The notes below the pieces were generated by a model that was not told where the DNA came from, ran no database searches, and saw only the letters and a list, made by a program, of their open reading frames with translations. From Lachnospiraceae bacterium (GTDB taxonomy: Bacteria; Bacillota; Clostridia; Lachnospirales; Lachnospiraceae): a stretch of 55,129 bases of DNA. The position numbers and the translations under genes were made by a program. The stretch is taken from positions 1 through 55,129 of the forward strand of contig JAFZVZ010000031.1 of the NCBI GenBank assembly GCA_017617545.1, given 5' to 3'. Shown here in pieces: positions 1-55,129 of this stretch (the first letter of the stretch is position 1; each line of letters opens with the position of its first letter).

Positions 1-403
1 GCGCCTCGCCGAGCTCCACGCTCGCACCGTCCGCATACGTAAACTCAAAGCCGAAGTCATACCGCATTCCGTTTCGGAAAATGATACGGTACATCGCATT
101 TTCCGGCACGAACATCCATCCGAGCGCCGTTTCGTCCGTCATGCCGAAGCGGTCGATCCGCCGCATATACTCCTCCGGAGTGACGGAACCGTCCTCCGGA
201 AGGCAGACACGGATTCCCATGTCAATGTCGCTGAAGCAGTCGTGATAGCCGATTGCTACAGCCTCCTTCGCGGTTTCACTCAGATCCTCGCGCCGAACCG
301 TCACGCTCCTCGCCTTGATACTCTCGATCTCGGGAAGGCGAAACAACTCTTCGCAAAATGAGGCAAACTTATTTTCCATCTGTTGTCTTGTCAAAGAAAT
401 CAT
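1..403 (-). CDS. Nucleotidyltransferase-like protein, C-terminus cut off by window edge
   Basis: Reading on the minus strand from an ATG at 403 gives an open frame to the window edge (about 134 residues). It begins MISLTRQQMENKF and contains FSDIDMGI, which resembles the D-x-D metal-binding signature of the nucleotidyltransferase fold. The family has many aminoglycoside-adenylyltransferase-like and uncharacterised members, so the substrate is not assignable. The gene starts 2 nt after the stop codon of the phosphotransferase gene at 406-1431, so the two are almost certainly co-transcribed. A second in-frame ATG eight codons downstream is possible. The C-terminal part lies outside the window, so length and domain completeness cannot be judged. 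Confidence 0.6.
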   Translation of the reverse strand, partial: MISLTRQQMENKFASFCEELFRLPEIESIKARSVTVRREDLSETAKEAVAIGYHDCFSDIDMGIRVCLPEDGSVTPEEYMRRIDRFGMTDETALGWMFVPENAMYRIIFRNGMRYDFGFEFTYADGASVELGEA

Positions 404-405
404 TT

Positions 406-1431
406 CTACTCCTCGAAGAATCCTCCGTAAGGAATCCCATTGATCAGGCACTCCGCATCGTCCTCGATGTCCTCGGGATCGACGTCCTCGCCCTCGCGCG
501 CCGCACACTCAAACTCGTCCACGATGCTCTCGATGATCGTCATGTCGATGTAGAGTGTAAGCTTCGACAGCTCCTCCTCGGAAACCGCGGTCTCACTGCG
601 GTAGCCGTCCAGAACGTAGCTGAAATACCAGTCCATCCCCTGCCTGCGCTTGTTCATATCGCTCTCGTGTTGGAACCAGCCGACGCCGTGCGTCCACAGG
701 TGTGCCAGGTCGAACATGTACCAGCAGTAACAGCAGTTGTCAAAGTCAAACGCCGTCACATTGCCGTTACTCATATCCACGTGGTAGTTGCCGTCGCAGA
801 AATCGAAATGCACAAGCCCGTAGTTGTCCGCGGTCTGCGGAAGCTCCGTAAACTGCCGAATCCGGTCGGCGATCGCCTCCTTCAACTCTGTGTACTCATC
901 CGGGATCAGCTGCCCGATGTAGTCCATGTTGAATTTGTCAAAATAGTCCGCTCTGCGGTGTTTCGGCGCAAAATCCCTCGCCAGCCGGTGGATCGCTCCG
1001 AGCGCCTTGCCGGTATTGTAGAAGTACTCCGTGAGCGGCGCTCCCTCGCGGTAGCGGTAGCCGTTGTCGTACATGAGCATACCCTTCGCAAACTCAAAGA
1101 GACTCACGAAAACGGGCTCATTTTCCGAAGAAATGATTTCCACAAGTTTCCCGTTCTTCGACGGGATCACGTCCGCAACCGGCGCCCCGTTAGCTGCAAG
1201 ATAATGCACAAACTCGGTCTCCGCGAGGTACTCCTCCTCCGCGCGGTCGCCCGTTGCAGAGATGCGAAGCACATACTTTCTCTCACCGTCAAGCGTGCAT
1301 ACGTAGATTTCATTGCGGCCGCCCTCATGCCCGGGCACCGCATGAAGTTCGTAACCGTTCAGTTCATATAGTTCTTTTGCCAAATTAAGAATATTCGTCT
1401 TTTTGTCCTCCAAGTCCTGCGGCAGGCTCAC
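406..1431 (-). CDS. APH/choline-kinase-like phosphotransferase
   Basis: This 341-residue protein has the fold signature of the aminoglycoside/homoserine/choline kinase family. The catalytic-loop motif HFDFCDGN lies at about residues 208-215 (catalytic Asp210, Asn215), followed by the metal-binding FDFDN at about 228-232. A candidate ATP-binding lysine is in KYVLRI near residue 52. It would transfer phosphate from ATP to a hydroxyl of a small molecule in the cytosol; the substrate (antibiotic, amino acid or sugar amine) cannot be read from sequence. Its ATG overlaps the stop of the upstream P-loop gene by 4 bp (1428-1431), indicating translational coupling. A fructosamine- or homoserine-kinase-like role is equally possible. 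Confidence 0.8.
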   Translation of the reverse strand: MSLPQDLEDKKTNILNLAKELYELNGYELHAVPGHEGGRNEIYVCTLDGERKYVLRISATGDRAEEEYLAETEFVHYLAANGAPVADVIPSKNGKLVEIISSENEPVFVSLFEFAKGMLMYDNGYRYREGAPLTEYFYNTGKALGAIHRLARDFAPKHRRADYFDKFNMDYIGQLIPDEYTELKEAIADRIRQFTELPQTADNYGLVHFDFCDGNYHVDMSNGNVTAFDFDNCCYCWYMFDLAHLWTHGVGWFQHESDMNKRRQGMDWYFSYVLDGYRSETAVSEEELSKLTLYIDMTIIESIVDEFECAAREGEDVDPEDIEDDAECLINGIPYGGFFEE

Positions 1432-2213
1432 ATTCCGGCCAATACCGCATCCAGATCATATTGTTTCGATGTAAGGATCACCGACTGCTCGGGAAATACT
1501 TCCGCGAGGACCCGCTTTTCCACGGATCTGCGGTGCTCCATATGTTTTACCAATCCTTCAAACCCTTTCAAACCGTGGCGCGCGCCGTGCGGGCTCTCCT
1601 CGAGAAATCCGACCATCAGCGGAAACCACATCTCGACGCCGTTCGCGTCGACACGCTCTTTACGGATGACCTGAAGAGACCCGGCGATGTCATCTGCATC
1701 CAGATACAAAATCCGGAAGTCCCGCCCCGCGAGAACGGCTTTAAGCCGCAGGAAAAAATCCACGATCTCTTCGTCATTCATCTCGTAAAATAGGATCTGA
1801 TTCTCCACGATGTTTTGGAAAATAGAACACTCAAAAATTGATTCGTCGCCGTTCCACCGCGCGTAGCGGCTGAGGATGATCTCCTCAAACTCCGCACGGC
1901 CCAGGCGATCATTGTAGATCTCGTACTGCTCCAGGTCCTTGTGGAACCCCGGAACATCCGTGATGATTCTTGTATAGGTGACGATCCGACGATCGCCCTC
2001 CGTGTGCGTGTTGGCGATGATCTCGTCGCGGAGGCTGTCATACTTCGCAATCACGTTCTCGTACTGCACATTGGTCATATACGCGCACCAGGCAAGCTCC
2101 ACCGGATTGTAGTCGCCCTCGCGAAACACTTGATACTTCGGAAAATGTTCCGCAAGACGGCTGACCAGCGTGCTCTTGCCCGCGCCCTGAATTCCTTCCA
2201 CGAAATAGTTCAT
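1428..2213 (-). CDS. P-loop nucleoside/small-molecule kinase-like protein
   Basis: The protein begins MNYFVEGIQGAGKST, with a Walker A loop (GIQGAGKST) at its extreme N-terminus, typical of small P-loop kinases that act on nucleotides or other metabolites. A DADD segment in the middle may be the Walker B region. I place the start at 2213 because AGAGGTGG lies upstream at a suitable distance. An in-frame ATG at 2249 would add 12 residues but has no clear ribosome-binding site. The length is about 261 residues. The 3' end overlaps the phosphotransferase gene by 4 bp. The substrate is unknown. Confidence 0.7.
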   Translation of the reverse strand: MNYFVEGIQGAGKSTLVSRLAEHFPKYQVFREGDYNPVELAWCAYMTNVQYENVIAKYDSLRDEIIANTHTEGDRRIVTYTRIITDVPGFHKDLEQYEIYNDRLGRAEFEEIILSRYARWNGDESIFECSIFQNIVENQILFYEMNDEEIVDFFLRLKAVLAGRDFRILYLDADDIAGSLQVIRKERVDANGVEMWFPLMVGFLEESPHGARHGLKGFEGLVKHMEHRRSVEKRVLAEVFPEQSVILTSKQYDLDAVLAGM

Positions 2214-2271
2214 GAGATCCACCACCTCTGTCACATCGTCAGCGATCATGAAACCGCCGTTTCAGCTCACG

Positions 2272-3447
2272 TTACAACTCTTTCACATAGAGCCGGTCTG
2301 TGCCTCCGCCGTAATTGACGATGTCCTTTACGTACGTGTAGCCATACTGCTCATACAGTCCTGTGTACTCCGTCGGGATGTAAGTCTTCGTAAAGCCCTG
2401 CTCCTTCGCGTAGAGGTTGGCCGCTTCGATCAGTTTGCCGCTCAGGTGATGACCGCGGTACTCTTCCTCCACGAACACGCACGACACCCACGGATAGATT
2501 TCCGGAAGCGGATAATAATCCGTCTTCAGAAGTGACGCCATTCCGACGATCTTACCGTCCCTCACAACCGCGAACATCGTTTCCCAGTCCGTGAATTCCC
2601 AGTTGCGGACAAGTCCCGCGATATGGTCGCGAACCTCCGTCCATGAGCAGTTTTCCACGAAGCGAAGGAAATCCATCGCAAGCGGTGTGTTCCTGTTTAC
2701 CTTTCGAATGATTGACCCGTCGCTCACGACGATCACGTCCGGCGGAACAGTTTCGTCCGCGGAAGCGCATTGTTCATCCCCTTCCGACGTACCCTGCATC
2801 AGCCGGTCGAACCCGAAATGCTTTGCCGTCAGCGCCGCATTTTCCTCAACACTCCTGCCGTCCGCGCGGTCGAGCCAGAAATACTCGCTCGCCTTCACGT
2901 CCTCGTAATACTTCGCGTTGAGCGAGAGAAGTGTCTCGTTGCAGGTCGCCTTCGCCTTTTCAAAGTCGGTCGCGCTGTGGATGAAGTCGCTGAAGCCCTG
3001 ATGATCGGGGCGGTTGCAATACTCGTCCACAAGATTTTCCGGCTTCTTCAGCATGAACGCCACGTGCGCGGGATCCGTGATCTGCGCCGCCTGTTCCAGT
3101 GTCAGATGGCAGTCGCACAGAATGATCTGATCCTTCGAAAGACGCATCAGATCGAGCAACACGAAATCGAGCTGCTCCCTCGTATTCTGAATAAGCCACG
3201 CCTTGTACTCCTCGACACTCCGGCCGAAAAATTCATCCGCGTTGCGGAACTCCCTGTTCATCGCCGGCTGCGACGCCGGGTCAGACATTGCCTGGTGTTC
3301 CGGGAATCGCTCATCGATGTCGTACACCGGGATCCCGTATTTCTTTGCGAGCGCCCGCGTTACGGTCGTCTTGCCGCCGCAGGGCGTGCCCGCTACAAAG
3401 TACACATTTTTCAAATATTGTTTGATTATATTGTCCTGGAATATCAT
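2272..3447 (-). CDS. P-loop kinase-like domain fused to a GNAT acetyltransferase
   Basis: This 391-residue protein joins two enzymatic folds. The N-terminal half has a Walker A loop (GTPCGGKTT, residues 20-28) followed by DIDERF, as in small adenylate/shikimate-kinase-like P-loop proteins. The C-terminal part (about 225-391) is a GNAT domain, with FVEEEYRGHHLSGKLIEAA matching the acetyl-CoA-binding motif A. AAAGGAG lies just upstream of the ATG, so the start is secure. It precedes the P-loop gene at 1428-2213 in the same orientation. Such a fusion suggests two successive modifications of one small molecule, but that is inference. Confidence 0.75.
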   Translation of the reverse strand: MIFQDNIIKQYLKNVYFVAGTPCGGKTTVTRALAKKYGIPVYDIDERFPEHQAMSDPASQPAMNREFRNADEFFGRSVEEYKAWLIQNTREQLDFVLLDLMRLSKDQIILCDCHLTLEQAAQITDPAHVAFMLKKPENLVDEYCNRPDHQGFSDFIHSATDFEKAKATCNETLLSLNAKYYEDVKASEYFWLDRADGRSVEENAALTAKHFGFDRLMQGTSEGDEQCASADETVPPDVIVVSDGSIIRKVNRNTPLAMDFLRFVENCSWTEVRDHIAGLVRNWEFTDWETMFAVVRDGKIVGMASLLKTDYYPLPEIYPWVSCVFVEEEYRGHHLSGKLIEAANLYAKEQGFTKTYIPTEYTGLYEQYGYTYVKDIVNYGGGTDRLYVKEL

Positions 3448-3493
3448 TTTTCTAATCTCCTTTTGATTTCATAGTTTCAAGTGTCACAACAGG

Positions 3494-3523
3494 GCATGAA
3501 ACCATCCATCAACGGTTTCATGC
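3494..3523. repeat. Perfect inverted repeat in intergenic spacer
   Basis: A 10-bp arm (GCATGAAACC) is separated by 10 nt from its exact reverse complement (GGTTTCATGC). It sits between the phosphatase gene (stop at 3624) and the start of the kinase-GNAT gene (3447). No T-run follows on either strand, so it is a weak candidate for an intrinsic terminator and may be an operator or an mRNA-processing hairpin. Confidence 0.6.
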
Positions 3524-3623
3524 GATCAGATATTCCGAAGTCTCAAAAACATTACCATTGAACTCACCCTTTCTCAGTTGCGCGGGTTGCCCCGCAATAT
3601 TGGTTTCGGCCGGATCCGGAGCG

Positions 3624-4331
3624 TTAGCTCTGCGCCCGCTCCACCGAACCGGTCATGCCTTCCTTGAACACATTCAGATGCCGTGCGTCCACCGAGTAAT
3701 CGAGGATCGGCATCGAGAGGCTGTCCGGTCTGCGATCAAACCGGATTGCCGTGATGCAGGTGTGCGGCACGTGTCCGAACATGACGCACATGTGCGGAAA
3801 AGGAATGTTGAACACGCGCGACAGAAGCGCCGTCGAGGAGCCTCCGTGGCTGAACAAAACAATCGTCTTTTCCTTATCATCTGCGGTTCTACAACGGTAG
3901 TATAACCCTTCCCGTTCGTACCCGAGGCTTTCCAGCCACGCGTCGGCTCCGGCCTGAACCGTGCCCACATCAACCGTCGCCGTATTGTCGGCGAAATCGG
4001 AAAATTCCTTCCAGTTCGGATCCTGCAGATCCACCCCCTTGTGCATCAAACCGAACGAGCAAAGCCAGGGATTTCCTTCCCTGTACAGATTTTCCAAACT
4101 GCCGAACCGAAGCTCGCGCATGAAATCAAGCGTGTGGATCTCGTTGATCCCCGACAGCTCCGCGAACGGTTTCGCGGTCTGCTGCGCACGCCCCTGCGGC
4201 GAACAGTAGATCTCCTCGATCCCCTCCTCCATCAGGCGCTCCGCTACGACCTTCGCCTGCTCGTGCCCCAGTTCCGTCAGACAGTCCAGCTCGTAATTCG
4301 GCTCTCCGTGGCGTACCAGTAACAATCTCAT
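3624..4331 (-). CDS. Histidine phosphatase family protein (phosphoglycerate-mutase-like)
   Basis: The 235-residue protein opens with MRLLLVRHGEPNY. RHG at residues 7-9 supplies the phospho-accepting His8, and a second conserved His occurs in LFSHGGSS. These are the two catalytic histidines of the histidine phosphatase superfamily. Members remove phosphate from sugars, cobalamin precursors or other small molecules; the substrate is not evident. AGGGG precedes the ATG. It lies 24 nt downstream of the YbaK-type gene in the same direction and probably shares its transcript. A true glycolytic mutase is unlikely, because dPGM enzymes have additional conserved surroundings that I do not see here. 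Confidence 0.8.
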   Translation of the reverse strand: MRLLLVRHGEPNYELDCLTELGHEQAKVVAERLMEEGIEEIYCSPQGRAQQTAKPFAELSGINEIHTLDFMRELRFGSLENLYREGNPWLCSFGLMHKGVDLQDPNWKEFSDFADNTATVDVGTVQAGADAWLESLGYEREGLYYRCRTADDKEKTIVLFSHGGSSTALLSRVFNIPFPHMCVMFGHVPHTCITAIRFDRRPDSLSMPILDYSVDARHLNVFKEGMTGSVERAQS

Positions 4332-4355
4332 TGCATTCCCCTCACTTTCCTTTGA

Positions 4356-4901
4356 TCAGTCTTCTCCGACGAGATGCACGGTCTTGTACGTGTGCCCTGT
4401 CGACGGCAGGAACTTCTCGATCACGTCCTTCGTCTTCAGCCGCAGGCTTGAGGTGCACACGCACGGATGGCAGCCGAGCTCCTCATCCTTCAGCACGTCC
4501 TCGTCGATCAGCAGCTGCACGGCGTGATCCGTATCGTTCATCAGTCCCATGATACTCACCGCGCCGGGCTCAATGTCGAGGTACTTAAGCATATCCTCCG
4601 GCTCCGCGAACGACAGCCGCGCCGAGTTGATCTGCTTGGAGAGCTCCTTTGTCTTGAACTTCTTGTCCCCCGGCATCATCAGCAGATAGAAATTCGTCTT
4701 CTGCCGGTTGCACAGAAAAAGGTTTTTACAGATGATGACCCCGAGGATCGCGTCGATCTCGTTGCACGCCTCCATCGTGTTCGCGGGCTCGTGATCGGTT
4801 CTCTTGTATCCGATCCCCAAGTTATCAAGATAGTCGTACGTCCTCACCTCGCGCGGCAAGCGCCCCTCAAGGCTCTCCGGCCGACCGTCATGCAGTATCA
4901 T
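4356..4901 (-). CDS. YbaK/ProX-type aminoacyl-tRNA deacylase
   Basis: This 181-residue protein matches the YbaK/prolyl-tRNA editing fold (PrdX/ProX group), which hydrolyses mischarged tRNA in trans. Recognisable parts are the N-terminal YDYLDNLGI-type segment, the ICKNLFLCN strand, the KKFKTKELSKQ helix with candidate catalytic lysines, the SIMGLMND loop and the C-terminal HPC-containing strand. AAGGAG lies upstream of the ATG, supporting the start. It is the first of a short run (deacylase then histidine phosphatase) on the minus strand. Specificity (Ala- or Cys-tRNA-Pro) cannot be told from sequence alone. Confidence 0.8.
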   Translation of the reverse strand: MILHDGRPESLEGRLPREVRTYDYLDNLGIGYKRTDHEPANTMEACNEIDAILGVIICKNLFLCNRQKTNFYLLMMPGDKKFKTKELSKQINSARLSFAEPEDMLKYLDIEPGAVSIMGLMNDTDHAVQLLIDEDVLKDEELGCHPCVCTSSLRLKTKDVIEKFLPSTGHTYKTVHLVGED

Positions 4902-4975
4902 GTGTGTTGTATCTCCTTTTCGATGAATTCGTTGTTAACGCGCTCTTCGCTGTTCCGGCTTCCCGATCCTGCCTC

Positions 4976-5467
4976 TCAGCAGTCCGCGGTGGTCTCCCTG
5001 TTGATCACGTGGATCAGCGGCTCCCCCGCAAGCACTCCCGCCAGACGATCCCGCAGGAAAGCGGGACGGATATCCGCGTTCGGAATATCCTCCACGGGAA
5101 CCCACACGAGCTCCTCGCCCTCGTCATTGGCCTCGTTGAACACGGCATCGTCCGGCACGTTCATCCGGTAGTAAAACTCCAGCACGTGGCATCGTTTGTT
5201 GTCGATCTCTCCGTCGCTTCCGCGGAAAATGTTCTCGCATATGACCGCGACGTTCTCCGCCTTGCAGTGCGCCCCGGTCTCCTCGAAGGTTTCCCTCTCC
5301 ACGCACTCCGCCGACGTCTCCCAGATGTGTACTCCGCCGCCGACCATGTAAAAGTAGCCGCCGTACATCGATCTCACGAACAGCATTTTCCCATCCCGCA
5401 CTAAGATCGCGCCTGTGCGGTAACGAAACCAGTCGTTGTCCTTGGAAAATCCGCAATCGTTTGCCAT
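4976..5467 (-). CDS. NUDIX hydrolase
   Basis: A complete NUDIX box is visible: GGGVHIWE, then ECVERETFEETGA, satisfying G-x5-E-x7-REUxEE-xx-G. NUDIX enzymes cleave nucleoside diphosphates linked to other moieties. I start the gene at 5467 (MANDCGFSKDND) because GGGAGGG precedes it. The longer open frame back to 5686 overlaps the upstream GNAT gene in another frame and has no ribosome-binding site. The product is about 163 residues, normal for the family. It is 25 nt downstream of the GNAT gene, consistent with co-transcription. Confidence 0.85.
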   Translation of the reverse strand: MANDCGFSKDNDWFRYRTGAILVRDGKMLFVRSMYGGYFYMVGGGVHIWETSAECVERETFEETGAHCKAENVAVICENIFRGSDGEIDNKRCHVLEFYYRMNVPDDAVFNEANDEGEELVWVPVEDIPNADIRPAFLRDRLAGVLAGEPLIHVINRETTADC

Positions 5468-5492
5468 TATTCCCTCCCACATCTTTTTTTCA

Positions 5493-5933
5493 TCAATCAA
5501 GGTTCTTGCGAAACCAAAACGATGTCTTTTTGTAACCGACGCACTCGTAGAACTTGTGCGCCTCCGTGCGCTGCATCCCCGAAGCCAGGACAATGTGTCC
5601 CGCGCCCCGCTCTGCAGCCCTCGCCTCAATCGTCTCCAGAAGCTTTCTTCCGATCCCGCGTCCCTGATACTCCGGCAGCACCGCAAGTCCGTTCACCTTA
5701 GTGTACCCGTTCTTCGGGAACTCGATCGACCTTGTGACCACCGTGGTGACCAGTCCGACAACGCGGCAGTCCGCTTCCGCCACATATGTCTCGTAGTTCG
5801 CATCATTTTTCACATCCTCGTAAAATGAAGCAGCCCACTCCGCAGTGACAAACGGCACGTCCAGCACCTCGCGCCAGATCGTCGACACTTCCGCATAATC
5901 GTTCGGCCCGATCGGCCGGATGGAAACATTCAT
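5493..5933 (-). CDS. GNAT family N-acetyltransferase
   Basis: A single-domain GNAT of about 146 residues. NGLAVLPEYQGRGIGRKLLE is the acetyl-CoA-binding motif A, followed by the motif-B region HIVLASGMQRTEAHKFYECVGY with the typical Y-x-x-x-G-Y ending. Two adjacent ATGs exist at 5936 and 5933. GAGGGG lies 2 nt before the first and 5 nt before the second, so 5933 is preferred. The acceptor is unknown. It is one of several acetyltransferases in this stretch. Confidence 0.85.
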   Translation of the reverse strand: MNVSIRPIGPNDYAEVSTIWREVLDVPFVTAEWAASFYEDVKNDANYETYVAEADCRVVGLVTTVVTRSIEFPKNGYTKVNGLAVLPEYQGRGIGRKLLETIEARAAERGAGHIVLASGMQRTEAHKFYECVGYKKTSFWFRKNLD

Positions 5934-5992
5934 CATATCCCCTCTTTTCGTTGTATCAAACACATGCTGCGAATGATCGTTTCGCCGAATGA

Positions 5993-7099
5993 TCACTCGG
6001 CAACAAACCCGCTTCCGTTCCACCGCAGCACGGTCTTGTATCCGAGCTTGCCGTACCACTGTGTCTCGTACGTGTAGTGGATATAGCTGTAGTCGTACAA
6101 TTCCTCCCGCAGGATCTCCGTCACGTTGCGGACCATCGAAAGTCCGATCCCGCGGTCGCGGTACTCCGGCAGCGTCCCGACACAGCCGGGACCGCCGATC
6201 TTCCAGGTCATGCCATCCACAACGTGCTCGCCGAAGTCCTCGATCATGCAGAAGCTCGCGATCCTGCCGTCCACAAAACCGCAGTAGACGCGCGACTCCC
6301 TGGAAAAAAGCGGCACCCAGTGCGGAATAACCTTCGCGACTGCCTCCGTTAGCTCCTCGAAGTCACCGTTGTAATAACCGAAGGTGACATTTTCCGGAAA
6401 ATCCTTTACATAGCATTCCGGGTCAAACTCCTGAAGCCGCAGCAACTGTTCCGAGGCAACTTCATCATCCGGTACGCGCTTCACATAGTCGCGCTCGAAG
6501 TACCCCGGATGAATATCCAGGAAGAGCTGCTCGTACTGCTCCCGCGTCACGCGGTCGCTTCGAAGCACCGAATAATACGCCGTGTCGTGAATTCCCCGCA
6601 TGTTCTTCTTGGCGCCTCGTAAAATGCCGTCGAAGTGCATGCCGGCCTTCTGCATCACGCGCCCGGACTTCGGGTTTCGAAGATCGTGCGTCGCGTAGAT
6701 GCGCATCAGGTCGCTCTCGCCCTCGAAGAGGTAGTCGATCACGGCCCGGAGCGCCTCCGGCATGAAACCCTTGCCCCAGTACGCCTTGCCCAGGCAGTAG
6801 CCGATCTCGTAGGAGCATGTCCGCTCTTCACGCTCGACCACCGCGATGTTGCCGATGACGTGATCATCGCCCTTCACGGTGATGCCCCAGTTGTAGGTCT
6901 TCCCGTCCTCGTAGAACGAAACCCATTTCGTCAGGAGGCTTCTCGTAAAATCGACGCTCGTGTGCGTCGGCCATGACAGGAACTTCGTAACCTCCGGGTC
7001 GGACGTCCAATTGTTAAACATATCCTCAGCGTCCTCGACGCGGTATCTCCGAAGGATCAGCCGCTCCGTCTCAATTGTCTTGGTTCCGATCGTATTCAT
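5993..7099 (-). CDS. Tandem-GNAT acetyltransferase (RimJ/L-like plus second GNAT)
   Basis: The 368-residue protein contains two GNAT domains. The N-terminal domain begins TIETERLILRRYRVEDAEDMF, the classic RimJ/RimL opening, and has the motif GKGFMPEALRAVIDYLF. The C-terminal domain carries GTLPEYRDRGIGLSMVRNV. The start at 7099 is chosen because GGAGAAG precedes it; the open frame extends to 7327 without a plausible site. RimJ/L-type domains acetylate protein N-termini or aminoglycosides. The role of the second domain is unknown, and tandem GNATs often have only one catalytically active half. Confidence 0.8.
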   Translation of the reverse strand: MNTIGTKTIETERLILRRYRVEDAEDMFNNWTSDPEVTKFLSWPTHTSVDFTRSLLTKWVSFYEDGKTYNWGITVKGDDHVIGNIAVVEREERTCSYEIGYCLGKAYWGKGFMPEALRAVIDYLFEGESDLMRIYATHDLRNPKSGRVMQKAGMHFDGILRGAKKNMRGIHDTAYYSVLRSDRVTREQYEQLFLDIHPGYFERDYVKRVPDDEVASEQLLRLQEFDPECYVKDFPENVTFGYYNGDFEELTEAVAKVIPHWVPLFSRESRVYCGFVDGRIASFCMIEDFGEHVVDGMTWKIGGPGCVGTLPEYRDRGIGLSMVRNVTEILREELYDYSYIHYTYETQWYGKLGYKTVLRWNGSGFVAE

Positions 7100-7148
7100 T
7101 TCTTCTCCGTATTTGCTTTCTTTGACAGGCAGCACGCCTGTTCCCTCG

Positions 7149-7805
7149 TCAGGAAATCCACCAGGTTCCGTCCGGCGACCGGTACAGCGCCCCGACCTCC
7201 TCCGAGACCGTGTTGCCGTCCATGTCCTTGACGACCACCTTGTGGTAGTACTTGTACTTATCGGTCGCACGGTCATTTTCCGTGTCCCAGCCTTCCTCGA
7301 CCCACTCCTCGAGGTAAACCTTACCATCCTCGATCAGCTCGACGGTCTGATGCGGTGTGAGCGTCATCGTAAAATGCTCCGGATAACAGCATTCCGCCGT
7401 CTCGCCGTTCTGGCTGAGCACATGCACTTCGCTTCCGACGATCCGCAGGTTATAAAGCTTCACCTCGTCCGTTCCGAAGGCCGTGACCGCCTCGGGCGTT
7501 TCGCCGGGAAGATATCGGTACAGCGTCACCTTTCCCTTGCCGTAATCGCCCTGTAAAAACCAGTATTGTCCGTCCGCGTACACCGGGTCTGTGTACGCGA
7601 CGTTCTTTTTCTTCCGGAACGGCTTGTATACCTTGCCGTTCGAAAGATCATAAAACAGGATCACCGAGCCGGGGTAGCCGCCGCGCTCCGCCCACTCGAC
7701 CAGATCGTACAGATCCGAAGTGTCCGTGTGCGCATACGCAAGGCGGTCCTGTCCGTAAATCTTCTCGATGTACTGTCCTTCAACAGTGTCAAACCGTTTG
7801 ATCAT
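7149..7805 (-). CDS. Unknown 218-residue protein overlapping the ABC-F gene
   Basis: I do not recognise a family. The sequence is rich in aromatic residues, Gly and Asp with short beta-strand-like segments (SVILFYDLSNGKVY, YWFLQGDYGKGKVTLYRYL), suggesting a small beta-propeller-like or WG-repeat-like fold. No signal peptide or membrane segment is visible, so it is probably cytosolic. Its 5' end overlaps the 3' end of the ABC-F gene by 17 bp (7789-7805), so it is translated from the same antibiotic-responsive transcript. That coupling is the only functional hint. Confidence 0.55.
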   Translation of the reverse strand: MIKRFDTVEGQYIEKIYGQDRLAYAHTDTSDLYDLVEWAERGGYPGSVILFYDLSNGKVYKPFRKKKNVAYTDPVYADGQYWFLQGDYGKGKVTLYRYLPGETPEAVTAFGTDEVKLYNLRIVGSEVHVLSQNGETAECCYPEHFTMTLTPHQTVELIEDGKVYLEEWVEEGWDTENDRATDKYKYYHKVVVKDMDGNTVSEEVGALYRSPDGTWWIS

Positions 7806-9360
7806 GATTGCTCCAATCTTCTTCCTTCACTAGACCTTCCGGACCGAGCCGGTAGATCGTGTCACACACTTCCGATAGATACTTACGGTCGTGCGAAACG
7901 CTGATGATCGCCCCCGGAAAATCCCCAAGCATCCGCCGGATCACCGGCCCCGACAGCGGCGAAAAATTCCGCGTCGGTTCATCGAGGATGAGCACGTTCG
8001 CTCCCGACATGCTGAGCTTCAGAAGCAACACCTTCGCCTTCTGTCCGCCCGAGAGCTCGCGGATCGGATGATCCATCTCATCCGCCGTGTACTTAAGAGA
8101 TCCTAAATATGTGCGGATCCGTGTCCGCTCCTCCTTGTCCCCGGTCGTGTCCAGGTAATCAACGGGCGTCTCATCGAGGTCCAGAAGCTCCTCGTAGTTC
8201 TGCGGCATGTACTGTGCCCGCAGGTCCGGTCTTGAGAGCAGCTCCTCCGCGATCTTCGTGATCATCGTCGTCTTGCCGCAGCCGTTGTAGCCGATGATAC
8301 CGATCTTCTCGGAACCGCGAACCTTGAGGGTTACATTTTCCGCTAAAACGCGGCTGCCGTCCACCGTCGTAAGCGCCGGGATATCACACCGGACAACCCA
8401 CTTGCCGGACGGGATCACGCTGTTCGCATCGCCGAGCTTAAAGAAGATCGCCTCCTCCTGCTCCGGCATCTCGGTCATGTTCTCGTCCTCGCGCTCAAAG
8501 CGGTGCTCGAGCGCCTTGACGTTCTTCATTTTCTTCTTGAGAATCCGCCCGACCGCGTCGTGGAACGAATAGTGCGCGTTGCTGAGCTGCGCGTTCACCG
8601 CCTGCTCCTGCTTCCGGATCTTCTCGTCGCGGATGCGCTTCTCGCGCCGCTCGCACTGCGCGACCTGCTCCTGCTTCTCGAATGCATTCTGCCGCTCCTC
8701 GACGTACTGCCGGTACGGCACGTTCGCCACCGTGTGCCGGCACATCGTCTTCCTGCGAAGCTGCTCGAAATGTACCACACGGTTGGCCGTGCGCTCGATC
8801 AGCGTCTCGTCATGCGAGATGAACAGCACCGCGTGCGGCCAGCTGTTGATCAGCTCCTCCATCCACTCGAGCGTCTCGATGTCGATATCGTTCGACGGCT
8901 CGTCCAGCAGCAGGATCGTCGGGTTCTCCACGAGGATCCGCATCATCTGCGCCTTCACGCGCTCGCCGCCGGAGAGTGTGCACATCTCCTGCTCGCGGTA
9001 GAAAAACTCCGCTTCGACATGACAGCCCGATGCCAGCTTCGAGAGCTCCTTCGGCGTCTTGTCGAGGAATTCCGCGCTCTCGCAGAAGTACTCGCAGACC
9101 GTCTTGTGCTTCTCTTCCTCCGGAAGCTCCTGCGGCAGGTATCCGAGCTTTTCGCCGCTCATGACCCTCTCACCCTTGTAATCGACATAGTCGTCAACGA
9201 GCTCCGGATCATAGATCCACTTCATCAATGTGGACTTTCCGTTTCCCTCCTCGCCGATCATTACGACACGGTCGCCGTCGTTCAGCACGAGGGAGAAATT
9301 CTGAAGGATCGTATGCAGATCCTTATTATGAGTTATTGTAACATTTTTTATCTGAAACAT
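7789..9360 (-). CDS. ABC-F family ATPase, probable antibiotic-resistance ribosome protection protein
   Basis: The 523-residue cytosolic protein has two ABC domains and no membrane segments, as in ABC-F proteins that dislodge drugs from the ribosome. Domain 1 has Walker A GEEGNGKST (36-44), signature LSGGERVK, Walker B ILLLDEPSNDID and FISHDE. Domain 2 has Walker A GYNGCGKTT, signature LSGGQKAK, Walker B VLILDEPTRNFSP and SVSHDRKYL. A basic, helical interdomain linker (KKKMKNVKALEHR) is present. Both Walker B glutamates are retained, but the D-loops (SNDID, RNFSP) depart from the usual TNHLD. The start at 9360 has AGAGGTGAT upstream. The leader with a short ORF and terminator is the hallmark of drug-inducible members such as vmlR-type genes. 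Drug class is not predictable. Confidence 0.85.
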   Translation of the reverse strand: MFQIKNVTITHNKDLHTILQNFSLVLNDGDRVVMIGEEGNGKSTLMKWIYDPELVDDYVDYKGERVMSGEKLGYLPQELPEEEKHKTVCEYFCESAEFLDKTPKELSKLASGCHVEAEFFYREQEMCTLSGGERVKAQMMRILVENPTILLLDEPSNDIDIETLEWMEELINSWPHAVLFISHDETLIERTANRVVHFEQLRRKTMCRHTVANVPYRQYVEERQNAFEKQEQVAQCERREKRIRDEKIRKQEQAVNAQLSNAHYSFHDAVGRILKKKMKNVKALEHRFEREDENMTEMPEQEEAIFFKLGDANSVIPSGKWVVRCDIPALTTVDGSRVLAENVTLKVRGSEKIGIIGYNGCGKTTMITKIAEELLSRPDLRAQYMPQNYEELLDLDETPVDYLDTTGDKEERTRIRTYLGSLKYTADEMDHPIRELSGGQKAKVLLLKLSMSGANVLILDEPTRNFSPLSGPVIRRMLGDFPGAIISVSHDRKYLSEVCDTIYRLGPEGLVKEEDWSNHDQTV

Positions 9361-9459
9361 GAAGGGTATCACCTCTACTTTCTGAAAGAAAATACACCTC
9401 CGGAGCGCATTCGCAAACCTCATTTCTTTCGGTTTGCTCATGTTTGTGTTCGTTTGCTT

Positions 9460-9497
9460 AACACAAACAAAGCCCCGGCACCTTCCGGTGTCGGGGC
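9460..9497 (-). terminator. Leader attenuator (intrinsic terminator) upstream of the ABC-F gene
   Basis: On the minus strand GCCCCGACACC and GGTGCCGGGGC form an 11-bp stem with one A/C mismatch around a GGAA tetraloop (9472-9497), followed by TTTGTTTGTGTT. It lies about 57 nt after the leader-peptide stop and about 100 nt before the ABC-F start, so it would stop transcription before the coding region unless disrupted. Confidence 0.8.
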
Positions 9498-9553
9498 AAA
9501 ATATCGGCATAATAATCCTATGCAGAATCAAAGTACGAGCATAGTACTATCGC

Positions 9554-9625
9554 TTATTCCGCGCTTCTCCGGGAGGCAACTGCAATATACAAATGTGTTC
9601 TGGTAAAACGTTTTGTGACTATCAT
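9554..9625 (-). CDS. 23-residue leader peptide of the ABC-F gene
   Basis: ATG at 9625 is preceded by AAGGGAGG at ideal spacing. The short frame begins MIVTKRFTRTHLY and ends with TAA at 9554-9556, giving 23 residues. It lies between a consensus promoter and an intrinsic terminator. In established ribosome-mediated attenuation, a drug-stalled ribosome on such a leader changes the RNA fold so that the terminator does not form. The peptide is basic and hydrophobic. That it is translated and stalls is inference. Confidence 0.7.
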   Translation of the reverse strand: MIVTKRFTRTHLYIAVASRRSAE

Positions 9626-9692
9626 TTGTATACCTCCCTTTCTCGCTCACGCGTATTTATATTAGTCGTCTGATGACGCTCACCATTTTCGG

Positions 9693-9721
9693 ATTATACA
9701 GGTGCATTCGGAAAATGTCAA
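9693..9721 (-). promoter_or_regulatory. Consensus vegetative promoter for the ABC-F operon
   Basis: On the minus strand TTGACA (9716-9721) and TATAAT (9693-9698) are separated by exactly 17 bp, a perfect sigma-A promoter. The predicted start near 9686 gives a leader of roughly 325 nt carrying the leader ORF and the attenuator. Confidence 0.9.
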
Positions 9722-9770
9722 CACCGTTTTTTCAAATATCATTATCGGACAGCTTGACACCCCTGCATTA

Positions 9771-9983
9771 TCACAGCGTAATGAATTCCGGAACATCGAA
9801 GATCACACCGTTCTCAAGAAGCCGTTCGATGAACAGCCGGTAGTATCCCGGCACCATCTCGTCGGTCTCGTCGTGCGCGTGCAACAGAAGAATGTGACTG
9901 CCCGGATCGACCAGAAGCGGCGCGCCGTTCACCGGCGTATTGGCCGAAGCGATATCGTCGATCGTAAGGATCGCATGGATCAT
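9771..9983 (-). pseudogene. Internally deleted polysaccharide deacetylase remnant
   Basis: The 70-residue frame begins MIHAILTIDDIASANTP, like the first strand of a NodB-type polysaccharide deacetylase with its TIDD metal-site region. It then jumps to HILLLHAHDETDEM and LLENGVIFDVPEF, which resemble the last strand (LLLH) and C-terminus of the same fold. The roughly 150 central residues, including the H-x-x-x-H motif, are missing. GGAGG precedes the ATG. It follows the YdcF gene by 19 nt. The best reading is a gene collapsed by an in-frame deletion; a functional micro-protein is less likely. Confidence 0.5.
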
Positions 9984-10002
9984 AAAGTCCTCCGTTAACT
10001 GA

Positions 10003-11526
10003 TCATGCCAGCACCACGTTGGAGATGTACTGCATCACAACCAGCGCCAGTCCGATCAGGATCAGCATGCCCATAACAAACGCGTGACGCTTGCGCTCCT
10101 CGTAGATCGTCGCGATGAACTCGCGCACGAACGCGTTCACCCAGAAATACCGCTTCGTGCGGCTCCCGATGCCTTCGATATCAAGTCCCTGCGAGGTTCC
10201 GAGCATGCCAGCGCGGAACACGTGGTAGTTGGTCGTGGCAAACGCGATCTTCGCCTGCTCCCCGTTCTCCTGCGCGCGGATCAGCTCCGCGGACAGCTTA
10301 AGATTTTCCGCTGTATCAACCGACTTGTCTTCCACAAGGATCTGCTCCTCCGGGATACCCTGCTCAAGCAGGTAGTTCCGGATTGCCTCGCCCTCGGAGA
10401 TCACCTCGTCGCTGCCCTTGCCGCCGGACGGAACGAACGTGATGTCCTTACCGGCCGCCGCCTTCTGCATCGAAGCGAACTCGATCGCGCGGTCCGCGCG
10501 GGACTGCAGCAGCTTCGTGAGCGTGCCATCCTTGCGGATCTGTGAACCGTGAATAATGATATAGTCCTTGTCAAACGCGGGGATCCGTCGCGCCGCCTTG
10601 ACGCTCACGATGATCGTTCCGAGCAGGATACACTCGAGGTACGCCGCCATCGTTCCGCATGTATAATCCAGGAACTCGGCGACAAACCGCCCCACTCCCG
10701 AATAGTTGTGAACATCGATCCACGTTGAGCGCTGCAAAAACTCATTGAGAAACTCCGGCATCAGCGCAAGGATCCCAAGGAAAATGCCCAGAATGCAGCC
10801 GAGCATGTTGCGCCATGTGCGTCCCTCTTTGCGGATCAGCTGAATGTTGCTCACGGTGACCATGATCGCCGTGACGGCGATCAGCGGGAAGGAAACGACA
10901 GCCATCGTTCTCGCGACATTTTTCGCCGACTCAAGCATTCCGATCGCGCCGCTGTTGTACTTCAGGTATAGCAGCTGGAACAGCAGCGTGGCTGACAGAA
11001 AGATCACCAGGCCGTAGTACAGGATGTTGCGGTACCGGTACAGATTGCTCTTAACGCTTCTTCGCAGCTTACGGATCAGCATGACGAGAAGAATGGCAAG
11101 ATACAGGCAGAAGCTGACCTTCACCGTCATCATGCCGGTACAGTCACCGAAGAAGTCCTCATTGGTGATCACACCGTTGCGATGAACATACAGCGAAGCG
11201 ACATGGTAAACGTCTTCCTTCGCCTCCTCCTCCGTGCCGAACAGGACATATGCCTTGCCGTTTTTGGACTTCGACCGAACCCGAATGACCGCCTCGCCGC
11301 CCGTGAGCTCCGCACTCACGATATCGATCAGCTCCGCGTCACCGGGTCTCTCCTCGTCGTACTTAGTGAGAAGTGTGCCCTCCGCGTTGATATTCTGCCG
11401 GACCACATACTCGTCACCGACAGTCACGATATACACATATCCGGGGATCAGGAGGATGACCCCGAGAAGGATCACCCATACCCCCAGACTCAGATTTCTC
11501 CGTTTGCCGTTTTTCACTCTGATCAC
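10003..11526 (-). CDS. Membrane protein with C-terminal YdcF/SanA-like (DUF218) domain
   Basis: The 507-residue protein has one N-terminal membrane segment (VWVILLGVILLIPGYVYIV), an extracytoplasmic stretch of about 100 residues, several further membrane segments, and then a DUF218 domain starting at KDYIIIHGSQIRKDG. That domain includes FVPSGGKGSDEVISEGEA, VEDKSVDTAENL and FATTNYHVFRAGML, typical of YdcF/SanA proteins linked to envelope barrier functions. The frame starts with GTG at 11526 and has a second GTG at 11517; neither has a perfectly placed ribosome-binding site. The last segment after the domain is another membrane helix (MGMLILIGLALVVMQYI). Confidence 0.75.
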   Translation of the reverse strand: MIRVKNGKRRNLSLGVWVILLGVILLIPGYVYIVTVGDEYVVRQNINAEGTLLTKYDEERPGDAELIDIVSAELTGGEAVIRVRSKSKNGKAYVLFGTEEEAKEDVYHVASLYVHRNGVITNEDFFGDCTGMMTVKVSFCLYLAILLVMLIRKLRRSVKSNLYRYRNILYYGLVIFLSATLLFQLLYLKYNSGAIGMLESAKNVARTMAVVSFPLIAVTAIMVTVSNIQLIRKEGRTWRNMLGCILGIFLGILALMPEFLNEFLQRSTWIDVHNYSGVGRFVAEFLDYTCGTMAAYLECILLGTIIVSVKAARRIPAFDKDYIIIHGSQIRKDGTLTKLLQSRADRAIEFASMQKAAAGKDITFVPSGGKGSDEVISEGEAIRNYLLEQGIPEEQILVEDKSVDTAENLKLSAELIRAQENGEQAKIAFATTNYHVFRAGMLGTSQGLDIEGIGSRTKRYFWVNAFVREFIATIYEERKRHAFVMGMLILIGLALVVMQYISNVVLA

Positions 11527-11568
11527 GCTCCGACTCTTACCTGATTTGAGTAAACCCCGTTCCCCTCG

Positions 11569-12450
11569 TTACAGTCTCTTGCCCAACACAAATTCAAGGT
11601 GTCCCTTCGGGCAGTCCTCCTGCGTGGAGTATACCTCGTACCCGTTCTTGCGGAAGAACGCATCCTGCCAGTCCGAAGGATCCACAAGGACCAGCTTCGC
11701 GCCGTTCTCCTTCATTTCCCGCTCAACCATCGCGATCAGTTCGGAACCGATGCCCTGATTGCGATACGGCTCATCGACCCACATCATATCGATAAACGCG
11801 TCTTCCCAGTCATGGACATACGCAATGATCGCGCCGATCACGTCGCCGTTCTCGTCCAGCACCTTCTTGTTGAGATATACGGTCTTGCTGATGCTCGGCA
11901 CGCAGTTTCTGTTGTGTTGTCCGAGGTTTCTTCCGATGGTTTCCGAATCCTCCTCGGTACCCTCCAGCACCTCATACTGCGCGGAATTGTCGTTCGTCGG
12001 AAAATACTCCTCGCACGGTACGTCAAGCCGCTTTCTCATGCAATAGTTTTCATGTCCTTCCGGCCAGTCCTTAATGACGCCGCACACGGTAAATCCGTGT
12101 TTTTCGTAGAGCGGCTTTGCCTGGAAATCAAACGTTCCCAGCGTCATCAGATAGCAGCCCTTCTCCCTTGCCGTCTTCTCGGCAAGCCGGATCAGAGCCG
12201 AGCCGATGCCCTGCTTGCGGTAGTTTTCATTCACCCAGAGGATGTCGAGATCGGCGATCTTCCATCCGTCAATGTCCAGAATGCATCCCGCGATGAGGTT
12301 TCCGTCCTCGTCCTCGATCTTGTATACGACCTCTTCCTCGTCGATCTCCTCCTCGGCGATCTCCTCATCAATCTCTTTGAGTTTTTCTTCCACGAGTTCT
12401 TCGATGTCGTCATCGTCCTCCTCAAAAGGAACGATCGTGTATTTTACCAT
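11569..12450 (-). CDS. Double GNAT acetyltransferase with acidic N-terminal segment
   Basis: This 293-residue protein has two GNAT domains of nearly identical layout. The first contains WVNENYRKQGIGSALIRLAEK and KPLYEKHGFTVCG. The second contains WVDEPYRNQGIGSELIAMVE and FFRKNGYEVYS. The near-duplicate motifs point to internal gene duplication. A strongly acidic region at about residues 8-45 (EEDDDDIEELVEEK, DEEIAEEEIDEEE) sits before the first domain and could be a coiled coil. AAGGAG precedes the ATG. It is 10 nt downstream of the GH10 gene. The acceptor is unknown. Confidence 0.8.
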   Translation of the reverse strand: MVKYTIVPFEEDDDDIEELVEEKLKEIDEEIAEEEIDEEEVVYKIEDEDGNLIAGCILDIDGWKIADLDILWVNENYRKQGIGSALIRLAEKTAREKGCYLMTLGTFDFQAKPLYEKHGFTVCGVIKDWPEGHENYCMRKRLDVPCEEYFPTNDNSAQYEVLEGTEEDSETIGRNLGQHNRNCVPSISKTVYLNKKVLDENGDVIGAIIAYVHDWEDAFIDMMWVDEPYRNQGIGSELIAMVEREMKENGAKLVLVDPSDWQDAFFRKNGYEVYSTQEDCPKGHLEFVLGKRL

Positions 12451-12460
12451 AATAATCTCC

Positions 12461-13714
12461 TTACAATATCACTGTCTCCGTCGTCTCGCTTGTCTCGCGA
12501 AGATCGATCGCAGCCTTCTTCGTTCCGTCCGTAAGCTCATAGTCGCCCTTGAAGCCCGTGAGCGTTACGTAGCCTTCCTCGTCCGTCGTCACCTCGCAGT
12601 CGGTCCACCACTCGCCCCTGATGAGATCCTTGAGCATCTCATACGAAGGCTTCGCGGAGCCGTCGCTGCGAAGCACGCCGCTCGGCGCTCCGAGCCATGC
12701 ACCGTCCGTGAAATCCCAGCCGGTGATCGCCTCGACAAGCGGATGATCGAAGAGAATGCGGTACATCTCCTCCATCTCCTTGCGCTGGCGCTCCTCACCC
12801 TCAGGCGTAGTCGGCCACTCCGGCACCTGCCAGTCGTTGAGGTCCACGATATGCGCCGGCATCAGATCGCCGGAGATCAGAGTATTTTCCGTAAAATGAA
12901 TCGGCAGTCCGAAGTGCTCGTAGCGCTTCAGCACCTCCTCCACCTTCGCGGCGCCCCAGTAGCCCTGGTGCTGATGCGACTGGATACCGATCGCGCTGAT
13001 CGGAACTCCTGCGTTAAGGCAGCCGTCGATCAGGATCTCGTACGAGATCGAGGTGTTGAAATCATTGATCAGCAGCATCGAATCGGGGTTCGCCGCCTTC
13101 GCCTGATCAAACACTCGCTTGATGAGACCGACGCGGCCGAACTTGTTGCACAGGCGCGTCACGGCATTGTCGTATTTGTCGAAGATCGGCATGATCACGA
13201 CTTCGTTGATCGCGTCCCAGATGTCGATCACGCCCTTGAAGTCCGAGACCTCGCGCGTGATGCGGTTCATCTGCTTCTCGTAGATCGTGTCGATGTCATA
13301 CTTGAGAAGCCAGTCCGCGCACACCGTGTGCCAGCACAGCGGATGTCCCTTGACGGTGATGCCCTTCTCCTGCATGAACTTCGCGGTCTTGAGAAGATTT
13401 TCCGTGTTGGGCTTGCCCTCCTCACGCTCGAACATGCCCCAGTAGAACGGCAGCGTACCGTAGTTGTACACCGCGAGCCACTGATCGATCTTTTTCTTCA
13501 AAAGCTCGGGATCAAGGCGGAAGCGCTCCGGTCGATTGAGCGGAACCTCGTCCGAGTTCATGCTCAGCAGATACGGCATGAAATCAAACGCGCCGCAGCC
13601 GAACAAAAACTTGTGGTTCGTCTGCTTCAGATTGAGCTTCGTATTCGCGATCGGGCGCCCCGCGGCGTCCGTCACCTTCACTTTTTTCGTTGCTTTTCTA
13701 TGGTCAAGACTCAT
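12461..13714 (-). CDS. GH10 endo-1,4-beta-xylanase, cytosolic type
   Basis: The 417-residue protein has the GH10 TIM barrel. WDAINE carries the acid/base Glu171 and HFTEN the nucleophile Glu276; GHPLCWH and the substrate-site GIQSHQH are also present. No signal peptide is seen, so it probably works in the cytosol on imported short xylo-oligosaccharides rather than on polymer. A beta-rich extension of about 50 residues follows the barrel. It is co-directional with an unknown TIM-barrel-like protein and a GH43 enzyme, forming an intracellular xylan-oligomer degradation group. Confidence 0.9.
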   Translation of the reverse strand: MSLDHRKATKKVKVTDAAGRPIANTKLNLKQTNHKFLFGCGAFDFMPYLLSMNSDEVPLNRPERFRLDPELLKKKIDQWLAVYNYGTLPFYWGMFEREEGKPNTENLLKTAKFMQEKGITVKGHPLCWHTVCADWLLKYDIDTIYEKQMNRITREVSDFKGVIDIWDAINEVVIMPIFDKYDNAVTRLCNKFGRVGLIKRVFDQAKAANPDSMLLINDFNTSISYEILIDGCLNAGVPISAIGIQSHQHQGYWGAAKVEEVLKRYEHFGLPIHFTENTLISGDLMPAHIVDLNDWQVPEWPTTPEGEERQRKEMEEMYRILFDHPLVEAITGWDFTDGAWLGAPSGVLRSDGSAKPSYEMLKDLIRGEWWTDCEVTTDEEGYVTLTGFKGDYELTDGTKKAAIDLRETSETTETVIL

Positions 13715-13771
13715 ATTGGAATTCTCCTGTTTCTTTTGTTTTTCTGTTCCGCGGTTTTCACCCTGCGGTTT

Positions 13772-15613
13772 CTACTCTTCGGTCTCCCAATGCACCTTCG
13801 TGAACTTACCCGGCTGCAGCAGTACCTCCGCCGATGTTCCGCCGCTCGGACGGAAGTCCTCGAAGCGTCTAAACTCGTTGGACGGGTAGCGCATACCGGT
13901 CAGATCATCAACCAGAACCGCCTTCTTGCGCTCGGTGTACAGCGTCACTCGCTCAGGGCGCAGATCACTCTTCACATAGCGATACAGCAGTATTCTACCG
14001 CTGTCGTACGTAAATGCGGATACGTTTCTTCCGGACACGTAATCACCGCCTGCGAGCACTCTCTTGATGACATCGACAGCCGCCTTCGGCATCTCGTACA
14101 AACCGCTGTCGCCGTCCGGGATCGCCGCGATGTACAGACGTCCCTTTCCGTACGCTCTGCGCAGTACAAGCGCGCTGTGCGTATCCCCGTCGCCGCCGTT
14201 TAAGAGCGACCACGAATCGTTGTTTCCGTGTACGATCTCCGGGAAGAACAGCGTCTTGCGATGCTCGATAAATCCCGCGAAATCGCCCGTCACCTGGTAG
14301 CGCGTCACCGGAATGCTCCTGCCGGAAAGTCTTGCCTCCGTAAGCCCCGCCGCGCGAAGCTTCTCCTCCGCCCCGCGGAAGAACCCGGTCGTGATGACCG
14401 CGTTGCCGCCCTTGCGGACGAAGCGTTCCAGCTTTTCGACAACCTCCTCATCCGCGAGCGAGCTCTCGGTGAGAAGGATGCTCCTCGGCCGCTTAGCCGT
14501 ATTGTCCGCCGTCGCGGTTTCCTCGGTATAGCCGCCTACCGCGCGGAATGCACCCGCGTTCGCCTGCGCGGCCCCCTCGTCATCCGGCTCGTCCTCCGGG
14601 AAGAACGGCGTCGGCTCGATCGGCAATCCGAGCATGCCGAAGCGCATCTCAAGATGATTTTCCCCGCTCGACGCGAAAGGAATGTACACCGGAACACCGC
14701 ACGCGTTACCGATGCCGTCCATCATCTTATCGATCCTGCCAAGCTGCAGCGCCATCGCCGAGAGCATCGGGTTCTCAACAAGGTCGCTCCACTGGAAATG
14801 CATCAGCTCCTTCGCCTGCGCGAACGCGGTCAGGTACGCCTGCTCTAAGTACCGGTCGATCGACCAGCATGCGTACGTGTCAAACCAGCCGCCTCCGTTG
14901 CGTCCGGGCCACGCATTTTCCATGTACCGGACGAGCGAATAACTCAGGTACTCCGGCAAATGCTGATCCGTATACTGCGGGCTTCGCGTCTCCGTGCCCG
15001 TGTACGTCGCATCGAAGATGTCCCTCTGAACCTCAGGCACATACCCCGTAAAATGGTACGACTCACGCCAGTTCGGGTACTTGATGATCATCCTCACCTT
15101 CGGGTTCACCGCCTTCGCCGGTTTCACCACAAGCTCCTCGGACACCTCACGCATCAGCTCGCGCCGGAACGTCACCCAGTCGCGGTCACCCTTCTCGCGG
15201 ATGCACCGCTCACATGTACAGTTCGTAAAATAAAAGTCGTCCAGAATGATCTCGTCGAACAGCCCCGCCGTATACTCGGAAATCTCCTTGAGACGCGCGC
15301 GCATCGCCGGATCCGTGTAGCAGAACGTGCCGAACAGGCGCTGTTTGCCGGGCTCGGTGCCCTCGAAATCGTTGATCGTCGTCGTGATGCCGCCGGACAC
15401 GATCACGCCCTTGCTCTCCAGAAACTCCTTGATCATCCGGATCTGCTCCGGCTTTACATCGACATGGTTCCGGTGTGTCTCCAGATACACCTTGTCAAGG
15501 CCGATGTACTTCTCGATCCACTCCCAGTCGCTCGAAAGCTTCTCCGGTGTGAACTTATCCGCGACCTCCGCGGGAATGTAAACGACTGTCTTGAAATTGT
15601 TGTAATGCCCCAT
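13772..15613 (-). CDS. Unknown 613-residue protein, possible glycoside hydrolase
   Basis: I do not recognise a named family. The N-terminal part reads like a TIM barrel (YLETHRNHVDV, GVIVSGGITTTIND, IILDDFYFTNCTCERC, FDATYTGTETRSP). ILDDFYF offers acidic residues in a strand-end position typical of catalytic carboxylates, and a C-x-C-x2-C cluster may bind metal. The C-terminal part (RSILLTESSLADEEVVEKLERFVRKGGNAVITTGFF) resembles the glutamine-amidotransferase-like trimerisation domain found in GH42-type enzymes. There is no signal peptide. It sits between GH10 and GH43 genes, so a role on decorated xylo-oligosaccharides is plausible. GGAGG precedes the ATG. Confidence 0.6.
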   Translation of the reverse strand: MGHYNNFKTVVYIPAEVADKFTPEKLSSDWEWIEKYIGLDKVYLETHRNHVDVKPEQIRMIKEFLESKGVIVSGGITTTINDFEGTEPGKQRLFGTFCYTDPAMRARLKEISEYTAGLFDEIILDDFYFTNCTCERCIREKGDRDWVTFRRELMREVSEELVVKPAKAVNPKVRMIIKYPNWRESYHFTGYVPEVQRDIFDATYTGTETRSPQYTDQHLPEYLSYSLVRYMENAWPGRNGGGWFDTYACWSIDRYLEQAYLTAFAQAKELMHFQWSDLVENPMLSAMALQLGRIDKMMDGIGNACGVPVYIPFASSGENHLEMRFGMLGLPIEPTPFFPEDEPDDEGAAQANAGAFRAVGGYTEETATADNTAKRPRSILLTESSLADEEVVEKLERFVRKGGNAVITTGFFRGAEEKLRAAGLTEARLSGRSIPVTRYQVTGDFAGFIEHRKTLFFPEIVHGNNDSWSLLNGGDGDTHSALVLRRAYGKGRLYIAAIPDGDSGLYEMPKAAVDVIKRVLAGGDYVSGRNVSAFTYDSGRILLYRYVKSDLRPERVTLYTERKKAVLVDDLTGMRYPSNEFRRFEDFRPSGGTSAEVLLQPGKFTKVHWETEE

Positions 15614-15689
15614 ACCTTCCTCCGTAAAATGTTCGTTCGTATAAACACACCGCCGCGCAACCCCTTACGCAGCAGCGCTTGTTCCGTTG

Positions 15690-17246
15690 TCAGCGGTACA
15701 CAAAGTCCGTGAACACCGCCGTGCCGCCCGCCGTAACGCCGGAGAACGCGCACAGTCCGAACCTCGCACCCGTAAAATGATCGAGCCGGAAATACAGCTT
15801 GTGCGGCTCACCGATGAGCTCAGCCTCTTTGCTTCCGTCGGCAGTTCCGCGCTTTACGAACGCGACCGCCGTGTCCTTCATCTGCCAGAAGTCCGCTCGG
15901 ATCCCCACGGTGATCACATCGTCCGCGATCTCCTCGCGGTACGTCACCTCACCGGGCTCCGTGTCGTTGCCGCCGATGCCGAAGCCCTTCGTCGGCTCCT
16001 TACGCTCGATCACGGCAAGGTATCTTCGTCCGTTCTCCTTCAGAATTCCGACCGCCATGTAAGCGCCCTGCAGCGCACACATTCCTGCGAAATCTCCGTC
16101 GGTAAGCCCTGACGCGTCCACCGTGACCTCGGCCTCGCAATCCGGGAACCGCATCCGCTGCGTGAGCGTGTTGCGCGCCTGCGTAAGGTTTTTACACACC
16201 GCGCCTGTCGTGATCGCGAGCCCGCCCTGCGGCAGGATCGTCCAATGCTCCTTATCCGGCACATGGTTCCACTGCCACTGCGGTTTGATCACCGCATCGT
16301 CGAAGCGGTCCGACACGAACAGCGGCGCATACGCATACCCCGGTCTCGTGCTCACCACATCGATGTCCCCGGGCAGTTTGCCGTCGTCCCCGTACACCGG
16401 CCAGCCGTCCTTCCACGTCACCGGCACAAGCATCGGAATTCTTCCGACCGCGCCGGAATCTTGGAACAGCACGGCGTACCACCGCCCGTCCGGCGTGTCG
16501 ACCAGACCGCCCTGCGCAATTCCCTGTCCGCAGTAACCACCGTCGTCCCAGAACAGGTCTCGCCCGACGTACTCCCCGTCGAGCCGGTCGCTGATGAACA
16601 CGGCCTCGGTGCGCCTCTGCGTCTCCTTCGGCCAGTGGATCAGCGTGAGCACGTAGCGTCCGTCGATCTTATAGAGATGCGCGCCCTCGTACCCGAGAAA
16701 CACCTTCTCTCGGTCGTCGCGCACGATCACCTTGTCGATGCCGCCCTCCTTCGGTGCCGTCATATCGTCCGACAGCTCCGTCAGACGGATCTCCGTGTTG
16801 CCGGAGACGAGATACTTTCGCCCGTCCTCCGAAAAATACAGCGAACAGTCATGAAAATACCCGCGGATGCGTCGGTGCTCCCACGGACCGTTGATATCGG
16901 TCGCCGTGAAGAGATGTGTATTTTCCTGACCGTGACTCACAAAGATGACATAGAACCGTCCCTCATGGTACCGCAGGGACGCCGCCCACATGCCCTTGCC
17001 GTAGCAGTTCTGCCCGTCCTCCAACCGCTCCGCAGGCGTGCCGTCGAGCTCATCGAACAGATATGTCGCGATCTCCCAGTTTGCCAGATCGTACGAGCGC
17101 AGGATGACGCCGCCGGGCATATAGTACATCGTCGTACTCACCATGTAGTAGGTGTCATCCACGCGGATCACGTCGGGATCCGGGTAGTCGGTCCTTGTTA
17201 AGGGATTGATGTTCTTCATCGTTTTAGTATCCTCATATACGCGCAT
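15690..17246 (-). CDS. GH43 beta-xylosidase/arabinofuranosidase
   Basis: The 518-residue protein begins with the GH43 signature (NPLTRTDYPDPDVIRVDDTYYMVSTT, whose YPDPD Asp is the catalytic base). GMWAASLRYHEGRFYVIF and the blade-like repeats of a five-bladed propeller follow. A C-terminal beta-sandwich of about 200 residues, starting near DRFDDAVIKPQWQWNHVP, matches the accessory domain of GH43 beta-xylosidases. No signal peptide is present. Start 17246 has AAGGA at good spacing; a second ATG at 17219 lies at the start of the homologous region. It likely releases xylose from oligomers cleaved by the GH10 enzyme. Confidence 0.88.
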   Translation of the reverse strand: MRVYEDTKTMKNINPLTRTDYPDPDVIRVDDTYYMVSTTMYYMPGGVILRSYDLANWEIATYLFDELDGTPAERLEDGQNCYGKGMWAASLRYHEGRFYVIFVSHGQENTHLFTATDINGPWEHRRIRGYFHDCSLYFSEDGRKYLVSGNTEIRLTELSDDMTAPKEGGIDKVIVRDDREKVFLGYEGAHLYKIDGRYVLTLIHWPKETQRRTEAVFISDRLDGEYVGRDLFWDDGGYCGQGIAQGGLVDTPDGRWYAVLFQDSGAVGRIPMLVPVTWKDGWPVYGDDGKLPGDIDVVSTRPGYAYAPLFVSDRFDDAVIKPQWQWNHVPDKEHWTILPQGGLAITTGAVCKNLTQARNTLTQRMRFPDCEAEVTVDASGLTDGDFAGMCALQGAYMAVGILKENGRRYLAVIERKEPTKGFGIGGNDTEPGEVTYREEIADDVITVGIRADFWQMKDTAVAFVKRGTADGSKEAELIGEPHKLYFRLDHFTGARFGLCAFSGVTAGGTAVFTDFVYR

Positions 17247-17290
17247 TGCCGTCCTTGCATGCGTTTCCCGTTGGGAAGCCGCTGCAGCTC

Positions 17291-18982
17291 CTACAGCTCG
17301 TCCAGAAGCCCTTTCAGGCCCTTTTCCTTGTAGATCTCGCGGTACCGCTCGACCTCCTCACGGATGAGGTCATCGATCACGCGCATTCCGAGAAGCTCCA
17401 CCGGCGCGCGGTCATCCGTCATGATGCGGTCACCCGCCTGATATGTCTGCAGACCTTCCTGCACACGACGCATCATCGCGGCGAGGTCGGTGTCATTTTC
17501 CTTATCGATCTGACCCGCGAAATCCGCAGGCTCCCTCATGCAGGCGAACAGCTCCTGGTTCGTCGACCCGAGAACGTCCACGGTCCGCACCCACGGGAAC
17601 ACGCTCGAGATGGTGTCCTCGAGATACTGATTGATCCCGTCCTCGCGGTCACCCTTCATGTTCATATTGACGACCATCACGCCGCCGTCCGTCAGATGGG
17701 CTCTCACAAGCTTGAAAAACTCAACCGAGGACATCTGAAACGGGATCGTGATGTCCTGGTACGCATCGACCATGATCACGTCGTATTTCGCATCCATGGC
17801 GTTCAGAAACGCCCGCCCGTCGTAGGTCGTCACCTTGACCTCCGGCGACAGCGCAAAATACTTCTTCGCCAGCTCAGTGATCTTCCCGTCGATCTCAACG
17901 CCCTCGACGGTCACGTTGTCGAAGTATCGGTTGCACTGCGTGGCAAATGTCCCCGAGCCGTTGCCGAGCACGAGGATCGACATCTCCGCGCGGTCATGCA
18001 CGCCCGCGAGAAACGGCGCCGCCATCGCGTAGTCGTAGTACATTCCGGTCAGCGCTTTGTCCTTGCGGTAGACCGACTGCACGCCGAACAGCACGTTCGT
18101 CGAGAGCACGACCTGCTTGTCATCCTCATACACCTGAAGATAGTTGTAGATCGACTCACCCTCGTAGGTGAGGTCCTTCTGCCAGAACGCGAAGCTGCTG
18201 CTGTGTCCGAAGATACAGCACAGAAGGAAAATGATCATCGCTGCCGGCAGTTTCTTGATCTTGCGGATCGCGACCCCGGACGTGATGAAGTACACCGCGA
18301 CGAGCGCCAGCAGAATGCCCGCGAAGATCAAAAACGTGATCGCCGTACCGACCGCCGGAATGCTGATGAACGTCGGCACGAACGTACCGATGATGCTGCC
18401 GACCGTGTTGGCCGCGTTTAAGTTGCCGACGAGACGGCCGTTGTCCTCAAGGTTGTCCGTCGCGAATTTGACGAGCGACGGGGTGACCGTGCCGAGCAGG
18501 AAAAGCGGGAACACGAAGATGACCATGCACGCCGCAAAGCCCGCGATCACGAGGAAATTGCTGCTCACCGTAAAGATGAGGAGCGCCGATATGCCGAGAA
18601 TGATGTATTTGCCGACCACCGGGATCAGAGCGATCCACACGGCTGCGATCAGCACGCGCGCGTACAACCGGTCCGGATCGGGCTTTTTGTCCGCGCTGCG
18701 TCCTCCGTAGATATTGCCTAGCGCCATCGCGATCATGATCGTTCCGATGATGATCGTCCACACGATCTGCGAGGAACTGAAGTACGGCGCCAGCAACCGG
18801 CTCGCGCCGAGCTCGACCGCCATCACCGACATGCCCGCGAAGAACTCGGTCATGTAGAGGAAAAGTCTCTTCTTAAGGATCGGGCGCCGCTCCGCCAGCG
18901 AACGGATCGCTGCTCCGTCCGCGGCAGCTGCCGCTGCCTCAGTGTTCACCGTCTGTTCCGTAGTGCTGTTGTTCGAAGCCAT
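17291..18982 (-). CDS. Membrane-fused spermidine-synthase-like protein
   Basis: The 563-residue protein has an N-terminal half of about seven hydrophobic segments starting near LFLYMTEFFAGMSVMAVELGASRLLAPYF, followed by a polyamine-synthase-like methyltransferase fold. The soluble part has LGNGSGTFA, GVEIDGKI, TYDGRAFLNAMDAKYDVIMVDAY and VMVVNMN, matching the S-adenosylmethionine/decarboxy-SAM fold. Such fused proteins are widespread and mostly uncharacterised; many lack the acidic residues needed for aminopropyl transfer, so actual spermidine synthesis is uncertain. Two further ligand-binding-like loops are embedded in the C-terminal half. It lies 44 nt upstream of the GH43 gene. Confidence 0.78.
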   Translation of the reverse strand: MASNNSTTEQTVNTEAAAAAADGAAIRSLAERRPILKKRLFLYMTEFFAGMSVMAVELGASRLLAPYFSSSQIVWTIIIGTIMIAMALGNIYGGRSADKKPDPDRLYARVLIAAVWIALIPVVGKYIILGISALLIFTVSSNFLVIAGFAACMVIFVFPLFLLGTVTPSLVKFATDNLEDNGRLVGNLNAANTVGSIIGTFVPTFISIPAVGTAITFLIFAGILLALVAVYFITSGVAIRKIKKLPAAMIIFLLCCIFGHSSSFAFWQKDLTYEGESIYNYLQVYEDDKQVVLSTNVLFGVQSVYRKDKALTGMYYDYAMAAPFLAGVHDRAEMSILVLGNGSGTFATQCNRYFDNVTVEGVEIDGKITELAKKYFALSPEVKVTTYDGRAFLNAMDAKYDVIMVDAYQDITIPFQMSSVEFFKLVRAHLTDGGVMVVNMNMKGDREDGINQYLEDTISSVFPWVRTVDVLGSTNQELFACMREPADFAGQIDKENDTDLAAMMRRVQEGLQTYQAGDRIMTDDRAPVELLGMRVIDDLIREEVERYREIYKEKGLKGLLDEL

Positions 18983-19049
18983 CTCTCACAACTCCCCCTG
19001 TTAGTATTCTTTCCGCGCCGCCTCGAGTATTCACTCACAGCCGTCGTTT

Positions 19050-19709
19050 CTATCTCTTCTGCGCCTTGAGCATCCACCCGCAGGCGTCGTTCATATCCTT
19101 CGCGACATACGCCGACAGCTCCCGCATCTCCTCCGTCGCAGGAAGAAGATCCGGCACCATCACGGGCGTCATCCCGGCCGCGTGCGCCGAGCGGATCCCG
19201 TTGTGGGAATCCTCCACCGCGATCGCGTTCTCCGGTGCGACACCGAGCGCCTCGCACGCCTTGAGGAAGATCTCCGGGTGCGGCTTCGAGTGCGTCACCG
19301 TATCACCGCCGACAACCGCCGTAAAATACTGCGCGATCCCCGCGTCTTCCATATGCTTCAGAACCTTATCCCGCTTCGACGAGGACGCCACGGCGATCTT
19401 CAGTCCCGCTGCCGCCAGTTTCGCAAGCGTCTCGCGCACACCGTCCTTCACGGGCACGCCGTGCTCCTCAATATACCCGTTGTACATCGCGCTCGTGCGC
19501 CGGCAGTACTCCTCGTACGGAAAATCCTTTCCGAAGTTCTCGTACACGATGCGCTCCGTCGTCTGCGCGTTGACACCGATGCAAAGCGCGTACACCGCCT
19601 CCATGTTGGGAATACCGTCCTCCTCGGCCAGCTTCAGCCAGCACGTCTGACACAGCCTCTCCGTGTCGAACAGCACCCCGTCCATATCAAACACCACCGC
19701 AGTGATCAT
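19050..19709 (-). CDS. HAD-superfamily phosphatase (beta-phosphoglucomutase-like)
   Basis: The 219-residue protein starts MITAVVFDMDGVLFDTE, where D-x-D holds the catalytic nucleophile and acid. Motif II is AVASSSKRD with the conserved Ser and Lys region, motif III is KPHPEIFL, and motif IV is AVEDSHNG. This is the beta-phosphoglucomutase/phosphatase branch of HAD subfamily I with a helical cap. The start at 19709 is preferred because AAAGGA lies 7 nt upstream. A preceding in-frame ATG (19724) overlaps that site. It may dephosphorylate sugar phosphates or other small metabolites. Confidence 0.85.
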   Translation of the reverse strand: MITAVVFDMDGVLFDTERLCQTCWLKLAEEDGIPNMEAVYALCIGVNAQTTERIVYENFGKDFPYEEYCRRTSAMYNGYIEEHGVPVKDGVRETLAKLAAAGLKIAVASSSKRDKVLKHMEDAGIAQYFTAVVGGDTVTHSKPHPEIFLKACEALGVAPENAIAVEDSHNGIRSAHAAGMTPVMVPDLLPATEEMRELSAYVAKDMNDACGWMLKAQKR

Positions 19710-19761
19710 ACTCTGTCCTTTCAATTTGCCGCCATCCTCTCGGGATACCCGCAGGATATGG

Positions 19762-20187
19762 CTACTGGATCCTTCCTTCGCCGCCCATCAGGCGCGTCAT
19801 CTCCTCTATGCGCTCGATCGGGAATGGCGGGTTCGTAAGCGGGCGCAGCGCGATCGACATCAGCTTCATCGGATTGTCGTCAGCCGCCACGCGGTTCGAG
19901 CTCATCGCGCCGCACACGCGGCAGCGATGGATGATCGCCCACTCTCCGTTCTTTCTCACCCACACCGCGATCGCGTCCATGTGTCCGCCGCAGTCGCTCT
20001 CACGGTCGCCGGGCTCAATGTCCACATGCAGGCTTGTCAGGCAGTTCGGGCAGTGATTTCTGTGATCGCTTCCCGCGCCGTCCGGCACGACCGTGCGGCC
20101 GCACTCCTTGCAGACGAACGTCTCGTCGCACGGATGCGTTTTATAGTATCCCTTCTCGTAGGAACGTCTTTTATTCTCCCTGTTCAT
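19762..20187 (-). CDS. RNHCP-domain zinc protein
   Basis: The 141-residue protein contains C-x2-C (FVCKECGR), the eponymous RNHCPNC segment and a third C-x2-C pair (HRCRVCGAMSSNR), enough cysteines and histidines for two zinc sites. RNHCP proteins are small, widely distributed and functionally uncharacterised. The start at 20187 is set by GGAGGT seven nt upstream; upstream codons in the same frame have no such site. It is the first gene behind the promoter at 20252-20280. Confidence 0.75.
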   Translation of the reverse strand: MNRENKRRSYEKGYYKTHPCDETFVCKECGRTVVPDGAGSDHRNHCPNCLTSLHVDIEPGDRESDCGGHMDAIAVWVRKNGEWAIIHRCRVCGAMSSNRVAADDNPMKLMSIALRPLTNPPFPIERIEEMTRLMGGEGRIQ

Positions 20188-20251
20188 GACAATGACCTCC
20201 ATATTTTCCGCCGCCGTAACCGCGCGGTTCCGACAGACTGAACTCCCATAC

Positions 20252-20280
20252 AGTTTACCACACAAAGGCCCTGCGCACAA
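20252..20280 (-). promoter_or_regulatory. Probable promoter of the RNHCP-HAD-GH43-GH10 transcript
   Basis: On the minus strand TTGTGC (20275-20280) and TAAACT (20252-20257) are 17 bp apart, and TGG immediately before the -10 makes it an extended -10. No terminator-like hairpin is apparent between 20187 and 12461, so all genes in that stretch may be read from here. Confidence 0.6.
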
Positions 20281-20367
20281 CGGAAAAACCTTGTGCTATC
20301 CTTTCCGACTTCCGCGCTCTTTGTCGTATACTGCCGCCTCCGTGCGCTCTCTCAGCGTGTGTTCAGA

Positions 20368-20402
20368 CAAAAAACACGGCGCACCTTTCCGATGCGCCGT
20401 GT
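20368..20402 (-). terminator. Intrinsic terminator of the glycosyltransferase operon
   Basis: A perfect 10-bp stem, ACACGGCGCA/TGCGCCGTGT (arms 20374-20383 and 20393-20402) with a 9-nt loop, is followed on the minus strand by six T residues. It lies 30 nt after the stop of the acidic membrane protein gene. Confidence 0.9.
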
Positions 20403-20431
20403 CCAATCTCGTATTCATTGACAACAGAGGA

Positions 20432-22144
20432 TCAGTCCTCTTCCTCCGTGCCGTAGTTCTGCTTCGCTCCCGCGATCATGTCGCCGAGCGTCCAGTGAGG
20501 ATTGTCCTCTCCGTCATCCGAGTCATCGACGTAAATGAAGTAGAAGGTCGAATCCATCGTACTCGTCACGCGGCGGTTGCCTTTGACAAGCCGCATGTTC
20601 TTGATGAAGTGGATGTGGATGGAGAAGCACTCGTCGGAGTACTCGGTGTAATCCGTAACCTCAAGCTCGGTGTACTCCGGATTCTCGATCGTGTGCGAGC
20701 TGACGAACGTGATGTCCACGCCCTTCGCGTACTCTTCCGCCTTCACGTAGAAGAGGGAATCCTTGAGGAGATATTTGCGGATCTCCCAGAGGCCCTTGTT
20801 GCTGCCCTCAAGGTCGTTGGTAACGAAATCCATCCATTTCTTGGCCGTCCGAAGCGCCAGGTCATACCGCTCCTCCGGAGCATCCAGGCCCTTCTTCGGC
20901 TCCTGCGTGATGCTGACGTACCCGTTCTCGTCCTGCTGCGCGTCGACAACGTTGCCTTCCGCGTCCTTCACGACAACCTCGGGCTTATTCAGGAGGTCAC
21001 ATATCTTGTATGTGACATCGGTCGGGATCGTGACATAGTCCTTGACGTAGTCAAGCTCCTTCGGGATCTCGCCGTGCTTCACAACATACTCATCTGTCAG
21101 GACCACGCCGTTGACCGTGACCGTATAGTCCGACGGCACCGTGTATACATAATCCTTCGTGTTGTAGTCATCGTTGATGACCGCCATGACGGTATCGATC
21201 TTCCAGTCACACACCTCGAGGATGGCCAGGATCTTCTTCGGGTTGTACGAGACCATTCGCATGCGCGCCACGACCTCACCGTCGCCGAGAATATCGTAGA
21301 TCGGGTTCGTCGTGCTGTAGCTCTTCTCGTTCTTGACGCAGGTGTACACTTTGACTGCCTCGAGCTTTTCGATGTACTGCTCCTTGATCAGCGTCGCGCT
21401 CTCGAACACACCGGGAAGCTTCCAGTCCTCAGAGTCGCTGAACTCCTTGAACTCACCCTCGATGGAACCGTTGCGCACCTTGGTGACAAATTCCTGCAGA
21501 AGGCGCTCCGCGTTATTTTCCGGCTGCGACGCCTCGTACTCCACAAGGCACCGTCCGGTGTATCTCCAAAGCCAGATGCCGCCGCCGATCAGCACAAGCG
21601 ACCAGAGCACCAGGAACACGATAAACATTCTGCGTCCGCGCTTAAGCTTCCGCTCCTGCTCGCGTTTTTTTCTGTTCACCTTCCGTCTCGGCGCCGTAAC
21701 CTCGCGCTCCGACGCATCCCCCGCGCTGCGGGTTGATCTTGCGCTCGCGCCTGCGTTGCGTGCGGTTCTCGCCGCCGCGCTGCGTGCCGTTCTCGCGTTC
21801 GCCTGCGCACTGCGGTATACTCCCGCTGCCGCGCCGCGTGCCGTTCCTGCCGATGCCCTCTTGGCGGCTCTTGCCTTCGCTGCTAAGATCTCCTCGGGAT
21901 CCGCGAGATCATCGTCATCGTCCTCATCGTCGATATCGATATCCTCGTCGTCGACATCCTCGTCGTCGACGTCCTCCGGCTCCGGCTTTCTTCCCGAGCT
22001 GCCTGACGCCTCCTGCACCGGTCCGTTCAGCGTGCTCCAGAAATCGTCCTCTTCGCTCTCCGTCTCGTCGCGGTACGCATCATACAGATTGCGGTACCGC
22101 TCCCCCCGGCTCGGCTTCTTCTTGTTGTTCTCATCAATTGCCAC
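20432..22144 (-). CDS. Single-pass membrane protein with acidic and Ala/Arg-rich cytosolic region
   Basis: No family is recognised for this 570-residue protein. Its N-terminus is cytosolic and highly biased: a strongly acidic run at about residues 55-85 (repeated DVDDED/DIDDED units), then an Ala/Arg/Ser-rich repeat region at about 90-145 (ARTARSAAARTARNAGASAR), then a basic anchor (RKVNRKKREQERKLKRGRR). One membrane helix follows (MFIVFLVLWSLVLIGGGIWLW, near 175-195). The remaining 370 residues are extracytoplasmic and rich in beta strands. It is the last gene of the operon with a glycosyltransferase and NAGPA-type enzyme, suggesting envelope work. Confidence 0.7.
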   Translation of the reverse strand: MAIDENNKKKPSRGERYRNLYDAYRDETESEEDDFWSTLNGPVQEASGSSGRKPEPEDVDDEDVDDEDIDIDDEDDDDDLADPEEILAAKARAAKRASAGTARGAAAGVYRSAQANARTARSAAARTARNAGASARSTRSAGDASEREVTAPRRKVNRKKREQERKLKRGRRMFIVFLVLWSLVLIGGGIWLWRYTGRCLVEYEASQPENNAERLLQEFVTKVRNGSIEGEFKEFSDSEDWKLPGVFESATLIKEQYIEKLEAVKVYTCVKNEKSYSTTNPIYDILGDGEVVARMRMVSYNPKKILAILEVCDWKIDTVMAVINDDYNTKDYVYTVPSDYTVTVNGVVLTDEYVVKHGEIPKELDYVKDYVTIPTDVTYKICDLLNKPEVVVKDAEGNVVDAQQDENGYVSITQEPKKGLDAPEERYDLALRTAKKWMDFVTNDLEGSNKGLWEIRKYLLKDSLFYVKAEEYAKGVDITFVSSHTIENPEYTELEVTDYTEYSDECFSIHIHFIKNMRLVKGNRRVTSTMDSTFYFIYVDDSDDGEDNPHWTLGDMIAGAKQNYGTEEED

Positions 22145-22215
22145 TTGAGAAACTCTCCCCCTGTTATCTTTCGTACTTGTTCATATCTTCACTCCGCCGG
22201 TCAGCCGGCGTTTCC

Positions 22216-23313
22216 TCAATTGCTCTTCGGCAGCACGACCATGGCATCCGGAAGACGCCACGAAGCATGCTGATAGTAGAAGGTTACACTCGTCATCTCA
22301 TAATTTCCGTTGTAATACATCGCGGAAGAGCTGCCGCCGTCGAGGTTGGCCGCGTTGACCGCACCGTAATCGAGCATGACGCTGATCAGGTCGGATGCCG
22401 TCGCTCCGAGATGTCCGCCGGCGCCACGGCCGTCCGTCACGAACAGAAGGATCGCGCCGTCCGCGCGCTGTCCGATGGCAGTACGCGGGTTGCTGCCGCT
22501 GCCCTGTCCCTTCAGCTCACGGCCCTCGCCGTTGATGACCAACGGCACAAAATGGTTGTTCGCGTCGGAAGCCTCCTCCTGGAACGTAACCGCATCGCGG
22601 ATGCGCGCTTCCTCAACGTACTTCTTCACATCATCGGCCTTCATCCCCTGGATGTCCTTGATGACCAGAAGATCGTCCTCGTTAAATCCGATCAGATACA
22701 GTCCGCGCTGCGACGGCGAATTGTACTGGATCTGTCCCCGCGAAACGACAACGCCGTACGGCTTGCCGCCCTTGTTGTTGTCCGACTGGTACAGACCGCC
22801 GTTCACGCCGGCGACACCGCCGACACCCTCAACGATCTTGTCCAGATCCTTGCCGAGGTCACCCCACGGATAGGTCGTTCCTACGATCACCTGGGACGGA
22901 TCCTTGATGATCATCATTTTCCCGAAAAATGTACGACCGGCTACTTCCTCAATGCGGATGCCGTTCTCGTCGAACACTTCGTTCTTCTTCTTCGGCTGCG
23001 TAGGATCGTCGATATCCGGACCGTCGTCGTGATTGATCTTGATCAGCGTCGAATCGATCTCGGTGTTCATCTCGCCCATCTTGTTGGCGTCGACAATCTT
23101 CTGGATCTCCGCCTTCGACATGACAAGGTTGGGAACAAACTTGAGCTGTCCCGTCTCCTTAAACGTTGTGACAAACGTTGCCTTCGCCGCAGCGGAAGGA
23201 CCGTTGCAGCACCGATAGATCACGGAGTACAGTGCGCCCGCCACAAGCACCAGCGTGACGAGCAGCCACAGCAGAAACCGCAGAAAATACCGTAAAATTC
23301 TCTTTCCCATCAA
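22216..23313 (-). CDS. NAGPA-type phosphodiester glycosidase family exoprotein
   Basis: The 365-residue protein has one N-terminal membrane anchor (YFLRFLLWLLVTLVLVAGALYSVIY) and an extracytoplasmic domain of the NAGPA/phosphodiester glycosidase family. Diagnostic segments are GGVAGVNGGLYQ, PRTAIGQRADGAILLFVTDGRG and the signature AVNAANLDGGSSSAMYYNG. Such enzymes act on sugar-phosphate diesters in cell-surface polymers. Its ATG overlaps the stop of the GT2-GtrA gene by 4 bp, indicating translational coupling. The in vivo substrate is unknown. Confidence 0.85.
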   Translation of the reverse strand: MMGKRILRYFLRFLLWLLVTLVLVAGALYSVIYRCCNGPSAAAKATFVTTFKETGQLKFVPNLVMSKAEIQKIVDANKMGEMNTEIDSTLIKINHDDGPDIDDPTQPKKKNEVFDENGIRIEEVAGRTFFGKMMIIKDPSQVIVGTTYPWGDLGKDLDKIVEGVGGVAGVNGGLYQSDNNKGGKPYGVVVSRGQIQYNSPSQRGLYLIGFNEDDLLVIKDIQGMKADDVKKYVEEARIRDAVTFQEEASDANNHFVPLVINGEGRELKGQGSGSNPRTAIGQRADGAILLFVTDGRGAGGHLGATASDLISVMLDYGAVNAANLDGGSSSAMYYNGNYEMTSVTFYYQHASWRLPDAMVVLPKSN

Positions 23314-24434
23314 ACTTTCTCCCCATCCTTATTGCGATTGGCAAATACCCAATGTTTTTGCACATAAAAACTGACTGCGAACAGACACATGTCGACGACG
23401 AATTTGACGATTGATTCGCCGAGTCCGGCGGACATGCCCAAAAGTCTCTCCGCCACAAGGTTGACCAGCAAAAACGACGCCGTCATCTGACAGATCGCGA
23501 GTATGTAGTACCGCACCAGCGTTCCGCCGACCGAGTTCTCGCTCTTGAACACAAGCTTGCGGTTCAGGCAGAAGTTCACGATCGTGCTCACCACACGCGC
23601 GCCCACCGTCGCGAGCGCGATGCGCAGCTGACCGTCCGCCTTTCGCATGCCCGCGCCTTCCAGCCCGACATTCAGCAGGAAGAACAGAAGCGTGTCAACC
23701 AGGAAGCAGACAAGCGAAGCACCGATGAACTTCGCAAAGACGGAAGTTCCGATGTGCTTGAAAATGATCTTGTAAATCCTCCACGAATCGCGGAACGGAT
23801 GAAAATGCGAGGACGCGTTGTCGTCGATGTACACCGTGTCGATCACGACCTCATGCAGCGCGATGCCCTTGTCCTTGAAGATCAGCAGCTGGTTGGTCTC
23901 GTACTCGTAGCGCTCTCCCCCGATCTCACACATGAGCGGCAGATGCTGCCTGGGGATGGCGCGAAGACCCGTCTGCGTATCGCTGATCTTGATCCCGCAG
24001 AAGATGCGGAACACAGCCTTGGTAATATTGTTGCCGTTGCGGCTTTTAAACGGTACATCGGGCTTCGAAAAATCCCTCACGCCGAGGACGATCTTGTCGC
24101 CCTCCGCAAGCATCGCCTCCGCGCAGGCGCGGATATCCTTCGGCAAATGCTGCCCGTCGCCGTCGACCGTCACAACGCCCTCGGACTCGGGACGGTTCTC
24201 CAGCACGTATGCGAACGCCGTCTTCATCGCGCGACCCTTGCCCTTGTTCACCTCGTGCGCAAGAACGGTCACGCCGTCCATCGCCGCCACCGTCTCAAAG
24301 GGCTGTTTATATTCCGCTGCGCTTCCGTCATCCACGACCACGATGTCCGTAAATCCCTCCGCGAGGATCCCCTCCACGGTGTGGATCATTTTCTCATCGG
24401 GGTTCAGCGACGGAAGAACGATCGTTACGTTCAA
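23310..24434 (-). CDS. Glycosyltransferase family 2 fused to GtrA-like membrane domain
   Basis: Residues 1-230 form a GT-A fold: MNVTIVLPSLNPD, VVDDGS, VTVDGDGQHLP (the D-x-D region) and SDTQTGLRAIPR, the layout of polyprenyl-phosphate glycosyltransferases. From about 235 a GtrA-like domain with four membrane segments follows (FAKFIGASLVCFLVDTLLFFLL and later helices), a family associated with flipping or transfer of undecaprenyl-linked sugars. The fusion suggests one protein that makes and presents a lipid-linked sugar for surface polymer glycosylation. GGGAGG precedes the ATG. It is first in its operon, behind a palindromic operator. Confidence 0.88.
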   Translation of the reverse strand: MNVTIVLPSLNPDEKMIHTVEGILAEGFTDIVVVDDGSAAEYKQPFETVAAMDGVTVLAHEVNKGKGRAMKTAFAYVLENRPESEGVVTVDGDGQHLPKDIRACAEAMLAEGDKIVLGVRDFSKPDVPFKSRNGNNITKAVFRIFCGIKISDTQTGLRAIPRQHLPLMCEIGGERYEYETNQLLIFKDKGIALHEVVIDTVYIDDNASSHFHPFRDSWRIYKIIFKHIGTSVFAKFIGASLVCFLVDTLLFFLLNVGLEGAGMRKADGQLRIALATVGARVVSTIVNFCLNRKLVFKSENSVGGTLVRYYILAICQMTASFLLVNLVAERLLGMSAGLGESIVKFVVDMCLFAVSFYVQKHWVFANRNKDGEKV

Positions 24435-24460
24435 ACCGTACCTCCCTGCGCTGCGCGCCG

Positions 24461-24476
24461 TACTACAATTGTAGTA
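24461..24476. promoter_or_regulatory. Perfect 16-bp palindrome, BlaI/MecI-like operator
   Basis: TACTACAATTGTAGTA is its own reverse complement and covers the -10 box of the GT2-GtrA promoter. It closely resembles the dyad bound by BlaI/MecI-family repressors (TACTACA-N-TGTAGTA type). No BlaI/BlaR gene is in this window, so the regulator would be encoded elsewhere. Confidence 0.6.
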
Positions 24477-24497
24477 TCATCATTTTCCTACTGTTAA
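24468..24497 (-). promoter_or_regulatory. Promoter of the GT2-GtrA operon
   Basis: On the minus strand TTAACA (24492-24497) and TACAAT (24468-24473) are separated by 18 bp. The -10 box lies inside the 16-bp palindrome, so a bound repressor would block polymerase. Confidence 0.65.
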
Positions 24498-24549
24498 CAC
24501 TTTTCTTCACAGACGGATCACGCCGTCTCTCAGGACTGCGTACGGCTTC

Positions 24550-25176
24550 CTACTCTTCCGTCTCGCCGCCGTCCGCAGGCTTGTCCTCACTATCCGCAGG
24601 CTTCCCCGCGATCTCCGTCGCACCGGCGAATGCCGCATACTTCGGCACGCCGCGGTACAGCCGGCTCTCGATCACCCACGCGATCACCGCCAGAAGGATA
24701 CCGTCCAAAAGTCCCGCAAGCACATCCGTCGGATAGTGGATCCCGATGTAGAGGCGGGAGAAACTGATCATCAGCGCGAGTACGATCAACGGCACGGACC
24801 ATCTCTTCTTCAGGTACCGGCACATTGCCACCGCCGACGCAATGCTCGCTGCCGTGTGTCCCGACGGGAACGATCCGTCCGTCGCCTTCTTGCCGATCAG
24901 CACAAGGCCGTCGATCACCTCGTACGGTCTTACGCGGTTCACAAGCGGCTTGAGAAGAATGTTGTTCAGAAGCAGCGAACCGACAAGCGCGATCATCGAG
25001 CACACTGCCGCGCGCCTTGTCTTCTTAAAACACAGAAGAACGGCGGTCAGCGCGATCCAGAAGATCCCGGCATCCCCGAGGAACGTAATGTTGGGGAAAA
25101 TCTTATCCAGAAAACCGCTTCGGATATGATCCTGGATATATAGCAAAATGTCCGCATCCAACGTCAAAAAAGGCAT
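24550..25176 (-). CDS. PAP2-family membrane phosphatase
   Basis: The 208-residue protein has about five membrane helices and the three PAP2 motifs: KKATDGSFPSGHTA (motif 2), SRLYIGIHYPTDVLAG (motif 3) and a motif 1 region around PLVNRVRPYE. These build the vanadium-haloperoxidase-like active site with catalytic histidines on the outer face of the membrane. It would dephosphorylate undecaprenyl pyrophosphate or phosphatidic acid derivatives. The C-terminal 25 residues are Glu/Asp-rich. It has its own promoter, with a GTTACA repeat array upstream. Confidence 0.88.
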   Translation of the reverse strand: MPFLTLDADILLYIQDHIRSGFLDKIFPNITFLGDAGIFWIALTAVLLCFKKTRRAAVCSMIALVGSLLLNNILLKPLVNRVRPYEVIDGLVLIGKKATDGSFPSGHTAASIASAVAMCRYLKKRWSVPLIVLALMISFSRLYIGIHYPTDVLAGLLDGILLAVIAWVIESRLYRGVPKYAAFAGATEIAGKPADSEDKPADGGETEE

Positions 25177-25264
25177 ATCTGAACCTCTCTGTCCTGTATT
25201 TGACCGATACGCGCACGGTCAGCAAAACGGCTTCGCTTTTGAACCCACACAATAAACCAAGTAT

Positions 25265-25292
25265 ATTATACTCACGAACGCGGAAAACGCAA
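25265..25292 (-). promoter_or_regulatory. Promoter of the PAP2 gene
   Basis: On the minus strand TTGCGT (25287-25292) and a perfect TATAAT (25265-25270) are 16 bp apart, giving a leader of about 80 nt before the PAP2 ATG at 25176. Confidence 0.65.
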
Positions 25293-25314
25293 GACTAAGA
25301 AGAGAATCCGCATG

Positions 25315-25330
25315 TTACATCTTTGTTACA
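25315..25330. promoter_or_regulatory. GTTACA direct repeat with 11-bp spacing between divergent promoters
   Basis: TTACA at 25315-25319 and again at 25326-25330, each preceded by G, are exactly 11 bp apart. They lie 22 bp upstream of the PAP2 -35 and 25 bp upstream of the plus-strand -35. The same arrangement occurs at 53991-54006. Helically phased direct repeats of this size are typical of OmpR/PhoP-family response-regulator sites. Confidence 0.5.
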
Positions 25331-25355
25331 AGACGGTGTTGCGAGGCATTCTCCG

Positions 25356-25384
25356 TTGCATGGAAACCCGCACTGTGATATACT
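25356..25384 (+). promoter_or_regulatory. Promoter of the unknown plus-strand gene at 25447
   Basis: TTGCAT (25356-25361) and TATACT (25379-25384) are separated by 17 bp. The start codon is about 60 nt downstream of the -10. Confidence 0.7.
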
Positions 25385-25446
25385 GTACTATACAATATGG
25401 CGGGGTTCCGCGACGGGACAAACCGCCGAATAAGGAGGAATGTATT

Positions 25447-25875
25447 ATGGGGTTTTTCAGTTCGCTTTTCGGACCTAAGGAAGCTCCCGCGCCGGCTGCA
25501 CAGCCGTTCCCGACGGAGTCGCTTCCTGCCAACGGCGTATATGCCAACATGTTCAAGATTGACGAGGCTTTCCAGATCGCTCCCAAGGCGACCGAAGTCG
25601 GTATCAAGCGCGCCAAGCTGTACAAGGATCGCATCGTGGTCCGCGGACCGGTTACCGCCGGCGCTTTCTCGCAGAACGACGCTGTTGTTCTCTTCGTAAA
25701 CGGCAGCCCGATGCTCGTGCCGATCCTCGACGTCATGAAGTGCGGCGACATGGATTTCGCGAGTGAGCTCGCGGCGAACATGCACAAGCACACGATCGAG
25801 GCAGGCGTGACGGCATGGATCATTCTCGACATCACGACGCTTCCCGTAGTCGGCACAACGATCGGCAAGTTCTGA
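25447..25875 (+). CDS. Unknown 142-residue protein
   Basis: I do not recognise a family. The start at 25447 follows GGAGG. The sequence opens MGFFSSLFGPKE with an Ala/Pro-rich linker, then NMFKIDEAFQIAPKATEVGIKRAKLYKDRIVVRGPV, then a beta/alpha region ending DITTLPVVGTTIGKF. There is no signal peptide; one mildly hydrophobic stretch (TAWIILDITTLPVVGTTI) is near the C-terminus. It is one of only three plus-strand genes here and has its own promoter and terminator, so it is a monocistronic unit. Its codons favour C-ending forms, suggesting good expression. Confidence 0.7.
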   Translation: MGFFSSLFGPKEAPAPAAQPFPTESLPANGVYANMFKIDEAFQIAPKATEVGIKRAKLYKDRIVVRGPVTAGAFSQNDAVVLFVNGSPMLVPILDVMKCGDMDFASELAANMHKHTIEAGVTAWIILDITTLPVVGTTIGKF

Positions 25876-25929
25876 TCTGCACCGCAAGTTTGGCGGCGGT
25901 ACTCTCCGCCTCCGTTAGACAGACACACA

Positions 25930-25961
25930 AAGGGCATTCCCGCAAGCACGGGAATGCCCTT
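25930..25961 (+). terminator. Intrinsic terminator between convergent genes
   Basis: A 13-bp perfect stem AAGGGCATTCCCG/CGGGAATGCCCTT with a 6-nt loop is followed by TTC and a T-rich stretch on the plus strand. It lies between the unknown gene (stop 25875) and the convergent esterase gene (stop 25993) and may serve both. Confidence 0.85.
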
Positions 25962-25992
25962 TTCATTGGAATTGTTTTTGCTGATACGGACT

Positions 25993-26814
25993 TTATTTTC
26001 CAAACTCCTCCGCGAACTTCTCCGGCTCCAAAGCCCAGGTAAGGCCGGTCACGAGGTGCGTTCTCCAGAACGCGAAATCATGCACTCCGGGAGCAGTAAC
26101 GTACGTCGCAGGAACCTCGATGCTGTCGAGGAACGCCTTGAAATCGCAGTTCGGGCGGTACAGGAAGTCCTCCGTGCCGCAAGCCATGAACACGTCGGGG
26201 ATCTGCGCGCCGCTCTCCTTTAAGTTGCGCACCAAAACCTCGGGGTTGATGTCCGTCTTCGACGCGTTCTGCAGGTCGCCGAAGATCCATGTATAGTAGT
26301 CGTAGTTTGCCATGCCGTTGTCCATGTCCGGCTTGAAAAACGAAAGGCCGTTCTGAATGAGGGCCGACGAGAGCGCGATCACCTTGCCGAAGGTCTCCGG
26401 GAACAGGAACGCCGTGTGCAGCGAACCGAAGCCGCCCATCGAAAGGCCGCCGATGAACGTGTCCTCTCTCTTGTCGGACAGACCAAACGTCTTGCGGGTG
26501 TACTCGACGAACTCCTTGCCGACGTAGCTCGCGTACTTGCAACCCGTCTGCGGCTGATCAAGATAGAAATTGTTGTCACCGTTGGGCAGGAAGAAGTTCA
26601 CGTTGAACCGGTTTGCGATCTCCCCGAGCGGCACGTTCACGAACCAGTCGGTGTCGCATCCGCTGTATCCGTGAAGCAGATATACATTTTTCGTCGCACG
26701 CGTAAAATGAGGATTGTTCTCCGTGCCGTATGCGACATCATTGCAAAGAACCGCCGTAAAATGAACGGGACGGCTGAGCATTTTGGAAAAGAATGTTCCC
26801 TGAAAATGAGCCAT
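25993..26814 (-). CDS. Alpha/beta-hydrolase esterase (EstA/feruloyl-esterase-like)
   Basis: The 273-residue protein has the nucleophile elbow GGLSMGGFGS (catalytic Ser), the oxyanion-type YLLHGYSG segment, and a C-terminal GVHDFAFWR holding the catalytic His; a candidate acid is in ACGTEDF. This layout matches the esterase D/tributyrin-esterase family, often active on acetylated or feruloylated sugars. No signal peptide is seen. The start at 26814 follows GGAGG; upstream ATGs at 26844 and 26979 lack clear sites. A role in removing acyl groups from hemicellulose fragments would fit the nearby xylan enzymes. Confidence 0.85.
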   Translation of the reverse strand: MAHFQGTFFSKMLSRPVHFTAVLCNDVAYGTENNPHFTRATKNVYLLHGYSGCDTDWFVNVPLGEIANRFNVNFFLPNGDNNFYLDQPQTGCKYASYVGKEFVEYTRKTFGLSDKREDTFIGGLSMGGFGSLHTAFLFPETFGKVIALSSALIQNGLSFFKPDMDNGMANYDYYTWIFGDLQNASKTDINPEVLVRNLKESGAQIPDVFMACGTEDFLYRPNCDFKAFLDSIEVPATYVTAPGVHDFAFWRTHLVTGLTWALEPEKFAEEFGK

Positions 26815-26972
26815 GGTAAACCTCCGAAACTTTACTGTATTCATTATGGAAAGGCCCTTTTCAACGCGCGTAAGGGCACTCCACTGAACCGAAATTATAC
26901 CATAAAAAAGAACTCCCGTCAAAAGACAGTATGTGCTATCCGTTGTAGAACACAAATAATTCACAATTTTTA

Positions 26973-26999
26973 TTAGCACTCACTCTTGACGAGTGCTAA
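26973..26999. promoter_or_regulatory. CIRCE operator (HrcA site)
   Basis: TTAGCACTC-N9-GAGTGCTAA is a perfect CIRCE element, the binding site of the heat-shock repressor HrcA. It overlaps the -35 of the hsp20 promoter. Confidence 0.97.
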
Positions 27000-27014
27000 C
27001 AGATGTGATACAAT
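26986..27014 (+). promoter_or_regulatory. hsp20 promoter embedded in CIRCE
   Basis: TTGACG (26986-26991) lies in the CIRCE spacer and right arm, and TACAAT (27009-27014) is 17 bp downstream. HrcA binding would directly exclude RNA polymerase. The leader to the ATG is about 100 nt. Confidence 0.88.
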
Positions 27015-27123
27015 GCAGTCAGAACAAAGGGAGAGACCTTACGGGACACACCCGCGGGGCAACAATTCCCTCAGTTACTTCAAACATGATCGTGAGTTAT
27101 CTCACGCAAAGGAGGAATGACAT

Positions 27124-27567
27124 ATGTTGATGCCCAGAATTTTCGGTGAAAACCTTTTTGATGACTTTTTCGATGACTTCATGGTTCCTGCAAAGCCCGG
27201 TTTTGCGGGTGCGCACAACTACAACGGCCTGATGAAGACCGATGTGAAGGAAAATGAAGCAGGCTTCGAGTTGAACATCGATCTGCCGGGTTACGGCAAG
27301 GAGGATGTGACGGCTGAGTTGAAGAACGGTTACCTGACCATCAACGCAACCAAGAAGTCTGAGAACGACGAGAAGGATAAGAACGGCAAATATCTTCGCC
27401 GCGAGCGTTTCTACGGCTCCTGCAGCAGAAGCTTCTTCGTAGGCAAGCAGGTTACCGAGGAGGATATCAAGGCGAAGTTCGAGAACGGCGTTCTGATCGT
27501 ATCCATCCCGAAGAAGGAAGACCAGCCGAAGGTTGAAGAGAAGAAGTACATCCCGATTGAAGGCTGA
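27124..27567 (+). CDS. Hsp20/alpha-crystallin small heat-shock protein
   Basis: The 147-residue protein is a small heat-shock chaperone that binds unfolding proteins. The N-terminal arm has the phenylalanine-rich FGENLFDDFFDDFM. The alpha-crystallin domain includes GFELNIDLPGYGKEDVTAELKNGYLTI and RRERFYGSCSRSFFV, and the closing strand FENGVLIVSIPKK carries the G-V-L motif. GGAGG precedes the ATG. Expression is controlled by HrcA through the CIRCE element at 26973-26999. It is monocistronic, ending at the terminator at 27610-27639. Confidence 0.95.
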   Translation: MLMPRIFGENLFDDFFDDFMVPAKPGFAGAHNYNGLMKTDVKENEAGFELNIDLPGYGKEDVTAELKNGYLTINATKKSENDEKDKNGKYLRRERFYGSCSRSFFVGKQVTEEDIKAKFENGVLIVSIPKKEDQPKVEEKKYIPIEG

Positions 27568-27609
27568 CTCATACTTTAAAACAGTATTTTTTCTACCCCC
27601 CTTAACGAG

Positions 27610-27639
27610 CCGGGGCGGACATGAAAGTGTCCGCCCCGG
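27610..27639 (+). terminator. Intrinsic terminator of hsp20
   Basis: A perfect 12-bp GC-rich stem CCGGGGCGGACA/TGTCCGCCCCGG with a 6-nt loop is followed by TTTCTTGGTTTG on the plus strand. Confidence 0.88.
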
Positions 27640-27661
27640 TTTCTTGGTTTGTTTGGTTCTC

Positions 27662-28624
27662 TTACTCCGGTCGCATCCCGTGAGTCTCCAGGATCGCGCA
27701 GGCCTTCTCGATTGCCATTTCCATGACCGCCTGTTTCGCCGGATCCTCCGTCTCCTGTAATTCCCGCGCCACGATCTCGACAAGGTTCCTGATCACGATG
27801 AGCTCATTTTCCGAAAAATGATTCCCTGCCGCTACGGCAGCTTCGTCTCCGCAGGCATTCCCGTTGACGGAAGGCACACCGGACGGGTCATCCTCATTGC
27901 CAGGACGTTCGCACTCTTCACCAAGCCGATCGTCCGCGTCGTCGATACGATCGTCGTCCTCGCCGTCACCCGGATCGTCCTCATCGCCGGTCAGATCATC
28001 TTCGTCAAGCTGCCCGTCTTCCGTGTCCACAAGCTCTTCGTCGGTTGCACCGCTCTCCTGCTTTGCAGTTACCGTGTCAGCGCGCAGGGCGTATGATCTC
28101 GGGCGCCTGCACCGCATGATCAGAAGCAGCAGGCTGAGAACCGTTCCTGCCGACAGGAACGCGATGTTGCGTGGATCAGCGATCCGCTCCGGCTGCAGGA
28201 ACGACAGCCACTCCGGCAGCTCCGGCTTCGCGATGGCGATGTATAGAAACCCACCCATGGCAACCATCGCGATCAGAAGCACAAGCCCGATCATTCCGAA
28301 CCGCTTCTTCGCAAAATCGATCCCCGGCATCAGCTCCACGCCGAGCGTCTCCGCAAGCTCAACAGCTCCGGAGGTGAACGTCGCGTTGGTCATCACGACC
28401 GCCCTGTCGCAGTCGTAAAAAGTTGCCGCCGCGTAAACCTCCTGCACGGCCTTGTTGCCCACCGGCGTCGAGTAGTATTTGCACTGAAACGCGTATTTTT
28501 CCTTCTTTCGCCGGGCGATGATGTCCGCGCCCTGGTCGCGGCTCGCCTGCGTCACCCGGACGTCCTTAAAGCCTTTTTTGCGGAGATACTCCGCGCAGGC
28601 CTGTTCATACTCATAACCGTTCAT
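27662..28624 (-). CDS. Membrane protein with N-terminal restriction-endonuclease-like (Mrr) domain
   Basis: Residues 1-105 resemble the Mrr_cat/PD-(D/E)xK nuclease fold: YEYEQACAEYLRKKGF, DQGADIIARRKKEKYAFQCKYY (catalytic Asp and the Q-x-K core) and AVVMTNATFT. Two membrane helices follow (MIGLVLLIAMVAMGGFLYIAI and NIAFLSAGTVLSLLLLIM), then a long acidic tail (EDGQLDEDDLTGDEDDPGDGEDDD) and a C-terminal helical segment. Such membrane-tethered Mrr proteins are known but poorly understood and may act in DNA defence or quality control. GGAG lies about 18 nt upstream, an imperfect spacing. Confidence 0.8.
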   Translation of the reverse strand: MNGYEYEQACAEYLRKKGFKDVRVTQASRDQGADIIARRKKEKYAFQCKYYSTPVGNKAVQEVYAAATFYDCDRAVVMTNATFTSGAVELAETLGVELMPGIDFAKKRFGMIGLVLLIAMVAMGGFLYIAIAKPELPEWLSFLQPERIADPRNIAFLSAGTVLSLLLLIMRCRRPRSYALRADTVTAKQESGATDEELVDTEDGQLDEDDLTGDEDDPGDGEDDDRIDDADDRLGEECERPGNEDDPSGVPSVNGNACGDEAAVAAGNHFSENELIVIRNLVEIVARELQETEDPAKQAVMEMAIEKACAILETHGMRPE

Positions 28625-28740
28625 ACTTGCCGTATTCTTTCTCCTTCCAAGACCTCACGCTTGTTCCGTTCTCGGGCATATCCTTCCCGGTCAATCTTCC
28701 TGATCACATATCGCGGGAAACGCCCATTCCGTCGTCTCGT

Positions 28741-28863
28741 CCGATCGCCGCGAGCGGTCCCATGTTCCACAACACGCTGCCGTCTCAGCCGATCGCCGCG
28801 AGTGGTCCCATGTTCCACAACACGCTGCCGTCTCAGCCGATCGCCGCAAGCGGTCCCATGTTT
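28741..28863. repeat. 48-bp tandem repeat, two and a half copies
   Basis: A 48-bp unit starting CCGATCGCCGCGAGCGGTCC occurs at 28741-28788, again at 28789-28836 with one visible change, and partially from 28837. The partial copy encodes the end (NMGPLAAIG) of the DUF4037 protein, so the repeat is a duplication of the gene's 3' end, including the sequence around its stop codon. Confidence 0.9.
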
Positions 28864-29768
28864 CGAAGCACCCCGTCGCCGATGCGGTCGTTGAGCATCA
28901 TCGCCGCGCGCTGCAGATCCTGTGCGCCGGCGCACTCCGGGAATGTCTCCCTGACCGCCGCAAGGATCATGCCGCAGGCGTCATTCACCAAAGCGCCTCT
29001 ATCCCCGTTCGCGGTCCGTCCGGTCAGGATGTCACGCAGCAGCTTCTCCAATCCGGCCGCGTCCCCGTAGTCCCCGAGCGATCGCAGGCACCATTTGTAG
29101 TACGGTGACGGGCGGTTGTGTATCCACCCCCACGCGCTCACCGACGCGCGCACAAACTCTGCCGCCGCAAGCTGCGCGGAAGCCTCGTCGCCGCGCTTCA
29201 GACAACGCACGTAATTGTACTCGCCGGTCTGGCTCATGCGGATCAGATAGCCACACAGCTTCTTCAGCACAACGTCCCTGGGCGGGTTGCTCCACGCCTC
29301 ACGGATCGCGCTGAACTCGCCCAATCCGTCGTAAAATACTTCCCCGTTGATCGCCTCTGCGAGCGCCTCGTCCGGCACACGCAGGAAATCTCTCCATCCT
29401 TCCGGTTTCCCCGGCAATCCCGTCATGCCGCGGTACACCTCCGCCGTGCGGAACACGCCGTGACGGTTGCCTCCCGCAGGGTTGAACAGGCTTCTGCGAA
29501 GCCCCATGTACTCCTTCGGCAGCGACTCGTACGCCCTGCCGAGCAGGAACTCCTGCCTCCGGCTCACTCGCTCCTCGTCCGGAAGATAGATACAGAAGCC
29601 ATGCTCGAAGTCATGGTCGCGCGAAATGTCGTCATCGTAGCCGTAGCACTCCGAACCGGCACCGACCAGCCCGACCGCGATCAGTCCCATCAACTCGGGA
29701 AACCGCTCCTCAATAACCGGTCTGCCGCATTCCTCCCAAAACGCTTTGGAAATCTCCAGGCCCTTCAT
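28833..29768 (-). CDS. DUF4037-domain protein (nucleotidyltransferase-like)
   Basis: The 311-residue protein matches the DUF4037 family: IAVGLVGAGSECYGYDDDISRDHDFEHGF has a G-S-x5-D-x-D-like nucleotidyltransferase motif, and the helical C-terminal half (GYLIRMSQTGEYNYVRCLKRGDEASAQLA) resembles KNTase helical domains. The substrate is unknown. It follows the TPR gene by 48 nt in the same orientation; DUF4037 and TPR genes being paired suggests one function. The 3' end of the gene is part of a 48-bp tandem repeat. Confidence 0.75.
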   Translation of the reverse strand: MKGLEISKAFWEECGRPVIEERFPELMGLIAVGLVGAGSECYGYDDDISRDHDFEHGFCIYLPDEERVSRRQEFLLGRAYESLPKEYMGLRRSLFNPAGGNRHGVFRTAEVYRGMTGLPGKPEGWRDFLRVPDEALAEAINGEVFYDGLGEFSAIREAWSNPPRDVVLKKLCGYLIRMSQTGEYNYVRCLKRGDEASAQLAAAEFVRASVSAWGWIHNRPSPYYKWCLRSLGDYGDAAGLEKLLRDILTGRTANGDRGALVNDACGMILAAVRETFPECAGAQDLQRAAMMLNDRIGDGVLRNMGPLAAIG

Positions 29769-29816
29769 TCACTCATCCTCACATCATTTTCCGTATGATC
29801 ATCTGACGCGCAGGCA

Positions 29817-30641
29817 TCAGTCGGCTTTTTTATAATATTCCGTCTCACGCTTCCGCAGCTCCGCAGCGTACGCAAACCAACCGTAAAACTCAAACACGGG
29901 CGCGCATTTGCCGCATACCTGCGCATAGTTCGTATCTCTCGGAACGCCCTCGACTTCCAGCAGATCATGGGCCTTCTGCGTGCACTCGTCGATCCGCTCG
30001 CACGCTTCCGCAAGTCCGTACGCCGTCCGCAGCAGATCCGCGAGATTGAGCATTGTGATCGCGCGCTCCGGCTCAGAACCCGGGACGGTCTCCATCACGG
30101 CAAGCGCCTTGCCGTAGGCCTTCTCCGCCTTCCCGTACTCCCCGGCTGCCGTGAGACAGGCTGCCATATTGTTGTACAGACTTCCGACGCGTGCATCCGC
30201 TGCCGGTTTACCACTGCCCTCCACTGCAGACGTCGCGTTGTCCGACTGCCGCGAACCGCCTTGTTCCGGTGTCGCAAACCGTGCCTCGTAGATCGCCGCC
30301 GCGCTCTCGTAATGCTTCATCGCGTCCGAAGGCCGTCCGAACGCGGTGTACACTGTTCCGCAGTTCACGTGCACGGTTCCCGCGGCGACCGTGTCACCGA
30401 TGCCGAGCCGGTCGACAAGCGCGAGCGCCTCCTCCGCGTATTTTATCGCGTTGTCGCCGTCACCGGCGAGGCGGAACATGCCCATCAGCTCGTTGCAGAT
30501 CGTCAGCTGCGCGCGCTCATCGCCAGCGAGGCGCGCCTCCTCCAGCCAGTACAGAAGGTGTCTCCTCGCTCCGGCCGGATCGTTGGCCGCGTTCAGCCGG
30601 TCGAGCCGCTCCATCACACGATTCATCGGTATCGTTCCCAT
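29817..30641 (-). CDS. Tetratricopeptide-repeat protein
   Basis: The 274-residue cytosolic protein is built of TPR-like helical pairs, e.g. AIKYAEEALALVDRLG, AMKHYESAAAIYEARF, AACLTAAGEYGKAEKAYGKALAV and MLNLADLLRTAYGLAEACERIDE, each about 34-40 residues. TPR domains bind partner proteins; no enzymatic motif is visible. It is the first gene of a pair with the DUF4037 protein. GGAGG precedes the ATG. Confidence 0.8.
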   Translation of the reverse strand: MGTIPMNRVMERLDRLNAANDPAGARRHLLYWLEEARLAGDERAQLTICNELMGMFRLAGDGDNAIKYAEEALALVDRLGIGDTVAAGTVHVNCGTVYTAFGRPSDAMKHYESAAAIYEARFATPEQGGSRQSDNATSAVEGSGKPAADARVGSLYNNMAACLTAAGEYGKAEKAYGKALAVMETVPGSEPERAITMLNLADLLRTAYGLAEACERIDECTQKAHDLLEVEGVPRDTNYAQVCGKCAPVFEFYGWFAYAAELRKRETEYYKKAD

Positions 30642-30743
30642 CGTACCTCCTTCCGCCGCACCGGGCAGGCATTTTCCGAAACACGGAGAAGTGCATCCTC
30701 AGCGTGCCTTATATCCTCTCCCCCAATTGTACAAAACCATGCA

Positions 30744-30786
30744 CAAAAAAACAACACCCTCTCTGACGCGCTGCAGAGGGGGTGTT
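30744..30786 (-). terminator. Intrinsic terminator of the sugar ABC transporter operon
   Basis: A 13-bp stem AACACCCTCTCTG/CAGAGGGGGTGTT with one mismatch is followed on the minus strand by G and seven T residues. It lies about 57 nt after the stop of the last permease gene. Confidence 0.88.
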
Positions 30787-30843
30787 ATTCTTTTACCGTG
30801 CGCCCACGGCAAAAAAAGAGGAGATCATGATAATGTGTTTTGC

Positions 30844-31947
30844 TTACGTTGATGCTTTCTTCTTCTTGCGTATTGAGTTGATCAAACGCCTGAAGAAGGC
30901 TTTTATTTTCCCGGACGATTTCTTTCCGGACCGTCTGCCGAGGACGACGCTCTGCAGCAAAATGAAGAAGCAAAGCATGCCGCCGGTCGTGATCTTCTGC
31001 CAGTAGGGCTCGTTCAGGCCGCTGGCCACAACGATCTTGTTGATCGTGGTAAGGCTCATGGTTCCGAAGAAGGTACCGACCGCGCTGCCGACACCGCCTG
31101 TGAGGAGCGTGCCGCCGATGATCGCCGAAGCGATCGCGTTCATCTCCATTCCGGCTGCGTTCGTCGCGTTTCCGGCTCCCGTGTGCATCAGGAACACATA
31201 GCCCGAGATTCCGCTCAGAAGACCGCTGATGACATAACTCAGGAAGCGGGTTCTCTTCACGTTGATGCCGAGCATCAGCGCGCTCTGCTGGTTTCCGCCC
31301 ATCGCGTAGATGTTGCGTCCGAGGCGGAAATACTTGAGCAGGATGACTACCAGGATCACGACGATCACGGCAACCACGACGCCCAGCTCGATCTGGGCGG
31401 GGATGCGGTTTCCGTTCTTGGCCGTGTATCCAAGCCATGAAATCTTTATCTTTTTTCCACGAAGAGTGTTAAATGCCTCATGCTGCGACTTCTGCGGGTC
31501 GATCGAAAGGATGGTCGTCATTCCTCTCGCGAAGAAGAGACCTGCCAGTGTTACAATGAACGGCTGTATCTCGAGATAGCTGATCAGGAAGCCCTGAACA
31601 ATACCGAACACAAGACCGATGCCCAACGCAAGGAGGATCGATCCGATGATGCTTCCGCCCCTGTTCAGGAACAACACGCAGCTCATGACCACGAGGGATG
31701 TGACTGCGCCGACACTGATATCGATGCCTCCGCCGATCATGACGACCGTAAGACCGCATGCCACGATGATCAGACTCGAGTTGTCGTTCAGCATATCGAA
31801 GATCTGCTTTGCGTGGAGGAAACCGCCGCCGAGCCCGAACACCGCCGACAGATACATGATGAAAAATATGACGATGGTGATGGTCATCAGCAACTGGGTG
31901 TCGGTGAGCGGTTCTTTTCTCTTAAACAGTTTGAAAGGATTTTTCAT
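30844..31947 (-). CDS. Sugar ABC transporter permease (YjfF/RbsC-like)
   Basis: The 367-residue protein has about nine hydrophobic segments of the ribose/galactofuranose permease family, including SLIIVACGLTVVMIGGGIDISVGAV, which contains the family's G-G-x-D-I-S-V-G signature, and GGNQQSALMLGINVKRTRF, the typical cytosolic EAA-like loop. A long basic C-terminal tail follows. It is the fourth gene after binding protein, ATPase and the other permease, the ytfQRT-yjfF order, and its start is only 1 nt from the upstream stop. Confidence 0.9.
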   Translation of the reverse strand: MKNPFKLFKRKEPLTDTQLLMTITIVIFFIMYLSAVFGLGGGFLHAKQIFDMLNDNSSLIIVACGLTVVMIGGGIDISVGAVTSLVVMSCVLFLNRGGSIIGSILLALGIGLVFGIVQGFLISYLEIQPFIVTLAGLFFARGMTTILSIDPQKSQHEAFNTLRGKKIKISWLGYTAKNGNRIPAQIELGVVVAVIVVILVVILLKYFRLGRNIYAMGGNQQSALMLGINVKRTRFLSYVISGLLSGISGYVFLMHTGAGNATNAAGMEMNAIASAIIGGTLLTGGVGSAVGTFFGTMSLTTINKIVVASGLNEPYWQKITTGGMLCFFILLQSVVLGRRSGKKSSGKIKAFFRRLINSIRKKKKAST

Positions 31948-31948
31948 G

Positions 31949-33043
31949 TTACTCTTCCGCTCCTTTCACCGTTGCTTTCTTCCAGTTCTCACTGATGCGT
32001 GCCATCAGCTTGCTGAAGCGTGCCTTCACAACCGGGGAACCGATGACTACCAGTAAAATGATGACGATAGCCTTGTATGCCTTCACGTCCGTCGAGGGAA
32101 CCTTCATCGCGTACAGCGTGATCGTGAGCATCTGGATCACGTACGCGCCGATGATACTGCCGCTGATCCGGAATTTTCCGCCTCCGAGATTGTTGCCGCC
32201 GATCGCGACCGCAAGGATGGCGTCCATCTCAATATCGAGAAGCAGCGTCTCGTGGTTGATCAATCCGAGGCGGGATACGCCGATGCATCCGGAAACCGAC
32301 ACGCACACGCCGAGGATGATAAAGCTGACCAGTTTGATCAGCGTGGGATTGATACCGTTCAGTCTCGCCGCCGCTCCGTTGATACCGACCGACTGCGTGA
32401 ACAGCTCGAGCGACGTAAAGCGGAACAAAAGCTTGAACAAGATCGCCATCAACAGGACAATGAACACAGGCGTCGGCACGGGAATTCCCGGGATAAAACC
32501 GCCGATCGCCTTGATAATGCTGCTGTCAACCGTGGGCGTCGCACCGCCGTTGATCCAGTAAGCGATGGAGCGTCCGCAGGTGTACAGGATCAGGGTTGCG
32601 ATCATCGGCTGGATCCGGAAGATCGCGACAAGGCTGCCGTTGAACGCGCCGAAGATCATCGCCACGACACAGGAAAACGCAAACGCGAGAAGTACCGTGC
32701 CGACCGAGATCGACGATCCCGACTTCAGCACCTTGACAAACACGCTGCCCGCGATCGCCGCCGCGGCGCCGACACTGATATCCTGTCCGCCGCAGGCCGC
32801 CGTTACGATCGTCATGCCCATGGCCAGGATCGCAAGCTCACTCGCTCCGTTGATGATCGTGATGATATTGCCCGAAAGAACGGCATTGCCGTCATTGTTA
32901 TGGCTGATCCCGATCCCGAAAAACCCCGGATCACGGATCAGGTTGAAGATCACAAGGATCGCGATCGCGATCAACGGGATGGTCAACTGGCCGAGCCCGC
33001 CGCTTAAGAATTTTTTGCGCTTATTTTCCATCTTAAGCCTCAC
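31949..33043 (-). CDS. Sugar ABC transporter permease (YtfT/RbsC-like)
   Basis: The 364-residue protein has multi-pass topology and the same family signature (GMTIVTAACGGQDISVGAAAAIAG). FTQSVGINGAAARLNGINPTLIKL is the cytosolic coupling loop that meets the ATPase. It overlaps the ATPase gene's 3' end by 11 bp, showing tight coupling. With the partner permease it should form the heterodimeric membrane channel of a pentose or furanose importer. Confidence 0.9.
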   Translation of the reverse strand: MRLKMENKRKKFLSGGLGQLTIPLIAIAILVIFNLIRDPGFFGIGISHNNDGNAVLSGNIITIINGASELAILAMGMTIVTAACGGQDISVGAAAAIAGSVFVKVLKSGSSISVGTVLLAFAFSCVVAMIFGAFNGSLVAIFRIQPMIATLILYTCGRSIAYWINGGATPTVDSSIIKAIGGFIPGIPVPTPVFIVLLMAILFKLLFRFTSLELFTQSVGINGAAARLNGINPTLIKLVSFIILGVCVSVSGCIGVSRLGLINHETLLLDIEMDAILAVAIGGNNLGGGKFRISGSIIGAYVIQMLTITLYAMKVPSTDVKAYKAIVIILLVVIGSPVVKARFSKLMARISENWKKATVKGAEE

Positions 33044-34529
33044 CTCCCGCGATCGTCTTCATCACCTGCGTCTGATTCAGGTCATTTCCCGTAAGCTCGC
33101 CCACGATGTGCCGGTCTCTCATGACGATGAGACGGCTGCACGTACGGAGCATCTCCTCCACCTCCGAGGAGATGAACGTGATGCTCATGCCCTCCTCGGC
33201 AAGCTTCAGCACAAGCTTCTGGATCTCAAGCTTGGTGCCGACATCGATGCCTCGCGTGGGCTCATCCAGGATCAGGTAATCGGGATGCGTGAGAAGCCAT
33301 CTCGCCAGGATTACCTTCTGCTGGTTTCCGCCGCTGAGGGATCCGACCGGCGTCTCCCTGCTCGCGGTCTTGATGTTCAATACCTTGATGTACTCATCCG
33401 CGAACGCTTCCGATTCGCTGCGGCTGATCGGTTTGAACACGCCGTTCATGACCTGAAGCGCCAGGATGATGTTCTCGCGCACCGAAAGCTCCGCGATGAT
33501 ACCGTCGCGCTTTCTGTCCTCGGCGAGATACCCGATGCCGTTTCGCATCGCTTCGACAGGTCTCGTGATCTTGACCCGCTTGTCCTTTATCGTCACGGTG
33601 CCGCCGGTAACCTTGTCAGCACCGAAGATTGCCCTCACACTCTCACTTCTGCCCGAGCCGAGAAGTCCCGTAAAGCCGTTAACCTCGCCCTTGCGGATGG
33701 TGAAATCAAACGGCAGCGCGTCGCTGCTCGAAAGATTTTTCGCCTCGTAAAATACTTCCTTTTCCTCGTCCTGCTTCTCCTCTGTCTCTCCGAGGTTGCT
33801 TAATTCCTCGAGTTCCTTACCGATCATCCTGGACACCAGCTGTACCTGCGGAAGCTCCTCCGTCAGATACTCTCCGACGAGTTCGCCGTTGCGCAGAACC
33901 GTGATGCGATCGCTGACCTCATACACCTGCTCCAGGAAGTGGGTAACGAATATGATCCCTACGCCCTGGCTCTTTAAGTCTCTCATGAGGCTGAAGAGCA
34001 TCTGGACTTCCTTGTCATCCAGGGAAGACGTCGGCTCATCCAGGATCAAAACCTTGCATTTCATGTCCACCGCGCGGGCGATCGCCACCATCTGCTGGAT
34101 GGCCAGTGAACATTTTCCGAGCAACTGCGTGCTCCTTGCGGGAATTCCGAGCCTTGACAGGATCTCGTCCGCCCGCTTCTCATATTCCTTACGGCGTATC
34201 ACCACGCCGCTTCTTCCGATAAACATGTTCTCAGCCACGGTGAGATTCGGGCACAGGGTGATCTCCTGATACACCGTGCTGATACCCGCGTTCTGGGCAT
34301 CCTGCGGGGAGTGGATCAGCACGCGCTGCCCCTCCAGTTTAATCTCGCCGCCGTCCATCGGATACACACCGGTCAAAACCTTGATAAGGGTGGATTTTCC
34401 GGCGCCGTTCTCACCCATAAGCGCGTGGATCTCGCCCTTTCGAAGCGTAAAATCCACGTTGTTCAACGCGTGAACGCCGGGGAACTTTTTGTCGATCTGG
34501 CGCATCGTCAGTAAGCATTCTTCCTGCAT
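33033..34529 (-). CDS. Two-domain sugar ABC transporter ATPase (YtfR/RbsA-like)
   Basis: The 498-residue protein contains two ABC domains. The first has Walker A GENGAGKSTL, a signature region around KCSLAIQQMV (degenerate, without LSGGQ) and Walker B VLILDEPTSSLD. The second has GLLGSGRSES, a modified P-loop, the signature LSGGNQQK and Walker B YLILDEPTRGID. This asymmetric pattern is usual in RbsA/MglA/XylG proteins. It powers uptake of the sugar captured by the lipoprotein encoded upstream. GGAGG precedes the ATG. It is separated from the binding-protein gene by an internal terminator. Confidence 0.93.
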   Translation of the reverse strand: MQEECLLTMRQIDKKFPGVHALNNVDFTLRKGEIHALMGENGAGKSTLIKVLTGVYPMDGGEIKLEGQRVLIHSPQDAQNAGISTVYQEITLCPNLTVAENMFIGRSGVVIRRKEYEKRADEILSRLGIPARSTQLLGKCSLAIQQMVAIARAVDMKCKVLILDEPTSSLDDKEVQMLFSLMRDLKSQGVGIIFVTHFLEQVYEVSDRITVLRNGELVGEYLTEELPQVQLVSRMIGKELEELSNLGETEEKQDEEKEVFYEAKNLSSSDALPFDFTIRKGEVNGFTGLLGSGRSESVRAIFGADKVTGGTVTIKDKRVKITRPVEAMRNGIGYLAEDRKRDGIIAELSVRENIILALQVMNGVFKPISRSESEAFADEYIKVLNIKTASRETPVGSLSGGNQQKVILARWLLTHPDYLILDEPTRGIDVGTKLEIQKLVLKLAEEGMSITFISSEVEEMLRTCSRLIVMRDRHIVGELTGNDLNQTQVMKTIAGGEA

Positions 34530-34558
34530 ACCAATCCTCCGTTTATCACATATTCTGT

Positions 34559-34601
34559 AAAAAAGCGCAGCCGAAGCTGATTCTCATCAGCTCAGCTGCG
34601 C
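34559..34601 (-). terminator. Internal terminator between binding-protein and ATPase genes
   Basis: GCGCAGC/GCTGCGC with an inner AGCTGAT/ATCAGCT helix forms a long hairpin (34565-34601), followed by six T on the minus strand. It should reduce transcription into the ATPase and permeases, giving excess binding protein, a common arrangement. Confidence 0.8.
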
Positions 34602-34620
34602 CTCTCGTCATACTATAAGA

Positions 34621-35586
34621 TTAGTCACCTAAACCGTAGGTATCGATATCACCCTGGGTGATGGTCTTTGCGTCAAATCCCTTTTCCTCGTTGATGATCA
34701 TCTTGTTCGCAGGAGACTTTCCGCTCTTGATCAGATCGCTGATGATCTGTGCCTGGAACGGGCTGCACTGTCCGTCGTAGTTCCACTTCTTTGCAAGGAG
34801 CTCGCGAAGTGCCCACTTGTTGCAGTCGAAACCGATGATAACAACCTTGCCGTCAACGCCGTGCGTGATGCCGGCTTCGTCGAGAGCCGCAACAGCGCCT
34901 CTTGCCATACCGTCGTTCTCAGCGTAGATAACGTTGAAATCTTCACCGCTGTTGATCACGGACTCAACGATCTTCTTAGCCTCTGCCTCATCCCAGCCGG
35001 CCGTCTGCTGAACAATCTTGGTCATCTTGCCGGATGCGAACTGAGCGTCCAAAGCACCGGTACGTCCGATCTGCGCGTCGGAACCCATGGCACCCTGGAT
35101 GTGGATAACCTTGTACTCAGGAAGGTTCAGGCTGAGAAGCCAGTTGACAGCGGTGTCGCCTTCCTTCGCCATGTCGGAAACAACAGCTGCCTCGTAAAGG
35201 CTCTCGTCAACTGCGATCTTACGGTCGAAGAGATACACCTTAACGCCTGCATCCTTCGCTTCCTTCAGGACATCGTCCCAACCGGTCGTCTCCGCTGCGG
35301 AGATCAGAAGGTAATCAACACCGTCAGTGATGAAACCCTTTGCTGCCTGGAGCTGTGCATCATTCTTGTCGCTGTAGAACGTCTTCAGCTCATAACCGTT
35401 AGCCTCGGAGAAAACCTTCTCCATGTCTTTTACGTTAGCTTCACGGTAGCCGGACTCCGAAGGCGGGTTGTTGACAACGCCGACCTTGATCTTTCCGTCG
35501 CCCTCGTCCTTACCGCAGGCGGTCAGAACAAACAGACAGGAAACGACAAGTAAACCCACAAGCAACAATGATCTGAACTTTCTCAT
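34621..35586 (-). CDS. Sugar-binding lipoprotein of the ABC transporter
   Basis: The 321-residue protein starts MRKFRSLLLVGLLVVSCLFVLTACGKDEGD: a lipoprotein signal with lipobox Cys24. The mature part is a periplasmic-binding-protein type 1 fold (IKVGVVNNPPSESGYREANV, DGVDYLLISAAETTGWDDVLKEAKDAGVKVYLFDR), close to galactofuranose/arabinose-binding proteins. GGAGG lies upstream of 35586; the frame extends further but has no better start. It feeds the ATPase and permease genes downstream. Confidence 0.92.
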   Translation of the reverse strand: MRKFRSLLLVGLLVVSCLFVLTACGKDEGDGKIKVGVVNNPPSESGYREANVKDMEKVFSEANGYELKTFYSDKNDAQLQAAKGFITDGVDYLLISAAETTGWDDVLKEAKDAGVKVYLFDRKIAVDESLYEAAVVSDMAKEGDTAVNWLLSLNLPEYKVIHIQGAMGSDAQIGRTGALDAQFASGKMTKIVQQTAGWDEAEAKKIVESVINSGEDFNVIYAENDGMARGAVAALDEAGITHGVDGKVVIIGFDCNKWALRELLAKKWNYDGQCSPFQAQIISDLIKSGKSPANKMIINEEKGFDAKTITQGDIDTYGLGD

Positions 35587-35669
35587 TGTTTTATATCCTC
35601 CTTCTTTTTGGTCGTCATCGACCTTTCGAACATAGGATATCGCATGTGGGTTCGCCGGTAAATCCAGGT

Positions 35670-35693
35670 TGATATTGACATGGTTCAATATCA
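35670..35693. promoter_or_regulatory. Palindromic operator overlapping the transporter promoter
   Basis: TGATATTGA and TCAATATCA are perfect 9-bp inverted repeats separated by 6 bp. The right arm overlaps the -10 box of the binding-protein promoter, suggesting a repressor site. Confidence 0.6.
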
Positions 35694-35719
35694 TACCGTG
35701 TTTGGTATTCGATTGTAAA
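35690..35719 (-). promoter_or_regulatory. Promoter of the sugar ABC transporter operon
   Basis: On the minus strand TTTACA (35714-35719) and TATGAT (35690-35695) are separated by 18 bp. The leader to the binding-protein ATG at 35586 is about 100 nt. Confidence 0.65.
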
Positions 35720-35736
35720 TTCGGTTAAAAATGATT

Positions 35737-36996
35737 TTACTCAGGTTGATTTTGATACTGCGCCCGGTAATCGGAGGGCGTCAGTCCCGTATTTTTCTTG
35801 AAAATGTAACTGAAATAATGCGCGTCGTTGTAGCCGACCTCACGGGCGATCTGTGAGCCCTTGACCGTGGTGTTGCGAAGCAGCTCCTTCGCCTTCCCAA
35901 GACGCAGGTAGATCAGGTACTCCGTGAAGGTCTGCCCGTTCTGCTGCGAGAACACCGTCGAGAAACGGCTGTTGCTCATCCCGACGGCCTTCGCCACATC
36001 CTGCAGCATCAGGCTCGGATTCGTAAAATTCTGTGCCATGTACAGTTTCGCCTCGCTGATCACGGCAGGCGTCTTCTCATCCGCTGCCTCGCCCATCTCG
36101 CGAGTGCCGAGGATGATCGCGTTCTCGTCCGAGCGCTCCACCAAAAGGTGGCGGATATGTCTCGCGGTGCGGAAGCTCTGATAGATCTCCTCCGGCTTGT
36201 CCACGATGTCGCCGATGCCGACACGGATCTTCACAGCGCCGATCCGCTCGAGCTCTCTCGCAAGCGACGTGGCGAACGCGTACGCGCTCTCCTCCACATC
36301 TTCTCCGGTTTCGCCCGGGATCAGGAACCTTGTTCCTACGCGCCCCGGTGACGGCAGCGCGAGCCCGCCGCTGTTATCCGCAAGGTCCGCCGCCGCTGCC
36401 TGCCCGTCCCCGACCGGCTCAAACGCCGCATCGATCACGGTGTAGTACGGCTTCGGTACGGCGCAGCCCATGGAAGACAGCTGCTTGAGAACATCCTGCG
36501 CGTCCTTCTCGGCCGCTTCGTCGGAAAATAACGACCCGACCAGTTTCTCCCTGACCAGCTTGCCGCCGCTCTCCATGCGGGCGCGAAGGCTGGCCGCGTG
36601 CTCGTACGTGTTTCTCTCCGCCTGCAGCTGCGCGCTCACCTTGTCAAGCGCCCCCTTTAAAGCGTCCGCGGTGATCGGTTTCAGCAGGTACTCGCGCACA
36701 CCGAGCTGAATGCACTGGCGCGCGTACTCAAACTCATCGTAGCCGCTTAAGACAACGATCCCGATCCACGGCATCTGTGCCTTCATGATCCTGCAGAGCT
36801 CGATGCCGTCCATGAACGGCATGCGGATGTCGGTGATCACAATGTCGGGGTTGGTGTCGCGGATCATCGGAAGCGCCATCTCACCGTCGGGCGCCTCGCC
36901 GACAAGAACATACGGTGTCTCGTCCCAGGGGAACGACTCCCGGATGCCCTCCCGGACAACAATTTCGTCATCAACCAGAAATACTTTCATCTTCAC
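35737..36996 (-). CDS. YesN-type response regulator with AraC DNA-binding domain
   Basis: The 419-residue protein has an N-terminal receiver domain (VFLVDDE acidic pocket, phospho-acceptor Asp56 in ITDIRMPFMDG, and YDEFEYARQCIQLGVREYLLKP with the conserved Lys). A middle linker of about 180 residues follows, then a C-terminal AraC-type double helix-turn-helix (YMAQNFTNPSLMLQDVAKAVGMSNSRFSTVF, VGYNDAHYFSYIFKKNTGLTPSDYRAQY). The frame opens with GTG at 36996, four nt after GGAGGAG; ATG at 36990 is the alternative. It overlaps the kinase gene and probably activates the transporter promoter. Confidence 0.92.
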   Translation of the reverse strand: MKMKVFLVDDEIVVREGIRESFPWDETPYVLVGEAPDGEMALPMIRDTNPDIVITDIRMPFMDGIELCRIMKAQMPWIGIVVLSGYDEFEYARQCIQLGVREYLLKPITADALKGALDKVSAQLQAERNTYEHAASLRARMESGGKLVREKLVGSLFSDEAAEKDAQDVLKQLSSMGCAVPKPYYTVIDAAFEPVGDGQAAAADLADNSGGLALPSPGRVGTRFLIPGETGEDVEESAYAFATSLARELERIGAVKIRVGIGDIVDKPEEIYQSFRTARHIRHLLVERSDENAIILGTREMGEAADEKTPAVISEAKLYMAQNFTNPSLMLQDVAKAVGMSNSRFSTVFSQQNGQTFTEYLIYLRLGKAKELLRNTTVKGSQIAREVGYNDAHYFSYIFKKNTGLTPSDYRAQYQNQPE

Positions 36997-38437
36997 TAAT
37001 CTCCTCCCGGGTTCTGCACGGCACCGTAAAGCTTACCGATGTGCCGCTCGCGTCGCTCTCGATCGTAAGGCCCTCCGACTGATTGTAGTACAGACGGATC
37101 CGCAGGTTGACGTTCACAAGGCCGAAACCACCGCCGGCCACGTTGACCGAGGGCTGCCCCAGCTTCATTCGTTCGTTCAGCTCCGCGAGCTGCTCCGGCG
37201 TCATACCCAGTCCGGTATCCTTCACGGTGAACACGAGGTTACCGTCCTGCTGCCGCCCGGTCACAACGATCCTGCCGCCGCCGCGCTTGATCTTGATGCC
37301 GTGGTACAGGGCATTTTCCACAAGCGGCTGCAACAGAAGCTTCAAAATATAAATATCGCCGATATCATCCGGAATATCGATCTCGTAATCCATGATATCG
37401 CGGTAACGTGTCTGCTGGATCTTCAGATAACCCTCGATGTGCTTCTTCTCCTGGCTGATCGGGATCCAGTCGGCGCCCGAGGAAAGACTGATGCGGAAGA
37501 AGTCGCTCAGAGCGCCGGTCAGCTGGATGACCTCATCCTTCTCTCCGGCCTCCGCCTTCCACACGATCGCGTCCAGTGTATTATACAGAAAATGAGGGTT
37601 GATCTGCGCCTGAAGCGTGCGGAGCTCCGCCTTGCGCAGCTGCCGCGCGTCCAGGTTGCTCTTCTGCATCATCGCCTGCAGGCGGTCCGCCATGGTATTT
37701 ACCTGCAGTGTCAGGTTGCGCAGCTCCGTGACATCCGTGTCCGCGATCTTGGCGTCGAACGCGCCGTCGGCGATCCGCGCCGCAGCCTCCTCCAGCCGCT
37801 CGATCGGAAGCCGTACGGACTGTGCCGTCGCCTTCACGGAGCGGTCCCGGATCAACAGCGCAATAACAACGATCAGGATCTCAATGATCGCCGTGACAAG
37901 AACCCAGATGCGCAGGCTGACGCTCATGCGCGCGGTGGAGTTGATCTCCTTCGCGATGTACTCGTTCAGCATACTGTCGACGAGCGTCGCGACGCCTCGC
38001 ACCTCCTCGATCACGGCCTCGCTCTCCACGACGGGAACTCCGGCATCGACGTTGTCGCGGATCCGGTCCACATAGTTCTCGAGCGTCTGCATGGTCCGTC
38101 TCGCCACGATCAGCGTGAGCCTGTTCTCCTCGCCCGTCTGCTCCGTGATTGAATCGATCGTGTCGTTCACCTTGTGGATTGAAGAATAGATCCCGCTGCT
38201 CGGGAACGTCTCACGGCCGCTGACGATGTTCCACGCGGTCTCTGGGATCTTCTCCGTCACGTCCGTCTTGAGGTTGGCCACGGTCTCCATGCGGTCGATG
38301 GCATTATGGTATTTGGCGGCATAGAAAAGCATGAGCAGCAGGCTGATGATGATCGGGATCATCAAAACAAGCACGAGCCGGTGGCTCATGTTGCCGATCT
38401 GCCCCAGAATACTTTTCTCCTTCTTCACCCTGCTCAT
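36971..38437 (-). CDS. YesM-type membrane sensor histidine kinase
   Basis: The 488-residue protein has membrane helices at about 20-40 and 175-197 flanking an extracytoplasmic sensor of about 135 helical residues. A HAMP-like linker follows, then the LytS/YesM-type kinase core with phospho-accepting His282 in LQAQINPHFLYNTLD and an HATPase domain (LLLQPLVENALYHGIK and DTGLGM). Its start is 1 nt from the stop of the lipoprotein gene upstream, and its end overlaps the regulator gene. The adjacent YtfQ-like lipoprotein likely delivers the sugar signal. Confidence 0.92.
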   Translation of the reverse strand: MSRVKKEKSILGQIGNMSHRLVLVLMIPIIISLLLMLFYAAKYHNAIDRMETVANLKTDVTEKIPETAWNIVSGRETFPSSGIYSSIHKVNDTIDSITEQTGEENRLTLIVARRTMQTLENYVDRIRDNVDAGVPVVESEAVIEEVRGVATLVDSMLNEYIAKEINSTARMSVSLRIWVLVTAIIEILIVVIALLIRDRSVKATAQSVRLPIERLEEAAARIADGAFDAKIADTDVTELRNLTLQVNTMADRLQAMMQKSNLDARQLRKAELRTLQAQINPHFLYNTLDAIVWKAEAGEKDEVIQLTGALSDFFRISLSSGADWIPISQEKKHIEGYLKIQQTRYRDIMDYEIDIPDDIGDIYILKLLLQPLVENALYHGIKIKRGGGRIVVTGRQQDGNLVFTVKDTGLGMTPEQLAELNERMKLGQPSVNVAGGGFGLVNVNLRIRLYYNQSEGLTIESDASGTSVSFTVPCRTREEISEDESISG

Positions 38438-38438
38438 C

Positions 38439-39416
38439 TCAATACCCTCTCGGCGCGATCTGTGACACGTCCGTCTCATCGCTGAACACCTGCTCCACGG
38501 GATGGATCTCCGCTGCCACACTCTCGCCGTTTTTGAGCTTGAGCGCGGTCTCCATGAGTTCCTTGCCGAGCTTCGGCGTGCACTCCACGATGCAGTTGAT
38601 CTTGCCTTCCTTCAGCACGTCGATCGCCTCCTGGCCGCCGTCGATGGAAATGATGATCATGTCCCTGCCGGGTTTCAGGTTAACCTTCTCAATCTCGGGG
38701 ATCGCCCCGATGGTCATCTCGTCGTTGTGGGAAAATACAACATCGATGGTGTCGCCGTATTTTCCCAGGAAATACTTCATGCACTCGGCGCCGCGGCTCT
38801 TAAGAAAGTCACCATCGACGCTCTCAAGCACGTTCATGCGCGGGTCGCCTGCGATCGTGTCCATAAAGCCCGCCTGCCGCTGCCGCATGGGCGTAGAGTT
38901 CGCCGTACCGGTGATCTCCACGATGTTCACGTACGTAAGCCCTAAACTATCAGCCTTGCGGATCAGGTACTCCGCGGCCATCACGCCCTCGCGGTAGAAA
39001 TCCGCTCCGATCAGGCACGTCGTGAGGCCTTCCTCCTTCGTGTTGATGTCGCGGTCCACGAGGATCACCGGGATCCCGGCGTCCTTCGCCTCCTTGAGCA
39101 CGTTGTCCCAGCCTTCCTCGACAACCGGGGAAAATGCGATGACATCCACCTTGTAAGCGATGAACCTGCGGATCGCCGCAATCTGGTTCTCCTGCTTCTG
39201 GTTCGCGTTCTCAAACATCAGTCCGATGCCGTAGGCAGCCGCCTGATCCTCGATGTCCTTCGTGTTGCCGATGCGCCATGCGCTCTCGCTGCCGATCTGG
39301 CTGAACCCGAGAACGAGTCTTGAGTCGCCTCCGTCCTCGGATTTTCCGCAGCCCGCGATGATCGTCGCGAGTACTATGCACAGAAGCAACAACAGTTTAT
39401 GTCTCCGTTTTCCCAT
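38439..39416 (-). CDS. YtfQ-like sugar-binding lipoprotein, probable signal receptor
   Basis: The 325-residue protein has a lipoprotein signal with Cys23 (IIAGCGKSED). The mature part is highly similar in pattern to YtfQ galactofuranose-binding proteins: LVLGFSQIGSESAWR, ANQKQENQIAAIRRFIAYKVDVIAFSPVVEEGWDNVLKEAKDAGIPVILVDRDI and VVFSHNDEMTIGAI. It is encoded in the sensory operon rather than with the permeases. In established three-component systems (XylFII-LytS-YesN) such a protein binds sugar outside and activates the kinase. Confidence 0.88.
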   Translation of the reverse strand: MGKRRHKLLLLLCIVLATIIAGCGKSEDGGDSRLVLGFSQIGSESAWRIGNTKDIEDQAAAYGIGLMFENANQKQENQIAAIRRFIAYKVDVIAFSPVVEEGWDNVLKEAKDAGIPVILVDRDINTKEEGLTTCLIGADFYREGVMAAEYLIRKADSLGLTYVNIVEITGTANSTPMRQRQAGFMDTIAGDPRMNVLESVDGDFLKSRGAECMKYFLGKYGDTIDVVFSHNDEMTIGAIPEIEKVNLKPGRDMIIISIDGGQEAIDVLKEGKINCIVECTPKLGKELMETALKLKNGESVAAEIHPVEQVFSDETDVSQIAPRGY

Positions 39417-39459
39417 ACATTACCTTCCTTCAGCACTGAACAACCTGGTAAAACCACCG

Positions 39460-40326
39460 TCAGGGGGTATCCGTTCCCGCAAACGCGTTTTCAAACTTCG
39501 CCTGTATCTCTGCGACCGTACAGAACGATATCTCAACATATGTCTGATACGAAACGATCTTCGCAACCTGATCCGTAGTGCGATCTCCTGCAACGAACAG
39601 CTTCACGTAGATCGTCTCACCCTCCTCGTCGATGAAGCAGTGCGCTTCATCCATTCCGCCGTAGAACTGAACCAAATTTTGGAACCGGTTCGGCCCGACC
39701 ATCGCATCATAGCTGATTGAGGCCGTCTCCCCAACGGCGAGGTCCCTTCGGTGATGACCGTCGACCGGAAACGGCAGGTATGCCGTAATCCCGTCCGGCA
39801 ATTTCACACACATGCAGAGCTCCCCGAGCTCAACGAAGTACTTCTCGTAGTTGACTTTGGAGGTGTCGCCGAACGACATTTGAAAGCAGTGGTTGTCCTT
39901 GAAAAATAACCCGCCACCCGTGGCCGCTGCCGTAATCTCGGCCGCAGGGACAAACACGCCTTCCCTTTGGAATACCCCGTAGAAGTACGGGCTGGCGGCG
40001 ATCACGTTCTTGTAGAAAGCCTCTGCGGAATCGCACGACGCGTTCTTATACTGCACTCCTTCGATCAGTTCCCCTTTTTTCATCGCATCGCCCTCGTACA
40101 CACATTGGGAAAATGAGAGCGTCACTTTTCCGTCCATGCTCTTGACCGTCAGGTCCTCGATCTTCTTGTTTTTCTTCTCCTCTTCCATGCGCTCGTTTTC
40201 GCGGTCGACCAGCTTGCCGATCCCCACGATCGCCGCGAAGGAAACCACGACCGCGATCAGCACCGCGATCAGAAATCCATGATTCTTCTTATCCTTAGGC
40301 TTCCCGGCCTTGACCTCATGATCCAT
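39460..40326 (-). CDS. Unknown membrane-anchored protein of the sensory operon
   Basis: The protein (about 288 residues from 40326) has a short basic cytosolic N-terminus, one membrane helix (GFLIAVLIAVVVSFAAIVGIG), a charged linker (RENERMEEEKKNKKIEDL) and an extracytoplasmic beta-rich domain of about 220 residues that I do not recognise. GGGGGT lies 6 nt before the ATG; a GTG at 40344 is possible. It is first in a four-gene operon with a YtfQ-like lipoprotein, kinase and regulator, 43 nt upstream of the lipoprotein, so it may take part in sugar sensing. Confidence 0.7.
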   Translation of the reverse strand: MDHEVKAGKPKDKKNHGFLIAVLIAVVVSFAAIVGIGKLVDRENERMEEEKKNKKIEDLTVKSMDGKVTLSFSQCVYEGDAMKKGELIEGVQYKNASCDSAEAFYKNVIAASPYFYGVFQREGVFVPAAEITAAATGGGLFFKDNHCFQMSFGDTSKVNYEKYFVELGELCMCVKLPDGITAYLPFPVDGHHRRDLAVGETASISYDAMVGPNRFQNLVQFYGGMDEAHCFIDEEGETIYVKLFVAGDRTTDQVAKIVSYQTYVEISFCTVAEIQAKFENAFAGTDTP

Positions 40327-40396
40327 ACGTAACCCCCGATCCACGTATCAGTATTTTGCCGGCACGGAGCCCCCCACGACTCCGACCTGTCTTTGT

Positions 40397-40425
40397 ATTA
40401 TACACTATTTTGTAAATTCTGTTAA
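40397..40425 (-). promoter_or_regulatory. Promoter of the sensory operon
   Basis: On the minus strand TTAACA (40420-40425) and a perfect TATAAT (40397-40402) are separated by 17 bp. The next ATG downstream is at 40326. Confidence 0.8.
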
Positions 40426-40481
40426 GGGGGTGCTTTACGTTCCCGATGCAACCCGTGCTTCGTGCTCCTGCCTCCAAGCAC

Positions 40482-40514
40482 AAAAAAGGAGCCGCTCCTG
40501 TTCGGAGCAGCCCC
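40482..40514 (-). terminator. Intrinsic terminator of the ABC exporter operon
   Basis: GGAGCCGCTCC (40488-40498) and GGAGCAGCCCC (40504-40514) form an 11-bp stem with G-T pairs around a 5-nt loop, followed by six T on the minus strand. Confidence 0.85.
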
Positions 40515-40527
40515 TCCAAAGCCATTG

Positions 40528-42471
40528 TCAATCCAGTTCCTTCGCACCGGTGTAAAGCTCGTAGTAACGACCCTTCTGCTCCAGCAGATCGTCATGGTCG
40601 CCGCGCTCAATGATCTCGCCGTGCTCGAGCACCATGATGGCGTTCGCGTTGCGGACCGTCGAGAGACGGTGTGCGATGACAAATGTCGTGCGGTCCTTCA
40701 TCAGGCGGTCCATACCGTGCTCGATATGACGCTCGGTACGGGTATCGACGGAACTCGTCGCCTCGTCGAGGACGAGGATCGGAGCCTTGGAAAGCGCCGC
40801 GCGCGCGATATTCAGCAGCTGACGCTGACCCTGTGACAGGTTCGCGCCGTCGCCGTCAAGCTGTGTCTGGTAGCCGTCCGACAGACGCATGATGAAGCTG
40901 TGCGCCGATGCGGTCTTCGCAGCCGCGATAACCTCGTCGTCGGTCGCGTCCAGACGGCCGTAACGGATATTTTCCATAACCGTTCCGGAGAACAGGTGCG
41001 TATCCTGGAGAACCATCGCGATGTTCTTGCGAAGCACATCGCGCTTGATGTCCTTGACATTCACGCCGTCGATCGTGATCGTTCCCTGATCGATGTCGTA
41101 GAACCGGTTCAGCAGGTTCGTGATGGTCGTCTTGCCCGCGCCGGTCGATCCGACGAACGCGATCTTCTGTCCGGGCTTCGCGTAGAGGTTGATGTCCTTG
41201 AGGACCGTCTTGTCCGGGTTGTAACCAAACGTCACATGCTCCATGACAACGTGGCCCTTCATGTTGTCCATCGGGTTCGCATCCGGAGCATCCGGAGCCT
41301 CGGGAACCTCGTCCATGACCTCGAACACGCGCTCCGCGCCGGCAAGTGCCGAGAAGAACGTTGCCATCTGCTGCGAGAGCATGTTGATCGGCATCGCGAA
41401 CTGTCTCGAGTACTGCGCGAACACCGTCAGACCACCGACCGTGATCTTGCCGAAGATCAGCAGGATACCGCCGACGCCGACCGTCACAGCATACGAAACC
41501 TGCGAGGTGTTGCCCATGATCGGACCGGTCACGCCGCCCCAGAACTGCGCCTTGAACTGCTTGTCACGCATGTCGTTGTTGAGCTTGGAAAATTCTTCCA
41601 CGCAACACTCCTCGTGGTTGAACACCTTGACGACCTTCTGACCGGTGACCGTCTCCTCGATGTAGCCGTTCACGGCACCGAGGGCGCTCTGCTGCGCCGC
41701 GTAGTATTTGCGGCTGAGCTTGCCGATCGTGAAACCGCCGAACAGAAGCACGGGGATAAACGCCACCGTCACAAGCGTCAGGATCCAGCTCGTCGTCACC
41801 ATGAAGATGAACGTACCCACAAGCGTTACCGCGCCGGAGACGATCTGCGTGAACGAGTTGTTGATCATGACATCGATGTTGTCGATATCGTTCGTAAAGC
41901 GCGACATGATCTCGCCGGTCTGCCGGGAGTCGAAGAAGCGCACGGGAAGCTTCTGCAATTTTGCGAACAGATCGTTGCGGATCCGCTCGATCATACCCTG
42001 CGAGATGGAGAGCATCAGGCGCGCCTGGACATACGTCGTGATGACGCCGATGCAGTAGATGGAACCAAGCAGGATCAGTGCCATCAAAACATACTTCATG
42101 GTCTCTCCGCCCGGGAAGAACTTACCCGCGAACTTCGTGATCGCACGGTCCGCGATCTTCTCAAACACGGAAGGATTCAGTTTCTTGTCGGGGGTGACAA
42201 CGCTCGTGAGCTTGTTGATGATCGGGGCAAGCAGATATCCGCCGATCAGGCTTGTCACGGTCGTAAGGAGCATACACACGAGTACGAGCGCGAAACGAAG
42301 CCGGAAGCCGTGCATGTACGTGAGCAGCCGCGCGATCGTCTTCTTGGCGCTCTTCGGCTTGCCACCCATCATGCCGCGTCCTCGGGGGCCGCCCTGCGGG
42401 CGCTGCTTGAACGCATTTTTCTTAGCGATGCTGTTGTACTGCTGCTGCAGTTGTTCCAATGATCTTGCCAT
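40528..42471 (-). CDS. ABC exporter half-transporter, canonical ATP site
   Basis: The 647-residue protein has a long N-terminal cytosolic extension (Gln-rich then KSAKKTIARLLTYMHGF), six membrane helices of the type IV exporter fold and a complete nucleotide-binding domain: Walker A GSTGAGKTT, signature LSQGQRQL, Walker B PILVLDEATSSVD with catalytic Glu, and IAHRLSTV with the switch His. The start at 42471 is preferred over 42513. It lies 4 nt after the stop of the partner gene and should form a heterodimer with it, exporting drugs or lipids. Confidence 0.9.
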   Translation of the reverse strand: MARSLEQLQQQYNSIAKKNAFKQRPQGGPRGRGMMGGKPKSAKKTIARLLTYMHGFRLRFALVLVCMLLTTVTSLIGGYLLAPIINKLTSVVTPDKKLNPSVFEKIADRAITKFAGKFFPGGETMKYVLMALILLGSIYCIGVITTYVQARLMLSISQGMIERIRNDLFAKLQKLPVRFFDSRQTGEIMSRFTNDIDNIDVMINNSFTQIVSGAVTLVGTFIFMVTTSWILTLVTVAFIPVLLFGGFTIGKLSRKYYAAQQSALGAVNGYIEETVTGQKVVKVFNHEECCVEEFSKLNNDMRDKQFKAQFWGGVTGPIMGNTSQVSYAVTVGVGGILLIFGKITVGGLTVFAQYSRQFAMPINMLSQQMATFFSALAGAERVFEVMDEVPEAPDAPDANPMDNMKGHVVMEHVTFGYNPDKTVLKDINLYAKPGQKIAFVGSTGAGKTTITNLLNRFYDIDQGTITIDGVNVKDIKRDVLRKNIAMVLQDTHLFSGTVMENIRYGRLDATDDEVIAAAKTASAHSFIMRLSDGYQTQLDGDGANLSQGQRQLLNIARAALSKAPILVLDEATSSVDTRTERHIEHGMDRLMKDRTTFVIAHRLSTVRNANAIMVLEHGEIIERGDHDDLLEQKGRYYELYTGAKELD

Positions 42472-42475
42472 CTGC

Positions 42476-44257
42476 TCAAGCCCCCTTTCCCGTCTGAGAC
42501 TCGTAGATTTCACGGTACTCGACGTTATTCTTAAGGAGCTCGTCGTGCGTTCCCATGCCGGTGATCACACCGTCATCCATGACGATGATCGTGTCGGCAT
42601 CCTGCACGGAGCTGATGCGCTGTGCGATGATCAGCTTCGTCGCGCGGCGAAGATTTTCCGTATACGGATCTGCCTTCTCGCCGGCGACTGCTTTTTCGGA
42701 AAATGCCTTCCGGATCTGTGCCTCGGTCGCCGTATCCACGGCGCTCGTCGAGTCGTCGAGGATCAGGATCTTCGGCTTCTTTAAAAGCGCGCGCGCGATA
42801 CACAGACGCTGCTTCTGGCCACCCGAGACATTGGCGCCGCCCTGTTCGATCTGCGAATCGTAGCCGTCCTTGAAGGCGGACACGAACTTGTCGGCCTGGG
42901 CGTACTCCGCCATGCGGCGGATCTCCTCGTCGGAGGCGAACTCATCACCCCACTGCAGGTTCTCGGTCACGGTTCCGGAGAACAGCGTGTTCTTCTGAAG
43001 AACCATCGAGACACCCTCGCGGAGATTGTAGAGCGAGTAATCGCGCACGTTCACGCCGTCGACCAAAACCTCGCCCTCGTCGACGTCGTACAGTCTCGGG
43101 ATCATCGACACGAGCGTCGTCTTGCCGCAGCCCGTGGAGCCGATGATGCCGACCGTCGAACCTGCCTTGATGTTTAAGTTGATATTGTTGAGAACCTTCT
43201 CCTCACTGTTCTTGTAGTAGCGGAAGGATACGTTCCTGAACGTGATATCGCCGCGCTCAACCCGCAGATCCTTGTGCTGCGCGTCGTCGTCCGTCAGATC
43301 CAGCGGCTCGTCCATGACCTCGCGGATACGCTTCGCGGATGCGAGCGCTCTCGACGAGAACATAAGAAGGAACGTCACCATGACAAGCGACGAGAGAATC
43401 TGCGTCACGTACGTGAGGAACGCGGAGAGATCTCCGATCCTCATTCCGTTGTCGAGAACCATCGGCCCTCCGATCAGGATGACCGCGATGATCGTGCCGT
43501 TCATGAACAGCGTCATCACCGGGGACATGAAGATCATGACCTTAGCCGCGGAGATGCCGGCCTGCTTCAGGTTGGCGTTCGCCTCGTGGAACTTCTCGAT
43601 CTCATAATCCTCGCGGACGAAGCTCTTGACCACGCGCACGTTGGTGACATTTTCCTGAACCGTCGAGTTCAGACCGTCCACCTTCTTCTGCACGCGTCCG
43701 AACCTCGGGAAACCGGTGCGGATGATCCCGCCGACCGCGAGCAGCATCGCGGGGATCGACACCGCAAAGACCACCGACAACGGCGGATTGAGCATGATCG
43801 CCATCACGAGAGCTGCGATCATCATGCCGGGCGCGCGCAGCGCCATACGGAGCGCCATCGCCACAAAGTTCTGCACCTGCGTGATGTCGTTCGTGAGACG
43901 CGTGACAAGCGAACCCGTCGAGAACTTATCGATATTGGCGAAGGAATACTGCTGGATCCTGCGGTATCCGTCCTCGCGCAGGTCAGCGGCAAAACTGACC
44001 GAGGCCTTCGACGCATAATAAGCGCCGCCGATTCCTCCGGCCATCATGATCAGTGCCGTCAGGATCATGAGCCCCATAATCCCGAGGCTTGTGCCCGTCT
44101 TAAGCGTTCCCTCATTCGCGTTGTTGATCACGACCGCGAGAAGTCTCGGCATGACAACCTCACCGATAACCTCCACGATCATGCACAGCGGTCCGAGAAT
44201 GAAGTACGGCAAATAGGGCTTGATGTACCTATTCCATGACATTTTTTTCAATTGCAT
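42476..44257 (-). CDS. ABC exporter half-transporter, degenerate ATP site
   Basis: The 593-residue protein has six membrane helices and a nucleotide-binding domain with Walker A GSTGCGKTT and signature VSGGQKQR. Walker B, KILILDDSTSAVD, has Asp in place of the catalytic Glu, and the switch region IAQRISSV has Gln in place of His. These two changes mark the degenerate site found in heterodimeric exporters such as BmrCD or TM287/288. Its partner is the next gene. It follows the MarR gene by 36 nt, and both exporter genes are probably derepressed together. Confidence 0.92.
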   Translation of the reverse strand: MQLKKMSWNRYIKPYLPYFILGPLCMIVEVIGEVVMPRLLAVVINNANEGTLKTGTSLGIMGLMILTALIMMAGGIGGAYYASKASVSFAADLREDGYRRIQQYSFANIDKFSTGSLVTRLTNDITQVQNFVAMALRMALRAPGMMIAALVMAIMLNPPLSVVFAVSIPAMLLAVGGIIRTGFPRFGRVQKKVDGLNSTVQENVTNVRVVKSFVREDYEIEKFHEANANLKQAGISAAKVMIFMSPVMTLFMNGTIIAVILIGGPMVLDNGMRIGDLSAFLTYVTQILSSLVMVTFLLMFSSRALASAKRIREVMDEPLDLTDDDAQHKDLRVERGDITFRNVSFRYYKNSEEKVLNNINLNIKAGSTVGIIGSTGCGKTTLVSMIPRLYDVDEGEVLVDGVNVRDYSLYNLREGVSMVLQKNTLFSGTVTENLQWGDEFASDEEIRRMAEYAQADKFVSAFKDGYDSQIEQGGANVSGGQKQRLCIARALLKKPKILILDDSTSAVDTATEAQIRKAFSEKAVAGEKADPYTENLRRATKLIIAQRISSVQDADTIIVMDDGVITGMGTHDELLKNNVEYREIYESQTGKGA

Positions 44258-44293
44258 GTTGTTACTTGTTTCCTTTCATCATTTCCTCTGCGT

Positions 44294-44764
44294 TTACTCC
44301 AGAGTGGCGACCTCAGGGCTGTACTGTCTGAGATTCTCCTGCATCCTGTCGAGGATGTCCGCGAAACGCTGCAGATCGTCCTCCGTCAGTCCGGCGAGCA
44401 TTGCCTCATCCAACGCCTTGTACAGTTCCCAGGACTGCCGCACGATGTTCATGCCTTCCGGCGTGATCGAGATATTTTTCGCGCGGTTGTTCCCCTCGAC
44501 TGCGGTCCGCGTCACGTAGCCGGCCTTCTCAAGCTTCTGAAGCGTGACCGTCACGGCAGCCGGGCTGATCTCAAACGCCTTCGCAAGCTCAGCCTGCGTC
44601 TGCGGTTCCTGGCAGCGGGCCAGGTGCATCAGCATCATGTGCTGGCTTCTGTGAATGCCGAGTTTGCTCACCTGCGACTCCGCCGCGCAGCGGTGAAACC
44701 GGTCGGTGCGAAGAAACGACATAACGATATTGAAGCGATCTCTGCTCTGCTTTGTATCGTCCAC
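44294..44764 (-). CDS. MarR-family transcriptional regulator
   Basis: The 156-residue protein has the winged helix-turn-helix of MarR regulators: GIHRSQHMMLMHLARCQEPQTQAELAKAFEISPAAVTVTLQKLEKAGYVTRTAVEGNNRAKNI, with the R-x-x-R-like wing. I place the start at a GTG (44764), because AAAGGAGGAG sits directly upstream; the longer frame from ATG at 44875 would read through the promoter. An inverted repeat at 44819-44849 overlaps the promoter, so it probably represses itself and the two ABC exporter genes and is released by a small molecule. Confidence 0.88.
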   Translation of the reverse strand: MDDTKQSRDRFNIVMSFLRTDRFHRCAAESQVSKLGIHRSQHMMLMHLARCQEPQTQAELAKAFEISPAAVTVTLQKLEKAGYVTRTAVEGNNRAKNISITPEGMNIVRQSWELYKALDEAMLAGLTEDDLQRFADILDRMQENLRQYSPEVATLE

Positions 44765-44818
44765 AAGCTCCTCCTTTCGAAGTTTAGCGAAACGCATAAA
44801 GAAGTAATTCGTTTCTTT

Positions 44819-44849
44819 AGTTAACGCATTAATAATTAACGCGTTAACT
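44819..44849. promoter_or_regulatory. Probable MarR operator
   Basis: AGTTAACGC (44819-44827) and GCGTTAACT (44841-44849) are perfect inverted repeats. The right side also contains the complete palindrome TTAACGCGTTAA (44836-44847), and the left TTAACGCATTAA is a near copy. The element spans the -10 box and start site of the MarR promoter. Confidence 0.75.
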
Positions 44850-44875
44850 ATACCATCGGCAAGCTCGTTTGTCAA
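44847..44875 (-). promoter_or_regulatory. Promoter of the marR-ABC exporter operon
   Basis: On the minus strand TTGACA (44870-44875) and TATAGT (44847-44852) are separated by exactly 17 bp. The -10 overlaps the MarR operator. Confidence 0.88.
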
Positions 44876-45003
44876 TGCGCGAAATTGTATTTTTTCATCG
44901 AAAAATGAAGCTCTGTTTCAGCAAATGTTAATCTGTGCTTATGGAAATGATTAGAATTTGTTATATGTCATTTTCAAAATCTTATCAAAAACAACGCCAA
45001 ATG

Positions 45004-45108
45004 TGATATACTGACATATGTATTGCTGGGAGCCTTGAGAGAGGGTAACGGTTCACACACCGGCGGGCTTTCCGGATACGCGCAAAACTATACAAAGGGG
45101 GCCCCTTT
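45004..45108 (+). promoter_or_regulatory. pilT promoter (extended -10), structured leader and hairpin over the ribosome-binding site
   Basis: TGATATACT at 45004-45012 is an extended -10 with no clear -35. The roughly 95-nt leader has several short G/C-rich complementary segments (e.g. CGGT/ACCG and CCGG/CCGG near 45050-45074). The ribosome-binding site lies in AAAGG-GGGCC-CCTTT (45094-45108), which can fold on itself 2 nt before the ATG at 45111. I looked for a c-di-GMP riboswitch pattern and could not match it. Confidence 0.45.
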
Positions 45109-45110
45109 CC

Positions 45111-46169
45111 ATGACATTTGAAGAGATTATGAGCTATGCCAGAAAGCAGCAGTGCTCCGATATTCATATCACTGTCGGTACTGCTCTGGCCGTAAGACGT
45201 TTCGGCGTTCTTACCATTCTGGATCCGACTCCTACTGCTGAGGAATCCACACAGATGATCTACTCGATCCTGACCGAGGATCAGAGAAACTGGGTTAACT
45301 CCGGCAAGGACCTGGATGTCGGTGTTATGCTTCCCGACGGACTTCGTATCCGCGCGAACGTGTACCATCAGCGTAACAACCTCGCTGCCAGCATCCGTAT
45401 CCTGCAGCAGAACATTCCGACCTTTGACAAGCTCGGTCTTCCCGCAGCAATCCGCCAGATGGCTGAGACGCCCCGCGGACTTGTTCTCGTTACCGGTCCT
45501 ACCGGAAGCGGTAAGTCCACGACGCTCGCATCTGTTGTCAACTATATCAACATGAACTCCGCTCGTCACATCATGACGATCGAGGACCCGATCGAGTACG
45601 TATATCCTCACAACAAGGCTATGATCCATCAGCGTGAGGTCGGCAGGGACGTCGAATCGTTCTCCCTCGCTCTCCGCTCCGCGCTCCGTGAGGACCCGGA
45701 CGTTATCCTTGTAGGTGAGATGCGTGACTTCGAGACGATCTCCGCTGCCATCACCGCTGCTGAGACCGGTCACCTCGTCCTTTCGACCCTGCATACGACC
45801 TCGGCTGCACAGACTGTCGAGCGTATCATCGACGCGAGCCCTCTGGAAGCTCAGGATCAGATCCGTGCGCAGTTCGCCAACGTTATCCGCGGCGTCTTCA
45901 CGCAGCAGCTGCTTCCTCTCAAGGACGGCAACGGCCGTGTTCTCGCTTCCGAAGTTATGCTGGCTACTCCGGCCATCACGAACCTCATCCGTGAGAGCAA
46001 GACCATCCAGATCCCGAGTATGCTTCAGCAGAGCCGTGCACAGGGCATGAGCACCATGAACGACGCTCTCGCCGATCTCGTCCGCCGCGACCTCGTCTCC
46101 ATCATCGAGGCGAAGAAGGTTTCCCCGGATGCACAGTCGCTCGTCAAGGCGATCCACGGCAACTTCTAA
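45111..46169 (+). CDS. pilT: PilT-type twitching ATPase
   Basis: The 352-residue protein is a hexameric secretion ATPase of the PilT class, which retracts type IV pili. MTFEEIMSYARKQQCSDIHITVG is the N-terminal PAS-like domain. The core has Walker A GPTGSGKSTT, the Asp box MTIEDPIEYVY, Walker B DPDVILVGEMRD and the His box HLVLSTLHTTSAAQTVERI. The length is normal for the family. No other pilus gene is adjacent. Codon use (CGT, GGT, CTC) differs from the neighbouring genes and suggests good expression. It is on the plus strand, alone, and ends upstream of a hairpin cluster. Confidence 0.93.
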   Translation: MTFEEIMSYARKQQCSDIHITVGTALAVRRFGVLTILDPTPTAEESTQMIYSILTEDQRNWVNSGKDLDVGVMLPDGLRIRANVYHQRNNLAASIRILQQNIPTFDKLGLPAAIRQMAETPRGLVLVTGPTGSGKSTTLASVVNYINMNSARHIMTIEDPIEYVYPHNKAMIHQREVGRDVESFSLALRSALREDPDVILVGEMRDFETISAAITAAETGHLVLSTLHTTSAAQTVERIIDASPLEAQDQIRAQFANVIRGVFTQQLLPLKDGNGRVLASEVMLATPAITNLIRESKTIQIPSMLQQSRAQGMSTMNDALADLVRRDLVSIIEAKKVSPDAQSLVKAIHGNF

Positions 46170-46211
46170 AAATTTGATACACCAACTTTTAGAGCCCCGG
46201 GCGGCTCACGT

Positions 46212-46279
46212 GAATGCGCAGCGGTATATGCCTGCTTCGCAGGCGCGCATTCGGCGGCGATTGGCGCAAGCGCCAATCG
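46212..46279. repeat. Intergenic hairpin cluster after pilT
   Basis: Three nested or adjacent inverted repeats lie here: GAATGCGC/GCGCATTC (46212-46219 and 46244-46251) enclosing GCCTGC-TTC-GCAGGC (from 46230), and directly after, CGATTGGCG/CGCCAATCG (46258-46279). None is followed by a T-run on the plus strand. It looks like a REP- or RNA-processing-type element. Confidence 0.6.
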
Positions 46280-46308
46280 ATAAAAAAGTAAATAGCAAGA
46301 CAAAAATC

Positions 46309-46340
46309 AACTGCCGGGTTCCACTCAGAACCCGGCAGTT
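46309..46340. terminator. Bidirectional intrinsic terminator between pilT and the deacetylase gene
   Basis: A perfect 12-bp stem AACTGCCGGGTT/AACCCGGCAGTT with an 8-nt loop is followed by TTC-ATTTCTTCG on the plus strand and by GATTTTTG on the minus strand. It separates the convergent pilT and deacetylase genes. Confidence 0.88.
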
Positions 46341-46368
46341 TTCATTTCTTCGTTTTTCTTATTTCGGA

Positions 46369-48123
46369 TCAGTTCCAGATGCCCTGGTGAACACCGCCCG
46401 TCGTAGGTGTTGTCAGATCAAGGGCGCGGAACTCATAGCCGTTCTCAAGGCCCCATTTGATGATGTTCTCCACCTCGTTGACCGAGAAGTTCTTCACGTC
46501 ATGCTGCAGAACAACGGAGAAGCATCCGTTCTTTGCCTTGTACGCAATGCCGTTGATGACATTCTTGTACAGAGGCTCCCAGTACTCCTGAGCGTTGGTC
46601 CGTGGCGAAGTGCTGCCCGCGTCACCGCTGTCGACGTTCCAGTCGTAGTAGAGGATGCCGAGCTCTTCCATGTCCGCCGCAAGCTTCGTCATAATACCGT
46701 CGCAGTAGTTCTTGCTCACGTGGTTCGAGCTTCCGCCGGGGAAGCGGATGATCGCCGCTCTCTCGCCGGTCAGTTCCTCGATGATGTCGTTTATCTTGTT
46801 CAGATCATCGAAGTACGCCTTCTCGCTCTTGTAGATCGTCGCGTAATCGTGCGTGTACGTGTGCACAGCCACAGTGTGGCCCGCTTCGTGCTCCTTGACG
46901 ATCATCTCGTTCGCCACACTGTTGTTGTGGGTCACGAAAAATGTCGCCTTCGCGTTGTATTTGTCCAGAACCTCCAGAAGCTTCCTCGTGTAACTGCTCG
47001 GACCGTCATCAAATGTCAGGTAGATGACCTTCGCGCCGGGATCGACCGGCTCGGGAAGCTCCCTTGCCTTGACGATGATCGTTCTCTGCGCGGTCGCCTC
47101 GTTTCCGTCCGAATCGGTAACCTTGTACGTGAGCGTGTACTCACCGACATGCCAGTACGTAACCTCGCCCTCGATCTTAACCGAACCTGAGAGATCTCCG
47201 TCCTTGCGGTCAACCGCCGTGTAGCCGGGCTCCTTGTACCAGTTTCCGCCGATCAGCGTGATCGTCTCGTCACCGTCCAGATGAAGCGTAGGAACCTCGG
47301 GGTCCATGATGATCACCAGACGTGTCGCTGTAGCTACATTGCCGTGAGCATCCGTAGCCGTGTAGGTGTAGATGTACTCATTTTTCTTCTCACCGGGTGC
47401 GTTTGTCACAACAACTCCGGCCGTAATGTCGCCGTCGATATCGTCCGTGGCGCTGTATCCAGGCTCCGTGAAGGTGCTGTCGTAATCAACGACAACCTTC
47501 TCGTCACCCTCCAGAGTGATCTCCGGCATCGTTCTGTCATCAAACGGAATGGTGCGGATCATCACAGCCTGGTTGCCTGCGTTGTCGCTCACGGAGTAAC
47601 GGATCGTACCGTCTCCAAGCTCCTCGCGGAACACCTTGTCGGTAAGGTCACCGTCGTAGGCATCCATCGCCTCAAAGCCTTCCTCCTCGTACTGCTGACC
47701 GATCGGAGTGTAATAGTCCTCCTTTGTCTTCAGGGAGATCACCGGAGCCTGCGTGTCCGCGACTCGAACCTTTCGGATCAGCTCCTGTGTCTTGCCAGCG
47801 TACGATGCCTTGTAAGTTACTGTGTAATCTCCGATCACGGAAGCATCCACATCGCTCGAGATGCTCACCGCAACCGGCAGGTTCCGAAACAGGGTAAAAC
47901 CCTCATGTCCGTAGATCGCCGTCGCGCCCTTCTCGTCGTAAAATGAACCGACCTCCACGACGATCTCGCTATCGCCGTTCATCTTCATCGTGATGTTGCG
48001 TGTCGCAAGCCGATAGACAAGCAGGAGCACTGCTGCCACTACGAAAACCGATAACAGAAACACCTTCCAGTGGCCGTTCTTCTTATGGTGTTTCTTCTTT
48101 CTTCCTTTGCTGTCTGAACTCAT
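46369..48123 (-). CDS. Membrane-anchored polysaccharide deacetylase with Ig-like (DUF5011) repeats
   Basis: The 584-residue protein has a basic N-terminus and one membrane helix (WKVFLLSVFVVAAVLLLVYRL). About four Ig-like DUF5011 modules of 75-80 residues follow, each ending in patterns like YTVTYKASYAG, IRYSVSDNAGN and YTYTATDAHGN. From about residue 370 there is a NodB deacetylase domain with TFDDGPSSYTR, VAVHTYTHDY (metal-binding His pair), RFPGGSS, YYDWNVDSGD and LQHDV. It should remove acetyl groups from peptidoglycan or another surface glycan, with the Ig modules acting as spacer. It is 22 nt downstream of the clostripain-like gene. Confidence 0.92.
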   Translation of the reverse strand: MSSDSKGRKKKHHKKNGHWKVFLLSVFVVAAVLLLVYRLATRNITMKMNGDSEIVVEVGSFYDEKGATAIYGHEGFTLFRNLPVAVSISSDVDASVIGDYTVTYKASYAGKTQELIRKVRVADTQAPVISLKTKEDYYTPIGQQYEEEGFEAMDAYDGDLTDKVFREELGDGTIRYSVSDNAGNQAVMIRTIPFDDRTMPEITLEGDEKVVVDYDSTFTEPGYSATDDIDGDITAGVVVTNAPGEKKNEYIYTYTATDAHGNVATATRLVIIMDPEVPTLHLDGDETITLIGGNWYKEPGYTAVDRKDGDLSGSVKIEGEVTYWHVGEYTLTYKVTDSDGNEATAQRTIIVKARELPEPVDPGAKVIYLTFDDGPSSYTRKLLEVLDKYNAKATFFVTHNNSVANEMIVKEHEAGHTVAVHTYTHDYATIYKSEKAYFDDLNKINDIIEELTGERAAIIRFPGGSSNHVSKNYCDGIMTKLAADMEELGILYYDWNVDSGDAGSTSPRTNAQEYWEPLYKNVINGIAYKAKNGCFSVVLQHDVKNFSVNEVENIIKWGLENGYEFRALDLTTPTTGGVHQGIWN

Positions 48124-48145
48124 ATAACACTATCCTTGTTTCCTG

Positions 48146-50515
48146 TCATTTTACTACTACCGGATTGGTCCAGTATTCCTTGTTGTACATATCGGTGAAC
48201 CGGTAGGTGATCACTGCCGTCTGGCCGGTGATCGCAAGGTCCGTAACGGTAAGCGTATCGTAATAGGTGATCTGCTCGCCGATCATGTAGCTGTCCTGAT
48301 ACTGATAATCATACGTGTAGTAAGCGCAGATGAAATCGATCTTGTCGCCCTTCTTAAGAACCATATCCTGCTCGGTCTCGCCGACCGCGCCGTCAAGAGT
48401 GCAGACACCCTTGGCAACCGTATCGGTCTCGTTTCCGACATAGTCCGCGGTCGCGCCGATCACGGTACCCTTGCCGTCCGCTCCGAAGAGAACCTGCAGC
48501 TTCACGCGCTCTCCGTTCAGAAGTGCGGGGATGTAACCGTAGTACAGGTACTCACCGGTCACCGCATCCTTGAGCGTATCCGTGTGATAATATGCGACAA
48601 GCTGGCCGTTGATGCCGACCCACGTCTTCTCCATATCCGCCGTCAGAACGCCGTTGTCGTAGGTGAAGAGCTCGTCCAGACCGAGATCGATATATCCGTG
48701 TCCGTCATCGAGGAACATGTTCTTGTCGATGCTGTGGATGATCGCCCACTGGTCCTTGTCGACGTTCATCGTGTATGTATTGCCGCTCTGCGTCCACACA
48801 AGCTTGGACGCGTCAAGGTAATGCTTGGAATAGTATTCCGCAGACTGGCTGACATCCAGGTCCTTCATGAAGTCGGAGTTCGTTTCATCCAGTCCCGCAA
48901 TGCTGCGGTCGCCGCCGAGGAAGCCGGAGAGAAGTCCGGTGATGATGTCAGTGCTTCCGGACGAACCGCTCGTGCCGCCTCCGCCGAGGAGCGTGCCGAT
49001 GAGCGAGGTCGCCGAAGTCGTACCGCCGGAGGAAACCTGTCCGCCGGTCTCCTTCTGTGCGAACTGCTTGATGCACTTCGAGTACTCGCTGTCAAGGCCG
49101 ATCTGATCATACGTCTTGCAGGCGCTGTCCACCTTGTTCGTCGCTCTGTACGGGAAATAGATGGATACGCCATGGCAGTTGCTCATATTGGTCGAGGTAC
49201 GGTTGTACTTCACCGCGCTCTCAATTGCCGCGGTAAGTTTCTTCGCCTCGCTGGTTCCGATCCTTTCGGCAAGGTCATAAAGGTCGACCTGATCGATACG
49301 GTTGCTCGACGCAAACTCTCTCGTGTTGGCGCGCGCATCCGAGATCTTCTGATAATTGTTATTCGAAAGCTCCGTGCTTACGGACTTCGCAAAATTCTTC
49401 AGCGCTCCGGGGATCGTGTTCGAGAACTCGGCAAGGTCAATGACCGAAAGGGTCGTCTTCTGGCCGTTGCAGCGTCTCTTGCACTCCGAAACGAAATCGT
49501 CAACGATCTTCTTGCCGATATCCGTGGTCGCCATCGAAGGGTTCTTGCCGAGCTCGTTCAGCCAGTTGGTGTAGTACCAGCCGATACCGGGCTCCGTCTC
49601 CTCGGACGCGATCAGGTAATCCGCGTACGGGTCGAGCATCAGAGCCGTCTCCGCCGTTGCCATAAGGCAGGCATCGAAGCCGATGAAGTCGAACTTGACT
49701 CCGCCGTCCTTGAGTGCCTGGTTGATACCCGCGAGCGTCATGGAACCGCTTCTCTGGTTCTTCTCATCGTAGCCGTAACCGCTCACCGATCCGCCGCCGT
49801 GATCCCAGAGGATCAACTCGTAACGATTCGCCGGGAACTGCTGTACGCCGTACTTGATGAAACCGGACAGCGTCGAAGGCGTTACCATCGCACCCGTGCC
49901 GGCGTCATCCTTCAAGCGCGTCAGACTCCCGTTCTTCACCTGATAGATCTGGTTCACGGAATTGCTGATCCCGGTCGTCTTCCACTTCGAGCAACCGCCT
50001 GTGAACACTACGATGTTCACGTTGCTGCCGAGGTTGGCGCTTGCCATCTCCTGCAGGTCGTTCGAAGCCATGCCGTGCTTCGACTCAAGGTCGGTACCGC
50101 ACATGTATACAAGGATCGTAACGGTATCATTGCCGTTGCCCTTGATCTGCGTGTATTTTGCGCGGGAACCCGAAGCTACATTGTTGTTGACGTTCGTTTC
50201 GTTGACCGACACATAGTCACCCGACTGCGGTGTCTGGTCGGTATCCGTCGTCGTGCCGCCGAATTTTCCGCCGATGATCATGTACAAAACAATACCGATG
50301 ATCGTGATAATACTGATTCCGCCCGCGCGGTTAACGCCGCTGTGGCTGCCGCCGGAGCTGTTTCCGCCGTTGATGGAAACGGATTCTCTCCGTCTTCCCG
50401 CATAGCCGTCCTGCGACCCTACCTTGCCGCCGCCGAGACCTTCGCCTCTGCGATGTGCGCCGTCGGTTGAGCCGGTGACATTTTTCCGTCTTCCGGACTG
50501 TCTGTTGTCATCCAT
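48146..50515 (-). CDS. Clostripain-family (C11) cysteine peptidase, membrane anchored
   Basis: The 789-residue protein has a basic, Gly-rich cytosolic N-terminus, a membrane helix at about 67-82 (ISIITIIGIVLYMIIG) and an extracytoplasmic C11 peptidase domain from about 130. TVTILVYMCGTDLES opens the caspase-like fold, ILWDHGGG carries catalytic His239 and IGFDACLMA catalytic Cys283. A Ser/Gly-rich linker (around 500-540) leads to a C-terminal domain of about 240 residues of unknown role. C11 enzymes cleave after basic residues and are usually calcium dependent. It forms an operon with the deacetylase gene. Confidence 0.92.
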   Translation of the reverse strand: MDDNRQSGRRKNVTGSTDGAHRRGEGLGGGKVGSQDGYAGRRRESVSINGGNSSGGSHSGVNRAGGISIITIIGIVLYMIIGGKFGGTTTDTDQTPQSGDYVSVNETNVNNNVASGSRAKYTQIKGNGNDTVTILVYMCGTDLESKHGMASNDLQEMASANLGSNVNIVVFTGGCSKWKTTGISNSVNQIYQVKNGSLTRLKDDAGTGAMVTPSTLSGFIKYGVQQFPANRYELILWDHGGGSVSGYGYDEKNQRSGSMTLAGINQALKDGGVKFDFIGFDACLMATAETALMLDPYADYLIASEETEPGIGWYYTNWLNELGKNPSMATTDIGKKIVDDFVSECKRRCNGQKTTLSVIDLAEFSNTIPGALKNFAKSVSTELSNNNYQKISDARANTREFASSNRIDQVDLYDLAERIGTSEAKKLTAAIESAVKYNRTSTNMSNCHGVSIYFPYRATNKVDSACKTYDQIGLDSEYSKCIKQFAQKETGGQVSSGGTTSATSLIGTLLGGGGTSGSSGSTDIITGLLSGFLGGDRSIAGLDETNSDFMKDLDVSQSAEYYSKHYLDASKLVWTQSGNTYTMNVDKDQWAIIHSIDKNMFLDDGHGYIDLGLDELFTYDNGVLTADMEKTWVGINGQLVAYYHTDTLKDAVTGEYLYYGYIPALLNGERVKLQVLFGADGKGTVIGATADYVGNETDTVAKGVCTLDGAVGETEQDMVLKKGDKIDFICAYYTYDYQYQDSYMIGEQITYYDTLTVTDLAITGQTAVITYRFTDMYNKEYWTNPVVVK

Positions 50516-50666
50516 GGTTCCCTCTTTCTCTGCGGCTTACGTCTCCGCAGGATGTGTTGCTTCAGGCGATTCCGTCGCATTCGCCCGTTCCGGCCGGTAC
50601 CGTGCCCCCACGGCCAGGCCTCTTTATCATAACTGCACTCTGTCAGTCTGTTTTCGCCCCCGTGGA

Positions 50667-51863
50667 TCAGTGGTTCATGCGCCATTCGATGCAGCGCTCA
50701 AGGTAGTGCACGTAATCGGGATTCTTGCACATGCCCTTGCCCTTGACATCGGAGAGCTTCGCCACGTCCATGCCGTTGCACGCCGTCGTCTTCATGACGA
50801 TGTTGAGCGGCTCGGCAAATGTATCATTCGAGATGTACGTTCCGATACCGAACGCCACCTTCGCCTTGCCCTTGAAGTAGCGGTAGATCTCGGTCGCCTT
50901 CGCAAAATCAAGGCTGTCGCTGAACAGAAGCGTCTTCTGCGTCGCGTCGATGCCGAGCGCTTTGTAGTGCGCGAGCATCTTGTCGCCCCACTCGAACGGC
51001 GAACCGCTGTCGTGACGAACGCCGCTGAACAGCGTCGAGTACGTCAGCTGGAAATCCTTTAAGAAGCAGTCGGTCGTGATCGTGTCCGTGAGGGCAGTTC
51101 CGTTCAGCACGCCGTACTCCTTCACCCACGCGTCGAGCGCGTACCAGTTGGAGTATGCGGGGTTGTGCTTGTGGTTGCCCTGGCCGACGCACATGATCCA
51201 CTCATGCGCCATCGTGCCGACCGGCGTCACGCCGTACTTCTTCGCGAGATACACGTTCGAGGTACCGACGAAATGCGATCCGGGGATATCCTCCTTCGCG
51301 AGCATCCGGATTGCCAGATCCTCCGCCTCGGCGCACAGTCTGCGGCGAAGTCCGAATTCGGAAAATACATTGAGCTCATATTCTCCGCTCTTGAGCTTCG
51401 CGATCTTGTCCTCAAGTCTCTCGCGATAGCTCTTCATGAGATCGTCATGATCGTATCTCATCTGGAAATACACTTCGTTCACGATCGCAAGCAACGGGAT
51501 CTCATACATCGAGGTGTTGAGCCACGTGCCTCTCGTCTCGATCGTCAGTCCGCACGGATCGTCCGTTCCGAACGTGAAGTCCGCGTAACGCGGCTTCCAG
51601 AGACGAAGGAAGTCAACATAGGAGCCCTTGATCCAGCGGATATTCTCAAGATACGCCAGCTCATCCTCGTTGAAGCGAAGATCGCAGTACAGCTGTACCT
51701 GGCGCTTGATCTCCTCCACCATCTCCGGTGTGAAGAACACATCCTTGTTGCGGCACTTGAAGGACCATGTCGTCTTGTAATCGCTGAACTGGTGGTAAAT
51801 ACCCTGTCCCATGGAAAACTTGTACGCATCGGTCTCAAGCAAACTGTTCACAATTCGTTCCAT
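50667..51863 (-). CDS. pncB: Nicotinate phosphoribosyltransferase
   Basis: The 398-residue protein starts MERIVNSLLETDAYKFSMGQ, the standard PncB N-terminus. SEFGLRRRLCAEAEDLA, VGTSNVYLAKKYGVTPVGTMAHEW (with the autophosphorylated-His region) and FSGVRHDSGSPFEWGDKMLAHY (phosphoribosyl-binding) are diagnostic. It makes nicotinate mononucleotide from nicotinate and PRPP in the Preiss-Handler route to NAD. The length suits the PncB1 class. GGAGGTG precedes the ATG, and it has its own consensus promoter. Confidence 0.95.
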   Translation of the reverse strand: MERIVNSLLETDAYKFSMGQGIYHQFSDYKTTWSFKCRNKDVFFTPEMVEEIKRQVQLYCDLRFNEDELAYLENIRWIKGSYVDFLRLWKPRYADFTFGTDDPCGLTIETRGTWLNTSMYEIPLLAIVNEVYFQMRYDHDDLMKSYRERLEDKIAKLKSGEYELNVFSEFGLRRRLCAEAEDLAIRMLAKEDIPGSHFVGTSNVYLAKKYGVTPVGTMAHEWIMCVGQGNHKHNPAYSNWYALDAWVKEYGVLNGTALTDTITTDCFLKDFQLTYSTLFSGVRHDSGSPFEWGDKMLAHYKALGIDATQKTLLFSDSLDFAKATEIYRYFKGKAKVAFGIGTYISNDTFAEPLNIVMKTTACNGMDVAKLSDVKGKGMCKNPDYVHYLERCIEWRMNH

Positions 51864-51906
51864 ATGTTCACCTCCTGCAATTACGCCTTACGGCTGTTGC
51901 CGCGGC

Positions 51907-51925
51907 GGTCTCGTTATCCGAGACC
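51907..51925 (-). promoter_or_regulatory. Small hairpin in the pncB leader
   Basis: GGTCTCG and CGAGACC form a 7-bp perfect stem around a 5-nt loop in the pncB leader, between promoter and ribosome-binding site. It may be an operator for a niacin-responsive regulator or an RNA-stabilising element; nothing visible decides this. Confidence 0.4.
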
Positions 51926-51936
51926 ATACCGAGATT

Positions 51937-51965
51937 ATTATACTATCATTTTACGACGCTTGCAA
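51937..51965 (-). promoter_or_regulatory. Promoter of pncB
   Basis: On the minus strand TTGCAA (51960-51965) and TATAAT (51937-51942) are separated by 17 bp, about 75 nt upstream of the ATG. Confidence 0.85.
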
Positions 51966-52019
51966 CGATTTCGACGAAAAATACCCTGCCACAAGGGCCA
52001 CAAGCCCCTCCGCAGGCAC

Positions 52020-52053
52020 AAAAACAGGGACTTGCAAGCATGCTTGCAGTCCC
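52020..52053 (-). terminator. Intrinsic terminator of the lipoprotein gene
   Basis: A 13-bp stem (GGGACTTGCAAGCA with TGCTTGCAGTCCC, one bulged base) is followed on the minus strand by TGTTTTTG, about 80 nt after the lipoprotein stop codon. Confidence 0.8.
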
Positions 52054-52131
52054 CGTTCTTTCAGGTTCCGGGCTTTCCGCTCCCCCCACGGACCGTCCCC
52101 CTCATGTGATTGTTGCACCGTTCCCGCAGGA

Positions 52132-53892
52132 TTACTTGATCACCGTGAGAACAGACTCTCTCAGGACCCTGGAGTCATGATCGGTATCCACCGTCTCCGC
52201 TGTCATGCCGGACAGTTTGCCGTCTTTGTCATAGGTGTATCGGTACGTTGTCCTGTAATGAAGATCGCTTTCATTTGCCCCGGCCATGATCACCATCAGG
52301 TTGCGTACGCGCTCGACGAGCATGCCGTCCTTGTCGTATGTATACCCGACGGTTTTGAAATCCTCGAAATCCCCGTATGTTTCTTTGATCAGACGCTTCT
52401 GATCATCATACTCATAATCGTAGTTGATACCGGCATATGTTCCTGTCACAAAGCTTGTCAGCAAACCGTCATTCGTCGTCTCCACACGTTTCGCGCACCA
52501 GATCTCCTCGCCGGCGAAACTGAACGTGTCAGCGTCCAGCTGCTCTTTGCTGAACTCCCCGATGCAGAATATGAACGAAGCAGTATCTTCTCTGTATGCC
52601 ACAGGGGTTCCGAAGAAGCTGTCCGTGTCAAAATCGACGATTCCCTCCATCTCATAGTACTCCGGATATCCGACAACCGGAATATACATATCATGCGCGA
52701 TATCCTCGTATGACGGATGCAGATGCGCGGTTGCAGCCATGTTTTCACGGATTTTTTCGGTCGGAACAAAAGCCATGCCATGGTATGCATCTTTTTCCGT
52801 GTAATAGACCGCCACAGAACCGTCCTTGTAATACTTTACAAAGTATTCGGTTGTACCTTTGGCGTCCGTAACAATCCAACCGGTCACATGGTTGTCAGCA
52901 TTTTTTCTGTATGCATATTTCGTCCTGTTTGTCTCCACTCCGTCTGTCTCATCGATGGCCGTGATCAGGTTTTCGGACTCATCGTACGCATAGCGTTTTG
53001 CAATCTGATAGGGATAATGGTCGCTCTGGACATCCGATCCCTTCATATACGTCTCCACATCAGATACGATGTTGCCGTTTGCATCATAGGCATACTCGTC
53101 AAAATAATACAGGCTGCCGTCGTCGTAGTAGCATGCTTCCAGCACAATATTGCCGTTCGCATCATAGGAGAAACAGTCATAAATGTCCAAATTACAAAGT
53201 TTGAAGAAAACGCTCTGCCCTCTCTCATCCTCATCGTGGATAAAAATGTACTCTCTGTCGGCTTCCGCATAATCCAGCGCATATCCGTACTTTGTGATGT
53301 AACAGGTCGCCTTTACACCATCTTCGAGCGTGTAGATGTGCTTCTTCTCATGAAAGCTGCTGTCAAGATAACAGATGTCCTCCGAATACCTCCCGGTAAT
53401 GTTACGAACATCCGACTTCGGAAAATACATCAACGTTTCGTTGATGTTTGAATCCGGCTCGTAATAGTCTAACTTTCCGTCGTATGTCGTCTTAATCTCG
53501 TACGCATAATCGGAAGTATCTGCGATCTCCCTGTCGATTTTCGCTTTCAACTGATCAAACGAAACCGTCGGAAGATTCTCCGGAACGACCACCGTCACAG
53601 TCGGAAGCGGTGTCACGGTCGCTTTCGGCTCTTCGGTGGGCGTTACCTCGGCTGACGGAGTTACCTGCACGGTGGGAGTAACTTCCGCTGTCGGTGTTGC
53701 CTCCGCTGTCGGTGTCGCCTCTGCGGTCGGTGTTGCCTCCGCTGTCGGTGTTGCTTCTGCAGTCACCGCAACGGTAGGCGTGACTTTCGAAGAGTTGTCG
53801 TTGTTGTCGCATCCGGCAAGTGTCGCCATCGTGAAGATGCCCAGTAATGCAGCTGTGAGAAGTGTTGTGAATCTGCGCTTGTTCGTAAACAT
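52132..53892 (-). CDS. Lipoprotein with Thr/Pro repeat linker and YD-like repeats
   Basis: The 586-residue protein has a lipoprotein signal ending LAGC (Cys28). A stalk of repeated six-residue EATPTA units at about residues 43-80 is encoded by 18-bp tandem repeats. The rest contains YD/RHS-like segments (SYDANGNIVLEACYYDDGSLYY, YAYDANGNIVSDVETY, YAYDESENLITAIDE, YTYDKDGMLVERV). Such beta-strand repeats often form wall-spanning or secreted carbohydrate-binding structures; no enzyme motif is seen. It is a single-gene unit with its own promoter and terminator. Function is unknown. Confidence 0.75.
   Translation of the reverse strand: MFTNKRRFTTLLTAALLGIFTMATLAGCDNNDNSSKVTPTVAVTAEATPTAEATPTAEATPTAEATPTAEVTPTVQVTPSAEVTPTEEPKATVTPLPTVTVVVPENLPTVSFDQLKAKIDREIADTSDYAYEIKTTYDGKLDYYEPDSNINETLMYFPKSDVRNITGRYSEDICYLDSSFHEKKHIYTLEDGVKATCYITKYGYALDYAEADREYIFIHDEDERGQSVFFKLCNLDIYDCFSYDANGNIVLEACYYDDGSLYYFDEYAYDANGNIVSDVETYMKGSDVQSDHYPYQIAKRYAYDESENLITAIDETDGVETNRTKYAYRKNADNHVTGWIVTDAKGTTEYFVKYYKDGSVAVYYTEKDAYHGMAFVPTEKIRENMAATAHLHPSYEDIAHDMYIPVVGYPEYYEMEGIVDFDTDSFFGTPVAYREDTASFIFCIGEFSKEQLDADTFSFAGEEIWCAKRVETTNDGLLTSFVTGTYAGINYDYEYDDQKRLIKETYGDFEDFKTVGYTYDKDGMLVERVRNLMVIMAGANESDLHYRTTYRYTYDKDGKLSGMTAETVDTDHDSRVLRESVLTVIK
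53682..53762. repeat. 18-bp tandem repeat coding for EATPTA units
   Basis: About four and a half copies of an 18-bp unit (GCTGTCGGTGTTGCCTCC and close variants) are in frame with the lipoprotein gene. Copies differ mostly at wobble positions, so the array may be prone to length change. Confidence 0.8.
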
Positions 53893-53950
53893 TGTTTTGT
53901 CCCCCCGGTGAAATATTGCAGTGTATCGCTGTGCTGTGTGGTATGGTCAT

Positions 53951-53978
53951 AGAATAGCATAGAAATGTTACAAAACAA
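53951..53978 (-). promoter_or_regulatory. Promoter of the lipoprotein gene
   Basis: On the minus strand TTGTTT (53973-53978) and TATTCT (53951-53956) are 16 bp apart, with TGC before the -10 making an extended -10. The -35 is weak, consistent with activator dependence. Confidence 0.55.
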
Positions 53979-53990
53979 GTGCCGATGTCG

Positions 53991-54027
53991 TTACACTTTT
54001 GTTACGATGAATTACAATTGTGTTACA
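53991..54027. promoter_or_regulatory. Four helically phased TTACR direct repeats
   Basis: TTACA (53991), TTACG (54002), TTACA (54012) and TTACA (54023) recur every 10-11 bp just upstream of the lipoprotein -35, with a further TTACA at 53968. The first pair, GTTACAC-TTTTGTTAC, nearly duplicates the element at 25315-25330. This is the layout of an OmpR/PhoP-family activator site. Confidence 0.55.
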
Positions 54028-54060
54028 TGAATTCAGAATGAACGCGCACCTCATTTTTAC

Positions 54061-54099
54061 ACAGAAAGAACTCCCCGAAGGAAACCTCCGGGGAGTTCT
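54061..54099 (-). terminator. Intrinsic terminator of tuf
   Basis: A perfect 11-bp stem AGAACTCCCCG/CGGGGAGTTCT (54067-54077, 54089-54099) is followed on the minus strand by TTCTGTG. It lies about 27 nt after the tuf stop codon. Confidence 0.8.
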
Positions 54100-54125
54100 G
54101 AAAAGTCTTATTCAGTCTAAGCGAC

Positions 54126-55129
54126 TCACTCGATGATCGTAGCAACACGGCCCGAACCAACGGTACGGCCACCCTCACGGATAGCGAAGGTAAGACCCTG
54201 CTCCATAGCGATCGGGTGAATGAGCTCGATGGTCATCTCAACGTTGTCACCAGGCATGCACATCTCGGTACCAGCCGGAAGCTCGCAAACACCGGTAACG
54301 TCCGTGGTACGGAAGTAGAACTGAGGACGATAGTTGTTGAAGAAAGGCGTATGACGGCCACCCTCGTCCTTGGTAAGAACGTAAACCTGAGCGGTGAACT
54401 TCTTGTGGCACTTCACGCTGCCGGGCTTAGCAAGGACCTGGCCACGCTCGATCTCGGTTCTCTGAACACCACGAAGGAGAGCACCGATGTTGTCACCAGC
54501 CTGAGCCTCATCAAGGAGCTTACGGAACATCTCGATACCGGTAACAACGGTCTTGCGGGACTCTTCCTTGATACCGATGATCTCAACTTCCTCATTGAGG
54601 TGAAGCGTACCACGCTCAACACGGCCCGTAGCAACAGTACCACGACCGGTGATGGTGAAGACGTCCTCAACAGGCATAAGGAAAGGCTTGTCAGTCTCAC
54701 GCTGAGGATCAGGAATGTACTCATCAACAGTGTTCATGAGCTCCATGATCTTGTCGCCCCACTCGCTCGACGGATCCTCGAGAGCCTTGAGAGCGGAACC
54801 CTTGATGATCGGGCAACCCGTGAAATCATACTCCTCAAGCTGCTCGGTGATCTCCATCTCAACGAGCTCAAGGAGCTCAGGATCATCAACCATATCGCAC
54901 TTGTTCATGAAAACTACGATGTAAGGAACGCCGACCTGACGGGACAGAAGGATGTGCTCCTTCGTCTGAGCCATAACACCGTCGGTAGCAGCAACTACGA
55001 GGATAGCGCCGTCCATCTGAGCAGTACCTGTGATCATGTTCTTTACATAATCAGCATGGCCTGGGCAGTCAACGTGTGCATAGTGTCTCTTCTCTGTCTG
55101 ATACTCAACGTGAGCAGTAGAGATTGTGA
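54126..55129 (-). CDS. tuf: Elongation factor Tu, N-terminus cut off by window edge
   Basis: The frame runs to the window edge, so about the first 60 residues are missing. Visible parts are the G3 motif [12 protein letters not shown], switch II region, the G4 motif [12 protein letters not shown]5-like GSALKALE, domain 2 ([25 protein letters not shown]) and domain 3 ending [12 protein letters not shown]. It delivers aminoacyl-tRNA to the ribosome. Codons are strongly biased to the highly expressed set (TTC, CGT, GGT), unlike the neighbours. It is normally co-transcribed with fusA and ribosomal genes, which would lie to the right of the window. Confidence 0.98.

Follow-up and report, generated by a model that had tools for sequence, protein, structure and literature searches.

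A probable ribosome-mediated transcription attenuator upstream of an ABC-F gene in Lachnospiraceae

The leader of an ABC-F gene in a Lachnospiraceae bacterium is probably a ribosome-mediated transcription attenuator. Within it, a short segment at the end of a leader open reading frame (ORF) would keep the switch off when paired with that ORF's own ribosome site (1:2, the anti-antiterminator) and turn it on when paired with the top of a terminator hairpin (2:T, the antiterminator). We studied a stretch of 55,129 nt (the window), for which an initial annotation had proposed the architecture of a drug-inducible gene: a promoter, a leader ORF with its ribosome site, a GC-rich hairpin and an ABC-F start. 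All of these parts are present on the minus strand where the annotation had placed them, and the two checks that can be made by computation, conservation and mutually exclusive pairings, both favor such an architecture. The parts, their conservation and the in-frame ORF are established at the level of sequence, and the change from 1:2 to 2:T is predicted by folding. The features are as follows.

9693..9721, minus strand, sigma-70-type promoter TTGACA-17-TATAAT, with the -35 element TTGACA at 9721-9716, a 17-nt spacer and the -10 element TATAAT at 9698-9693
9667..9678, minus strand, small 5′ hairpin CGTC-atca-GACG at the transcript start (sequence and fold)
9633..9640, minus strand, leader ORF Shine-Dalgarno AAGGGAGG, which with the bases to 9624 forms segment 1
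9554..9625, minus strand, leader ORF of 23 codons, MIVTKRFTRTHLYIAVASRRSAE and a stop codon (ORF call; frame kept in 18/18 leaders)
9569..9576, minus strand, segment 2, CCUCCCGG, which serves the off hairpin as anti-Shine-Dalgarno strand and the antiterminator as 5′ strand (folds, comparison)
9498..9568, minus strand, spacer predicted to fold as a long rod within the antiterminator
9472..9497, minus strand, terminator hairpin GCCCCGACACC-GGAA-GGTGCCGGGGC (sequence, comparison, covariation)
9488-9481, minus strand, antiterminator 3′ strand CCGGAAGG, in the top of the terminator hairpin (comparison)
9459..9471, minus strand, U-rich tail TTTGTTTGTGTTA
9397..9408, minus strand, segment 3, GCGCUCCGGAGG, a partial complement of segment 2 (duplex comparison)
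9361..9401, minus strand, predicted hairpin over the ABC-F Shine-Dalgarno AGAGGTGAT (9376-9368)
7789..9360, minus strand, ABC-F ATPase of 523 aa (Pfam ABC_tran in two stretches)
7149..7805, minus strand, ORF of 218 aa with no family match, overlapping the ABC-F stop by 17 nt
5993..7099, minus strand, tandem GNAT acetyltransferase (Pfam PF13302 and PF13527), likely in the same operon

The window leader holds a complete set of attenuator parts. Its promoter agrees with the consensus at 12/12 bases, as had been claimed, and a comparable promoter ends 60–71 nt 5′ of the leader ORF in 10/12 leaders of the genus; that of L007 lies 244 nt 5′, and none was found 5′ of the leader ORF in L011. The leader RNA is far more stable than its shuffles (z = -4.1, 0/100). 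Both coding elements of the initial annotation, the 23-codon ORF and the ABC-F start at 9360, have the ribosome sites that it assigned to them. The GC-rich hairpin with a GNRA loop and U-rich run is likewise present, but its stem carries an A-C mismatch midway and its U-run is imperfect, with 6 T in the 9 bases 3′ of GGGG (CTTTGTTTG); a simple scan for terminators missed it. An 11-codon ORF (MRSGGVFSFRK and a stop) just 5′ of the ABC-F gene was rejected, its start being absent by eye in L003. By eye, several relatives have a different small hairpin at the transcript start.

Leaders of the window's type, here called class A, recur upstream of the same gene. Orthologues of the ABC-F at no less than 79% identity occur in 13 of 22 genomes of the genus, the window's own counted, and 12 upstream regions are readable, that of L009 ending at a contig edge. 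All 12, the window included, have the leader ORF and 11 have the terminator hairpin, which in L011 is interrupted by a run of N; conservation of both was among the checks that the initial annotation had proposed. The same ABC-F also follows a class A leader in L034, L068, L088, and L089. A pattern search of 250 genomes, chosen at close to one for each genus of the family, had three matches, one of them outside the genus (L034). Scanning GTDB contigs yielded 50 stretches. We counted 17 of these as real, 12 being known loci and five new (L035, L045, L068, L073, and L081); the remaining 33 are chance, lying inside open frames of at least 220 codons with no class A hairpin within 260 nt. L045 shares an assembly with L062 (the same locus as L011), so this genome seems to carry two copies. 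The relatives that bear names are uncultured Lachnospiraceae, many of rumen origin.

A covariance model of 16 class A leaders (R1) extended the search. Against 397 genomes of the family it gave 11 matches at E ≤ 0.001, six of them weak (30–40 bits) and five strong (94.7 to 175.5 bits: the window's own genome, G018, G110, and G094 and G397, which hold L088 and L089). Among 391 genomes of the class there were five matches, the window's own genome and four weak ones. The weak matches L125, L090, and L091 follow the same layout but with different terminators: L125 (MIIRVR at its start) precedes a protein with ABC_membrane and ABC_tran domains, L090 (MTNR from its second start) precedes an ABC_membrane protein truncated where the stretch ends, and L091 has, within its stretch, no same-strand ORF as long as 100 aa. 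Blocking segment 1 in folding raised the probability of the antiterminator, p(2:T), from 0.02 to 0.41 in L090 and from 0.03 to 0.77 in L091; L125 gave no clear switch. Read by eye, L092–L095, L124, L126, L127, and L169 are chance matches. L170 precedes an ABC-F with a different tiny ORF. A viral origin was rejected: 34 viral stretches fit a loose pattern, three of them with an ORF of 18–28 aa, and none is class A-like. Rfam gave 0 matches to the window at gathering score, the best over the leader stretch reaching 24.2 bits against a required 43, on the opposite strand.

Most comparisons between leaders used a set of 18, ten found via the ABC-F alone (L002–L006, L008, L010, L012–L014), six via a pattern that contained segment 2 (L034, L035, L045, L068, L073, and L081) and two via R1 (L088 and L089); L007, whose leader peptide is that of L008, and L011, with its N run, were omitted. 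In L073 and L081 the leader precedes a protein of 607–614 aa with an ABC_tran domain. The N-terminal half of this protein resembles by eye the membrane part of a transporter, of which Pfam lists none.

The leader ORF carries the switching strand within its own codons. Across the set this ORF, with 22–24 codons and a strong Shine-Dalgarno, keeps its frame and is predicted to be translated: the distance from ATG to CCTCC is 46, 49, or 52 nt, in frame throughout, and the stop follows the start of segment 2 by 20 nt in 16 leaders and by 17 nt in two. By complementarity, the last codons, CCTCCCGGAG, can pair with the ribosome site of this ORF or with the terminator top. The first of these pairings, 1:2, is in the best fold of 11/11 leaders compared from the set of 18, and 94% of its cells are paired. 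Segment 2 is invariant among the first 16 leaders, in six of them because the search pattern contained it; in L088 and L089, CCUCCU stands opposite AAAGGAGG, an exchange of A-U for G-C that preserves the 1:2 pair. For 2:T, 88% of cells are paired vs. 36–49% in slid versions; two-sided changes are absent, and the score does not exceed that of shuffled columns (339 of 500). The terminator hairpin is found in all 18 leaders, begins 43–67 nt past the leader stop codon and is followed in 17/18 by a U-run of at least 4 T in 9 bases. Two pairs of its stem show two-sided changes, one of these being unpaired in 5/16 leaders. A high-copy repeat as the origin of an insertion after the terminator was rejected, the genome holding elsewhere one partial copy of 33 nt (82%, E 0.0145).

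Folding of part-made transcripts predicts that the two pairings exclude each other. When the RNA was cut just past the first bases of the terminator 3′ arm (GGUG), p(2:T) was at most 0.32 in 18/18 unbound leaders and at least 0.66 in 16/18 once segment 1 was blocked (window, 0.97; exceptions, L006 at 0.35 and L089 at 0.08). Shuffling the spacer alone lowered mean p(2:T) in 17/18 (all but L089), and in 14/18 leaders no more than 10 of 100 shuffles attained the native value. The exclusive pairings that the initial annotation had proposed to look for thus appear in part-made transcripts; in full-length RNA the equilibrium gives the terminator at least 0.95 in 18/18, segment 1 blocked or not, so the switch must be kinetic, with the antiterminator completed first. 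That an antiterminator can form first is described as typical in PMC9226507. The antiterminator and the terminator are likely incompatible because the antiterminator 3′ strand abuts the remaining 3′ arm of the terminator.

The predicted switch depends on a ribosome at the very start of the leader ORF. We shifted a ribosome footprint (-15/+16) along the ORF of the 18 leaders and found p(2:T) of at least 0.66 in 17/18 with the ribosome at codon 1 and of at most 0.32 in all 18 at codon 8. In the window, codons 1–4 give 0.99, 0.99, 0.90, and 0.01, and with a footprint of -20/+16 the antiterminator persists to codon 5. At codon 12 p(2:T) climbs again in several leaders, to a maximum of 0.99 in L073 (0.22 in the window). 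Given this dependence on an early ribosome, nothing requires the body of the leader peptide to act in arrest, and with the stall placed by folding so near the start, inhibitors of initiation or of the first peptide bonds would be likelier inducers than agents of macrolide-type late arrest. The claim of stalling on the leader peptide is supported by folding, with the stall site moved to its first codons. Arg stands at codon 4 in L010, L013, L014, L034, L088, and L089 and, counted from the second ATG, in L068 (codons CGT, CGG, CGC), which is at most suggestive of M-x-x-R as a common start-proximal arrest context; the first Arg of the window peptide is codon 6.

We infer from these pairings a sequence of termination, kinetic pre-emption, drug arrest and co-induction. 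In the off state, once the leader ORF had been translated, its Shine-Dalgarno would pair with the anti-Shine-Dalgarno in its last codons, or else a ribosome near the stop codon would cover segment 2; the terminator would then form and transcription would stop at about 9460. Since the ORF's own 3′ codons are the switching strand, ribosomes moving near the end of the leader may likewise mask segment 2. In the on state, a drug-arrested ribosome at the first codons would hide segment 1 and free segment 2, which would pair with the nascent terminator top and close the long rod. With the antiterminator complete before the terminator 3′ arm was synthesized, RNA polymerase would read through into the ABC-F gene, the 218-aa gene and the GNAT gene. 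A second layer could act at the ABC-F Shine-Dalgarno, where 2:3 pairing would compete with the hairpin at 9401-9361.

Control of ABC-F translation is thus possible as a second layer, and it could also be the main mode of regulation, as in erm-like translational attenuation. The GC-rich hairpin would then be a mere spacer, and a stall would free segment 2 for segment 3, exposing the ABC-F Shine-Dalgarno. We consider this unlikely. Among the 15 of 18 leaders that include the ABC-F start, a segment 3 site recurs 41–56 nt 5′ of that start in 12; the 2:3 duplex beats the shuffle mean in 15/15 and falls within the best 10% of 200 shuffles in 9/15, the window (21 of 200, best duplex not compact) being outside. 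The window's ABC-F Shine-Dalgarno is mostly paired in the free state, as such a mechanism would have it, but capture of segment 3 opens its hairpin only in part, so the ribosome site would be released only partly. Exchange of segment 2 between species usually leaves the duplex no weaker, the native partner being best in 2/15 and at least one other partner better in 13/15, and this control gave no species-specific 2:3 pairing; segment 2 itself is nearly invariable between the species exchanged. A mere spacer would suit L005, whose U-run is nearly missing (1 T in 9), but not L034, L035, L073, L081, L088, and L089, where the U-run is strong (6–8 T in 9); by eye, L073 and L081 also lack a clear segment 3. 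An erm-type attenuator would lack a terminator and have the stalled ribosome expose the main Shine-Dalgarno; here a terminator-like hairpin stands alongside a 2:3 signal.

The end of the leader peptide is conserved, and a peptide-specific, macrolide-type late arrest read through its C-terminal residues would account for this, a reading that we regard as quite improbable. SRR near the C-terminus is kept across the genus (ASRR or TSRR), and R-x-K or R-x-R occurs near the start of the peptide in L003, L010, L014, and L068. But SRR is spelled by the same bases that form the switching strand, and in L088 and L089 it has become SWR or SWS with the pairing retained; moreover, a ribosome at codons 16–22 yields no antiterminator (p(2:T) of 0.00 in 18/18 leaders). 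Because folding requires the stall at the first codons, the conservation of SRR more likely reflects a role in the RNA than one in stalling. That promoter and hairpin together yield an independent small RNA with no link to ABC-F control is highly improbable, for although such a transcript could simply stop at the hairpin and no Rfam match contradicts it, 15/18 class A leaders precede this ABC-F, two an ABC transporter gene and one lies at a contig end.

The attenuator would govern an operon of variable content. Pfam identifies the protein securely as an ABC-F. NCBIfam gives no certification of a resistance function, the best match of the window protein (NF000355) scoring 359 bits against a cut-off of 380; across seven orthologues the scores for ribosomal-protection ABC-F families are 282–374. 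An in-frame extension to 580 aa from a TTG was rejected, as relatives agree from the ATG at 9360. The downstream gene said to overlap the ABC-F stop does so, and its 218-aa product has no Pfam or NCBIfam match. Among 15 class A loci compared for neighbors (L003–L014, L068, L096, and L097), the 218-aa gene occurs in six (L003, L005, L007, L008, L011, and L068) and the GNAT gene in 13, including L096 of another genus. With no 218-aa gene between them, GNAT is the next gene after the ABC-F in L006, L009, L010, L012, L013, L014, and L096. In L004 GNAT is preceded by 0.9 kb without matches, the neighborhood of L005 reaches the contig edge and L097 has just a 75-aa match at 41%.

Orthologues further removed from the window's mostly have another leader, class B, with a tiny ORF reading M-x-x-R-stop. 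The ABC-F occurs at E ≤ 1e-100 in 43/299 genomes of the family; we examined 28 new upstream regions (L096–L123) and left out 13 weaker ones. By eye 22 are class B, two class A and four neither (L111, L112, L114, and L123). L102 and L103 are near-repeats of L101. A script that required a pre-stop codon with G second and A or G third found the tiny ORF in 18/20 class B loci, M-x-x-R-stop in 16 and M-x-R-stop in two; with this rule Gly was detectable as pre-stop residue, other residues not, and Gly was not found among the 20. By eye L121 reads MFTR and L099 MK, each before a stop. All 8/8 class B leaders folded (z of -2.4 to -5.0) have a long stem with the stop codon at its base, and the consensus stem has two-sided changes in four of ten pairs. 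Rfam matched only tRNAs in 16 class B loci. A class B model matched 10/321 genomes of the class, the window's own not among them. In one match from another family, L165, MNNR and a stop precede an ABC-F orthologue (by eye); L166, L167, L168, and L171 precede other ABC-F proteins, 22–32% identical to the window's, with the tiny ORFs MIIR, MKNR (by eye), MRIR, and MRR.

Class A thus resembles class B in its setting: class B too precedes both orthologues and other ABC-F proteins, has a start-proximal ORF beside a switch-like hairpin and shares M-x-x-R with some class A peptides. It differs in having 3–4 codons rather than 22–24, in the stop at the base of a long stem and, by eye, in terminator sequence. 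In a tree of the ABC-F proteins class A (15 rows) forms one group (100/100), which with paralogues as outgroup is nested among class B bearers; the root is not firm because the outgroup branches are very long. The simplest reading, which the tree suggests, is that the window's leader type replaced class B once. More tentatively, and with some doubt, class A may be a portable cassette that also serves ABC transporters and once displaced M-x-x-R-stop, both types sensing arrest at M-x-x-R, an unrecognized context for peptidyl-transferase drugs in gut Clostridia.

If the attenuator works as proposed, Lachnospiraceae of the rumen and gut would carry ABC-F operons that are inducible and stay silent until drug is present, and drug-free expression or phenotype screens would therefore miss them. 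One orthologous gene would seemingly have had its entire attenuator exchanged. The coding end of the leader ORF would be fixed by RNA pairing, so in searches a conserved peptide can be mistaken for a stalling peptide. The first-codon rule would clearly separate initiation-stage drugs from macrolides.

Known attenuators share much of this plan. We found no description of a class A or class B leader among the records listed on Lachnospiraceae attenuators, uORFs and ABC-F leader peptides, in a coverage that most subscription journals lie outside; a review among them deals with other systems. In PMC9226507 and PMC10201436, the attenuator plans of vmlR and cplR are backed by the authors' experiments. 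According to the former, Bacillus subtilis vmlR, like the window leader, has an anti-antiterminator that contains the uORF, an antiterminator with an apical hairpin, an intrinsic terminator and a hairpin partly over the ABC-F Shine-Dalgarno. It responds to initiation-stage arrest by a lincosamide or pleuromutilin, as the window leader may. Its uORF as given there has three codons (MIN), whereas those of class A have 22–24 with their own 3′ codons as switching strand, and sequence and lineage differ. Clostridioides difficile cplR (PMC10201436) likewise has a 5′ hairpin that sequesters the uORF, an anti-Shine-Dalgarno element named in a figure legend, a terminator and an antiterminator, and combines layers of transcription and translation, as the window leader may; its uORF is MR[I/M] and its terminator hairpin covers the cplR Shine-Dalgarno, a task that would fall here to a separate hairpin. 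The bmrB leader of Bacillus subtilis (bmrCD), according to PMC4191407, responds to lincomycin and has, like class A, a longer translated leader, three alternative hairpins and an ABC transporter downstream, as do the class A or similar leaders of L073, L081, L090, and L125; its terminator lies within the bmrB coding region, unlike the class A terminators past the stop. The whole plan is already seen in vmlR and cplR, and what is unusual here is that a long ORF carries its own anti-Shine-Dalgarno and that one leader type has apparently been exchanged for another.

In the window, 111 nt separate the terminator hairpin from the start of the ABC-F gene, compared with 51–54 nt in the shortest relatives. 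Palindromic insertions of varied length lie 3′ of the terminator and 5′ of segment 3, the stretch upstream of the ABC-F start that is partly complementary to the leader's own anti-Shine-Dalgarno, both in the window (9398–9471) and in the related loci L003, L004, L006, L011, and L035. The window's insertion has one partial copy elsewhere in the same genome. In L007, the promoter lies 244 nt upstream of the leader ORF and, by eye, the end of another ORF sits between them, which suggests an insertion at this position. In L034, the region reaching ~250 nt 5′ of the leader carries GGGACGGTTCT...AGAACCGTCCC-type inverted repeats.

One gene downstream of the ABC-F gene accompanies it in 13/15 of the relatives compared that have the window's leader type (class A):

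5993–7099 (window), tandem GNAT acetyltransferase gene

A single assembly contains two class A leaders with the ABC-F gene (L045, DBWJ01000109.1; L062, the same locus as L011, DBWJ01000079.1), reflecting either an extra copy in one genome or a bin that mixes genomes. Class A leaders with a strong U-run also precede genes with an ABC_tran domain, probably transporters, in L073 (5606–7429, minus strand) and L081 (1220–3064, minus strand). Further leaders combining a uORF, an anti-Shine-Dalgarno, and a terminator occur in L125, L090, and L091; their terminator sequences are unrelated, and ABC transporter genes lie downstream in two of the three.

A second leader type, class B, has a tiny M-x-x-R-stop ORF and a long conserved stem with the ORF's stop codon at its base. 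An Rfam search of 16 class B loci matched only tRNAs. Class B leaders are found upstream of window-type ABC-F genes (L098–L110, L113, L115–L122, and L165), among which those of L100 and L119 each contain one in-frame stop codon, attributable to gene decay or assembly error, and also before other ABC-F proteins (L166, L167, L168, and L171).
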